A stretch of 44,618 bases of DNA, from the NCBI GenBank assembly GCA_947378245.1, contig CANCJF010000007.1, positions 1 to 44,618 on the forward strand. The letters run 5' to 3'. The translations under genes were made by a program, and so were the position numbers. Within the stretch, counting starts at the first letter, position 1, and each line of letters begins with the position of its first letter. Below, piece by piece: positions 1-44,618 of this stretch. The notes under the pieces are model-generated. The model had not been told where the DNA came from. It did not search any database and saw only the letters and a list, made by a program, of their open reading frames with translations. Origin of the DNA: Bacteroidota bacterium (lineage in GTDB: Bacteria > Bacteroidota > Bacteroidia > Flavobacteriales_D > Crocinitomicaceae).

Positions 1-974
1 AAATCAATTCCTAAACCTACACTTTCACCTAAGCTTGGTTTGTATTGTTTTACAGATCCTAAATCGATTAATTTTTGCTCAGCTGTAAATCCTAAAGTAC
101 CTTCTTTGGTAACTTTTAAGTTTAATGCTATAGTATCTTCTGCACGAACTATTTGTGCAGTAACTTTTTTTGATTTGTTTAGATACAATTGTTTTTGGAT
201 GTCGTCAAAATAGTGGATTTCAGAACCATTAATAGTTACAAATCTATCTCCCTTTTTTAGCTTTCCTTTTTCTGCATTCGATTTAGGAATAATAGAATCG
301 ACTTTTGTGCCATTAGAACGTAAACTGATTAGTGGAAATGCACCTTGTTCAAATAATTCATGACCAATGTTTTCCGGTAAATGGATGGTTGAGATTTTAC
401 CATCTTCGTGCTTTACTTTAATATCACGCGCATCACGAAACATTACTTGGCTGGTTACTTCCATCACATTCTTTGTTGGTACGCCGTCAACTGCAAGAAT
501 ATAATCTCCTGTTTTAAGTCCATATTTTTCTACAAAAGGATGTACTGCAACCCCTTTTTTCAAGCTTGATGGTTCTAAGCGTTCAACTCCAAAATAAGCG
601 ACTACTCCAATGTAAATTACAAATCCAACTACTACATTGACAAATACACCACCTAACATGATGATCAAACGTTGCCAAGCTGGTTTGGAACGAAACTCCC
701 AAGGTTGCGCTGGCTGTGCCAATTGTTCCTTATCCATGGATTCATCCACCATTCCTGAAATTTTCACAAATCCTCCAAGTGGTAACCATCCAATTCCCCA
801 TTCTGTATCTCCCACTTTCTTTTTGAAAAGCGAAAACCAAGGATTGAAAAATAAGTAGAACTTCTCTACACGTGTTTTAAATAATTTAGCTGGAATAAAA
901 TGCCCAAATTCGTGAAGGATTACTAATAACGAAAGTGATAGTATAAATTGTGCAGCTTTGATCCAAATGTCCAT
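1..974 (-). CDS. rseP: RseP-family site-2 intramembrane zinc metalloprotease (C-terminus cut by window edge)
   Basis: This reading frame is absent from the ORF track because it runs off the left edge. Translation from the ATG at 974 gives MDIWIKAAQFILSLSLLVILHEFGHF, in which HEFGH (about residues 22-26) is the HExxH zinc motif inside the first membrane helix. A second hydrophobic stretch (LIIMLGGVFVNVVVGFVIYIG) contains the family's conserved Gly/Asn-rich segment. It is followed by PDZ-like sequence (KYGLKTGDYILAVDG; KLKKGDRFVTINGSEIHYFDD). The last 100 or so residues, including the LDG motif expected near the C-terminus, lie outside the window. In other bacteria RseP cleaves anti-sigma factors and signal-peptide remnants in the inner membrane. 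The gene is separated from infB by a terminator and has its own -7 box. Family assignment is firm; the substrate is unknown. Confidence 0.93.
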   Translation of the reverse strand, partial: MDIWIKAAQFILSLSLLVILHEFGHFIPAKLFKTRVEKFYLFFNPWFSLFKKKVGDTEWGIGWLPLGGFVKISGMVDESMDKEQLAQPAQPWEFRSKPAWQRLIIMLGGVFVNVVVGFVIYIGVVAYFGVERLEPSSLKKGVAVHPFVEKYGLKTGDYILAVDGVPTKNVMEVTSQVMFRDARDIKVKHEDGKISTIHLPENIGHELFEQGAFPLISLRSNGTKVDSIIPKSNAEKGKLKKGDRFVTINGSEIHYFDDIQKQLYLNKSKKVTAQIVRAEDTIALNLKVTKEGTLGFTAEQKLIDLGSVKQYKPSLGESVGLGID

Positions 975-992
975 GTTCTATTTTTTAGTATA

Positions 993-1000
993 CAAATATA
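993..1000 (-). promoter_or_regulatory. -7 promoter box for rseP inside a palindrome
   Basis: On the minus strand the sequence TATATTTG matches the Bacteroidota -7 consensus TAnnTTTG and lies 18 nt before the rseP ATG. I see no TTTG at the expected upstream distance. The box is part of an inverted repeat (TAGTATA/TATACTA, 986-1003), and a second inverted repeat (TAGGAGT/ACTCCTA, 1014-1035) lies just upstream. Confidence 0.45.
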
Positions 1001-1063
1001 CTATTTAGAATAGTAGGAGTTACTATTGACTCCTAACCCAACTTCAAATTATTGTTAAAAATA

Positions 1064-1095
1064 AAAATCCTGTCGTATCACTACAACAGGATTTT
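1064..1095 (-). terminator. Intrinsic terminator of the rimP-nusA-infB operon
   Basis: AAAATCCTGT (1064-1073) pairs with ACAGGATTTT (1086-1095) across a 12-nt loop. Read on the minus strand, the stem is followed by TATTTTTAAC. It lies about 70 nt downstream of the infB stop and separates that operon from rseP. Confidence 0.75.
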
Positions 1096-1167
1096 GATAA
1101 TTATGATATAATCTTACGAGATATTTTCTTTTACTTTTTATCTCAAAGTCTTTTGTCTTAAGTCTAA

Positions 1168-3993
1168 TTATAACTTTCTTGCTACTTCGTTTTCTTCGAA
1201 TGCTTCAACGATATCACCAATTTTAATATCATTGAATTTATCGATATTCAAACCACATTCGTAACCATGTTTCACTTCTTTTTGATCGTCTTTGAAACGT
1301 TTCAATGAACCAAGTTTACCTGTGTGAAGAACGATTCCATCACGGATAACACGGATTTTCGCGTTACGTTTGATGATTCCTTGCGTAACGAAACATCCAG
1401 CAATTGTACCCACTTTCGTGATGTCGAAAGTCTCACGGATTTCTGCAGAACCTGTAACGATTTCTTCAATTTCTGGAGATAACATTCCTTCCATTGCCGC
1501 TTTGATCTCGTCAATTGCTTTGTAGATGACAGAGTACAATCGAATATCGATTTGTTCCGCATCTGCTAACTTACGCGCAGCAACTGATGGACGAACTTGG
1601 AATCCAAGTATAATCGCATCTGACGCAGACGCCAAGTTGATATCCGCTTCGGTAATTCCACCGACACCTTTGTGTACGATTTTAACCGCAATCTCTTCCG
1701 TAGAAAGGTTTTGTAAGGAATCAGAAAGCGCCTCAATCGAACCATCCACGTCACCTTTGATGATCAAGTTAAGCTCTTTGAAGTCTCCGATAGCCAAACG
1801 ACGACCAATCTCTTCCAAAGTAATATGTTTTGTTGTACGTAAACCTTGTTCTCTGTACAATTGCTCTCTTTTTGTAGCAATAGATCTTGCTTCTTTTTCG
1901 TCGTCTAATACGTGAAATTTATCTCCTGCATTAGGCGCTCCATTAATTCCTAAGATAGATACTGGAGTAGCTGGACCAGCGATTTTGATGTTCGCACCAC
2001 GTTCGTCATGCATAGCACGAACTTTACCGTAGTTACGTCCAACTAATACAACATCTCCGATTTTCAAAGTTCCTGCTTCAACAAGTATATTTGTTACGTA
2101 TCCTTTTCCTTTATCTAAAGAGGATTCGATAACCGTACCAACCGCATTTTTATTAGGATTTGCACGTAAAGCTAAGATCTCCGCTTCTAACAATACTTTT
2201 TCTAATAATTCTTGGATGTTTAATCCTTTCTTAGCAGAAATTTCTTGGCATTGGTATTGTCCACCCCATTCTTCTACTAAGATATTCATGGCAGAAAGTT
2301 GCTCTCTAATACGATCTGGATTAGCCCCGTCTTTATCGATTTTATTGATTGCAAATACCATCGGTACACCTGCAGCTTGTGCGTGAGAGATTGCCTCTTT
2401 CGTTTGTGGCATCACGTCATCATCCGCAGCAACTAAGATAATTGCAACGTCTGTTACCTGTGCACCACGTGCACGCATCGCTGTAAAGGCTTCGTGACCT
2501 GGAGTATCTAAGAAAGTCATTTTTCGACCATCTCCTAATACCACAGAGTAAGCACCAATATGTTGTGTGATACCTCCAGATTCCCCAGAAGTAACATTTG
2601 CATTACGAATTCTATCTAATAATGAAGTTTTACCATGATCGACGTGACCCATCACCGTGATGATTGGTGGTCGAGATACTAAATCTTCCTCTTTGTCTTC
2701 CACAGTAGGAATCGCTTCTTGTACTTCTGCACTAACGAATTCCGTTTCAAAACCAAACTCATCCGCAATAATATGAATAGTTTCAGCGTCCAAACGTTGG
2801 TTGATCGATGCAAATATCCCTAAGGACATACAAGCGGAGATTACCTGAGTAGGACCTACATTCATCATGGAAGCTAATTCAGAAACAGTTACGAACTCAG
2901 TAAGTTTTAATACTTTTTCTTGTAATTCAGCATCTAAAGCCTCTTGCTCACGACGTTGTAAATTATTATCTCTTTTTGCTCTTCTGTTTTTAGAACCTTT
3001 CGATTTAGAACCAGTATTCGATAAACGAGCAAGTGTATCTTTAATTTCTTTTTGGATATCTCTTTCAGTTGGTGCAACTTTTGGTGCATTAGTGCCAATT
3101 GGTCTTGAATTCCCTAAGAATTTACGCTCTTTTGTTTGTCCAGCCTTCGGATCATTTATTGCTGGTGTACCAGTAGTTCCTGTTTTCGTAGGATCTATTT
3201 TCTTGATTCTCTTTCTTTTCTTACGAGGTTCATCACCTGGTCTAGAAGGACGGTGATCTGATTTAGGTTTGTCAACAGGAAGTTCTATACGTCCAAGAAC
3301 TGTAGGTCCCGTTAAAACTTTACGTTCCACACGAATCGTTTCAATTTCCTTCGGTGCTTCTGGTTCTGCTGGTGTTACAGGTACTTTAGCTTTTGGAGTT
3401 TCCACAACAACAGGTGCAACCTCAGGTTTAGCCGAAGCCTTTGGTGCATTTTCTTGCTTTGTTTTAACTTCTTTTTCAGGTTTTTTACGTTTATCAGGAC
3501 GTGTTTTGGAATTGATTTTATCCAAATCAATTTTTCCTAACACTTGTAACTGCATGTCGCCTTCACCTAATGTTTTAGCACCTCCATCCATGGAAGGTTC
3601 TTTCGAATCTACTTCTACTGGAGCTTCCTCTTTCACTTCCTCCTTTAATACAGGTGGAGTAACTACAGGAGTTTGAGCTTTCACTTTATCTAAAATACTT
3701 GGGTCGAAATCATCTTCGTCATCGTCTTTAGAAGTGTTAGCTTCTGTTTTTGTGTCAGTTAAACTAACAGTTTCTCTTTTTTCACGTTTTACAGCGCTCA
3801 ATTTCGCTTGTTCTTTAAGCGATTGATCGTCTGCAAATTGTCGGCGTAATAGGTCATAGTGCTCCCCTTCCAACTTTGAGTTTGGATTTGGATCAATAGT
3901 TACTCCTTTGGATTGCAAGAATTCTGTTAATGTGGATATACCAACATTTAATTCTCCTGCTACCTTGCCTAATCGTTGTGTTTTTCCGGCCAT
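1168..3993 (-). CDS. infB: Translation initiation factor IF-2
   Basis: IF-2 is the GTPase that brings initiator fMet-tRNA to the 30S subunit and promotes subunit joining. The ORF track starts at 4074, but MAGKTQRLGKVAGELNVG is the typical IF-2 N-terminus. Its ATG at 3993 has CAGGAAG upstream, giving 941 aa. The first ~400 residues are a charged K/E/P-rich linker of the kind common in Bacteroidota IF-2. The G domain follows with G1 GHVDHGKT (about residue 449), G3 DTPGHE and G4 NKID. Domains II-IV follow, ending near GDIVEAFEENEVARKL. It is the last gene of rimP-nusA-infB and is followed by an intrinsic terminator. Length and motifs are intact, and the several overlapping ORFs in the track are shadows. 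Confidence 0.98.
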   Translation of the reverse strand: MAGKTQRLGKVAGELNVGISTLTEFLQSKGVTIDPNPNSKLEGEHYDLLRRQFADDQSLKEQAKLSAVKREKRETVSLTDTKTEANTSKDDDEDDFDPSILDKVKAQTPVVTPPVLKEEVKEEAPVEVDSKEPSMDGGAKTLGEGDMQLQVLGKIDLDKINSKTRPDKRKKPEKEVKTKQENAPKASAKPEVAPVVVETPKAKVPVTPAEPEAPKEIETIRVERKVLTGPTVLGRIELPVDKPKSDHRPSRPGDEPRKKRKRIKKIDPTKTGTTGTPAINDPKAGQTKERKFLGNSRPIGTNAPKVAPTERDIQKEIKDTLARLSNTGSKSKGSKNRRAKRDNNLQRREQEALDAELQEKVLKLTEFVTVSELASMMNVGPTQVISACMSLGIFASINQRLDAETIHIIADEFGFETEFVSAEVQEAIPTVEDKEEDLVSRPPIITVMGHVDHGKTSLLDRIRNANVTSGESGGITQHIGAYSVVLGDGRKMTFLDTPGHEAFTAMRARGAQVTDVAIILVAADDDVMPQTKEAISHAQAAGVPMVFAINKIDKDGANPDRIREQLSAMNILVEEWGGQYQCQEISAKKGLNIQELLEKVLLEAEILALRANPNKNAVGTVIESSLDKGKGYVTNILVEAGTLKIGDVVLVGRNYGKVRAMHDERGANIKIAGPATPVSILGINGAPNAGDKFHVLDDEKEARSIATKREQLYREQGLRTTKHITLEEIGRRLAIGDFKELNLIIKGDVDGSIEALSDSLQNLSTEEIAVKIVHKGVGGITEADINLASASDAIILGFQVRPSVAARKLADAEQIDIRLYSVIYKAIDEIKAAMEGMLSPEIEEIVTGSAEIRETFDITKVGTIAGCFVTQGIIKRNAKIRVIRDGIVLHTGKLGSLKRFKDDQKEVKHGYECGLNIDKFNDIKIGDIVEAFEENEVARKL

Positions 3994-4084
3994 ATTTTTT
4001 ATTTCTTCCTGTAAAAAACAGGTTAACTTTTTTGTGCGACTTAATGTTATAAAAAATGTGTGCGACAAGCGCACACATTAAGTA

Positions 4085-5320
4085 TTATTCAAATTCTGCA
4101 CGAAGTATTTTGTATACTTCTTGAATTGTTTCTTCTTCTAAATCAGTTCTGTTTACTAAATCTTCTACTCCAATTTCAAGTACAGATTTTGCAGTATCAC
4201 AACCAATTGCTTTTAATTCATCCAAAATCCATCCTTCGATTTCATCTGCGAAATCTTCTAAATCCACATCGTCTACATCTACTTCACCATCACGGTAAAC
4301 ATCGATTTCGTATCCAGTTAATTTAGTAGCTAATTTGATATTATTTCCACCTCTACCAATTGCCAAAGAAACTTGGTCTGGTTTTAACGAAACTTTTGCA
4401 CGTTTTTCTTCTTCGATAATTTCAACAGCAGTAATTTTTGCGGGAGAAAGTGCACGTTGAATAAATAATTGTGTGTTTGTTGTATAGTTAATTACATCGA
4501 TATTTTCGTTACGTAATTCACGAACAATTCCATGAATACGAGAACCTTTCATACCTACACATGCTCCAACTGGATCAACGCGATCATCGTAACTTTCTAC
4601 AGCTACTTTCGCTCTCTCTCCTGGCTCACGAACAATACGTTTAATTGTAATCAATCCGTCAAAAACTTCAGGAACTTCCAATTCGAACAAACGCTCAAGG
4701 AATTCAGGAGCAGTTCTAGAAAGAATAATTACTGGGTTTGAGTTACGCATGTCAACTTTAGACACTACTGCGCGAATTGATTCTCCTTTTTTGAAATAAT
4801 CTGCTGGAATTTGTTCTGATTTTGGTAAGATTAACTCATTTCCTTCATCATCCAATACCATGATTTCTTTTTTCCAAACTTGGTAAACCTCACCAGTAAT
4901 GATCTCACCGATACGCTCTTTGTAGATTTTATAAATATGATCTTTTTCTAATTCTAAGATTCTAGAAATTAAGTTTTGACGTAAAGAAAGAATGTTTCTT
5001 CTTCCAAAATCAGCAAACTTAAATTCTTCAGAAACTTCTTCACCTACTTCGAAGTCAGGCTCAATTTTGATTGCTTCTGAGTAAGCGATTTCTGTATTTG
5101 AATCTTCTACTTCTCCATCTGGAACGATTTCTTTGTTCAAGAATATTTGCACATCCCCTTTTTCGATGTTTACGATGATGTCGATGTGTTCATCTGTGTT
5201 AAATTTCTTTTTCAACATTGCACGAAACACGTCTTCTAATACGTGTTGCATTGTTTGTTTATCAATACTTTTTAACTCTTTGAATTCTGAAAACGAATCT
5301 ACTAATTCTAAGCTATTCAT
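4085..5320 (-). CDS. nusA: Transcription termination/antitermination factor NusA
   Basis: NusA binds RNA polymerase and modulates pausing, intrinsic termination and antitermination. The 411-aa protein has an N-terminal polymerase-binding domain (about 1-125) and an S1 domain (about 130-200, starting GEIITGEVYQVWKKEIMVLD). Two KH domains follow (DPVGACVGMKGSRIHGIVRELRNE, then VSLAIGRGGNNIKLATKLTG, each with a GxxG loop). The C-terminal ~60-residue acidic helical region ends LEEETIQEVYKILRAEFE. The start ATG at 5320 lies 6 nt downstream of the rimP stop, so the two are probably translated together. Because NusA affects intrinsic termination, the terminator-like hairpin in the operon leader could be a feedback point; that is inference. 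Confidence 0.98.
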   Translation of the reverse strand: MNSLELVDSFSEFKELKSIDKQTMQHVLEDVFRAMLKKKFNTDEHIDIIVNIEKGDVQIFLNKEIVPDGEVEDSNTEIAYSEAIKIEPDFEVGEEVSEEFKFADFGRRNILSLRQNLISRILELEKDHIYKIYKERIGEIITGEVYQVWKKEIMVLDDEGNELILPKSEQIPADYFKKGESIRAVVSKVDMRNSNPVIILSRTAPEFLERLFELEVPEVFDGLITIKRIVREPGERAKVAVESYDDRVDPVGACVGMKGSRIHGIVRELRNENIDVINYTTNTQLFIQRALSPAKITAVEIIEEEKRAKVSLKPDQVSLAIGRGGNNIKLATKLTGYEIDVYRDGEVDVDDVDLEDFADEIEGWILDELKAIGCDTAKSVLEIGVEDLVNRTDLEEETIQEVYKILRAEFE

Positions 5321-5326
5321 GCCTAT

Positions 5327-5803
5327 TTATTTAAATGAAATAACAATTTTTGTTTCCTTTATCGTCGCCAATGGAAGAGTTTCCTCTTCTTCAATGGTTA
5401 CTTTCTTTTTTGTTTCTGGACTTTTCTCGGTACGTGTTGTTTTAACTACAATTTTTTCTTCTGTAGCCTCCAACAAAACACCTTCTTTTTCCTTACCATC
5501 TTTCAATGTAACTTCTACTGTTCTTCCGATGTTTTTAACATATTGAGGAAGTACGCGTAAAGGTTTATCCAACCCAGCCGATGAGACATGTAACTCGAAA
5601 TCTTGCTCTTCACGATCTAAATTGTGTTCAACATTACGTGAAACAGAAACACAATCATCGATTGCAACATACCCTTCAAACTTGTCTAACTCTAAGTTTA
5701 TCACAAATTTAGATGAGATAGAGATTGCAACAATGAACAGACCTCTATCTAATTCATCGATGCGTTCTTGAGCTAATTTTCGTACTAATTCTTTTGTAAT
5801 CAT
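5327..5803 (-). CDS. rimP: Ribosome maturation factor RimP
   Basis: RimP assists 30S ribosomal subunit maturation. The protein has 158 aa, the usual size. It carries the RimP signature: an acidic N-terminal domain, then YVAIDDCVSVSRNVEHNLDREE and FELHVSSAGLDKPLRV (compare the family motif EVSSPGLDRPL), then a C-terminal Sm-like region (VEVTLKDGKEKEGVLLEATEEKIVV). It is first in the conserved rimP-nusA-infB operon. The ATG at 5803 lies only 5 nt after the U-tract of a strong hairpin and has no visible Shine-Dalgarno sequence. That makes leader-level control of the operon likely. Confidence 0.96.
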   Translation of the reverse strand: MITKELVRKLAQERIDELDRGLFIVAISISSKFVINLELDKFEGYVAIDDCVSVSRNVEHNLDREEQDFELHVSSAGLDKPLRVLPQYVKNIGRTVEVTLKDGKEKEGVLLEATEEKIVVKTTRTEKSPETKKKVTIEEEETLPLATIKETKIVISFK

Positions 5804-5816
5804 CTGCTAAAAAAAA

Positions 5817-5836
5817 GAGGGGATAATCATCCCCTC
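5817..5836 (-). promoter_or_regulatory. Terminator-like hairpin in the rimP leader (possible attenuator)
   Basis: GAGGGGAT and ATCCCCTC form a perfect 8-bp stem with a 4-nt loop. On the minus strand it is followed directly by eight T residues and then AGCAG-ATG, the rimP start. This is the shape of an intrinsic terminator, but it lies between the operon promoter (5863-5892) and the first gene. Either most transcripts stop here unless something intervenes, or the stem limits access to the rimP start. Confidence 0.7.
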
Positions 5837-5862
5837 GCACTTAGTTGTTTATAAATACTTTG

Positions 5863-5892
5863 CAAATGTACACTTTTTTTTTGAATTACAAA
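5863..5892 (-). promoter_or_regulatory. Promoter of the rimP-nusA-infB operon
   Basis: On the minus strand, TTTG (5892-5889) is followed after 18 nt by TACATTTG (5870-5863), a full match to the Bacteroidota -33/-7 arrangement. Transcription would begin near 5857, giving a leader of about 55 nt that contains the hairpin. Confidence 0.7.
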
Positions 5893-5913
5893 ATTATCTT
5901 TAAGCTAAAAAAT

Positions 5914-5930
5914 ATTACAAAAATATTACG
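5914..5930 (+). promoter_or_regulatory. Candidate KdpE-type operator upstream of the kinase gene
   Basis: ATTACA, 5 nt (AAAAT), then ATTACG form a direct repeat with 11-bp periodicity, the spacing that OmpR-family regulators use. Fifteen bases (TTACAAAAATATTAC) recur exactly upstream of kup at 7791-7805. From memory, the E. coli KdpE site uses similar hexamers (TTTATA and TTTACA) with a 5-bp spacer. Function is inferred. Confidence 0.5.
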
Positions 5931-5961
5931 AGAGTATCATTTATCAAGGAAAATCAAAAAA

Positions 5962-5969
5962 TATATTTG
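5962..5969 (+). promoter_or_regulatory. -7 box for the kdpD-like/kdpE operon
   Basis: TATATTTG matches TAnnTTTG exactly, 48 nt before the ATG at 6018. No good -33 TTTG is visible, which would fit a promoter that needs an activator. The candidate operator starts 48 bp upstream of this box. Confidence 0.5.
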
Positions 5970-6017
5970 TTATAAATTCATTTAGAATTACAAAATATTT
6001 TAACTAAAAATAAACCA

Positions 6018-7115
6018 ATGCACTTGAAATTAAAAACACAATATTTGTTAGCTTTTAGTTCTGTGATTTTATTAACTTTTTGCTGTCTTTTATTTCAAAA
6101 CTATTTAAATTATAAATCTGTTGCGTTTATTTTATTGCTTGGTGTATCCATAATTGCAATGCTTTGTGAAATAGCTCCAGTATTAATTACTGCAACACTT
6201 AGTGCTTTTACTTGGAATTTTTTCTTTATAGAACCTAAGTATACATTTAGTGTTGGCAGTACGGAAGATCGTTATTTGCTTATGATTTTTTTTATTATTG
6301 CCCTGATTAATGCTGTATTATCTAATAGGATAAAAAAATATGAAAAACAAGTTCGACAAAAAGAAGATGAGCAACGAGTTATTCAACTCTATAATACACT
6401 TTTCAATTCACTTTCTCATGAATTAAAAACACCAATCTCAACAATTTTAGGAGCTACCGATTCATTAAAAGACAACAATTTACAAATAAGTCCATCGAAT
6501 AAAGAATTATTAATCGATGAAATATTTAAAGCCTCATTACGATTAAATACCCAAGTTGAAAACTTACTAAATATTTCTCGTTTAGAGTCTGGTGTACTTC
6601 AATTAAAACTAGAATGGATACAGATGGAAGATATCATATATTCAGCCATAAATAAGTTAGATATTGATAATCAAACACATATGATTGATATTCAATTGCC
6701 TGACAATTTACCTTTATACAAATTAGACAAAGGATTAGTGGAGCAAATATTACACAATCTTTTGGTTAATGCAATTAGTTATACTCCAGAATATTCAACG
6801 ATAATAATCAGTATTCAAAATGAACGAATTGTACTAGATTCACACAAAGAACATTTTTCTGATAAATTATTGATTTCAGTAAGTGATAATGGTGAGGGTT
6901 TACCAGAATATGCATTAACTACTATTTTTGATAAATTTTACCGTATTGAAAGTAATAAATCTGGTGGCACAGGTTTAGGATTATCCATTGTAAAAGGTTT
7001 TGTAGAAGCACACCGAGGTAATGTTCATGCGTATAATATAGAACCTAAAGGAGCTTGCTTTGCAATCGAAATCCCTTGTGAAACGTCTTATTTAAACAGA
7101 TTAAAAAATGAATAA
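6018..7115 (+). CDS. KdpD-like sensor histidine kinase, short form with DUF4118 membrane domain
   Basis: This membrane sensor kinase has 365 aa. About four hydrophobic segments occupy residues 8-103 (for example YLLAFSSVILLTFCCLLF and LLMIFFIIALINAVL). The intervening AFTWNFFFIEPKYTFSV matches the DUF4118 four-helix domain of KdpD. The HisKA domain follows with the phospho-acceptor in SLSHELKTPIS (His134), then the HATPase domain with N-box NLLVNAISYTPE, G1 SDNGEGLP and G2 GGTGLGLSIVKGF. It lacks the large cytoplasmic N-terminal KdpD sensor and Usp domains of the ~900-aa E. coli protein. The stop overlaps the next gene by 8 nt. Its position before kup suggests K+ or osmotic sensing, which is inference; no kdpFABC genes are in the window. 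Confidence 0.9.
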   Translation: MHLKLKTQYLLAFSSVILLTFCCLLFQNYLNYKSVAFILLLGVSIIAMLCEIAPVLITATLSAFTWNFFFIEPKYTFSVGSTEDRYLLMIFFIIALINAVLSNRIKKYEKQVRQKEDEQRVIQLYNTLFNSLSHELKTPISTILGATDSLKDNNLQISPSNKELLIDEIFKASLRLNTQVENLLNISRLESGVLQLKLEWIQMEDIIYSAINKLDIDNQTHMIDIQLPDNLPLYKLDKGLVEQILHNLLVNAISYTPEYSTIIISIQNERIVLDSHKEHFSDKLLISVSDNGEGLPEYALTTIFDKFYRIESNKSGGTGLGLSIVKGFVEAHRGNVHAYNIEPKGACFAIEIPCETSYLNRLKNE

Positions 7116-7785
7116 GCATACAGTTTTAATTATTGATGATGAAGTACAAATACAAAAACTTTTATCCATCACTTTAGAATCTGCAGGTTATAAGGTTGTT
7201 TCTGCTTTCTCCTTGAAAGATGGAATTTCAATAACAGGAAGCCATCCACCGGATTTAATTTTATTAGATATTGGGTTACCCGATGGTTCAGGTCAGGATG
7301 GACTTAAACGACTAAGAGAATGGTATCAAGGTCCTATCATAATGCTAACTGTTATGAACGATGAAAAAAATATCATTCATGCCTTTGATAATGGTGCCAA
7401 TGATTTTTTAACAAAACCATTTAGGACTGGTGAATTATTAGCAAGAATGAGAAGTTTATTAAAATTAAGTACTCAAATTAAACCGGAAAATGTATTTGTT
7501 TCAGGGAATCTAAGAATAGATTATGTTGGGCGAATCCTCCGTAAAAATGGAGAAATAATCAAACTTACTGCTACTGAATATAATTTATTAGCGATTCTAT
7601 CCAAGTATGAAGGTAGGATTGTCACTCAAGCATTTTTACTTAAAGAAGTTTGGGGCCCATCATACCAAAAAGAATCCCATTACTTACGTATTTTCATTGC
7701 TCAATTAAGAAAAAAAATTGAAGACAACCCTGCATTGCCTAAACACATAATTACTGAAGCAAGTATTGGATACAGATTTATGTAA
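7108..7785 (+). CDS. KdpE-like OmpR-family response regulator
   Basis: A 225-aa two-component regulator. The receiver domain shows the acidic pair D10-D11, the phospho-acceptor D54 in DLILLDIGLPDG, T81 and K103 in FLTKPF. The C-terminal winged-helix domain contains KLTATEYNLLAILSKYEGRIVTQ and ends LRIFIAQLRKKIEDNPALPKHIITEASIGYRFM, the usual KdpE-type ending. It overlaps the kinase gene by 8 nt and is therefore the cognate regulator. A matching 6+5+6 direct repeat lies before the kinase gene and before kup, so I infer that it regulates both transcription units. KdpE is the best subfamily match, but only family-level assignment is certain. Confidence 0.92.
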   Translation: MNKHTVLIIDDEVQIQKLLSITLESAGYKVVSAFSLKDGISITGSHPPDLILLDIGLPDGSGQDGLKRLREWYQGPIIMLTVMNDEKNIIHAFDNGANDFLTKPFRTGELLARMRSLLKLSTQIKPENVFVSGNLRIDYVGRILRKNGEIIKLTATEYNLLAILSKYEGRIVTQAFLLKEVWGPSYQKESHYLRIFIAQLRKKIEDNPALPKHIITEASIGYRFM

Positions 7786-7789
7786 ATCT

Positions 7790-7806
7790 TTACAAAAATA
7801 TTACAT
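7790..7806 (+). promoter_or_regulatory. Candidate KdpE-type operator upstream of kup
   Basis: TTTACA, 5 nt (AAAAT), then ATTACA lies directly after the regulator's stop codon and 71 nt before the kup ATG. It shares TTACAAAAATATTAC with 5915-5929. A weak -7 box (TTTATTTG, 7849-7856) starts 59 bp downstream, one helical turn more than the 48 bp seen at the kinase promoter. Confidence 0.5.
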
Positions 7807-7877
7807 AATCAATATTTTTCCTGACATTTTACAGATAGAAAAAATCATTTATTTGAGTGTAACAAAAAATCAACATT

Positions 7878-9836
7878 ATGACACAAGATTTACACTCAAA
7901 AAAAGTAACCGTAGCTTCACTATTAGTAGCACTTGGTATTATTTATGGCGACATTGGGACGAGCCCATTGTATGCTTTACGAGCAGTCATCGGAGAACGA
8001 ACGATAGACATGGAATTAGTATTTGGAGGTTTGTCCTGTATTTTTTGGACACTCGTATTTCAAACAACAATCAAGTATATTTGGTTAACTCTTCGAGCTG
8101 ACAACAAAGGCGAGGGTGGAATCTTTTCTTTATACGCTCTTGTTTCTAAGCATGGAAAAAAATTAATTATACCAGCGATATTAGGAGCTACGACATTACT
8201 AGCTGATGGAATAATCACCCCTCCTATTTCAGTTGCTTCTGCTATTGTAGGTCTAGGGTTAGTAAAAGGTTTGGAAAACACGTTTCAACCTGGAAATTCA
8301 TTAACAATTGGGATTGTAATCACCATTATATCCATTCTGTTTTTCTTTCAACGATTTGGCACACAATCGATAGGTAAATTTTTTGGGCCAGTTATGACAG
8401 TATGGTTTTCCATGCTATTTATTACAGGAATAAATCAAATATATAATCATCCAGAAGTATTAAATGCATTAAATCCAATATATGCTTATAATTTGTTAGC
8501 GCATTATCCTCAAGGATTTTGGTTACTAGGTGCTGTATTTTTATGTACAACAGGTGCTGAAGCTTTATATTCAGATTTAGGACATTGCGGCATAAAAAAT
8601 ATACGAATCACCTGGATTTTTGTTAAATTAAGTTTAATCATAAACTACCTAGGACAAGCATCTTGGGTGATTTATCAAGGTCAATCTCACTTATCTGGAA
8701 GAAATCCATTTTTTGAAATCGTACCTGATTGGTTCTTAATCCCAAGTATTCTAATTGCAACAGGTGCGACAATCATTGCATCCCAAGCTTTGATAAGTGG
8801 TTCTTACACACTCATCAGCGAAGCGATGAACTTAAATTTTTGGCCTCGTGTATCTGTCAGACAACCAACAGAAATTAAAGGGCAAATCTATATCCCAAGC
8901 GTGAATAACATTTTATGGTTCGGTTGTATTTTAATGATATTATATTTTAAAGAGTCTGCGCATATGGAAGCTGCTTATGGTTTCTCTATCACCATAACGA
9001 TGATGATGACCACCTTATTGTTAGGCTATTTCTTGAAATATGAATTAAAATGGAAAATGACGGTCATTGTTTTGTTTTTATTTTTCTTCGGAATTATAGA
9101 ATTTGCTTTTTTTATTGCTAACGTGGCAAAAATCAAGGAACGTTGGATGTTTTTATTTTTCGAATTATTCATTTTTATGACTATGTATATTTGGTATTAC
9201 GCGCGTAAAATCAATAACAGGTTCACTAGTTTTGTTGACTTGGGTAAATACACAGAAATGATTAATGAGTTAAGTTCAGATGAAAGTATTCCAAAATTTT
9301 CGACGCATTTAGTTTACCTTTCAAAAGCAGATAAAAGAGATGAAATTGAAGATAAAATCATCAAGTCCATATTTTCAAAAAAGCCTAAAAGAGCTGACGT
9401 CTATTGGTTTTTACATATCAATCGTATGGAAGAGCCCTATACATTAAACTATGATGTGTCAGAACTTGTAGAAGATAAAATCATCAAAGTCAATTTAAAT
9501 ATTGGATTTAGGTTGCAGCCCAAAGCAGAATTATATTTTAAGAAAATTGTACGTGATCTTGTTGCAAATCAAGAATTGAACTTACACTTACGTCCTGATG
9601 GTTCTACAAAATACAACCCTGAACCAGACTTTAAGTTTATTGTAATTGAAAAATTTGTATCTGTGGAAAACGAATTCAAACTTCGAGAAGGGTTGATTAT
9701 GAACACCTATTTCTTTTTGAAAAATTTAGGTCAACGAGATGAAAAAGCCTTTGGTTTGGACAAAAGCGATGTAGTAGTAGAGCAATTTCCTATTGTATTT
9801 ACTCCCATTGATCATGTGGAATTAGTAAGAAAATAA
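7878..9836 (+). CDS. kup: Low-affinity potassium transporter Kup
   Basis: Kup imports K+ with protons across the inner membrane. The 652-aa protein begins with the family signature SLLVALGIIYGDIGTSPLYAL, followed by NKGEGGIFSLYAL and LLADGIITPPISVASA. About twelve hydrophobic segments span residues 15-450. A soluble C-terminal domain of about 200 residues ends with EQFPIVFTPIDHVELVRK. Length and motifs are typical. It lies 92 nt downstream of the KdpE-like gene on the same strand. The intergenic region holds a candidate operator and a weak -7 box, so kup probably has its own regulated promoter. It ends 7 nt from the convergent nuclease gene, with no clear terminator. Confidence 0.97.
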   Translation: MTQDLHSKKVTVASLLVALGIIYGDIGTSPLYALRAVIGERTIDMELVFGGLSCIFWTLVFQTTIKYIWLTLRADNKGEGGIFSLYALVSKHGKKLIIPAILGATTLLADGIITPPISVASAIVGLGLVKGLENTFQPGNSLTIGIVITIISILFFFQRFGTQSIGKFFGPVMTVWFSMLFITGINQIYNHPEVLNALNPIYAYNLLAHYPQGFWLLGAVFLCTTGAEALYSDLGHCGIKNIRITWIFVKLSLIINYLGQASWVIYQGQSHLSGRNPFFEIVPDWFLIPSILIATGATIIASQALISGSYTLISEAMNLNFWPRVSVRQPTEIKGQIYIPSVNNILWFGCILMILYFKESAHMEAAYGFSITITMMMTTLLLGYFLKYELKWKMTVIVLFLFFFGIIEFAFFIANVAKIKERWMFLFFELFIFMTMYIWYYARKINNRFTSFVDLGKYTEMINELSSDESIPKFSTHLVYLSKADKRDEIEDKIIKSIFSKKPKRADVYWFLHINRMEEPYTLNYDVSELVEDKIIKVNLNIGFRLQPKAELYFKKIVRDLVANQELNLHLRPDGSTKYNPEPDFKFIVIEKFVSVENEFKLREGLIMNTYFFLKNLGQRDEKAFGLDKSDVVVEQFPIVFTPIDHVELVRK

Positions 9837-9843
9837 TTACGAA

Positions 9844-10611
9844 TTACAAGCCCCAACATCCAACACACACCGACTGCTCGATGCGATTTTCAATTACATC
9901 GGGCAGTTTTTCAAAAAAATCGAGGTGCGTAATTTTTTCGATGGAATCAATAGATAAAGCAAATGCAGAGATTGGCAAAGAACTTCCTTGATTGGGAATT
10001 ACAAATCCAATCGCTTTAATATCCGGTTGAGAATAATCTAATACCACTTTATAAAACGCCTTAGGTATTGGAATTTTATTTTGGCCAATTGTTGGTTGTC
10101 CTATTTCTAACAATGGTCCTGTTGTTATATAAACAGCTTTATTTTCTATAGCCCATTCACGTACTTGTTCTTCTAATTTTTTCCAAATACCACGATTGAA
10201 GCTTTTATCTTGCGGACACATATTCGAGAGGTAAAACGATTCTTGCATCGCTTGAACCGACCATTTCATATCTGCAGCAGGGGCTAAATGACCACGATCA
10301 AATCCTGATTTTTTATAATCTTTCAAATCCGCACTATTACGAACTAGCATGGGGTCAGGCTTAAATTTATCACTACGACCAATAACACCTTGAGTTTCTT
10401 CAAAAGTGAGTTCATAAGCCACCCATTTAGCCAATTTATAATTTTCATCGTATGACAAACAATAACCTGTATGGCAAACTATTAATTCCTGATTCGTATG
10501 AGCAGGGATCTCTAATGAATTTGGAATTACTAATTGTTGACTTTGAAAACCAGCGAACAAAAAAAATCCGAACAGTAGGAAAATTACTATTCGGACATTT
10601 AAATATTTCAT
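9844..10611 (-). CDS. Secreted DNA/RNA non-specific endonuclease (NUC superfamily)
   Basis: The catalytic motif DRGHLAPAADM is the DRGH signature of Serratia-type beta-beta-alpha-metal nucleases, with His as general base. It is followed by FYLSNMCPQDKSFNRGIWKKLE, which contains the metal-binding Asn. The ORF track begins at a TTG (10623) inside the neighbouring gene. The ATG at 10611 gives MKYLNVRIVIFLLFGFFLFAG, a clear signal peptide, and a 255-aa protein. It starts 5 nt after the stop of the upstream PorT-like gene, so the two are co-transcribed. Likely roles are periplasmic or extracellular nucleic-acid scavenging; the sequence does not say which. No cognate inhibitor gene is visible. The C-terminus is Cys-containing (CVGCWGL). 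Confidence 0.93.
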   Translation of the reverse strand: MKYLNVRIVIFLLFGFFLFAGFQSQQLVIPNSLEIPAHTNQELIVCHTGYCLSYDENYKLAKWVAYELTFEETQGVIGRSDKFKPDPMLVRNSADLKDYKKSGFDRGHLAPAADMKWSVQAMQESFYLSNMCPQDKSFNRGIWKKLEEQVREWAIENKAVYITTGPLLEIGQPTIGQNKIPIPKAFYKVVLDYSQPDIKAIGFVIPNQGSSLPISAFALSIDSIEKITHLDFFEKLPDVIENRIEQSVCVGCWGL

Positions 10612-10616
10612 TATTA

Positions 10617-11405
10617 TTACCAATTATAACTTACACCAAATGTCAGTGGATGTACGTTTGCCATCAGAGTAGTATTGAAAGTTGGAATCAATGCATAACT
10701 CGCAAAAACTCCATACATTCTTCCCCAATATTGACCAAAACCTGCACGAATTGTTGCGTCACACTTAAATGTATTTAAAGCAAAAGTACCTTTGATGGTA
10801 CGCTCGAACTCAATGTTTGGATTTTTTTTATCTGCATAGATTTGCTTAACATTTGAAGATAGTTTTATTCCTGCAATCACCCCTGCACTAATCCATACAT
10901 TTTTTTTAGGTGTAAACTCTAATAAAACTGGAATTTGTAAATATGCTAAATTCAATTTATTTCGTGTGAAACTAATTGTATCTAAATGTACATTCCCATA
11001 GATAGCGCTGTCTTTTTTACTATATGAATCCTGTAAAGTCCAATCTTTAGAAAAAGCAATTTTCGTTAAATTCAAGCCTAAACCAATTGTAACTCCCAAT
11101 CTGTCAGGAGTAATGATTAATTTACGATCATAAAAATTAAAATTAAAATTAAATGATTTTAATACGTCATTGTTCCATTGTTGATCATTTGGAAAAGAAG
11201 CTTGAAATGAATTATTTAATAAGACATTTAATCCAAAATCAACTCCTGCAAAATGACCGTTATGTTTTTCTTCCTCAATTTCCAATAAAGAATCTTCGAT
11301 TGCTCCATTTATTTCTGAATCTGCAATGGGTTGATTATTGATGTTTTGAGCAAATGAAATTTGTGAAATAGCGAATGCTAGAAATAAAAATAATAGTTTT
11401 TTCAT
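10617..11405 (-). CDS. PorT-like outer-membrane beta-barrel protein
   Basis: The 262-aa protein starts with a signal peptide (MKKLLFLFLAFAISQISFAQ). The body has alternating beta-strand patterns ending in an aromatic (FAGVDFGLNVLLNNS; LGVTIGLGLNLTKIAF; LAYLQIPVLLEFTPKKNVWISAGVIAGIKL) and finishes in ...HPLTFGVSYNW, an aromatic-terminated last strand. This resembles the PorT/OMP_b-brl_2 families, which include several outer-membrane proteins of unknown role as well as type IX secretion PorT. I cannot tell which subgroup this belongs to. It precedes the secreted nuclease gene by only 5 nt. Confidence 0.8.
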   Translation of the reverse strand: MKKLLFLFLAFAISQISFAQNINNQPIADSEINGAIEDSLLEIEEEKHNGHFAGVDFGLNVLLNNSFQASFPNDQQWNNDVLKSFNFNFNFYDRKLIITPDRLGVTIGLGLNLTKIAFSKDWTLQDSYSKKDSAIYGNVHLDTISFTRNKLNLAYLQIPVLLEFTPKKNVWISAGVIAGIKLSSNVKQIYADKKNPNIEFERTIKGTFALNTFKCDATIRAGFGQYWGRMYGVFASYALIPTFNTTLMANVHPLTFGVSYNW

Positions 11406-11478
11406 AATTCATTAAAAAATAAATACTTGTATAAAATTAAGAAATATTTATTTAAACGGCTTATTTTTTACTTCTTAT

Positions 11479-11486
11479 TATATTTG
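11479..11486 (+). promoter_or_regulatory. -7 box for cysS
   Basis: TATATTTG lies 29 nt upstream of the cysS ATG and fits TAnnTTTG exactly. No TTTG at -33 is evident. Confidence 0.5.
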
Positions 11487-11515
11487 TTACTTACAATCTT
11501 AAGCATTAATAAATT

Positions 11516-12979
11516 ATGACAAACTCTAAGTTACACATTTACAATAGCCATTCGGGTAAGAAAGAATTGTTTGTTCCAATACACCAAAATTTTGTTGGAC
11601 TATATGTTTGTGGACCAACAGTTTATAACTATGTTCATTTAGGAAATTGTAGAACGTTTATTTCCTTTGACATGGTGTATCGTTACTTGTTGCACTTAGG
11701 TTATAAGGTTCGTTATGTTAGAAATATTACCGATGTAGGTCATTTAGAAAACGATGCAGATGAGGGGGAAGATAAAATCGCTAAAAAAGCACGCTTAGAG
11801 CAAGTAGAACCAATGGAAATTGTTCAAAAATACACCTTGGATTTTCACGAAGTATTGCGTCAATTCAATAATCATGCACCAAGCATAGAACCTACTGCAA
11901 CAGGACATATCATCGAACAAATTGAAATGATTAAGACCATCCTTGAAAACGGATACGCTTACGATGTGAATGGTTCGGTGTATTTCGATGTCAACAAATA
12001 CAATGAGAAATTCCCGTATGGAGAATTATCGGGACGAAAAATTGAGGATTTAATTGCGGGTACACGTGACTTGGATGGTCAGGATGAAAAACGCAATTCT
12101 TTGGATTTTGCATTATGGAAAAACGCTTCACCAGAACATATCATGAAATGGCCTTCCCCTTGGGGCATTGGTTTCCCAGGATGGCATTTGGAATGTTCTG
12201 CAATGAGTACCAAATATTTAGGTGAAACATTTGATATTCACGGAGGAGGAATGGATTTGAAATTCCCTCACCACGAATGTGAAATTGCACAAGGGTGTGC
12301 TTCTACGGGTAAATCTCCGGTGAATTACTGGATGCATGGAAATATGTTAACCTTAAATGGTAAAAAAATGTCGAAGTCGACTGGTAATACATTACTGCCA
12401 AACGAATTATTCAATGGTGGTTCTGACTTATTAGAGCGTGGTTACCATCCAATGGTGGTTCGTTTCTTTACGATGCAAGCACATTACCGTAGTACCTTAG
12501 ACTTTACCAGTGAAGCATTAAACGCTGCTGAAAAAGGATATGAAAAATTGATGGATGCTATCAAAGAGTTGGAAACGCTAACAACATCAGCTAATTCTTC
12601 TGTGGATGTTAACGGTTTAGTTTCTTCTTTTTACGATGCAATGAACGACGACTTCAACGCACCAATTTTAGTAGCGAATTTGTTTGAGACGGTTAAAGCA
12701 ATAAACACCATCAAAGAAGGTAAAGCAACAATTACACAAGCTGATTTGGAACTACTAATAAAAGAAGTCAATGCGTTTGTGTTTGATGTACTTGGTTTGG
12801 CTCCCTTAAATAGTGCAGGTGACGATTCAAAATTAGAAGGTGTGATGGACTTGGTGTTGAATTTGCGTCAACAAGCACGTGAGAACAAAGATTGGGGAAC
12901 TTCTGATAAGATTCGCGATGGATTGGCTGCTGCTGGTTTGGTGGTGAAAGACGGGAAGGACGGAACGACATGGAAGTGA
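11516..12979 (+). CDS. cysS: Cysteine--tRNA ligase
   Basis: This class I aminoacyl-tRNA synthetase attaches cysteine to tRNA-Cys. The 487-aa protein has the zinc-ligand and HIGH-like region [19 protein letters not shown] (HLGN near residue 41). Further zinc ligands are in GWHLECSAM and [10 protein letters not shown], and the KMSKS loop is [11 protein letters not shown] (about residue 282). The C-terminal DALR-type anticodon-binding region ends [29 protein letters not shown], as is usual for CysRS. It is a single gene with its own -7 box. A GC-rich dispersed repeat and a perfect palindrome follow the stop and may act as its terminator. Confidence 0.98.
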
Positions 12980-13012
12980 CGAGCGAAGGCGTGATTTTGA
13001 TGCAAAACGCTA

Positions 13013-13046
13013 CTTCCCCCTTTGAAGGGGGACCGAGGGGGATGAC
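13013..13046 (+). repeat. GC-rich dispersed repeat, copy 1 (CCCCCTT/AAGGGGG family)
   Basis: The pattern CTTCCCCCTTTGAAGGGGG, then ACCGAGGGGGATGAC, occurs in four variants in this window (13013, 13284, 13822 reversed and 14213). The first half is self-complementary. Such elements are scattered through many Flavobacteriia genomes. It is much richer in G+C than its AT-rich surroundings. Confidence 0.8.
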
Positions 13047-13067
13047 TTCAGTAAAAAATTACTAACT

Positions 13068-13091
13068 AAACCCCTCGAATTCGAGGGGTTT
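13068..13091. repeat. Perfect 24-bp palindrome downstream of cysS
   Basis: AAACCCCTCGAA is followed directly by its exact reverse complement. It could form a hairpin ending cysS transcription, although no long T-tract follows. The central TCGAATTCGA recurs in a second palindrome at 13184-13221. Confidence 0.75.
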
Positions 13092-13183
13092 AAAAAACAA
13101 ACTTAACTTCAATACTGAATTTTAAAATTTAATAAATGAGTTCCAATAAATTCATGAATTTAAAAGGAAAAAATATTTCTATC

Positions 13184-13221
13184 GTCTTTTAAAAGCATCG
13201 AATTCGATGCCTTTAAAAGTC
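13184..13221. repeat. Imperfect 38-bp palindrome centred on TCGAATTCGA
   Basis: The arms GTCTTTTAAAAGCATCGAA and TTCGATGCCTTTAAAAGTC are complementary at 17 of 19 positions, with a perfect 16-bp centre (GCATCGAATTCGATGC). It lies in the untranslated stretch between cysS and the next gene. Confidence 0.7.
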
Positions 13222-13253
13222 AAGAATGAAGACAATTGAAAAAATATATAAAA

Positions 13254-13327
13254 TAAATGAAAAGTAAACTAAATCGTAGCGAAGCACTGGCTTCCCCCTT
13301 CGGAGGGGGACAGAGGGGGAGGACTTT
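13254..13327 (+). repeat. 74-bp direct repeat, copy A
   Basis: The block starts TAAATGAAAAGTAAACTAAA and ends GGAGGACTTT. It is 72/74 identical to copy B (14183-14256) and contains one GC-rich dispersed repeat unit. An ATG inside it opens a reading frame (MKSKLNRSEALASPFGGG) that runs into the following gene, whose own ATG lies 2 nt beyond the repeat. Confidence 0.9.
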
Positions 13328-13328
13328 G

Positions 13329-13820
13329 ATGATAAAAATAAAGTTTACATTACTATTAATATTTGCAATATCTTTTAATTCTAATGCTTGTGAATGTATT
13401 TGTACTGGTGATTGCAGTTTTAAAGCCGTTTCACAAAGATCAGATTTTGTAGCCTTAGTCAAAATTACATCCTACGATGATTATTTCGAAATGGATGAAA
13501 ATTTAAAGAGTCCTGGTTCAATGATTGTAGAAATCATTGAAGTTTACAAGGGAATTGAACAAAGAAAACAAATAAAGATTTGGGGTGACGATGGGAATAA
13601 ATGTCGGCCATATTGTTCTACCTTTAAGTTGAATGAATATTATCTTATTTCTCCATCCATATTATCAAATAAAGAAAATAACAAAGAGTTTGAATTTTTT
13701 AGTTGTTCTACTGATTATTTAAAAGTTGACATGACAAGCAAAATGATAACAGGAAATTATACAAATAAAATCAATAATTATAGTCTTTTAGATTTTGAAA
13801 ATGATATTAAAAATAAATAA
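13329..13820 (+). CDS. Small exported Cys-rich protein, possible NTR/TIMP-like fold
   Basis: The ORF track starts at 13257 inside a dispersed repeat, but the ATG at 13329 gives MIKIKFTLLLIFAISFNSNA, a clean signal peptide. I therefore prefer the 163-aa version. The mature protein would begin with CECICTGDCSFK. It then has V-rich beta segments (DFVALVKITSYDD; MIVEIIEVYKGIEQRKQIKIWG), a CRPYCSTF stretch and YYLISPS. A CxC at the mature N-terminus followed by an OB-like barrel and a 'VxxVYKG' strand resembles bacterial NTR/TIMP-like domains. That is pattern recognition, not a database result. The gene lies alone between two repeat copies, and no operon partner is obvious. Confidence 0.7.
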   Translation: MIKIKFTLLLIFAISFNSNACECICTGDCSFKAVSQRSDFVALVKITSYDDYFEMDENLKSPGSMIVEIIEVYKGIEQRKQIKIWGDDGNKCRPYCSTFKLNEYYLISPSILSNKENNKEFEFFSCSTDYLKVDMTSKMITGNYTNKINNYSLLDFENDIKNK

Positions 13821-13821
13821 T

Positions 13822-13855
13822 GTCATCCCCCTCAGTCCCCCTTCAAAGGGGGAAG
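13822..13855 (-). repeat. GC-rich dispersed repeat, inverted copy
   Basis: GTCATCCCCCTCAGTCCCCC followed by CTTCAAAGGGGGAAG is the reverse complement of the element at 13013-13046. Together the two flank the Cys-rich gene in opposite orientation. It starts 1 nt after that gene's stop and may act as its terminator hairpin. Confidence 0.8.
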
Positions 13856-13908
13856 CAATGGATTCTATAATTAAAAGCTTGATTAAAGTAACAACTTTTA
13901 AAATAACG

Positions 13909-14018
13909 TGCAATTTCAAAATGAAACCTGTGTAATTTCAAAATTGAATCCTTGCAAATTCAAAATACAAAGCATGTATTTTCAAAATGAAGTCCATGTA
14001 ATTTCAAAATAGAGATTT
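13909..14018. repeat. Tandem array, five 22-bp units TGtAATTTCAAAATnnAnnnnn
   Basis: Five consecutive units of exactly 22 bp start at 13909, 13931, 13953, 13975 and 13997. Each keeps TG(T/C)A(A/T)(A/T)TTCAAAAT and varies in the last 8 bp. The period is about two helical turns. No reading frame crosses it, and it lies between the two small exported-protein genes. Confidence 0.85.
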
Positions 14019-14050
14019 TATTTTCAACATAAACTCAAGTCTAAAGATGT

Positions 14051-14124
14051 TATATTTGTTATAGAAATTATCACCTATTCGCATGTTAGAGATAACAATT
14101 TAGACAATATGCGAATATTTTTTT
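14051..14124 (+). other. Promoter-like box followed by terminator-like hairpin (possible small transcript)
   Basis: TATATTTG (14051-14058) matches the -7 consensus. It is followed by TATTCGCAT (14076-14084), a 24-nt loop, ATGCGAATA (14109-14117) and seven T residues. The stretch could encode a short RNA of about 60 nt, or be a terminator alone. No -33 element or coding frame is visible. Confidence 0.3.
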
Positions 14125-14182
14125 AATAAAGAAGAATAGCTCAAGTAAGTGTTAAACAAAAATTTTAGATAAGTAATAAAGG

Positions 14183-14256
14183 TAAATGAAAAGTAAACTA
14201 AATCGTAGCGAAACACTGGCTTCCCCCTTCGGAGGGGGACAGAGAGGGAGGACTTT
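14183..14256 (+). repeat. 74-bp direct repeat, copy B
   Basis: The block is 72/74 identical to copy A at 13254-13327, in the same orientation, 929 bp downstream. It carries the only in-frame ATG of the following lipoprotein gene. Confidence 0.9.
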
Positions 14257-14842
14257 TAGTTCTCTTCGAATTTTGGGTGTTTTGGTGATTTTGTTGACTA
14301 TCGTTTTGACTTCTTGTAGTGAGAATAACAATCAATCAAAAAAAATTATATCGAAAATTTCAAATAAAGAACAAATAGATACATCTATTTACATTGAAGG
14401 TATCACTTTTGGAAGATTTTGTAATGAATGTTCTGGAAATTGTGCTCCAATAATAGGATATTATAATGGAGGTAATGCTAATACTCTTTGGGGAGATTTT
14501 GAAAATAATTATTTCAAAAATGAAGATTCACTAAAATTTAAAACAGATTTGAATACTTTAGAAAATATGAATTTGGCAAATCAAATAATAGATAAAATAC
14601 CAAATTTATTAATTAAATCGAGTAATAAAAATTTTGGGTGTCCAGATTGTACAGATGGATGCGGTATTTACTTAAAGTTATGGTTAAACGAGAATCCAAA
14701 TACTATAATAAAAAAGTTTAAAATTGACCTTCATCCGAATGAAACTACACCAAGAGAAATCACAGAATTTGCTCAATTCGTTTCTAAAAATATAAATCAA
14801 ATAATTCATAACTCTAAAAATGATAACTCCAGTTCACGATAA
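14186..14842 (+). CDS. Small lipoprotein with paired CxxCxxxC motifs; start lies in a repeat
   Basis: The protein has no family I can name. A lipoprotein signal is clear (ILGVLVILLTIVLTSCSENN, with lipobox LTSC). Only repeat-encoded sequence (MKSKLNRSETLASPFGGGQRGRT) precedes it, and no other in-frame ATG is available. Possible internal starts are TTG or ATT codons just before the hydrophobic core. If the repeat ATG is used, 218 aa are made with an unusual 25-residue extension before the signal. The mature part has two CxxCxxxC clusters (CNECSGNC and CPDCTDGC), suggesting metal binding or disulfides. The 3' end overlaps polA by 23 nt. The position of the true start is uncertain. Confidence 0.65.
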   Translation: MKSKLNRSETLASPFGGGQRGRTFSSLRILGVLVILLTIVLTSCSENNNQSKKIISKISNKEQIDTSIYIEGITFGRFCNECSGNCAPIIGYYNGGNANTLWGDFENNYFKNEDSLKFKTDLNTLENMNLANQIIDKIPNLLIKSSNKNFGCPDCTDGCGIYLKLWLNENPNTIIKKFKIDLHPNETTPREITEFAQFVSKNINQIIHNSKNDNSSSR

Positions 14843-17621
14843 AAAATTATTTCTATTAGATGCTTTTGCATTGATTTACAGAGCGTATTTTGCGTTTGCG
14901 AAGAATCCACGTGTGAATTCGAAAGGACAAAATACGTCTGCAGCATTTGGTTTTACGAATGCGTTGATCGATGTAATAAAAAAAGAGCAACCAACGCATT
15001 TAGCGGTGGTGTTTGACGCACCTGGAGGGGCAACGAATCGTCAGGAAGACTTTGCGGCGTATAAAGCGAACCGTCAGGAAATGCCAGAAGATTTACGTGC
15101 TATGATTGACCCGATTAAAAAAATTGTGGAGGCTTTTAATATTCCTATTTTGTTGAAATCTGGATTTGAAGCAGATGATGTTATTGGAACGTTAGCAAAA
15201 GTTGCTGAAAAAGAAGGGTATTATACCTATATGATGACTCCGGATAAGGATTTTGGTCAGTTGGTATCGGATAAAATATTTATTTACAAACCTGGTAGAG
15301 GAGGAGATCCTGCTTCTGTATTGGGTGTGAATGAGGTATGTGAAAAATTTGAAGTAGATCACCCTTTGAAAGTCATTGATATACTTGGATTGTGGGGTGA
15401 TGCAGCAGATAACATTCCTGGAATTCCTGGAATTGGAGAGAAAACTTCCAAAAAATTAATTCAAGAATTTGGTTCTTTAGAGAATATAATTGCAAATGCG
15501 GATAAATTAAAAGGCAAAATGCGTGAAAACGTAATTGAATTTGCTGATCAAGGACGTTTGTCAAAACAATTGGCTACCATCATCTTAGATGTCGATGTAC
15601 CTTTTGATCCTGAGCATTTGATCATGTGTGAACCAGACGCTGAAAAAATCAAGGAAGTATTTACCGAATTAGAATTTAGAACATTAGCGAAACGCGTTAT
15701 CGGAGAAGAAATTACAGTTACTGCTTCCGTGAATGAAGCAGGTCAATTTGATTTATTCGGTACGCAAAGTTTATTGGAAATTCAAACACCTGTTCAGACT
15801 TCAGATTTAAAAACGATTGCAACAGAAAAACCGAATTACCATTTAATCACCAATTCCGAAGAACGTGCTGAATTGTTAGAATTGTTAGTAAAACAACCGG
15901 TTGTATGTTTTGATACGGAAACAACTGCTGTTGATGCCTTACTTGCAGAATTAGTGGGGATGTCTTTCTCTTTCAATGCGCGTGAAGCTTTTTATGTTGC
16001 GGTACCTGAAAATCGTCAAGAAGCACAACAAATCGTAGACACATTCAAGCCTTTCTTTGAGAATGCTGCGATTGAAAAAATTGGTCACAACATCAAATAC
16101 GACTTACAAGTACTTGAAAATTATGGAGTCGAAGTGACTGGTTCCTTGTTTGATACAATGATTGCGCATTACTTAATTCAGCCTGAATCCAAACAAAGCA
16201 TGGACTTCTTGGCGGAATATTATTTACAATATAAACCTGTATCGATTACCGAATTGATTGGTAAAAAAGGAAAAAATCAAGGAAACATGCGCGACCTTGA
16301 TCCGATACAAGTTTCTGATTATGCGTGTGAAGATGCGGATATAACCTTTCAACTTTACCAAATATTAGCTCCACAAATTCAAAAAGAACACCTTAACGAT
16401 TTGTTTAGAACCATGGAAATGCCTTTGGTTTCTGTGATTCAACGCATGGAACGTGAAGGAATTGCGATTGATGTGGAGGGATTGAAAGCCTTGTCTTTGC
16501 GTTTGGAAGAAGAATCGGTGAGTTTGGAAAAAGAAATCAAAGAAATTTCGGGGGAAGATTTCAATTTAGATTCACCTAAACAATTAGGAGAAGTCTTGTT
16601 TGAGAAAATGAAGATCAACGCAAAAGCGAAGAAAACGAAAACGGGCCAATACCAAACTTCGGAAGATGCCTTAGAACAATACCGCAACGATCACCCAATC
16701 ATTGGAAAAATATTAGAATACCGTCAAAATAAAAAACTAAAAGGAACCTACGTAGACCCACTTCCTACCTTATTGAATCCGAATGATCACCGTGTGCATA
16801 CAAGTTACATGCAAACGGTAACAGCTACGGGTCGTTTGAGTTCCAACAATCCAAACTTGCAAAACATTCCAATTCGTACGCAAAAAGGAAAAGAAATTCG
16901 TAAGACCTTTATTTCACGTGGTTCAGACTTCAAAATCATGGCGGCGGATTATTCTCAAATTGAACTTCGTATCATAGCTGCCTTGAGTAAAGACCCAGGA
17001 ATGATTGACGCATTTCAAAAAGGAATCGACATTCACACAGCAACAGCTGCAAATGTATTTCATGTTCCATTAGAGGAAGTAACGAAAGACCAACGTAGTG
17101 CTGCGAAAGCGGTTAACTTCGGAATTATGTACGGTCAAGGTCCATTTGGATTAGCGCAAAATTTAGGAATCTCTCGTACCGAAGCAAAATCCATCATTGA
17201 ACGTTATTTTGAGCAATTCGGGACCATTAAATCTTTCATGGATGGTTTGGTGAACGATGCACGAGAATTGGGTTATGTGGAAACCATCATGAAACGTAGA
17301 AGATACCTTCCAGACATTAATTCTGCCAATGCGATTGTTCGTGGATTTGCTGAAAGAAATGCCATTAATGCTCCAATTCAAGGTTCAGCAGCAGATATTA
17401 TTAAACTGGCGATGATAGCGGTAGATAAAGCGATGATTGATCAAAAAGTACAATCTAAATTGTTGTTGCAAGTACACGATGAGTTGGTGTTTGATGTGCA
17501 CGTTTCGGAACAAGATTTGATGCAGAAATTGGTAAAAGAAGCCATGGAATCAGCAGTTAGTCTGGTTGTACCAATGGAAGTGGAAGTAAAAATTGCTGAT
17601 AACTGGTTGGATGCCCATTAA
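14820..17621 (+). CDS. polA: DNA polymerase I with 5' nuclease and intact proofreading domain
   Basis: PolA removes RNA primers and fills gaps during replication and repair. The 933-aa protein starts MITPVHDKKLFLLDAFALIYRAYFAF, matching the usual 5'-nuclease start. The nuclease domain (1-~310) includes FEADDVIGTLA and DNIPGIPGIGEKTSKKL. The 3'-5' exonuclease retains the acidic residues DTE (about 365-367), D in HNIKYDLQVL and the YACEDAD motif, so proofreading should be active. The polymerase domain has motif A DYSQIELRI (D710), motif B RSAAKAVNFGIMYG and motif C QVHDELVFDVH (D887). The start overlaps the preceding lipoprotein gene by 23 nt, and the TraB-like gene starts 8 nt after its stop. 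Confidence 0.98.
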   Translation: MITPVHDKKLFLLDAFALIYRAYFAFAKNPRVNSKGQNTSAAFGFTNALIDVIKKEQPTHLAVVFDAPGGATNRQEDFAAYKANRQEMPEDLRAMIDPIKKIVEAFNIPILLKSGFEADDVIGTLAKVAEKEGYYTYMMTPDKDFGQLVSDKIFIYKPGRGGDPASVLGVNEVCEKFEVDHPLKVIDILGLWGDAADNIPGIPGIGEKTSKKLIQEFGSLENIIANADKLKGKMRENVIEFADQGRLSKQLATIILDVDVPFDPEHLIMCEPDAEKIKEVFTELEFRTLAKRVIGEEITVTASVNEAGQFDLFGTQSLLEIQTPVQTSDLKTIATEKPNYHLITNSEERAELLELLVKQPVVCFDTETTAVDALLAELVGMSFSFNAREAFYVAVPENRQEAQQIVDTFKPFFENAAIEKIGHNIKYDLQVLENYGVEVTGSLFDTMIAHYLIQPESKQSMDFLAEYYLQYKPVSITELIGKKGKNQGNMRDLDPIQVSDYACEDADITFQLYQILAPQIQKEHLNDLFRTMEMPLVSVIQRMEREGIAIDVEGLKALSLRLEEESVSLEKEIKEISGEDFNLDSPKQLGEVLFEKMKINAKAKKTKTGQYQTSEDALEQYRNDHPIIGKILEYRQNKKLKGTYVDPLPTLLNPNDHRVHTSYMQTVTATGRLSSNNPNLQNIPIRTQKGKEIRKTFISRGSDFKIMAADYSQIELRIIAALSKDPGMIDAFQKGIDIHTATAANVFHVPLEEVTKDQRSAAKAVNFGIMYGQGPFGLAQNLGISRTEAKSIIERYFEQFGTIKSFMDGLVNDARELGYVETIMKRRRYLPDINSANAIVRGFAERNAINAPIQGSAADIIKLAMIAVDKAMIDQKVQSKLLLQVHDELVFDVHVSEQDLMQKLVKEAMESAVSLVVPMEVEVKIADNWLDAH

Positions 17622-17629
17622 TCGATAAG

Positions 17630-18850
17630 ATGCGAAATTGCTTGTTGTTTTTGCTTGTTATTGCGACATATTTCGATGTGTCAGCCCAAACTACGTCTAG
17701 CAATTCCAATCAATTACTGTGGAAAATCACTGGGAGAAAATTAAAAAAACCGAGTTACATCTACGGAACTTATCATTCCAACGACCCACGCGTGTTCAAA
17801 TTTTCAGATAGTACCTACAGTGTTTTGTTGCGTTCCGAAGCCATTGTGATCGAAGCAGATATGTATAGCATGTTTGCAGAATTAGACACCCGAAGCAATA
17901 CACCCCATTTTGAATTTGACGCTGCAGGTACTCCTTATACTACAAGTAAAAGAGCTACAAAAACAAGTTACGGTTCGGAGGATGGTCGACCGCAATTTCT
18001 AGATCTATATATCCAATTATTAGCCTATAATCTAAATAAAAAGTGTTTTACGTTAGAATCCGTAGAGGATCAGCTTGCTGCCTATTCAGTGATCAACAAA
18101 TCTAAACTCCTTGGAATTAGTACGCCTACTGAAAAAATTAGTCAGGAGAAACTAATGGAAGTCTACCTTTCGGGAAACATCGAGCGCATACGAGAAATGA
18201 TGGAACGCCAACTTGCATCCACGAAAGAAGGATACCAATGGATGATTACCGAACGTAATTTCATCATGGCAGATGGGATAGATACCTTGTGTAAAAAAAA
18301 CAGCTTGTTCATTGCTGTTGGCGCTGCCCACTTGGCTGGTTCGACAGGCATTCTACAAATACTCAAAAACCGAGGTTATAAAATACAACAAGTAAATGCG
18401 ACTTATTCCATCGAATCGACAGTAGCTGCCAAGGAACTCCTAAAACAAAATAGTTTTACCTTCGCAGATCCTTCGTCGGGAATCAGTGTTCAATTTGGAG
18501 GAAAGCCATTGATCAAAAAAGAAGAGAATTACGAAGAAATTGTTTACCGTGAAATGGGTCAGGGAAATACCTACCTCATTGAGGTTGAAAATATTGGAAA
18601 AAATTACAACCTAGCGAAATACGTAGAAAGTATTTTCAATGCTCCTGAACAAACGAAGATTCAAGAACTGACAATACAAAATGGGATTCAAGCTTTTGAA
18701 GGTCTCGCTTACGTCTATGGAATTGGACACTGTTGGAGACGTGTGTTTGTCTATAAAAACAAGTTGATCAAATTAAGTTGTTATGGTGGTAATAAATTTA
18801 TGAGTACGGATCGGTACAAGAAGTTTTTTGATCGGGTGGCGTTGTTTTAA
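17630..18850 (+). CDS. TraB/GumN family exported protein
   Basis: The 406-aa protein has a signal peptide (MRNCLLFLLVIATYFDVSAQ). The family signatures are LWKITGRKLKKPSYIYGTYHSNDPR at the N-terminus and FIAVGAAHLAGSTGILQILKNRGY in the middle. The two histidine-containing motifs (GTYH and GAAHLAG) are the hallmark of TraB/GumN proteins, proposed to be metalloprotease-like but poorly characterised. The core ends near residue 265. About 140 further residues of unknown function follow, longer than the usual family member. It is 8 nt downstream of polA and probably co-transcribed with it, a linkage that may not be functional. Confidence 0.85.
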   Translation: MRNCLLFLLVIATYFDVSAQTTSSNSNQLLWKITGRKLKKPSYIYGTYHSNDPRVFKFSDSTYSVLLRSEAIVIEADMYSMFAELDTRSNTPHFEFDAAGTPYTTSKRATKTSYGSEDGRPQFLDLYIQLLAYNLNKKCFTLESVEDQLAAYSVINKSKLLGISTPTEKISQEKLMEVYLSGNIERIREMMERQLASTKEGYQWMITERNFIMADGIDTLCKKNSLFIAVGAAHLAGSTGILQILKNRGYKIQQVNATYSIESTVAAKELLKQNSFTFADPSSGISVQFGGKPLIKKEENYEEIVYREMGQGNTYLIEVENIGKNYNLAKYVESIFNAPEQTKIQELTIQNGIQAFEGLAYVYGIGHCWRRVFVYKNKLIKLSCYGGNKFMSTDRYKKFFDRVALF

Positions 18851-18859
18851 AAGAATAAT

Positions 18860-19585
18860 TTAATACCACAACAAATTTCGAACAATCCCTTTCATCCGTT
18901 CGTTTTGTTTAATCATATCAGCAACAAAAGTTCTAAATTCAGTCAAACTTTGTGCTTTTTTACGTTTGAATAAAGGAGTAATATTATCTAAATCAATCGT
19001 TTTACCATCAACAGATTGTGCGAAATACACCAAACTTCCATCTTCGGTCGCTAAGCCTAAAATGGCTCCCGGTAAACCTGAAATTCCATCGGGACCACAC
19101 GTTGGATTTACAGCTTCCGTATACCACGCATAAATCCGTGTAGAATCATCTTTTTGCCAGATTGCTTTGCGACAATCGTACCCTGCAATTTTACGTTTGT
19201 TGTCCGTTAATTTCCATGGAATACATTGTATGGAATCTTCTACGTAGACAAAATTTCCCAAAACATCTAGTTTCATTAAACGTTTTTGAGTTCGTAAGTT
19301 ATCTTCAAATGAATTCGTCGTTGTAAACCACCCCATTCCACGTTCTTGAGGTACATCAAAGGCAGGAAGAAAATAGGCCGATGAATCCGTAAAATACAAG
19401 GAAAACAAATCTGTTTTGATGGTTGAACCTCCCTTACGTTCGAACATCATTTTCATTTCAGGGTAACGTTTCAACAAATTAATTCTTCGCTCGTATTGGA
19501 TGACACCCGAACGGAGTTGCGCTTGCACGTCATTTCCAACTAGAAAATAGGCAACAAAGAGTAAGAATAGACTAATATTTTTCAT
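18860..19585 (-). CDS. GLPGLI family exported protein
   Basis: The name motif is visible as GISGLPGAILGLATEDGS. The ATG at 19585 gives a signal peptide (MKNISLFLLFVAYFLVGNDVQA) and 241 aa. The track's earlier start (19615) would add unlikely residues and increase the overlap with its neighbour. The family occurs in Bacteroidota, commonly next to an OMP_b-brl_3 receptor gene as here, but its function is unknown. AYTEAV-like and CRKAIW segments are typical. The start overlaps the 3' end of the upstream receptor gene by 14 nt, so the two proteins are made from one transcript and probably act together at the outer membrane. Confidence 0.9.
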   Translation of the reverse strand: MKNISLFLLFVAYFLVGNDVQAQLRSGVIQYERRINLLKRYPEMKMMFERKGGSTIKTDLFSLYFTDSSAYFLPAFDVPQERGMGWFTTTNSFEDNLRTQKRLMKLDVLGNFVYVEDSIQCIPWKLTDNKRKIAGYDCRKAIWQKDDSTRIYAWYTEAVNPTCGPDGISGLPGAILGLATEDGSLVYFAQSVDGKTIDLDNITPLFKRKKAQSLTEFRTFVADMIKQNERMKGIVRNLLWY

Positions 19586-22301
19586 TTCTCGGTGGTCTTG
19601 GCATGCCTGGTCCAAAAGGAGGCATTTTGGTGGATGGATCTTGTGGCGTATTCGGTGGGTCGAAACGGTAACTTAAACGAAACAGAAAATAACGAGTGAT
19701 AATTGTATTACGAATATCTGAGATTTGATTGGAGGTAATTGTACGTTGAATTTGTAAGTTTTGATTTAGGATGTCATATGCTTCAAATCCAATGTTCAAA
19801 CGCTTATTTTTTAGTACATATTTCGAAACTGTAGCATTCCAAATAGAGCGATTAATATTAAATCCATTGGTACGACCTGTAGTAATTTGTTGATTCACAC
19901 TTGTCGTCAGTAAAAAATTATATTTAGGAACATTCCAAGAAATGTCAAGGGTATTGTTGTAACTGAAATAGGGATTTTGTTTAATAAAAAGTGAAGAACC
20001 TGTAGGTTTGTTATATGACATGGATCCATTTAAGGAAACTGTAATCGTGTCTGTGGAATAGGATAGGCCTAAATTTGGTGTTATTGCAGACTGTAAAGTA
20101 CTATATTGAAATCCATTGATTAAGTTTTTCGAATACGTATGACTCAAGTCTAAACCACCTAAAAGGAACATTGAATGTTTCGGAATACCATGTTTATAAT
20201 TACACGAAAGACTGTAATTTTGATTTCCGTTGATATTCACTGTCTGAGAAACAGTCCTACCCGAATTATCATAGGTTAAAGAATTCGCAAAGTCATTATC
20301 AATAAAATCAGCATTTGCACGTAAGAAAAAGTACCTACTCAATAAATTATTAAAACGTGAAATGGAAAGTGAAGCCGTTTGTTTAAATGAAGGTTTCAAA
20401 TTTGAGTTACCAATGGTTTGATAATTTAAATTCGTGTTATTTAATACCGGTTGTAATTGATTTATAGTTGGTATTGGGGAACTCGTACTATACCCAACGT
20501 TAATTCGAATGGCATTTTTTTGATTATACGTATAACTCGCGTAAGGTAAATATTGGTTATTATTTAAGGAGAACAAAGATCCAGAGGTATTATTCGTACT
20601 TGACAACGCTAGGTTTCTCAATGCGCTTCCAATGGTTACTAAATGTGCTCCCGATTTACGAGTCAAACTTAACTTTCCTCTATTTATAATTGTTATACGA
20701 GAATAGTCTGAACTAAACTTACTATTTGGGATAAAAACTTGATTTTGAATATCTGATATTTTACGAATCTGATGATCTGTTGTCGTATTATTCATATACT
20801 CCACGTTCAGATTAACCCGATTCGTTAATGGTTCTGTATGAAACAAGGTGAGTGATTGATTGAGTGTTTTTTGTGTTATGTTATTATTTTGATTGGTTTG
20901 TTTTAAAAGGTTAGCAGCTTGATTACTAAAATTCACGCCACCCAAATCGTGATTATCGGAATAATCAATCTCACTCGAAATGGAACTTTCACGTTTTGGT
21001 TTCATGTATTTTTTTTCCAGTTTCAAGGTATTAGTTAAACTCACTTCCACTGATGAATCTGTCACATTATTCGTACTTGATCGAAACTGATTTCTACTAT
21101 TATTTAGGTAAGAAGAACTATTTTGATTGTCCGATTTTTGAAGTGAATATTTAATTTCAGGAACTAATTCTAATGTCGTTAATGAATCTAATTTCCATTT
21201 ATTTTCGATGGTAATAGTATGATTTTGTTGACGTGTATAGTTGTTTTGTTGACTTTCATTGTAATAACTTGTATCCGCCATCAGGTATTGTGTGTTATTT
21301 TTTGTGATACTTCTGGTTTTCAAATCCCTGTATTGATAGTTGATTTCAAAGAAGTGTTTATTATTTTCTCCATATGAATTTTTGAATCGCGCACCAGTCG
21401 TAAAATTATCAGGAAAACCATTGCTAGTACTGTTTGTAACTGCATTGTTCATCCCGTATTTATTTTGGTCTTGCCAGTTAAAACCTAGTCGCGGAGTATT
21501 ATTTTTCAACACATAAAACGAATAATTTTTTTTGTTCTGATAGCGGTTAAATAAGAGCTCTCCCTCATAAAATTTTTGACCGTCAGTTGCCAAAGAAGCT
21601 TTCCCAAAATAACCTTTTTTTGCATCGTCTTTTAATTTCAAGTTCATGATTTGTTTCGCCTCTTCTCCATTCTCTGTGTTGTTTTTCTTCTCGTAAATCT
21701 GTACATTTTGAATCGCTTTTGCCCCTAGGTTTTTCGTAGCAACAGTAGGGTCATTTCCAAAAAATTCGTCTCCATCTACGTAAATTTGATCAATATCCTT
21801 TCCTTGAAAGGTCACTTTTCCACGAGCATCCACGGATACTCCTGGTAATTTCCGCAACAAATCTTCCACCACCCCATTTTCTCTTACTTTGAAAGAATCA
21901 GCCACAAACACCAAGGTATCGCCTTTGTAGTAGATTGGACTTTTGTTCACATAAATAAAAGCAGGTGCTAATTCCTTTTTGGAATTATCTAATTGAACAG
22001 CAGGTAAGGTGATGAATTTTTCATTTTGATTTCCAAAGACATACATAAATTGATCCTGAAAATTGGGATGACCAATCGTGATTTTAAACGTATCGATGGG
22101 GAGGTTTGTCAAACTAAATTCTCCTGCTTTATTGGTCCTTGTAAACTGAACAAGAATAGAGTCTTTCACTTTTGAAGCAATAACTATCGCGCCTGATATT
22201 GGTTTTAGATTTGAGAAATCCTGCACTTTTCCTTGGATTGTAAGTTGTGCCCAACTAAATTGCAGGAAAAACAGCAGGAAAAAGGACAGTATGAATTTCA
22301 T
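19572..22301 (-). CDS. TonB-dependent-receptor-like outer-membrane protein (OMP_b-brl_3)
   Basis: The 909-aa protein has a signal peptide (MKFILSFFLLFFLQFSWAQ). A carboxypeptidase-regulatory-like domain follows (LTIQGKVQDFSNLKPISGAIVIA...GEFSLTNLPIDTFKITIGH, about 20-100). A plug-like region comes next (VVEDLLRKLPGVSVDARGKVTFQGKDIDQIYVDGDEFFG, about 145-185). The rest is a long Asn/Ser/Tyr-rich beta-barrel. The C-terminus has a Pro-rich tail (PPNTPQDPSTKMPPFGPGMP) after the last strand YFLFRLSYRF. Such receptors import or export ligands with the help of a periplasmic partner. The ligand is unknown. It is paired with a GLPGLI gene that overlaps its 3' end. No TonB box is obvious. Confidence 0.88.
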   Translation of the reverse strand: MKFILSFFLLFFLQFSWAQLTIQGKVQDFSNLKPISGAIVIASKVKDSILVQFTRTNKAGEFSLTNLPIDTFKITIGHPNFQDQFMYVFGNQNEKFITLPAVQLDNSKKELAPAFIYVNKSPIYYKGDTLVFVADSFKVRENGVVEDLLRKLPGVSVDARGKVTFQGKDIDQIYVDGDEFFGNDPTVATKNLGAKAIQNVQIYEKKNNTENGEEAKQIMNLKLKDDAKKGYFGKASLATDGQKFYEGELLFNRYQNKKNYSFYVLKNNTPRLGFNWQDQNKYGMNNAVTNSTSNGFPDNFTTGARFKNSYGENNKHFFEINYQYRDLKTRSITKNNTQYLMADTSYYNESQQNNYTRQQNHTITIENKWKLDSLTTLELVPEIKYSLQKSDNQNSSSYLNNSRNQFRSSTNNVTDSSVEVSLTNTLKLEKKYMKPKRESSISSEIDYSDNHDLGGVNFSNQAANLLKQTNQNNNITQKTLNQSLTLFHTEPLTNRVNLNVEYMNNTTTDHQIRKISDIQNQVFIPNSKFSSDYSRITIINRGKLSLTRKSGAHLVTIGSALRNLALSSTNNTSGSLFSLNNNQYLPYASYTYNQKNAIRINVGYSTSSPIPTINQLQPVLNNTNLNYQTIGNSNLKPSFKQTASLSISRFNNLLSRYFFLRANADFIDNDFANSLTYDNSGRTVSQTVNINGNQNYSLSCNYKHGIPKHSMFLLGGLDLSHTYSKNLINGFQYSTLQSAITPNLGLSYSTDTITVSLNGSMSYNKPTGSSLFIKQNPYFSYNNTLDISWNVPKYNFLLTTSVNQQITTGRTNGFNINRSIWNATVSKYVLKNKRLNIGFEAYDILNQNLQIQRTITSNQISDIRNTIITRYFLFRLSYRFDPPNTPQDPSTKMPPFGPGMPRPPRNEKY

Positions 22302-22468
22302 TTAAAGTCTACGTTTAATCGGTATTAAAATTAACGAAATATTGTAAATAAGTATGATAAAGTAGTCGAAGTATAAAATGGATGTAAAATTTGAATTCTT
22401 GTTTTAATTTTTCGCAAAATTCAACAATTTAACTAAGAATTAATATCTTCGTGGTTCAACATTTTTGA

Positions 22469-23596
22469 ATGATTCAACGTTACATTGCTCCTAAAATTAA
22501 AGAACACCTTGCAACCCACAACATTTTATTATTGTTGGGAACACGAGGCGTCCAAAAATTTAAGTTAGTTGCAAGTTGTATCGAAAATCAAGAGGAAATT
22601 TTAGCAATCGATGCATCCAAGAAAAAAGTGCGAAAAGAAATCGAAGCACTTAAATCCAATGGATATCTAACATATTTTGGGGATAAAAAATTTGTACTAA
22701 TTCGCGATGCACAATACCTTGCAAATCTACAAGACATTATCGAAGAAGTATTAGACAAAAATGCATCCTTGAATTTGGTGTTACTTTGCTCTTATGAACC
22801 GATTTTAGATCAGGTCTTGCGAGATGTACTTCAAATGGAAGGACTCGAAATAAACATTTTTCCCCTACTTTTTCAAGAAATTGCAAACCAACAAGGCATC
22901 GTAGAGTTCGATAAAAAACTAGAACAACGCATCGTTTATGGTAATTATCCAGAAGTGGTAGCAAAACCGGAAGAAGCTGAAGCTTTTTTAATACAATTGG
23001 TAAAGGATGCTATTTTTACCCAATTGAACCCGAATGAACGAATGAACAAAGGTGCAAAACTTCTGAAAATGATTCAGATTCTTGCATTTGAAATCGGTCA
23101 AGCAATATCATACAACGATGTTGGACTTCGTTGTGGATTGGATAATGAAACGGTGGAACGTTACATCGATCTTTTGGAAAAAGCATATATTCTCAAAAAA
23201 ATCCCATGTTATTTCAACAATAACACGTACGAATTGAAGAAAACACATACCGTATATTTCTTAGATAATGGCATACGTAATGCAATTATTAAAAATTTCC
23301 ATGGGTTTGATTTGCGAAACGATATCGATGCCCTATGGAAAAACTGGTTAATCGCAGAACGTATCAAATGGAATGACTATAACGGATTAAAAGCCGACTA
23401 CTACTTTTGGAAAACTCACACCAAACAACAAATGGATTTTATCGAAGAACGCGAAGGAAAATTAATGGCATACAAATCCATTTGGGACAAACGAAAAAAA
23501 CCAAAGTTTCCAGCAAGTTTCAAAAAATATTACCCGGAAGCAGGATTATTTGCTTTAAATCGAACAACCTATTGGGGATTTTTAAGTAAAAAATAA
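22469..23596 (+). CDS. AAA_14/DUF4143-type protein with degenerate nucleotide-binding motifs
   Basis: The overall layout matches the 'ATP-binding protein, AAA_14 + DUF4143' family: an N-terminal ATPase-like region, then NIFPLLFQEIANQQG and RIVYGNYPEVV. A winged-helix-like SYNDVGLRCGLDNETVERYIDLLEKAYILKKIPCY and a C-terminal nuclease-like region (VYFLDNGIRNAII...ADYYFWKTHTKQQMDFIEE) follow. The P-loop, however, reads LLLLGTRGVQKFKLVAS where the family has GxxxxGK(T/S), and the Walker B position reads FVLIRDAQYL rather than hDE. Both sites look non-functional. The frame is uninterrupted across 375 aa, so it is probably a retained inactive paralog and not a decaying gene. A glycosyltransferase gene follows 3 nt downstream. 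Confidence 0.78.
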   Translation: MIQRYIAPKIKEHLATHNILLLLGTRGVQKFKLVASCIENQEEILAIDASKKKVRKEIEALKSNGYLTYFGDKKFVLIRDAQYLANLQDIIEEVLDKNASLNLVLLCSYEPILDQVLRDVLQMEGLEINIFPLLFQEIANQQGIVEFDKKLEQRIVYGNYPEVVAKPEEAEAFLIQLVKDAIFTQLNPNERMNKGAKLLKMIQILAFEIGQAISYNDVGLRCGLDNETVERYIDLLEKAYILKKIPCYFNNNTYELKKTHTVYFLDNGIRNAIIKNFHGFDLRNDIDALWKNWLIAERIKWNDYNGLKADYYFWKTHTKQQMDFIEEREGKLMAYKSIWDKRKKPKFPASFKKYYPEAGLFALNRTTYWGFLSKK

Positions 23597-23599
23597 GAT

Positions 23600-24394
23600 A
23601 TGAAAGTAACTATCTCGATCCGACTTATTATTGCAGTTTACAAAAACACGACTTTTTTAAAGAAAGTGTTGGATTCTGTTGAACGACAAAGCTATCGCAA
23701 TTTTAAGGTGTCTATTGTTGAAGATGGAAATTCAGAAGTAATGAAAAATTTTATAGACTCCGTTCATTACTCGTTTCCTATTTCTCATTATACGCAAGAG
23801 GATGTAGGATTCCGTAAGAATAAAATACTCAATACTGCATTAAGAGAAACCACAGAAGACTTATGTGTTTTCATTGATGGTGATTGTATTTTACACGCAA
23901 ATTTTCTACGTGCGTATGCAAAAAATTTTGATACTTCTAAAGTGTTGTTTGGAAAACGAACAGATATAGATGAAGTGACTTCTAAGTATATTTTAGATAC
24001 AAATACAGTTGTCCCTCCACGATTAAAAATGATTCTAAATGGTAGCAAAAGAGTGGAGGATAGTTTTGAAATAACATGGTTTCCATCTAAGCAAACTATT
24101 ACTCCCTATCTATTAGGTTGCAACATGGGGATTCCCTTAGTGATACTTCAGGAAATTAATGGTTTTGACGAAGATTATGAATTACCAGGATATGGGGAAG
24201 ATTGTGATATCGAATGGAGAATAAGAAAGGCTGGCTACAGTTTCATTAATTTAAAATTCAAAGCGATTCAATTTCACTTCTATCACGAAAGACCAGATCG
24301 TGAAGATCAACTTCAGATTAGCAAAAAAATGTATCAACAGAAAATGATAGAAGGCGAAGTTTTTTGTAAAAATGGATTGTTGAAATCATTTTAA
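23600..24394 (+). CDS. Family 2 glycosyltransferase
   Basis: The 264-aa protein has a GT-A fold signature: LIIAVYKNTTFLKKVLDSVERQSYRNFKVSIVEDG at the start, FIDGDCILH (DxD-like metal site) in the middle, and GFDEDYELPGYGEDCDIEWRIRKAGY (the ED-x-E/D-x-x-R type acceptor/catalytic region) near the C-terminus. It has no membrane helices, so it is cytosolic or peripheral. It follows the DUF4143-type gene by 3 nt. The sugar and acceptor cannot be read from sequence. A cell-surface polysaccharide or lipid-linked glycan is likely, and the wzz/O-antigen-ligase pair lies about 3 kb away. Confidence 0.9.
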   Translation: MKVTISIRLIIAVYKNTTFLKKVLDSVERQSYRNFKVSIVEDGNSEVMKNFIDSVHYSFPISHYTQEDVGFRKNKILNTALRETTEDLCVFIDGDCILHANFLRAYAKNFDTSKVLFGKRTDIDEVTSKYILDTNTVVPPRLKMILNGSKRVEDSFEITWFPSKQTITPYLLGCNMGIPLVILQEINGFDEDYELPGYGEDCDIEWRIRKAGYSFINLKFKAIQFHFYHERPDREDQLQISKKMYQQKMIEGEVFCKNGLLKSF

Positions 24395-24458
24395 AAGGCA
24401 CGATTTTCTTCCTCCGAAAGTGTTTACTTTTACATTACTTCAATAAAAGGAACACATT

Positions 24459-25277
24459 ATGTCAAAATTCGATACCAAAGAAGATTTATTAGTTTCCGTT
24501 CAATTGTTATTTAACAACATGAAAATCGGTAAATTAAGTGAGGAAGATATGGAAACCTTGGTTTCTAGCACACGTGAATTATATGAGCGTGCACTTATAA
24601 TTAGATACAAAGCATACGAAAATAAAATTTACGGAAATAATTCAGAGGTAGAAAATGATAGTATCATTCCTGAATCAGTAAATGAACATATTATTGTAGA
24701 ACCAGAAATCTACGTGATAGACGAAATTATAGAACCTATCCCTGTAGAAATCAAAGAACCAGAAACACCGTCTTTTGACATGTCATTCTCTTTGTTCGAC
24801 CAATTGGAAGAACCAAACGATACAAAAGTGGAGGAAGAAACACCTGTTTCAGAAACTGCATTTCAAGAACCTATTATTGAAGCTGATAAGTTTGTAGTGA
24901 ATGAAGTGGTAGAAAGTAAAGAAGTCGTTCAAACACCAATCGTTGATGAGATAACAATTCCTGTTGTTGAAACACCTTCTGTGCCTAAAGATCTATTTGA
25001 CAGAATTTTAGATCAAAATAAATCACTAGGACTAATGTTTACCAAAATTGATTCATTACAAGGTGCTTTTGGTCTGAACGAAAAACTACAAATCATTCGT
25101 GAAATGTTTAATAATTCAAGTGAAGCATTTACCCAAGCCATTCAAATATTCGATATGCAACCCGATTTTTCGCATGCAAAAACGATATTAAGTAATTTCA
25201 CGCTTGAATATTCGTGGGAATTAGATACCCCAATTGTAATAGAATTCGTTCAAAAAATTGCACGTAGGTATGCATAA
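24459..25277 (+). CDS. Conserved-looking hypothetical protein with acidic linker
   Basis: I do not recognise a family. The 272-aa protein has no signal peptide. Residues 1-50 form a helical N-terminal domain (MSKFDTKEDLLVSVQLLFNNMKIGKLSEEDMETLVSSTRELYERAL). Residues 65-165 are a Glu/Pro/Val-rich low-complexity linker. Residues 165-272 form a second ordered helical domain (LFDRILDQNKSLGLMFTKIDSLQGAFGLNEKLQIIREMFNN...). The two-domain-plus-linker shape suggests an adaptor or scaffold. It has a reasonable ribosome site (AAAGGAACAC). Its last 8 nt overlap the ATG of the M28 peptidase gene, which indicates translational coupling. Confidence 0.8.
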   Translation: MSKFDTKEDLLVSVQLLFNNMKIGKLSEEDMETLVSSTRELYERALIIRYKAYENKIYGNNSEVENDSIIPESVNEHIIVEPEIYVIDEIIEPIPVEIKEPETPSFDMSFSLFDQLEEPNDTKVEEETPVSETAFQEPIIEADKFVVNEVVESKEVVQTPIVDEITIPVVETPSVPKDLFDRILDQNKSLGLMFTKIDSLQGAFGLNEKLQIIREMFNNSSEAFTQAIQIFDMQPDFSHAKTILSNFTLEYSWELDTPIVIEFVQKIARRYA

Positions 25278-26544
25278 AATTGTAGTTTTTCTATGCATTT
25301 TATTCATTGGGAATTGTGTAACTGCCCAACTTGATGAAGCACGTAGAATTACTAAAAAATTATGTTCCAACGAATTATTAGGTCGTGGGTATGTACAAAA
25401 GGGAGACTCTGTTGCTGCACGATTCCTAGAAGAAGAATTTACTAAAATTGGTTTACAATACATTAAAGGAAAAACTTCTTATTTTCAATCCTTTGCGCAC
25501 AATGTAGTTACTTTCCCAGGAGAGATGAAGGTGATGATGAATCAAAATCAACTTACGCCTGGAATAGACTTTATGGTCGACCCAAATTCAGGTTCGAGTA
25601 ACGAAACTTGGAAATACCTAAAACTTACAAATGAAGATTTATTTAATGAGGATATTCTAAGTCGCTATATTTCATCTATCACCAAAGATCAACAAAATAT
25701 TAACAGCTGTATTATAGATATTCGTAATTTAAATGGGGACTCTCTAAAAAAAATACATAGAGATATTCTTCCAGGATTAGCGCAGCAATTACATGTAATG
25801 GTAATTACGGATGAGAAATTTACGTTCTCTGTTGGCAACGAACCCTACTCATATAGTGTAATTTTCATTAAAGGCGAAAAATTTGTTGAAAAAGCGGTTA
25901 TCTCTACACACATTCAATCGCGTTTTAAAGAAAATTATCTTTCTTCTAACGTAGTTGGAATGGTGCCTGCAATCAAGAAAACGAAGAAAACAATCGTACT
26001 TTCAGCCCATTATGACCATTTAGGAAAAATGGGGAATGAAACGTATTTTCCTGGTGCGAATGACAATGCTTCTGGAGTAGCAATGTTGTTAGAATTAGCG
26101 AGGTATTATGCCAAACATCCTACAAAATATAATATCGTTTTTATAGCTTTTGCTGGTGAAGAAGCTGGTCTTATTGGGTCAAATTATTTTGTACAATATC
26201 CTTGGCTTGAATTAAATAACATACATTTCTTAGTTAATGTCGACATCATGGGAAGTGGAGAAGAAGGCATTACCGTTGTGAATGCAACGAAACATCCTAC
26301 CCAATTTCAACAATTACTTGACCTAAACGCCAAAGAAAATTATGTTCCATTAGTTAAGTCGAGAGGCCCAGCAGCGAACTCCGATCACTATTGGTTTTCA
26401 GAACGTGGTGTACCTGCTTTTTTCATCTATACGATGGGACCAAACAAAAACTATCATGATGTATTCGACACCTACGAAAATTTAAGTTTTTCAAAGTTCA
26501 TTCCTATCTCGGAATTACTCAAAAAATTCATTAGTGGGTTGTAG
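25270..26544 (+). CDS. Exported M28-family metallopeptidase
   Basis: The 424-aa zinc aminopeptidase-like enzyme begins with a signal peptide (MHKIVVFLCILFIGNCVTAQ) when started at the ATG at 25270. The track's TTG at 25258 adds nothing plausible. The M28 zinc ligands are visible in order: SAHYDHLG (His), GANDNASG (bridging Asp), AGEEAGLIGS (catalytic Glu plus ligand Glu), VNVDIMG (Asp) and NSDHYWF (His). A PA-like insert of about 200 residues precedes the catalytic domain. It is probably periplasmic or cell-surface and acts on peptides. Its start overlaps the stop of the preceding hypothetical gene. Confidence 0.92.
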   Translation: MHKIVVFLCILFIGNCVTAQLDEARRITKKLCSNELLGRGYVQKGDSVAARFLEEEFTKIGLQYIKGKTSYFQSFAHNVVTFPGEMKVMMNQNQLTPGIDFMVDPNSGSSNETWKYLKLTNEDLFNEDILSRYISSITKDQQNINSCIIDIRNLNGDSLKKIHRDILPGLAQQLHVMVITDEKFTFSVGNEPYSYSVIFIKGEKFVEKAVISTHIQSRFKENYLSSNVVGMVPAIKKTKKTIVLSAHYDHLGKMGNETYFPGANDNASGVAMLLELARYYAKHPTKYNIVFIAFAGEEAGLIGSNYFVQYPWLELNNIHFLVNVDIMGSGEEGITVVNATKHPTQFQQLLDLNAKENYVPLVKSRGPAANSDHYWFSERGVPAFFIYTMGPNKNYHDVFDTYENLSFSKFIPISELLKKFISGL

Positions 26545-27610
26545 ATCTATTTTCTTGAAATTAAGATTTCATCGGCTCATTGACTGTATAAAATTACATG
26601 GTCCCACTGAGTGTATTCGAACGAGATTGTCTTGTCCTACTGAGCATAGTCAATTAAAATTTCATCGTCTCACTGAACGGAGTCAATTAGAATTTCATCG
26701 TCCCACTGAGCGGAGTCGAAGTGCTTTACTTTTTACTTGTTGCTTTCTACTTTCTACTTCATACGCTCAATCCTCATTCTTCAACACTTCAGACTCTTTA
26801 AACACCAAACGAAGCATCGGAATAAACACGCTATATGCCGGTGTTTGGTCAAGTAGTTTAGTAATGCTCGATCAAGCATGGTACAAAGATTATCCAAAAA
26901 CTACATTTCATACCTTCAATGATGCTAGTGAATGGCTACAAATGGACAAATGTGGTCATGCTTTTACGACGTATCAAATTAGTAAATCACTCACTTCTTT
27001 GTATCGTTGGACAGGAATGAAACCAAAAAATGCAGTTTTAGCAGGAACAGCAATCACGTTAGGATACCAAGCTTCCATAGAATATTTAGATGGACGTAGT
27101 GTGGAATGGGGATTTTCATGGAGTGATATTACGGCGAATTTTTCTGGAGGATTGTTGTTTGGATTACAACAGTATTATTGGGACAAACAGTTCATCCTTT
27201 TTAAAGAAAGTTATTCTCCGAGTATTTACGCACCAATTCGACCGAACACACTTGGTAATAATTTTGCAGAACGTTACCTCAAGGACTATAATGGACAAAC
27301 CTATTGGTTAAGTTTTGCTCCGAAAAATATTTGGAAAACTTCTAATATTCCAGCCTGGATGTTGATTTCCTTTGGATATAGCGTAGATGCAAAATTAGTA
27401 GGTGATAAAAATACATACACGACTGTGAATAATATCATTTATAACGCTTCTCGTGAGTTTTTATTCTCTTTCGATATTGATTTAAGTAAACTACCTATTA
27501 AACGGAAATGGGTGAAGAATATCCTTCGACCAATCAACGCAATTAAAATACCTCTTCCAACCCTCCATTGGAAAAATGGTGTTTGTTATGCTCACCCTCT
27601 CTATTTCTAA
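26534..27610 (+). CDS. DUF2279 (YfiM-like) family protein with repeat-encoded N-terminus
   Basis: From about residue 65 on, the 358-aa frame reads like an exported DUF2279 protein: a short hydrophobic signal-like stretch (ALLFTCCFLLSTSYAQ), then LNTLYAGVWSSSLVMLDQAWY, DKCGHAFTTYQISKSL (the family's DKxxH motif), EYLDGRSVEWGFSWSDITAN and QQYYWDKQFIL. The first ~64 residues are encoded by five degenerate 30-33-bp repeats (FHRLTERSQLEFHRPTERSRS) and are unlikely to be original protein. No ATG, GTG or TTG lies in frame between the repeats and the signal sequence, so the true start is unclear. The frame overlaps the M28 gene by 11 nt. Function of the family is unknown. Confidence 0.75.
   Translation: MGCRSIFLKLRFHRLIDCIKLHGPTECIRTRLSCPTEHSQLKFHRLTERSQLEFHRPTERSRSALLFTCCFLLSTSYAQSSFFNTSDSLNTKRSIGINTLYAGVWSSSLVMLDQAWYKDYPKTTFHTFNDASEWLQMDKCGHAFTTYQISKSLTSLYRWTGMKPKNAVLAGTAITLGYQASIEYLDGRSVEWGFSWSDITANFSGGLLFGLQQYYWDKQFILFKESYSPSIYAPIRPNTLGNNFAERYLKDYNGQTYWLSFAPKNIWKTSNIPAWMLISFGYSVDAKLVGDKNTYTTVNNIIYNASREFLFSFDIDLSKLPIKRKWVKNILRPINAIKIPLPTLHWKNGVCYAHPLYF
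26567..26725 (+). repeat. Five degenerate 30-33-bp tandem repeats (CCCACTGAGCGGAGTC family)
   Basis: Units start at 26567, 26597, 26627, 26660 and 26693. The best conserved two read TTTCATCGT(C/T)(C/T)CACTGA(A/G)CGGAGTC. Every unit length is a multiple of 3, so the reading frame of the DUF2279 ORF stays open through all five. This element type is widespread in intergenic DNA of Flavobacteriia. Confidence 0.85.
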
Positions 27611-27630
27611 CTCTATACGTCACTCTTCAC

Positions 27631-29070
27631 TTAAAATCCTGAGCTTGCCGAAGGACGTCGCTCGTTACTCATCACTATAATACACGCGCAAATCGCAAAA
27701 ATCGGAACACATGCTTTATCAGTGTCTAAATAATTATTTAGTATTCCATGAACGAAGTATGTAACCAAAGACAATATCATTGACAATAAAAGTACTTTCA
27801 TTTCTCGATTTTCATTTCCCCATCGATTATAAAGTGTAATCCCTTTATAAAAAATGGTGCTGATAAGTAACAAAGTAGTCAATAATCCCAATATTCCCAT
27901 TTCAGACAATGGACCCAAATATTCACTATGAGCATTTCCTCCGTCACCAAAATTGGTAGAAATAATGGTTAAATTCTCTGGTTTTTGAAAACGGGCATAT
28001 TCAAAAGCATAAGTTCCTGGACCAAAACCAAAAATAGGACGTTCTTCAAACATAGAGATAGCACATGACCAGCGATTAAGGCGCTCCAAATTTGAAGCGT
28101 CGGTTGTAACATTCGCAGCACTTTCCAAACGTTTTCCAAAATCTTCTGTAGTATGTTCAGAGGTATTCTTAGCTAAAGCAAATTGAATCTCTGTCCAAGA
28201 TAAAGCAAGTATGACACAGATACTCATTACAGTAATCAAGATATATTTAAACTTGATTTTAAACCAGATTAAAAACCAAACACCTCCAGCAGCAACAATA
28301 CTCAACCAAGCAGCTCTCGTATAAGAAAAATATAGACCTGTTAAGTTAATTATAAGCAAAACCAGTAAAATTACTTGAGTCAATAAATCGTGTTTTTTGG
28401 AAAGATATAAACCCAAAAGAAAAGGAAAAATCAATGCTACAGCAGCACCATAAATAGTATGATCTCTAAAAAATGGATCCATTACCCAGTGACTTTGTTT
28501 CTCTGCAAATCCATAACCTGCATGTTTGATTACAGTGTAAATAATAACCAGACACATAGAAACGCTATAAAGCCATAAAAAAGCACGGATATATCGTTTA
28601 TCTTGAAAAATCAAAGAACCAAAACCAATTAAAGGTACTATATACCAAAGCTTTACTAATAAAAACTTGAAAGATACCATCGGATGGGTACTCATACATG
28701 AACTAATAAACATCCAACCTAAATAAATTCCAATCGCCCAAACAATTTCATGTTTGAATAGGAAAGAAGGGAGGATATTGGATCGAAGCTGATACATGAT
28801 GACTAGTAACATTAATCCAAATAACAATGGTTCTGTTGGAATATACAATCCTACACTAGTTACAAATTCTTCGATATTTATACTTAATGGAGTTGCAAAA
28901 AGAATAAATAGAAATACATACTTTGTATGATAAATCGAAATGTAAATTATTAATAGTGCAAAAGGAACAAAAAAGAAAAACCAATTTTCTAGATAAAATG
29001 CAAACAATGAGAGTAGAATAAAAATGCTACCGCCAAGTATTGCAAATAAATTGGATCTTAAAGCTTGCAC
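27631..29070 (-). CDS. O-antigen ligase/polymerase family membrane protein (Wzy_C)
   Basis: The 479-aa polytopic membrane protein has about ten to twelve hydrophobic helices. The large periplasmic loop ends in the family region FGFGPGTYAFEYARFQ...GGNAHSEYLGPLSEMGILGLL, the Wzy_C/WaaL signature with conserved Gly and His. It either ligates glycan to lipid A core or another acceptor, or polymerises it. Sequence alone does not separate these. Its ATG overlaps the stop of the Wzz-like gene by one base, so they are co-transcribed. The C-terminal RRPSASSGF is repeat-encoded and probably a late acquisition. Confidence 0.88.
   Translation of the reverse strand: MQALRSNLFAILGGSIFILLSLFAFYLENWFFFFVPFALLIIYISIYHTKYVFLFILFATPLSINIEEFVTSVGLYIPTEPLLFGLMLLVIMYQLRSNILPSFLFKHEIVWAIGIYLGWMFISSCMSTHPMVSFKFLLVKLWYIVPLIGFGSLIFQDKRYIRAFLWLYSVSMCLVIIYTVIKHAGYGFAEKQSHWVMDPFFRDHTIYGAAVALIFPFLLGLYLSKKHDLLTQVILLVLLIINLTGLYFSYTRAAWLSIVAAGGVWFLIWFKIKFKYILITVMSICVILALSWTEIQFALAKNTSEHTTEDFGKRLESAANVTTDASNLERLNRWSCAISMFEERPIFGFGPGTYAFEYARFQKPENLTIISTNFGDGGNAHSEYLGPLSEMGILGLLTTLLLISTIFYKGITLYNRWGNENREMKVLLLSMILSLVTYFVHGILNNYLDTDKACVPIFAICACIIVMSNERRPSASSGF
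27638..27655. repeat. Dispersed repeat CCTGAGCTTGCCGAAGGA at the end of the O-antigen ligase gene
   Basis: This short motif recurs in many Bacteroidota genomes. Here its reverse complement encodes most of the final RPSASSGF of the O-antigen ligase/polymerase and lies between two convergent genes. Confidence 0.65.
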
Positions 29071-30062
29071 TATGATATTTTTCTTAATTCTTTAATACGT
29101 TCTTGTAATAAGAGTAAGAATATCATTAACAACAATGTAGAAAGAGTAGAAATAAGAACAATAACTGATTTTTTAGGCTTTTCTTTTTTATCGGCTTTTA
29201 CAGCTCGCTCTACTACGAATTTATGACTGAAATTTGCATTTGCATCAGACTCTGCTTGATCATAAGCTGTCTCAAATTCCGCTAACTTCGTCATTTTTTC
29301 ATCTCGTATCATACATAATCCATCAAACTCAGCTCCATGTTTTACATTCACATCAATTTGTTTACGGAAATAACGACGGTCCTCTTTTCCTTTTGCCTCA
29401 TTGTAGGCTTGAAAAAGTGTAGCTCGACCTTCATCTGTTACAACTCCAATTGAACTCAAACTATCCAATCGATTTAAGATGATTTTTATATCTTGCTCAA
29501 TTAATTCCTTTTCACGTTTGTTGATTTCATAAGCTGGAATTGTACGAGCCTTAATCATTTCATTTTTTACGGTATCGATGAGGTCAACTATTTTATTAGC
29601 CATTGCAGCAGCTTTAGCCGCATCTTTATCCAATACATCTAATTGAATAGAACCATAACGAGTACGCGTAAAACTAAAATGTTTAGCATATTTCTCTCCT
29701 AATTTATGATTCTTATAAGGATCATTTTCTTGAATTTCATAATGCTTCATTAACCCAAATTGTTTTACTATTCGATCACGGATTTGTGCTGATTGTAAAA
29801 TTTGTATCATTTGTTCGGCTTGTTCTTCCTCCCCAAAATCCATGGATGATGCTTTTGCATTTCGTTGTTCTGAAAATGAAACTGAACTTGTAGCAGTAGG
29901 GAAAACAATTGCCGTAGATAAATATTCAGGCGTAATGAAAAATGATATAATCAATGAAGCTATAGCCCCAATAAAAGTCATAATCCCGATAATTTTTCGT
30001 TTTTTCCAAATAAATTGAACGATATTCTCTTTTTGTATAATTGTTTCTAGTTGTTGTTCCAT
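29070..30062 (-). CDS. Wzz-like polysaccharide chain-length determinant protein
   Basis: The 330-aa inner-membrane protein has the Wzz topology: a cytosolic N-terminus (QFIWKKRKIIGI), a first helix (about 26-48), PEYLSTAIVFPT, a long periplasmic helical region with coiled-coil character (about 60-295), and a C-terminal helix (KKSVIVLISTLSTLLLMIFLLLL) with a short tail. It sets the length of the glycan produced by the partner polymerase. No tyrosine-kinase domain is fused to it. It has an exact -7 box 34 nt upstream (30097-30104) and overlaps the next gene by one base. Confidence 0.88.
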   Translation of the reverse strand: MEQQLETIIQKENIVQFIWKKRKIIGIMTFIGAIASLIISFFITPEYLSTAIVFPTATSSVSFSEQRNAKASSMDFGEEEQAEQMIQILQSAQIRDRIVKQFGLMKHYEIQENDPYKNHKLGEKYAKHFSFTRTRYGSIQLDVLDKDAAKAAAMANKIVDLIDTVKNEMIKARTIPAYEINKREKELIEQDIKIILNRLDSLSSIGVVTDEGRATLFQAYNEAKGKEDRRYFRKQIDVNVKHGAEFDGLCMIRDEKMTKLAEFETAYDQAESDANANFSHKFVVERAVKADKKEKPKKSVIVLISTLSTLLLMIFLLLLQERIKELRKIS

Positions 30063-30096
30063 AAACTTAAAATTGTACCCTCTAACGTAAGTTTTG

Positions 30097-30104
30097 CAAA
30101 TATA
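30097..30104 (-). promoter_or_regulatory. -7 box for the wzz/O-antigen ligase operon
   Basis: TATATTTG on the minus strand is an exact TAnnTTTG match in the short gap after the SUFU-domain gene. The leader would be about 30 nt. No -33 TTTG is visible at the expected distance. Confidence 0.5.
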
Positions 30105-30109
30105 TTGTA

Positions 30110-30730
30110 TTATTTAAAAATTCTCCATTTATTCTTTAAAGTGGACATCCGGTAATCATCCAATAACTCTGTAATATTTTTATCTAAAAACTTCTTCTGT
30201 AATTTATAAGTTCCTTTCCCCATTTTATAATCCAACTCATCCTCAAAAATTGGAACTATACTTAGAAATTCAATAGTTTTATCTTCAACTTCTAATGGTG
30301 TTAATTCGTCTGCTAGATAAGTAGGAACATTTAATAAAAAATATTTCTGTTTCATGGTGGGGGATATTGCTTCTACTGGATTTCCATTGGGGAATGTATG
30401 CCCAACACCATACCAAGTTTTTTTTTCAATTAAATGCTTCGCAAGTTTTTGAATCCATGGTTGAACCCAATTCATAGTAGGGTTATCTAAATCATTTAAA
30501 TCCCAATAACTAGGTAAACAAAAATAGATTTCTATATGTTTTAATGTAGAATATTTATCAGGAACAGGTTGCTCATAGACAGATAAACCATTTGTCATTA
30601 CTAGTTGTAGGGATGAGCGTTTTTCGGTAGCTATTAGTAATAAATCTATATCAAATTCCTGTTGTTTTGGTAGTTCAATTATTTGAGCTTTTGGAAAGCG
30701 TGTTCGTATATTTTTAGCTAATTCTGTCAT
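30110..30730 (-). CDS. Suppressor-of-fused (SUFU) domain protein
   Basis: The 206-aa cytosolic protein matches the bacterial SUFU-domain pattern: KHIEIYFCLPSYWDLND, WVQPWIQKLAKHLIEKKTWYGVGHTFPNGNPVEAISPT, YFLLNVP and IEFLSIVPIFEDELDYKM. The animal namesake regulates Hedgehog signalling. Bacterial members are mostly uncharacterised and some are linked to toxin-immunity loci, but no toxin gene is visible here. I start it at the ATG at 30730, because the upstream residues in the track (MCYKSYICV) overlap an exact -7 box. The box lies only 4 nt before this ATG, so the mRNA may be leaderless. Confidence 0.82.
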   Translation of the reverse strand: MTELAKNIRTRFPKAQIIELPKQQEFDIDLLLIATEKRSSLQLVMTNGLSVYEQPVPDKYSTLKHIEIYFCLPSYWDLNDLDNPTMNWVQPWIQKLAKHLIEKKTWYGVGHTFPNGNPVEAISPTMKQKYFLLNVPTYLADELTPLEVEDKTIEFLSIVPIFEDELDYKMGKGTYKLQKKFLDKNITELLDDYRMSTLKNKWRIFK

Positions 30731-30734
30731 GACA

Positions 30735-30742
30735 CAAATATA
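30735..30742 (-). promoter_or_regulatory. -7 box 4 nt before the SUFU-domain ATG
   Basis: TATATTTG (minus strand) is an exact consensus match. Expected initiation falls at or next to the A of the ATG at 30730, suggesting a leaderless transcript. No -33 TTTG lies at 17-23 nt. Confidence 0.5.
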
Positions 30743-30759
30743 AGATTTATAACACAAAA

Positions 30760-30787
30760 AAAGCCTGACGATAATTCGTCAGGCTTT
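30760..30787 (-). terminator. Intrinsic terminator of the prs-rplY operon
   Basis: AAAGCCTGACGA (30760-30771) and TCGTCAGGCTTT (30776-30787) form a perfect 12-bp stem with a 4-nt loop. On the minus strand it runs into a run of T residues. It lies 20 nt after the L25 stop codon. Confidence 0.9.
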
Positions 30788-30806
30788 CATTTTGTAAAGA
30801 ATTTTT

Positions 30807-31394
30807 TTATTCTTCGTCGTCATCGTCATCAGCATCAGAACCTTTAGCAGCTCCTCTTGCCATTTTAACTGAAACTACAACTGCATTTGCAGGCTCTAAG
30901 AAAGATAATCCATTCGCTTCGATTTGTCCTACACGAATTGATTGACCAATACGTAGTTTTGTAATGTCAATAGTTACAGCATCTGGTAAAGCACTAGGTA
31001 AAGCAAATACTGTCAAACGACGGAATACTTGCAATAATTTACCCCCTGCTAAAACACCACGAGATGCACCTGTTAAACGAACTGGCAATGCAACTTTAAC
31101 TGGTTTAGCATCGTTCAACTCATAGAAATCTACGTGTTTTACTTTTCCGTTTAAATTATCTTGTTGGATATCTTTGATGATCGCTTTCGCTGTTCTTCCT
31201 TCAACATCTAAGTCAACTTGATACACTTCTGGAGTGAAAACTAATTTTTCAACGTCAATTCTGCGAGCTGAAAAATGAACCTGAGTTCCTTGTCCATAAA
31301 GTACACATGGTACTCTCTCTTCTCTGCGAAGTGCTGCAGCATCTTTTTTCCCTACGTTTGCTCTAAGCAAACCGCTCAATTTTGATACTTTCAT
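30807..31394 (-). CDS. rplY: 50S ribosomal protein L25 (Ctc form)
   Basis: This 5S rRNA-binding ribosomal protein is in the long Ctc form of 195 aa. The N-terminal L25 domain shows LSGLLRANVGKKDAAALRREERVPCVLYGQGTQVHFS and IIKDIQQDNLNGKVKHVDFYEL. The C-terminal TL5-like beta domain contains VALPVRLTGASRGVLAGGKLLQVFRRLTV and DAVTIDITKLRIGQSI. It ends in a strongly acidic tail (GSDADDDDDEE). It follows prs by 23 nt, an order common in bacteria, and is followed by a strong terminator. Confidence 0.96.
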   Translation of the reverse strand: MKVSKLSGLLRANVGKKDAAALRREERVPCVLYGQGTQVHFSARRIDVEKLVFTPEVYQVDLDVEGRTAKAIIKDIQQDNLNGKVKHVDFYELNDAKPVKVALPVRLTGASRGVLAGGKLLQVFRRLTVFALPSALPDAVTIDITKLRIGQSIRVGQIEANGLSFLEPANAVVVSVKMARGAAKGSDADDDDDEE

Positions 31395-31417
31395 TTGTTT
31401 TATTTTTGATTATTAGA

Positions 31418-32356
31418 TTACGAAATTACAAATAAATCACTAATTGACTTGTTTGTTACTAAACTTTTAATAACATCTGCAAATAAATCATCAACTGGTA
31501 ACACTCTTATCTTGTCAGAATGCCTGTTTAATGGTATCGTATCAGTTACGATTAATTCTGTAATTTTTGAATTTTCGATACGTTCATATGCTGGACCAGA
31601 TAATATAGCATGTGTACAAAATGCACGCACACTTTTGGCACCTTTTTCCATAAATAAATCTGCAGCAGTTGTTAATGTTCCAGCTGTATCACACATGTCA
31701 TCAACTAATATCACATCTTTTCCTGCAACGTCACCAATGACAGTCATCTCTGAGATTTCATTCGCTTTTTTACGGTTTTTGTGACATAATGCTAATCCAA
31801 TATTCAATACCTTAGCATATGAATTTGCTCTTTTTGCCCCGCCAGCATCCGGTGCTGCCATAATCAAATTACCCGTTTTATTTAATTCGTGTAATTCTTT
31901 ATAGAATATTGTAGATGCATATAAATGATCGACAGGAACTTCAAAAAATCCTTGAATTTGCTCTGCATGTAAATCCATGGTTATTACACGGTCAACCCCT
32001 GCGGCCATCAACATATTTGCTACTAGTTTTGCACCAATTGCTACACGTGGCTTATCTTTTCGATCTTGTCTTGCTAAACCAAAATACGGAATTACAGCAA
32101 TGATTTTACGTGCAGAAGCTCTTTTTGCTGCGTCAATTAGTAACAACAACTCAAATAAATTATCACTTGGTGGCATAGTAGATTGTACGATAAATACATC
32201 TTGTCCACGAACTGTTTCTTCATATGATGGTTGAAACTCACCGTCGCTAAAATCTAATACTTTAACATCTCCTAAGGGTATACCATAAGAATTAGCTATT
32301 CTTCCTGCCAAATCTTTGGAAGCTCTTCCAGCAAATATTTTAACACCAATTGACAT
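31418..32356 (-). CDS. prs: Ribose-phosphate pyrophosphokinase
   Basis: The enzyme makes PRPP from ribose 5-phosphate and ATP for nucleotide, His and Trp synthesis. From the ATG at 32356 the protein is MSIGVKIFAGRASKDLAGRIANSYG, 312 aa, the normal size. The track's start at 32431 adds 25 unlikely residues. Motifs are DGEFQPSYEETVRGQDVFIVQS, the flexible-loop region YFGLARQDRKDKPRVAIGAK, the metal/PP-binding DLHAEQIQGFFEVPVDHL, and the PRPP-binding loop VILVDDMCDTAGTLTTAA. It forms an operon with rplY. A -7 box (32379-32386) lies 22 nt upstream. Confidence 0.97.
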   Translation of the reverse strand: MSIGVKIFAGRASKDLAGRIANSYGIPLGDVKVLDFSDGEFQPSYEETVRGQDVFIVQSTMPPSDNLFELLLLIDAAKRASARKIIAVIPYFGLARQDRKDKPRVAIGAKLVANMLMAAGVDRVITMDLHAEQIQGFFEVPVDHLYASTIFYKELHELNKTGNLIMAAPDAGGAKRANSYAKVLNIGLALCHKNRKKANEISEMTVIGDVAGKDVILVDDMCDTAGTLTTAADLFMEKGAKSVRAFCTHAILSGPAYERIENSKITELIVTDTIPLNRHSDKIRVLPVDDLFADVIKSLVTNKSISDLFVIS

Positions 32357-32378
32357 AAATTCTTGTTTTTTATTACAA

Positions 32379-32386
32379 CAAAAGTA
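32379..32386 (-). promoter_or_regulatory. -7 box for prs-rplY
   Basis: TACTTTTG on the minus strand matches TAnnTTTG exactly, with a 22-nt gap to the prs ATG. This supports the downstream start chosen for prs. Confidence 0.5.
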
Positions 32387-32434
32387 CTCTTTTTTTAGTT
32401 TAATTATAACGTTGAGTGTAAGAACAAACAATTT

Positions 32435-32466
32435 TTTGTGCTATTTTTTCTTATTTATTACCTTTG
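32435..32466 (+). promoter_or_regulatory. Promoter of purT (TTTG-N20-TAccTTTG), leaderless geometry
   Basis: TTTG (32435-32438), a 20-nt spacer and TACCTTTG (32459-32466) give the best full -33/-7 match in the window. The purT ATG begins only 4 nt after the box, so transcription should start at or beside the initiation codon. Confidence 0.7.
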
Positions 32467-32470
32467 TTTT

Positions 32471-33631
32471 ATGAGAAAAAAAATTTTACTACTAGGTTCG
32501 GGTGAGTTAGGTAAAGAATTTACCATCGCAGCACAACGTTTAGGTCAATATGTAATTGCGGTAGACAGCTATATAAATGCTCCAGCTATGCAAGTAGCGC
32601 ACGAATTTGAAGTGATTGATATGCTTAACGGTGATCAATTAGATGCGATTATTGCTAAACATCAACCTGATTTAATTGTTCCTGAAATTGAAGCAATCCG
32701 TACGGAACGTTTTTACGATTACGAAAAACAAGGAATTCAAGTAGTACCTAGTGCAAAAGCTGCAAATTTCACCATGAATCGTAAGGCGATTCGTGATCTT
32801 GCTGCAATTGAAGTTGGGGTTAGAACTGCAAAATATAAATATGCGACTTCATACGAGGAATTAGTGGAAGCTGTTAAATATACAGGTATGCCTTGTGTAG
32901 TTAAACCATTAATGTCAAGCTCTGGTAAAGGCCAATCGGTGATCAAATCACAAGCAGATTGGCAACATGCATGGGATTATGCGTTGGAAGGTTCACGTGG
33001 CGACTTAAAAGAAGTAATTGTGGAAGGTTTTATTGATTTCGAGTATGAAATTACCTTATTAACGGTTACCCAAAAAGACGGACCAACGTTGTTTTGTCCT
33101 CCAATTGGACACAGACAAGAACGTGGTGACTATCAAGAAAGCTGGCAACCGATGCCAATGAAGGAAGAACATTTAAAGGAAGCACAACAAATGGCAGCAG
33201 ATGTGACGAAAGCTTTAGGAGGCGCAGGACTTTGGGGTGTTGAATTTTTTATCACCAAAGAGGGTGCTTATTTCTCTGAATTGTCTCCGCGTCCTCACGA
33301 TACTGGTATGGTTACACTAGCAGGTACGCAATCCTACAACGAATTTGAATTACATGCCCGCGCAATCTTAAACATTCCAATTCCTCAAATCGATTTACTC
33401 CGTAATGGAGCGAGTGCGGTTGTTCTTGCATCAGAAACCTCTGAATCGGAACCAATTTTCTCAGGATTAGGTAAAGCGGCAATATTTTCTAACAGTGATT
33501 TACGTTTATTTGGAAAACCTTCGACAAGACCATACAGAAGAATGGCTGTAACTTTAACGTATGGTGAACAAGATGTAAAAGAACTTGTAGAGAAAGCACA
33601 AGCGATGGCAGCTGAAATTTCGGTGAAATAA
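32471..33631 (+). CDS. purT: Phosphoribosylglycinamide formyltransferase 2 (formate-dependent)
   Basis: PurT is an ATP-grasp enzyme that uses formate and ATP to formylate GAR in purine synthesis. The start ATG at 32471 gives [25 protein letters not shown], and the protein has 386 aa. Motifs include [23 protein letters not shown], the ATP-grasp segment [53 protein letters not shown], and the metal-binding [16 protein letters not shown]. The track's upstream extension ([11 protein letters not shown]) overlaps the promoter and is not translated if the mRNA is leaderless. It is a single gene followed by its own terminator. Confidence 0.97.
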
Positions 33632-33676
33632 ATAAATAATGTATATTCTACTATTACAATGACAATAATAAAAGTT

Positions 33677-33718
33677 CCGCAGTGATTTGTATAACAAATT
33701 AATTTACTAATCCTGCGG
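33677..33718 (+). terminator. Terminator after purT
   Basis: CCGCAG (33677-33682) pairs with CTGCGG (33713-33718), with an inner TTTG/CAAA-containing stem between them, and is followed by TTTTTTATTTT. It lies about 45 nt after the purT stop. Confidence 0.65.
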
Positions 33719-33786
33719 TTTTTTATTTTACATTGATAAAGTCAATATTTAATTTCCTTTTTATCTACTATTATTTCTTTTTCTCC

Positions 33787-33890
33787 TAAATTTCTTAATG
33801 GCAAAATATTACTTAGTGAGCAAAGCGAATATCTTAATTCTCCTAAAATTTTCATATATGCCTAAATGACTTAATTTCTTAATGGTTTTA
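33787..33890 (+). repeat. Degenerate AT-rich repeats (TTTCTTAATGG)
   Basis: TTTCTTAATGG occurs at 33791-33801 and 33875-33885, with further fragments of CCTAAA/CTTAAT between them. This looks like remnants of a dispersed non-coding repeat. Apart from the purT terminator, I see nothing else in 33632-33915. Confidence 0.5.
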
Positions 33891-33915
33891 ATGAAATTCC
33901 AACCTATAAACTAAA

Positions 33916-35073
33916 ATGAAAACAATCATCATTGGTGCCGGTCCATCTTCACTCATGGCTGCCACACAAGCTGTCAAAAATGGTTGTGAGGTTATTTTGT
34001 ATGAAAAGATGAAAACCGCAGGACGTAAATTTCTAGTCGCGGGTGACGGTGGTTTCAATCTTACTCATGATGGTTTATTGGATGACTTTGTTTCTAATTA
34101 TTCTCATCCTCAAATCGCGAATATCATCCGTCAGTTTACTAACGATGATTTAATTAGTTGGTTGAAAGAATTAGGTATAGAAACATACGTTGGTTCTTCT
34201 GGTAAGATTTTCCCTATCAAAGAAATAAAACCATCAATGGTCTTGAAAACATGGTTGCACTATTTGAATGATCAAGGAGTAAAATTTGTCTATAATGCAA
34301 CTCTCGAAGACTTTTCTTCAAATGAAGTGTTAATAAAAACAAAAGCAGGGTTAGAAAAACACCAATTCGACCACCTAATACTAGGTTTAGGTGCTGCTTC
34401 ATGGCCGAAAACTGGCTCTGATGCGTCATGGGTTTCACTGTTTCAAGCAAAAAACATTAAAGTTGTTCCATTTCAAGCTTCAAATGCTGGGGTAAATTGT
34501 ACTTTGCCTGCTGATTTCTTAAAAAAATTTCAAGGTACAATTTTGAAAAATGTGGTCGTTTCACACGATGGATCATTTCGTAAAGGAGAGGTAGTATTGA
34601 CAAATTATGGAGTAGAAGGAGCGCCTATTTATTATTTGAACCCTTCTTTACGAAAGAATCTTTCAGTTCCAATTTATATTGATTTTAAACCCAATTATTC
34701 GGAAAAGGAAATAATAGAAATCCTAAAGAATTGCAAAAACACTTCAGAGGGATTTAAGAAATTGAAATTATCTATTCCCTTTGTGTCTTGGTGTAAATCG
34801 TTCCTGACTAAGGAAGAATTTATTTCCAATGGTATAATTGCTAAGTTGGTAAAATCATTTCCCATACAACCAATTTCTTTCAGACCAATTGACGAAGCAA
34901 TCTCTTGTTGTGGAGGAGTTTCTTGGGAAGAATTAGATATAAATCTAAAATTAATTAAGTTTCCAAATATTAGTGTCGTTGGGGAAATGATTGATTGGGA
35001 TGCACCCACAGGAGGATATTTACTCCAAGCTTGTTTTTCCACAGGTTTCATCGCTACTAATAAAGTTTTCTGA
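33916..35073 (+). CDS. HI0933/BaiN-like NAD(P)/FAD-dependent oxidoreductase
   Basis: The 385-aa flavoprotein has an N-terminal FAD-binding Rossmann motif (MKTIIIGAGPSSLMAATQAVKNGCEVILYEK). The HI0933 signature follows (KTAGRKFLVAGDGGFNLTHD), then LKELGIETYVGSSGKIFP and LGLGAASWPKTGSDASW, and the C-terminal PISFRPIDEAISCCGGVSWEELD and GEMIDWDAPTGGYLLQACFSTGF. This matches the shorter subgroup of HI0933-like proteins (TIGR03862 type). The substrate is unknown. It has no obvious promoter and stands alone between purT and a convergent SPOR gene. Confidence 0.9.
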   Translation: MKTIIIGAGPSSLMAATQAVKNGCEVILYEKMKTAGRKFLVAGDGGFNLTHDGLLDDFVSNYSHPQIANIIRQFTNDDLISWLKELGIETYVGSSGKIFPIKEIKPSMVLKTWLHYLNDQGVKFVYNATLEDFSSNEVLIKTKAGLEKHQFDHLILGLGAASWPKTGSDASWVSLFQAKNIKVVPFQASNAGVNCTLPADFLKKFQGTILKNVVVSHDGSFRKGEVVLTNYGVEGAPIYYLNPSLRKNLSVPIYIDFKPNYSEKEIIEILKNCKNTSEGFKKLKLSIPFVSWCKSFLTKEEFISNGIIAKLVKSFPIQPISFRPIDEAISCCGGVSWEELDINLKLIKFPNISVVGEMIDWDAPTGGYLLQACFSTGFIATNKVF

Positions 35074-35188
35074 AAAGGTATTTCATCAAATATTGACTAC
35101 TTAATTTAATTTTTATATGTTCTGATACATCGTCATATATTCCTTTAATTAGATTGTCTAATCGTTTCTTGAAGTTCTAGAAGTGTCG

Positions 35189-35629
35189 TTATTTCGTTAT
35201 TTCGTCACCCTTCTCTTTTGAATCCCAATTGTCCTCATCATCATTTGGAACATTTATTGCTGTTTTAATTATAAAGTTTTCTGGATATTCTCTAAATATT
35301 TCTTTTTTGAAACGTTCAGCATCATTTTTTTCAGTGAAATCTCCAACACGTAGTATGTAATTTGGTGCATCAAAAGTGATGTATGTTTCCATTTTTGGAT
35401 ATTGTTTTATGAATTTCATACGTATTTCGTTCACCTTATCTTTATCAGTACTAAAGAAAATTTGTAAACGATATCCTGCAGTCGATACACGTCGAACGTT
35501 ACTCTTGTTTTTGATTAACTCATCAATTTTCTTATCTTTTATTATAACAACTCCATTATTATCTTTAGTGTTTTGGCTAAAAATGAATGTAGAAATTATA
35601 ACTAATAATGTACTTAAAAGTGTTTTCAT
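35189..35629 (-). CDS. Exported SPOR-domain-like protein
   Basis: The 146-aa protein started at the ATG at 35629 has a signal peptide (MKTLLSTLLVIISTFIFSQ). Its body has a SPOR-like pattern: GYRLQIFFSTDKDKVNEIRMKFIKQYP, then PNYILRVGDFTEKNDAERFKKEIFREYPENFIIKTAI. SPOR domains bind denuded peptidoglycan glycan strands, so a periplasmic cell-wall role is likely. The track's start (35668) adds residues overlapping an exact -7 box. That box lies 5 nt before the ATG, so this is another candidate leaderless gene. The C-terminal tail is acidic (NDDEDNWDSKEKGDE). Confidence 0.85.
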   Translation of the reverse strand: MKTLLSTLLVIISTFIFSQNTKDNNGVVIIKDKKIDELIKNKSNVRRVSTAGYRLQIFFSTDKDKVNEIRMKFIKQYPKMETYITFDAPNYILRVGDFTEKNDAERFKKEIFREYPENFIIKTAINVPNDDEDNWDSKEKGDEITK

Positions 35630-35634
35630 AATTA

Positions 35635-35642
35635 CAAAGATA
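35635..35642 (-). promoter_or_regulatory. -7 box 5 nt before the SPOR-protein ATG
   Basis: TATCTTTG on the minus strand matches TAnnTTTG, with the ATG beginning 5 nt downstream. No good -33 element is visible. Confidence 0.5.
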
Positions 35643-35754
35643 TAGTTTAAATAATAAATAGCTTTCATTGAGTTGTAAGCATACTAATGTTAATTGATAA
35701 TATTTTACCTTTTCTTATTTAGAATCATTTTAAATTAAAAAAACGAACATTAAA

Positions 35755-35774
35755 ATTGTCATAGAATTGTCATA
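35755..35774 (+). promoter_or_regulatory. Direct repeat ATTGTCATA x2 in the act promoter region
   Basis: ATTGTCATA occurs at 35755-35763 and 35766-35774 with an 11-bp period. It overlaps the likely -33 element of the act operon, so it is a candidate regulator-binding site. Confidence 0.4.
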
Positions 35775-35799
35775 AATCCCCCTGATTATTTTAATTTTG
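35767..35799 (+). promoter_or_regulatory. Promoter of the actABCDEF operon
   Basis: TTG (35767-35769), 22 nt, then TAATTTTG (35792-35799) fits the Bacteroidota consensus. The actA ATG at 35845 follows after 45 nt. The upstream TTG start in the ORF track lies inside this box and is rejected. Confidence 0.6.
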
Positions 35800-35844
35800 C
35801 GCCTGTCAAATGGTGTATTTTCTCACACGACAAAAAATTTATTT

Positions 35845-37191
35845 ATGAAAATATCTATAAATCAGATGTTTAAATCTATTAACAAATGGTGTGTTGCCGC
35901 ATTAACATTCTTGTTTTTTGCTGGTTCATTCAACGCTAATGCACAAGGAGAAGGTCTTTTCAAGGCTAAATGTGCTACTTGTCACCAACCGCATAAGAAC
36001 GGTACGGGACCAAAATTATTTGAAGTTCGTAAGAAATGGGCTGATGGTGGAGCTAAAGAAGGTTCGATTTACCAATGGGTAAACAACTGGCAAGCTGCTG
36101 CTGCTTCTGATCCTTATGCTCAAACAGTTTCTACGTGGGCTGCGAGTGCAATGCAAGCTTTTCCAGAATTGAAAAAAGAAGAGATTGATGCGATTTTTGA
36201 TTACGTAGATTCTACTCCAGATCCTGCTGCTGCTGCAGATGGGAAAGATGGTGCTGTTGATGGAGTTGCTACTACTGAAGAAACGGAAGAAGGTTCTTTC
36301 TCTTGGGTGTGGATTTTACTAGGAGTAATCTTTGCAGTGATTATTGGTGCTGTTAGTGGTGTTCGCCGTCAATTGAAAGCTGCGTTAAGTGATTCTAAAG
36401 ATGCTGACGAACAAAGCTATATGCAAGAGTTCAAAACTTGGGCTTGGAAGAATAAGATTTATGTAGGTATTGCTACTTTAGTATTAGTGATGTCTTTAAT
36501 CGTTTCCTTAGTTTTAAGTTTAGGTGATATCGGTGTAGTGGAAGATTATCAACCATCTCAACCAATAGAATTTCCTCACGATATTCATACAGGTGTTAAC
36601 GGAATTGACTGTAAATACTGTCACAATTCAGTGACAAAATCTAAATCTGCTGGTTTACCATCAGTGAATGTTTGTATGAATTGCCACAAACAAGTGAATG
36701 GTAGAACCCCTGCACAACAAGAAAAAATCAAAGCTGTGTATGCTGCTGCTGGTTGGAGTACGGAAGGAGCTGGTTCTTACACAGGTCATACTAAACCTAT
36801 CAAATGGAACAAAGTGCACGTTCTTCCTGATCACGTTTACTTTAATCACTCTCAACACGTTGTTGTTGGTGGTGTTGATTGTAAACAATGTCACGGCGAT
36901 ATGACGAAACAAAAAGAAACAGCACGTGTAGTTCCTGTAGGTGAGTTGAACAAAATTGAAGGTAACATTCCATTAACTCGTCCTACTTTAACAATGGGAT
37001 GGTGTATCGAATGTCACGGCGAAAAAGCAATCCAAGAAGGACCATTAGATGGTAAAAAAGATGGATACTATGATGAAATTCATAAACGTCTGTTGAATAA
37101 CGACAAGTCTCTTTACAACAAGTACCTAGAAGATGGTAAAGTTACCGTGAAAGAACTTGGTGGATGGGAATGTGCAAAATGTCACTATTAA
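35845..37191 (+). CDS. actA: Alternative complex III subunit ActA, multiheme cytochrome c with extra N-terminal monoheme domain
   Basis: ActA is the periplasmic electron-transfer subunit of alternative complex III, which oxidises menaquinol and passes electrons towards cytochrome oxidase. The 448-aa protein has a signal peptide (ending FAGSFNANAQ) and a monoheme class-I-like domain (CATCH, with a likely Met ligand in ASAMQAFP). Two hydrophobic segments follow (WVWILLGVIFAVIIGAVSG; VGIATLVLVMSLIVSLVLSLG), then a pentaheme region with CKYCH, CMNCH, CKQCH, CIECH and CAKCH. That makes six CxxCH sites in one protein, one more than the pentaheme core known for ActA. It is first in actABCDEF. Confidence 0.93.
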   Translation: MKISINQMFKSINKWCVAALTFLFFAGSFNANAQGEGLFKAKCATCHQPHKNGTGPKLFEVRKKWADGGAKEGSIYQWVNNWQAAAASDPYAQTVSTWAASAMQAFPELKKEEIDAIFDYVDSTPDPAAAADGKDGAVDGVATTEETEEGSFSWVWILLGVIFAVIIGAVSGVRRQLKAALSDSKDADEQSYMQEFKTWAWKNKIYVGIATLVLVMSLIVSLVLSLGDIGVVEDYQPSQPIEFPHDIHTGVNGIDCKYCHNSVTKSKSAGLPSVNVCMNCHKQVNGRTPAQQEKIKAVYAAAGWSTEGAGSYTGHTKPIKWNKVHVLPDHVYFNHSQHVVVGGVDCKQCHGDMTKQKETARVVPVGELNKIEGNIPLTRPTLTMGWCIECHGEKAIQEGPLDGKKDGYYDEIHKRLLNNDKSLYNKYLEDGKVTVKELGGWECAKCHY

Positions 37192-37216
37192 TAACAAACG
37201 ACTAGGCTAAAAGCAT

Positions 37217-40200
37217 ATGAGTACGACTAGAAAATATTGGAAAGGTCTTGAAGAATTAAACGAAACTCCAAGTTTCGTGCAAGGTAGAGACCAAGAGTTT
37301 CCTCAATCCATGTCAGTGGATGAATTTTTAGCAGATGAAAACCTAAAAGAAACTTCTACTGCTCGTAGAGATTTCTTGAAATTCTTAGGTTTTAGTGTTG
37401 CTGCTGCTACTGTTGCTGCGTGTGAATCACCAGTGACTAAAGCAATTCCTTATGTAGTTAAACCAGAAAACGTAACTCCAGGTATGCCTACTTGGTACGC
37501 TTCTACGTATTATGACGGAACATCTTATGCTTCTATCTTAGTGAAAACGAGAGAAGGTCGTCCTATCTATATTAAAGGAAATAAAGATTTCGGAATCACT
37601 AAAGGTTCTGCCAATCCACAAATTATTGCTTCTGTTCTTCCTATATATGATTCTGCTCGTTTAGCAGGAGCTAGAAAAGGAAATAATGCAGCTTCTTGGT
37701 CAACAGTTGATGGGGATATCACTGCGAAATTGAAAGAAATCACTGCTAAAAAAGGAAAAGTAGTTTTAGTGTCAAATACAATTATCTCTCCATCTACGAA
37801 TGCTGCAATTGCTAAATTGAAAGCTAAAGTGAATGGTGGTGATGAAACTGGAACTTCTTTTGAGCATATTCAATACGATGCTGTTTCTTATGCAGGTATC
37901 AGAAATGCTAATAAAGAATCTTTCGGAACAGACTTTATTCCTGATTATGATTTTTCTAAAGCAAAAACAATTGTTTCTGTTGGAGCTGATTTCTTATCTA
38001 CATGGTTATTAGCTACTGAATATACACCACAATGGAGCTCTAGAAGAAATCCTGATGGCGAATGGATGTCTAAACATTTCCAATTTGAATCTGTACTTTC
38101 TATCACTGGATCGAATGCTGATTATAGAGGAATGGTTAAACCATCTGAAGAAGCAAATGTACTAGCTTACTTATTAAATAAATTCGGTGTTAAAACGGCC
38201 GCAACAACTACGCTTTCTAAACAAGCACAAGATGTTGCTGATTTGGCTTACGAATCATTGAAAAAATCAAAAGGTGAATCAATTGTTGTTGCTGGTTCTA
38301 ATAACACTGCTGTTCAAATCTTGACTAATAAGTTGAACGCTGTTTTAGGAACTTATGGTAAAACAATCAACACTTCAAATACAGTAAATTTATTTGCTTC
38401 TAACGATGAGGCATTAAATACATTCGTAACAAACACTATCGCAGGTAAAGCTCCTGCTGCTGTGATTTTCTACGGCGTTAACCCTGTATATACATTAGCA
38501 AACGGTGAAGCCTTTGGTAAAGCATTAGCAAAAGTGGATTTAACAATCTCTTTAGCTGGTTATACAGATGAAACTGCATCTAAATGTAAATTCATCTGCC
38601 CTGATCACCACGCATTAGAAGCATGGAATGATTTTAATCCAAAGAAAAATCACTTTGCTATTGCGCAACCTACTATTCGTCCATTGTTTGAAACTTCTGC
38701 TGCTCAAGAGTCTTTCTTAGTGTGGGCTGGAGCTGCTAAACGTGGAGGAAAAGATTCTTCAGTAGTTTATGATTTAATTAAAACTACTTGGTCAGCGGAT
38801 AATATTAAAGCTACATCTAAATATGCTGATTTCGAGACTTTCTGGAATAAAGCAATTCACGATAGTTGTATTGATGTTGCTGTTGAAAATACACCTTCTG
38901 TGTTCAATGACGCAGCATTAGCTAAAGTTGCTGGAAAATTACCAAAAGTTGCTGCTTTAGAAGTTGTACTTTATAGAAAAGCTGGTATTGGTGTTGGTGC
39001 ACAAGCAAACAACCCATGGTTACAAGAGTTACCAGATCCAGTATCTAAAGTAACATGGGATAACTATATTACGATGAACCCAACTGAAATGGGTACAACG
39101 TATGCTACAACTTTCGATCAAGAAAATGGATTAAATCTTGCTTCTGTGAAAGTTGGTAACAAAGAATTGACATTGCCAGTTTACCCATCTCCAGGTCAAG
39201 CGCCAGGTACTGTGGGGATCGCATTAGGATATGGAAGAGGTGCTAACGATGAGAATATCGGAAACGCTGCATTCCAAACAAAAGAATACGGAGGTCACGC
39301 GACTGACGAAAATGGTAAACGTTTACCAATTGGTAAGAATGCATTTGTATTCACTTCTTTTGAAAATGGAACGTTGTCTTATTCTGCTAATGGATCAATC
39401 ACGAAAGTGGATGGTATTTATCCAATCGCTGCGACTCAGATTCACCATACAGTTATGGGACGTCATTCAATTGTACGTGAAACTACTTTAGATATCTATT
39501 CTTCAAAAGACAAAGAAGCATACAATCCAGCACACATGTTGGAAACACATCACGGACCTGAGCATATTAGTAAGTTTGACTTATGGGAGGCTCATCCAGT
39601 AGAGAAAATCGGTCACAGATGGGGTATGACTATCGACCTTTCTTCTTGTATCGGTTGTGGTTCTTGTTTGGTTGCTTGTCAATCTGAAAACAACGTTCCT
39701 GTTGTTGGTAAAGATGAAGTACGTAGAGGTCGTGAAATGCACTGGTTACGTATTGACCGTTACTATGCATCTGATGAAGAAGCTACAGTAGGTACAAGAG
39801 AAAATAAAGAAACTTTTGATTATGGAAAAGCGGAAGTAGCTGCCCAAAATCCAAAAGTAGTTCATATGCCAATGATGTGTCAACACTGTAACCACGCTTC
39901 TTGTGAAACAGTTTGTCCTGTGGCTGCAACTAACCATAGTAATGAAGGTTTAAACCAAATGGCTTACAACAGATGTATTGGTACAAGATATTGTGCAAAC
40001 AACTGTCCTTATAAAGTACGTCGTTTCAACTGGTTTAACTACCCATCTTATAAAAAATTCACACAAGTGAACCCTGCACAAGACGATTTGGGTCGTATGG
40101 TGTTAAATCCAGACGTTACAGTTCGTACACGTGGGGTAATGGAAAAATGTTCATTCTGTGTACAAAAAATTCAAGCTGGTAAATTAGTTGCTAAAAAAGA

Positions 40201-40480
40201 AGCTAGACCAGTTGTTGATGGAGACGTAACTACTGCTTGTGCTGAAGTTTGTCCTACAAACGCAATCACTGTTGGTGATTGGAACGATATCAAATCTATG
40301 GTTCGTAAAAACGCTGACGATAAACGTTCTTACCAAGCTTTAGAAGAAGTAGGGGTAAAACCAAACGTTTGGTACCAAGTAAAAGTTAGAAATGAAAAAA
40401 ATGCTGACTTAGAAAAGTTACAAGTTGTAAAAGAATCTGCTCACCACGGTGAGAAGAAAGATAATAAAGCTCATCATTAA
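37217..40480 (+). CDS. actB: Alternative complex III iron-sulfur subunit ActB (fused ActB1/ActB2)
   Basis: The 1087-aa protein joins a molybdopterin-oxidoreductase-like domain (about 60-770) to a ferredoxin-like iron-sulfur domain (about 800-1040). The N-terminus has the extended pre-Tat region (KYWKGLEELNETPSF) and a twin-arginine signal RRDFLKFLGFSVAAATVAAC whose Cys looks like a lipoprotein site. Cluster ligands are in CIGCGSCLVACQSENNVP, CQHCNHASCETVCPVAATN, CIGTRYCANNCPYKVRR and CSFCVQKI...CAEVCPTNAI. In characterised complexes the first domain carries no molybdenum cofactor. The tail is His-rich (ESAHHGEKKDNKAHH). It lies 25 nt after actA and 18 nt before actC. Confidence 0.95.
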   Translation: MSTTRKYWKGLEELNETPSFVQGRDQEFPQSMSVDEFLADENLKETSTARRDFLKFLGFSVAAATVAACESPVTKAIPYVVKPENVTPGMPTWYASTYYDGTSYASILVKTREGRPIYIKGNKDFGITKGSANPQIIASVLPIYDSARLAGARKGNNAASWSTVDGDITAKLKEITAKKGKVVLVSNTIISPSTNAAIAKLKAKVNGGDETGTSFEHIQYDAVSYAGIRNANKESFGTDFIPDYDFSKAKTIVSVGADFLSTWLLATEYTPQWSSRRNPDGEWMSKHFQFESVLSITGSNADYRGMVKPSEEANVLAYLLNKFGVKTAATTTLSKQAQDVADLAYESLKKSKGESIVVAGSNNTAVQILTNKLNAVLGTYGKTINTSNTVNLFASNDEALNTFVTNTIAGKAPAAVIFYGVNPVYTLANGEAFGKALAKVDLTISLAGYTDETASKCKFICPDHHALEAWNDFNPKKNHFAIAQPTIRPLFETSAAQESFLVWAGAAKRGGKDSSVVYDLIKTTWSADNIKATSKYADFETFWNKAIHDSCIDVAVENTPSVFNDAALAKVAGKLPKVAALEVVLYRKAGIGVGAQANNPWLQELPDPVSKVTWDNYITMNPTEMGTTYATTFDQENGLNLASVKVGNKELTLPVYPSPGQAPGTVGIALGYGRGANDENIGNAAFQTKEYGGHATDENGKRLPIGKNAFVFTSFENGTLSYSANGSITKVDGIYPIAATQIHHTVMGRHSIVRETTLDIYSSKDKEAYNPAHMLETHHGPEHISKFDLWEAHPVEKIGHRWGMTIDLSSCIGCGSCLVACQSENNVPVVGKDEVRRGREMHWLRIDRYYASDEEATVGTRENKETFDYGKAEVAAQNPKVVHMPMMCQHCNHASCETVCPVAATNHSNEGLNQMAYNRCIGTRYCANNCPYKVRRFNWFNYPSYKKFTQVNPAQDDLGRMVLNPDVTVRTRGVMEKCSFCVQKIQAGKLVAKKEARPVVDGDVTTACAEVCPTNAITVGDWNDIKSMVRKNADDKRSYQALEEVGVKPNVWYQVKVRNEKNADLEKLQVVKESAHHGEKKDNKAHH

Positions 40481-40498
40481 TCGCTAAATTAGAAAGTA

Positions 40499-41923
40499 AT
40501 GCATAAGGAAGCAGCAATAAGAGAACCTCTAATTTTAGGTCACAAAACGTACACAGACATTACAGCAGATGTATGTAAACCTATCGAGGACAAAGCACCA
40601 AAAATGTGGTATGTTCTTTTCTCTATCGCATTGATTATTGGTTTATATGGAGTTGGGTGTATTGCCTACTTAATTGGAACTGGTATCGGTGTATGGGGAT
40701 TAAACAAAACAATTGGTTGGGCATGGGATATCACTAACTTCGTTTGGTGGGTAGGTATCGGTCACGCTGGTACATTAATTTCAGCAGTGTTATTGTTATT
40801 CAGACAGAAATGGAGAATGGCGATTAACCGTTCAGCGGAAGCAATGACGATTTTCGCGGTATTCATGGCTGGTATTTTCCCTATGATTCACATGGGAAGA
40901 ATTTGGTTAGCTTACTGGGTAGTTCCAATACCTAATCAATTCGGTTCGTTATGGGTAAACTTTAATTCTCCACTTCTTTGGGACGTATTCGCGATTTCAA
41001 CGTATTTATCTGTATCTGTTGTTTTCTGGTACATTGGTTTAATTCCTGATTTCGCTACTTTAAGAGATAGAGTTAAAAGACCTATCCCAAAGAAAATGTA
41101 TTCTATCCTTTCTTTTGGTTGGTCAGGTAGAGCCAAAAACTGGAATCGTTTTGAAATGGTTTCTTTAATATTAGCTGGTTTAGCTACACCGCTTGTATTC
41201 TCTGTACACTCGATTGTATCGTTTGACTTTGCTACATCGGTTATACCAGGATGGCATACAACAATCTTCCCTCCATACTTCGTTGCTGGTGCGGTATTCT
41301 CAGGATTCGCAATGGTTCAAACGTTAATGTTGGTTATGCGTAAAGCAATGCGTTTGGAAGCTTACATACACACTCGTCACGTAGAATACATGAACATTGT
41401 AATCATGGTTACTGGTTCTATCGTTGGTACTGCGTATATCACTGAGTTATTTATCTCTTGGTATTCCGGAGTTGAGTATGAAGCGTATGCGTTTATCAAC
41501 CGTTTCTCTGGGCCATATTGGTGGGCATATTGGTCTATGATGACTTGTAACGTAATTTCTCCTCAATTAATGTGGATTCGTCCTTTAAGAAGAAGTTTAT
41601 TGTTCACATTCATTATTTCTATAGTTGTAAATATTGGTATGTGGTTTGAGCGTTATGTTATTATCGTTTCTTCTATACACCGTGATTATTTACCTTCTTC
41701 TTGGAGTATGCACTACCCAAGTCATATTGACTTAGGTGTGTATGTTGGAACTATTGGTTTGTTCTTCGTATTCTTCTTATTGTTTGCGAGATTCTTCCCA
41801 GTTTTACCAATTGCTGAGTTGAAAACAATCTTAAAATCTTCTGGTGAGTCTTACAAAAACGCTCCAGATACTCATGGACACGATGGACATGGAGAAGGTA
41901 ACCATAATACTAACAATCATTAA
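40499..41923 (+). CDS. actC: Alternative complex III membrane subunit ActC (NrfD-like)
   Basis: The 474-aa NrfD-family integral membrane protein has about ten helices and is one of two quinol-site-bearing subunits (ActC and ActF). Characteristic segments are FVWWVGIGHAGTLISAVLLLF, AEAMTIFAVFMAGIFPMIHMGR, VSFDFATSVIPGWHTTIFPPYFVAGAVFSGFAMV and HYPSHIDLGVYVGTIGLFF. The C-terminal tail is His/Gly-rich (THGHDGHGEGNHNTNNH), which may be a metal-binding or simply flexible tail. It follows actB by 18 nt and precedes actD by 9 nt. Confidence 0.96.
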   Translation: MHKEAAIREPLILGHKTYTDITADVCKPIEDKAPKMWYVLFSIALIIGLYGVGCIAYLIGTGIGVWGLNKTIGWAWDITNFVWWVGIGHAGTLISAVLLLFRQKWRMAINRSAEAMTIFAVFMAGIFPMIHMGRIWLAYWVVPIPNQFGSLWVNFNSPLLWDVFAISTYLSVSVVFWYIGLIPDFATLRDRVKRPIPKKMYSILSFGWSGRAKNWNRFEMVSLILAGLATPLVFSVHSIVSFDFATSVIPGWHTTIFPPYFVAGAVFSGFAMVQTLMLVMRKAMRLEAYIHTRHVEYMNIVIMVTGSIVGTAYITELFISWYSGVEYEAYAFINRFSGPYWWAYWSMMTCNVISPQLMWIRPLRRSLLFTFIISIVVNIGMWFERYVIIVSSIHRDYLPSSWSMHYPSHIDLGVYVGTIGLFFVFFLLFARFFPVLPIAELKTILKSSGESYKNAPDTHGHDGHGEGNHNTNNH

Positions 41924-41932
41924 TAAGGAGTC

Positions 41933-42469
41933 ATGGCAGAAAAAATTATCTACGCAATGTATGACGATGACGATGTGCTAAAAGATGGTGCAAAGAAATT
42001 AGTCGCAAAAGGGGTTAAAGTATCTGAAGTATTCTCTCCATTTCCTATTCACGGAATTGATCCAATCATCGGAGTGCAAAATACTCGTTTAGGTATTATG
42101 GCTTTCTTGTATGCAATCACTGGAACAATGTTAGCGACAATCGCTATGCGTTATTTCATGGTAACAGATTGGCCAATGAATATTGGTGGTAAACCTAACA
42201 ATACTTACCTTGACAATATTTTAGCTTTTATTCCTGTTACTTTTGAGTTTACAGTATTATGTGCAGCACACGGTATGGCATTAACTTATTTCTTAAGAAA
42301 TAAAATTTTACCTGGTTTACCTGCATCTAATCCTGATCCTCGTACTACGGATGACCGTTTTGTAATGGAATTCAGAATGTCTGAAAATAGTAAATTTACG
42401 GAAGAAGAATTAACTTCTTTAATTCAAACAACTGGATACGTAGAGTTAGATCAAAAAGAAGTTAAATAG
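41933..42469 (+). CDS. actD: Alternative complex III subunit ActD (DUF3341)
   Basis: The 178-aa DUF3341 protein has an N-terminal soluble domain (IYAMYDDDDVLKDGAKKLVAKGVKVSEVFSPFPIHGID). Two membrane helices follow (LGIMAFLYAITGTMLATIAM; NILAFIPVTFEFTVLCAAHGMALTYF), joined by the loop FMVTDWPMNIGGKPNN. It ends in a cytosolic segment (DDRFVMEFRMSENSKFTEEEL). It is a structural subunit of the complex with no known cofactor. An AAGGAG motif lies 2 nt before the ATG, too close for an ideal Shine-Dalgarno but unusual in this AT-rich genome. Confidence 0.94.
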   Translation: MAEKIIYAMYDDDDVLKDGAKKLVAKGVKVSEVFSPFPIHGIDPIIGVQNTRLGIMAFLYAITGTMLATIAMRYFMVTDWPMNIGGKPNNTYLDNILAFIPVTFEFTVLCAAHGMALTYFLRNKILPGLPASNPDPRTTDDRFVMEFRMSENSKFTEEELTSLIQTTGYVELDQKEVK

Positions 42470-42501
42470 ATTATCCAATTATATAGTAATTTATCAGAGT
42501 G

Positions 42502-43266
42502 ATGAATAAAATTTTTAAGATAATAGCTAATTTATCCGCAGTCGCAGTAACAGGAATGATTTTGTTTTCTTGTTCTACTGACAAGGATAGTGCTGGATTA
42601 GAATACATGCCAGATATGTATCGTTCTCCAGCTATTGAACCTTATGTGGATTATGGTGAAGTAAGAGGTCATATTAATGAAAATATGAAAAATACTGCTT
42701 CCGCATTAACTCCTCCTAAACATACAATTCCTTTCTATGGAACAAACGAAGAGGATGTGTTAATGATGTTACCTTACAACAGAAAACCATCTGCTGCTTT
42801 TGCTTCAACTCATGGTTTATTTGGGTATGATTTTGCTACAAATACAGAACCTGATTATGAGTATAATCAAGCTGCGAATGATAAAAATCCTTATTTATTA
42901 ACTGCATCAAATTCTGATGCTATATTTAAAAAAGGTAAAGAATTGTTTGCTGCTAATTGTATGCATTGTCATGGTGAAAAAGGTGATGGTAATGGTCCTA
43001 TGGTAACTAGTGGAGCTTACGCAGGTGTTCCTAATTATGCGGATAAAAAAACGTTAGGGGATGGTCAAATTTTCTATTCAATTTACTATGGTAGAAATGC
43101 GATGGGTGGTCATGCTTCTATTTTAAACAAAAAGGAAATATGGACTTTAGTTCATTACGTTCGTAAATTTCAAGATTCAGCATACGGTACATTTAGTGCA
43201 GACGGAGCTTCAATTAATGTTGCTTCTTCTGATTCAGTAAAAGTGGTTAAACCTGCTAAAAATTAA
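42502..43266 (+). CDS. actE: Alternative complex III subunit ActE, monoheme cytochrome c lipoprotein
   Basis: The track starts at a GTG (42499) that directly precedes the ATG at 42502, and I choose the ATG (254 aa). A lipoprotein signal ends GMILFSCSTDKDSAG. One heme site is present (FAANCMHCHGEKGDGNGPM), with probable Met ligand in GRNAMGGHASIL, and a C-terminal helix (IWTLVHYVRKFQ) completes a class I cytochrome c fold. ActE relays electrons between ActA and the terminal oxidase or a soluble carrier. It lies between actD and actF in the operon. Confidence 0.94.
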   Translation: MNKIFKIIANLSAVAVTGMILFSCSTDKDSAGLEYMPDMYRSPAIEPYVDYGEVRGHINENMKNTASALTPPKHTIPFYGTNEEDVLMMLPYNRKPSAAFASTHGLFGYDFATNTEPDYEYNQAANDKNPYLLTASNSDAIFKKGKELFAANCMHCHGEKGDGNGPMVTSGAYAGVPNYADKKTLGDGQIFYSIYYGRNAMGGHASILNKKEIWTLVHYVRKFQDSAYGTFSADGASINVASSDSVKVVKPAKN

Positions 43267-43283
43267 TAAAAGGAGATAGTAAG

Positions 43284-44471
43284 ATGGAATTCAAAGTAAC
43301 AAAAAACGCAAACATCCTTACATTGACATTAATTGTCGTAGGATTGTTGTTTACAGGTATTGGAATTGCTACAAGTATGGGTGATCATAATTTGAACACA
43401 CGTATTGCTGGTAATTTACTAATTGATAGCTTTTTCTTTTTTGGAATTGGTTTAGGAGCTCTTTTCTTTTTAGCATTGCAATATGCTACTGAAACGGGAT
43501 GGTACGCATCAGTAAAGAGAGTTATTGAAGCTGTTTCTGGATTTTTACCTGTTGGTATTATCTTGATGGCTGTAACTTTATTAATTATCACTTTACAAGA
43601 TGGTGCTCATTTATACATTTGGATGGATGATGAAGTTGTAAAGAACGATGAGATTTTACAAGGTAAATCAACGTATTTGAATAAAGGTTTCTTCTGGATT
43701 AGAACTATTGTTTATTTATCTGTTTACTACATCTATTATAGAGGATTTAGAAAAAGATCTTTATTAGAGGATACGGTTGGTGGTACAGATATTCACTTTA
43801 CGAACTATAAAAAAGCTGCTGTATTCTTAGTTTTCTTTGCTGTATTTAGTTCAATGCAATCTTGGGATTGGATTATGTCTGTTGATGCACACTGGTTCAG
43901 TACGTTATTCGGATGGTATGTGTTTGCTGGTATGTGGTGTACAACTATGATTACATTAGTAACTTTGACGCTGTACTTAAAGAAAAATGGTTACTTACCA
44001 AATGTTAACGAAAGTCATATACACGATTTAGGTAAATGGACATTTGCAACTAGTTTCTTATGGTCTTATTTATGGTTCTCTCAATTCATGTTGATTTGGT
44101 ACGCAAATATTCCTGAGGAAACTACTTACCACTTAACAAGAATCAAAGATTTCAAATTCTTATACTTTGGTATGTTTTTAATTAATTTTGTTTTCCCAAT
44201 GGTATTATTAATGTCTAGAGATGCTAAAAGACATGCGGGAATTTTAACATTTGTTGGTTCTATTGTTTTGGTAGGTCACTGGGTGGATGTTTACATTATG
44301 ATTATGGCCGGTTCTATGGGTGAACATGCTAAAATTGGTTTCTTAGAAATAGGATTATTATTGGCTGTATTAGGTATTTTCTTAAAAACTATTTTAAGAA
44401 ATTTGACGAAAGCTCCATTAACAGTTGTGAATCACCCTTTCTTAGACGAAAGTATTCACCACGATATTTAA
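43284..44471 (+). CDS. actF: Alternative complex III membrane subunit ActF
   Basis: The 395-aa polytopic membrane protein is related to ActC/NrfD. About ten helices are visible, including ILTLTLIVVGLLFTGIGIATSM, FFFFGIGLGALFFLALQYATETGW, FSSMQSWDWIMSVDAHWFSTLFGWYVFAG and FATSFLWSYLWFSQFMLIWYANIPEE. The AMQSWDWIMSVDxHWFSTLFG stretch is a strong ActF signature. An AAAGGAG motif lies 8 nt before the ATG, a well-placed Shine-Dalgarno. It is the last act gene; the oxidase subunit II gene starts 33 nt after its stop. Confidence 0.95.
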   Translation: MEFKVTKNANILTLTLIVVGLLFTGIGIATSMGDHNLNTRIAGNLLIDSFFFFGIGLGALFFLALQYATETGWYASVKRVIEAVSGFLPVGIILMAVTLLIITLQDGAHLYIWMDDEVVKNDEILQGKSTYLNKGFFWIRTIVYLSVYYIYYRGFRKRSLLEDTVGGTDIHFTNYKKAAVFLVFFAVFSSMQSWDWIMSVDAHWFSTLFGWYVFAGMWCTTMITLVTLTLYLKKNGYLPNVNESHIHDLGKWTFATSFLWSYLWFSQFMLIWYANIPEETTYHLTRIKDFKFLYFGMFLINFVFPMVLLMSRDAKRHAGILTFVGSIVLVGHWVDVYIMIMAGSMGEHAKIGFLEIGLLLAVLGIFLKTILRNLTKAPLTVVNHPFLDESIHHDI

Positions 44472-44504
44472 TAATCCTTTTTATTCATTGATATACTAAA
44501 CAAG

Positions 44505-44618
44505 ATGAGTTTTAAATTAATAACAATTGTCGTAATCGTTTTGGGTGTACTTGCTGTATCCCAATTGGTAAGATTGTATGAACTTTCTTCTAAATTAAGA
44601 GGAAGAAGAGAAGAAGAT
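44505..44618 (+). CDS. coxB: Cytochrome c oxidase subunit II, N-terminal fragment (cut by window edge)
   Basis: Only 38 codons are present: MSFKLITIVVIVLGVLAVSQ followed by LVRLYELSSKLRGRREED. One membrane helix followed by LYELSxKLRG is how Bacteroidota oxidase subunit II proteins commonly start, and the position right after actF is the usual one. The copper-binding domain would lie outside the window. Identification depends on context and this short N-terminus. Confidence 0.75.
   Translation, partial: MSFKLITIVVIVLGVLAVSQLVRLYELSSKLRGRREED

Follow-up and report, generated by a model that had tools for sequence, protein, structure and literature searches.

The window, by which we mean the whole stretch of 44,618 nucleotides analysed here, carries on its forward strand a sensor kinase gene (6018..7115, 365 aa), a gene for a KdpE-like response regulator of the OmpR family (7108..7785, 225 aa), and kup, which encodes a K+ transporter of 652 aa (7878..9836). 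The kinase has the Pfam domains DUF4118, HisKA and HATPase_c; these are the only domains found in it, with no N-terminal KdpD or Usp domain. The regulator was assigned by family models, structures and alignment: KdpE (NF007820) is the best of all NCBIfam models at 216.5 bits, and the solved structures that match it best are those of KdpE. Because the equivalog cut-off of 325 is not reached, the protein is KdpE-like and is not filed as KdpE itself. Kup matches K_trans (488.7 bits) and K_trans_C (65.3 bits), both over the Pfam cut-off, and scores 376.8 bits with the NCBIfam kup equivalog, under its cut-off of 539.6. The genome is a single draft of 2.98 Mb and 92% completeness, in which KdpA was not found. 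It does contain, on contig C5, a further KdpE-like regulator that has a kinase of its own and is 57% identical to that of the window, and, on contig C158, a second kup.

Two similar 17-bp direct repeats lie before these genes. Box 1 (ATTACA-AAAAT-ATTACG, 5914..5930, + strand) is the proposed operator of the kinase-regulator operon, on the basis of its sequence, its uniqueness in the genome and the boxes of relatives; box 2 (TTTACA-AAAAT-ATTACA, 7789..7805, + strand) is the proposed operator of kup, on the basis of its sequence, its uniqueness and its alignment with TTTACAAAATCTTTACG, the standard box that the related genome G020 has ahead of kup. An earlier note on this DNA had placed box 1 correctly and box 2 one nucleotide too far along, at 7790-7806. 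The 15 identical bases that it counted between the two 17-mers are there (15/17), and the distances that it gave from repeat start to -7-like box, 48 and 59 bp, are as we measure them, with a difference of 11 bp. The Bacteroidota -7 element, TAnnTTTG, occupies positions -12 to -5 (PMC9723704). The -7 element of the kinase-regulator operon is TATATTTG (5962..5969, + strand), 31 nt after the end of box 1, and a -7-like element of kup, TTTATTTG (7848..7855, + strand), follows the end of box 2 by 42 nt and has five of the six consensus positions.

Across the 2.98 Mb genome the sequence WTTACAAAAATATTACR is matched exactly just twice, each time at the window locus, on the same strand and 1.9 kb apart, and it is thus not a product of chance; at one mismatch there are no matches, and at two mismatches there are 24, compared with a total of 19 for the reversed control. 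The looser pattern WTTACRN5WTTACR occurs twice in the window where 0.29 occurrences are expected, and 2 of 100 shuffles reach two. The genome-wide scan with it that the earlier note proposed shows no enrichment (22 matches, and 22 in the reversed control); the loose pattern is weak evidence, with no power as a genome-wide test.

In the comparison of orthologous intergenic regions, also proposed earlier, KdpE-type boxes are found in the same places in orthologs and paralogs alike. The KdpE-like loci of relatives have TCTTTAYAAAATCTTTAYR or close variants upstream, in which 5 bp separate two TTTAYA half-sites. Such boxes precede the kinase gene as well as kup or whichever gene comes next, both in the relatives and in the C5 paralog. 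The same succession of kinase, regulator and kup genes is seen in G020, G043, G057, G021, G024, L023, L025 and L028. The regulators of G020 and G114 are 68% identical to that of the window (the G020 Kup is 85% identical), and in both genomes the standard box TTTACAAAATCTTTAY lies 31 nt from the -7 element of the kinase operon, matching box 1. A search for exact CTTTAYAAAATCTTTAY, the core of this box, over 240 family genomes returns 15 matches, of which 14 precede a kinase-regulator, post-regulator, kup or TrkH gene (kup in G020, G114, G131 and G024; TrkH in G031) and one falls within an unrelated coding sequence of G012; the reversed control gives a handful. Some of the KdpE-like loci examined, for example L190, L257 and L261, have no recognisable box. 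In the window's own genome, a search for standard boxes at up to two mismatches finds exact copies only as the two C5 boxes, the rest being at the level of the reversed control, and the second kup, on C158, has no box upstream. We also note that the same box precedes TrkH in L202 and L245 (the latter by eye) and genes for BBP2-type porins in L182 (by Pfam), L183 and L254 (both by eye), and that G020 has a gene of 320 aa (L115 4347-5333), judged Fic-like by eye, between those for the regulator and Kup, with the kup box after it, beside kup.

The box-to--7 spacing noticed earlier proves to be a conserved, helically phased rule. Counted from the end of the box to TAnnTTTG, it is 10, 31 or 41/42 nt in 29 of 31 boxes (shuffles give a mean of 1.8 and a maximum of 6), with the offsets picked after seeing these data and with L201 and the kup boxes of L120 and L121 added to the set by hand after inspection; leaving aside near relatives, 21 of 22 boxes conform. 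In unused loci from other families of the class the spacing is kept in 17 of 19 boxes (shuffle maximum of 5), and all four further boxes without TC also fit; this scoring covers the 18 of 26 loci whose helix was read, and the other eight (L248, L253, L255, L258, L262, L263, L265 and L267) are included in the residue comparison. A spacing of 10 nt is characteristic of most kinase promoters and 31 nt of the kinase promoters of the window, G020 and G114, while 41/42 nt is that of kup and other post-regulator promoters. The window boxes are at 31 and 42 nt and those of the nearest relatives, G020 and G114, at 31 and 41 nt; the three classes of distance differ by nearly whole helical turns. Each window box is in a fixed, phased position relative to its promoter, as expected of a KdpE-type operator. 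Promoters of the 42 type seem to have a weaker box as well, which ends 10 nt short of the -7 element, with both boxes clear in L249 and identified by eye in others. The matching place in the window is taken by CTGACATTTTACAGATA (7821..7837, + strand; ends 10 nt before the -7 element), a possible degenerate second box that was picked by eye and is uncertain.

The arrangement resembles that of KdpDE in E. coli, where KdpE half-sites TTTATA and TTTACA are separated by a 5-bp spacer (PMC3264566); the earlier note had given these hexamers and their spacing rightly, and they can be seen before kdpF in E. coli MG1655 DNA. The window boxes share with the operator of kdpFABC the two 6-bp half-sites and the 5-bp spacer. 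With the -7 element at -12 to -5, the distal box of 42-type promoters, and so box 2, spans approximately -71 to -55, which is inside the region from -72 to -50 covered by KdpE in E. coli (PMC3264566). The same study gives the KdpE residues that were mutated and those superposed on PhoB, and finds R193, R200 and T215 to be required for DNA binding (PMC3264566); the window regulator and its homologs keep the equivalents of all three. The DUF4118 membrane kinase is a further likeness, and as a separate histidine-kinase chain it resembles the split KdpD of Bacteroidota, in which that chain is apart from the N-terminal serine-kinase part; the paper describing this treats control of kdpFABC, and kup is not its subject (PMC11018627). 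There are also differences. The predicted target here is kup rather than kdpFABC, and although spacing and repeat architecture fit a TTTAYA-like operator, three of the four window half-sites are of the ATTAC type and start with an A, whereas the first-base T is invariant in kdpFABC sites (PMC3264566). Because Trk and Kup of E. coli are described as constitutive (PMC5458449), control of kup by this system would represent a rewiring.

We consider it highly likely that the window repeats are operators of the KdpE-like regulator encoded at 7108-7785, which would activate its own operon and kup, and they very probably belong to a promoter layout controlling Kup that is conserved across Bacteroidota. 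The link between the repeats and the KdpDE-like system, offered as an inference in the earlier note, gains support from the boxes of relatives, the spacing and the conserved residues. The split-KdpD kinase would phosphorylate the regulator, probably at low K+, and two 6-bp half-sites 11 bp apart would accommodate a head-to-tail dimer on a single face of the DNA, which is how KdpE binds in E. coli. Binding of the phosphorylated regulator to box 1 would activate its own operon, and binding to box 2 would activate, rather than repress, kup; the boxes lie 31 and 42 nt before -7 elements of the TAnnTTTG type, distances that differ by one helical turn.

The window boxes nonetheless depart from those of relatives, and in the same way. 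In each of 19 boxes from relatives a T opens the 3′ half-site, and the two bases ahead of it are a T (19/19) and a C (18/19), an invariance that is partly by construction as these boxes were chosen by likeness to the standard box; in both window boxes the second base before the 3′ half-site, the first before it and its own first base are A, T and A, so that the operator half-site has changed from ATCTTTAY to AATATTAC. When the window is scanned with a matrix built from the relatives' boxes, box 2 ranks third and box 1 is lost at rank 828, which marks them as diverged rather than typical. Differences are also apparent in the recognition helix. In 71 Bacteroidota homologs the position of E. coli H190 is a glutamine in 70, that of I194 is a valine in all 71, and that of the glutamine of VLTQ is a histidine in all 71, while the window regulator has H, I and Q respectively and is E. 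coli-like at all three. Its residue change is derived, since in a tree the regulator nests with those of G020 and G114 (support 100), both of which have standard boxes and helix. The base preceding the 3′ half-site is a T for regulators with a histidine at the H190 position (E. coli and Alicyclobacillus) and mostly a C for those with a glutamine.

These observations suggest that the DNA-reading residues of the regulator and its operators have diverged together from the Bacteroidota standard, leaving the pair partly or wholly insulated from the C5 regulator, a reading to which we give somewhat less than an even chance. The shared change in both boxes and the nesting among standard regulators speak for it; but co-divergence would rest on one event in one Bacteroidota lineage, the branch leading to the window regulator is long (0.6) and other parts of the protein have changed too, some regulators with a glutamine (L183, L266) have an A before the 3′ half-site, and G114, though it likewise possesses two regulators, has retained the standard box for the one linked to kup. 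If true, this would be a small natural case of regulator-operator co-evolution, in which a kup-dedicated system has become insulated from its KdpE paralog, and the diverged pair provides a testable hypothesis as to which helix residues read which operator bases. As judged from sequence comparison, the system is best explained as a rewired variant of the known KdpDE, with possible regulator-operator co-divergence.

The boxes could be bound by a different regulator, such as the second KdpE-like protein of this genome, that of C5, or the neighbouring regulator could repress rather than activate, the relatives' boxes at 10 nt from the -7 element covering the -33 region, a possible site of action for a repressor as well; we regard both as unlikely. 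The C5 operon (L116) is, like that of the window, a kinase-regulator pair, but it has its own standard boxes and a standard helix and continues with an exported protein rather than kup, and the two window boxes differ from the C5 boxes alike. A box of the 42 type, moreover, is located where the activator site is in E. coli (PMC3264566). In C5 and two of three congeners (L117-L119) one box precedes the kinase gene and another directly follows the regulator gene, their distances to the -7 elements being 10 and 41/42 nt. The gene following the C5 regulator (L116 7773-8360), which is conserved in the congeners L117-L119, encodes an exported protein that is about 190 aa long and matches no Pfam family; in C5 and all but one of the three congeners a standard box with the 41/42 nt spacing stands ahead of this gene, which is a candidate K+-responsive gene.

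That the repeats are simply a chance similarity of AT-rich intergenic DNA is very improbable: the loose pattern is no commoner genome-wide than its reversed control and box 1 has a low score with the matrix from relatives, but the two exact copies in 2.98 Mb fall at one locus, each before a gene start, and their positions agree with those of the orthologs' boxes.

Binding by the neighbouring KdpE-like regulator remains the preferred reading. The window differs from the kinase-regulator-kup operons of G020, G114, G043, G024 and others in its boxes and helix. Gene order is the same in most of these, and they have a box before the kinase gene, kup or both, 10, 31 or 41/42 nt from the -7 element; theirs are TCTTTAYAAAATCTTTAYR boxes paired with H, Q and V in the HTH, in contrast to Q, H and I in the window. 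Whereas KdpE of E. coli serves the Kdp pump, a single promoter grammar appears to connect the KdpE-like system to kup here and to TrkH and a BBP2 porin in relatives. A rule of the form box, 10, 31 or 41/42 nt, TAnnTTTG would permit K+-responsive promoters to be predicted in Bacteroidota from sequence. Our searches of the open-licence literature turned up neither a report that KdpE controls kup in Bacteroidota nor a description of this box/-7 grammar.

Two further features of the region before the kinase gene may be mentioned. The sequence GAATTACAAAAT occurs twice more, at approximately 5884-5895 and 5987-5998, flanking box 1; these copies are possibly extra half-sites or AT-rich chance. Farther upstream, the leader of a divergent gene (5327-5803), RimP-like by its position before nusA and infB, contains a perfect inverted repeat, GAGGGGAT-AATC-ATCCCCTC, at 5817-5836.
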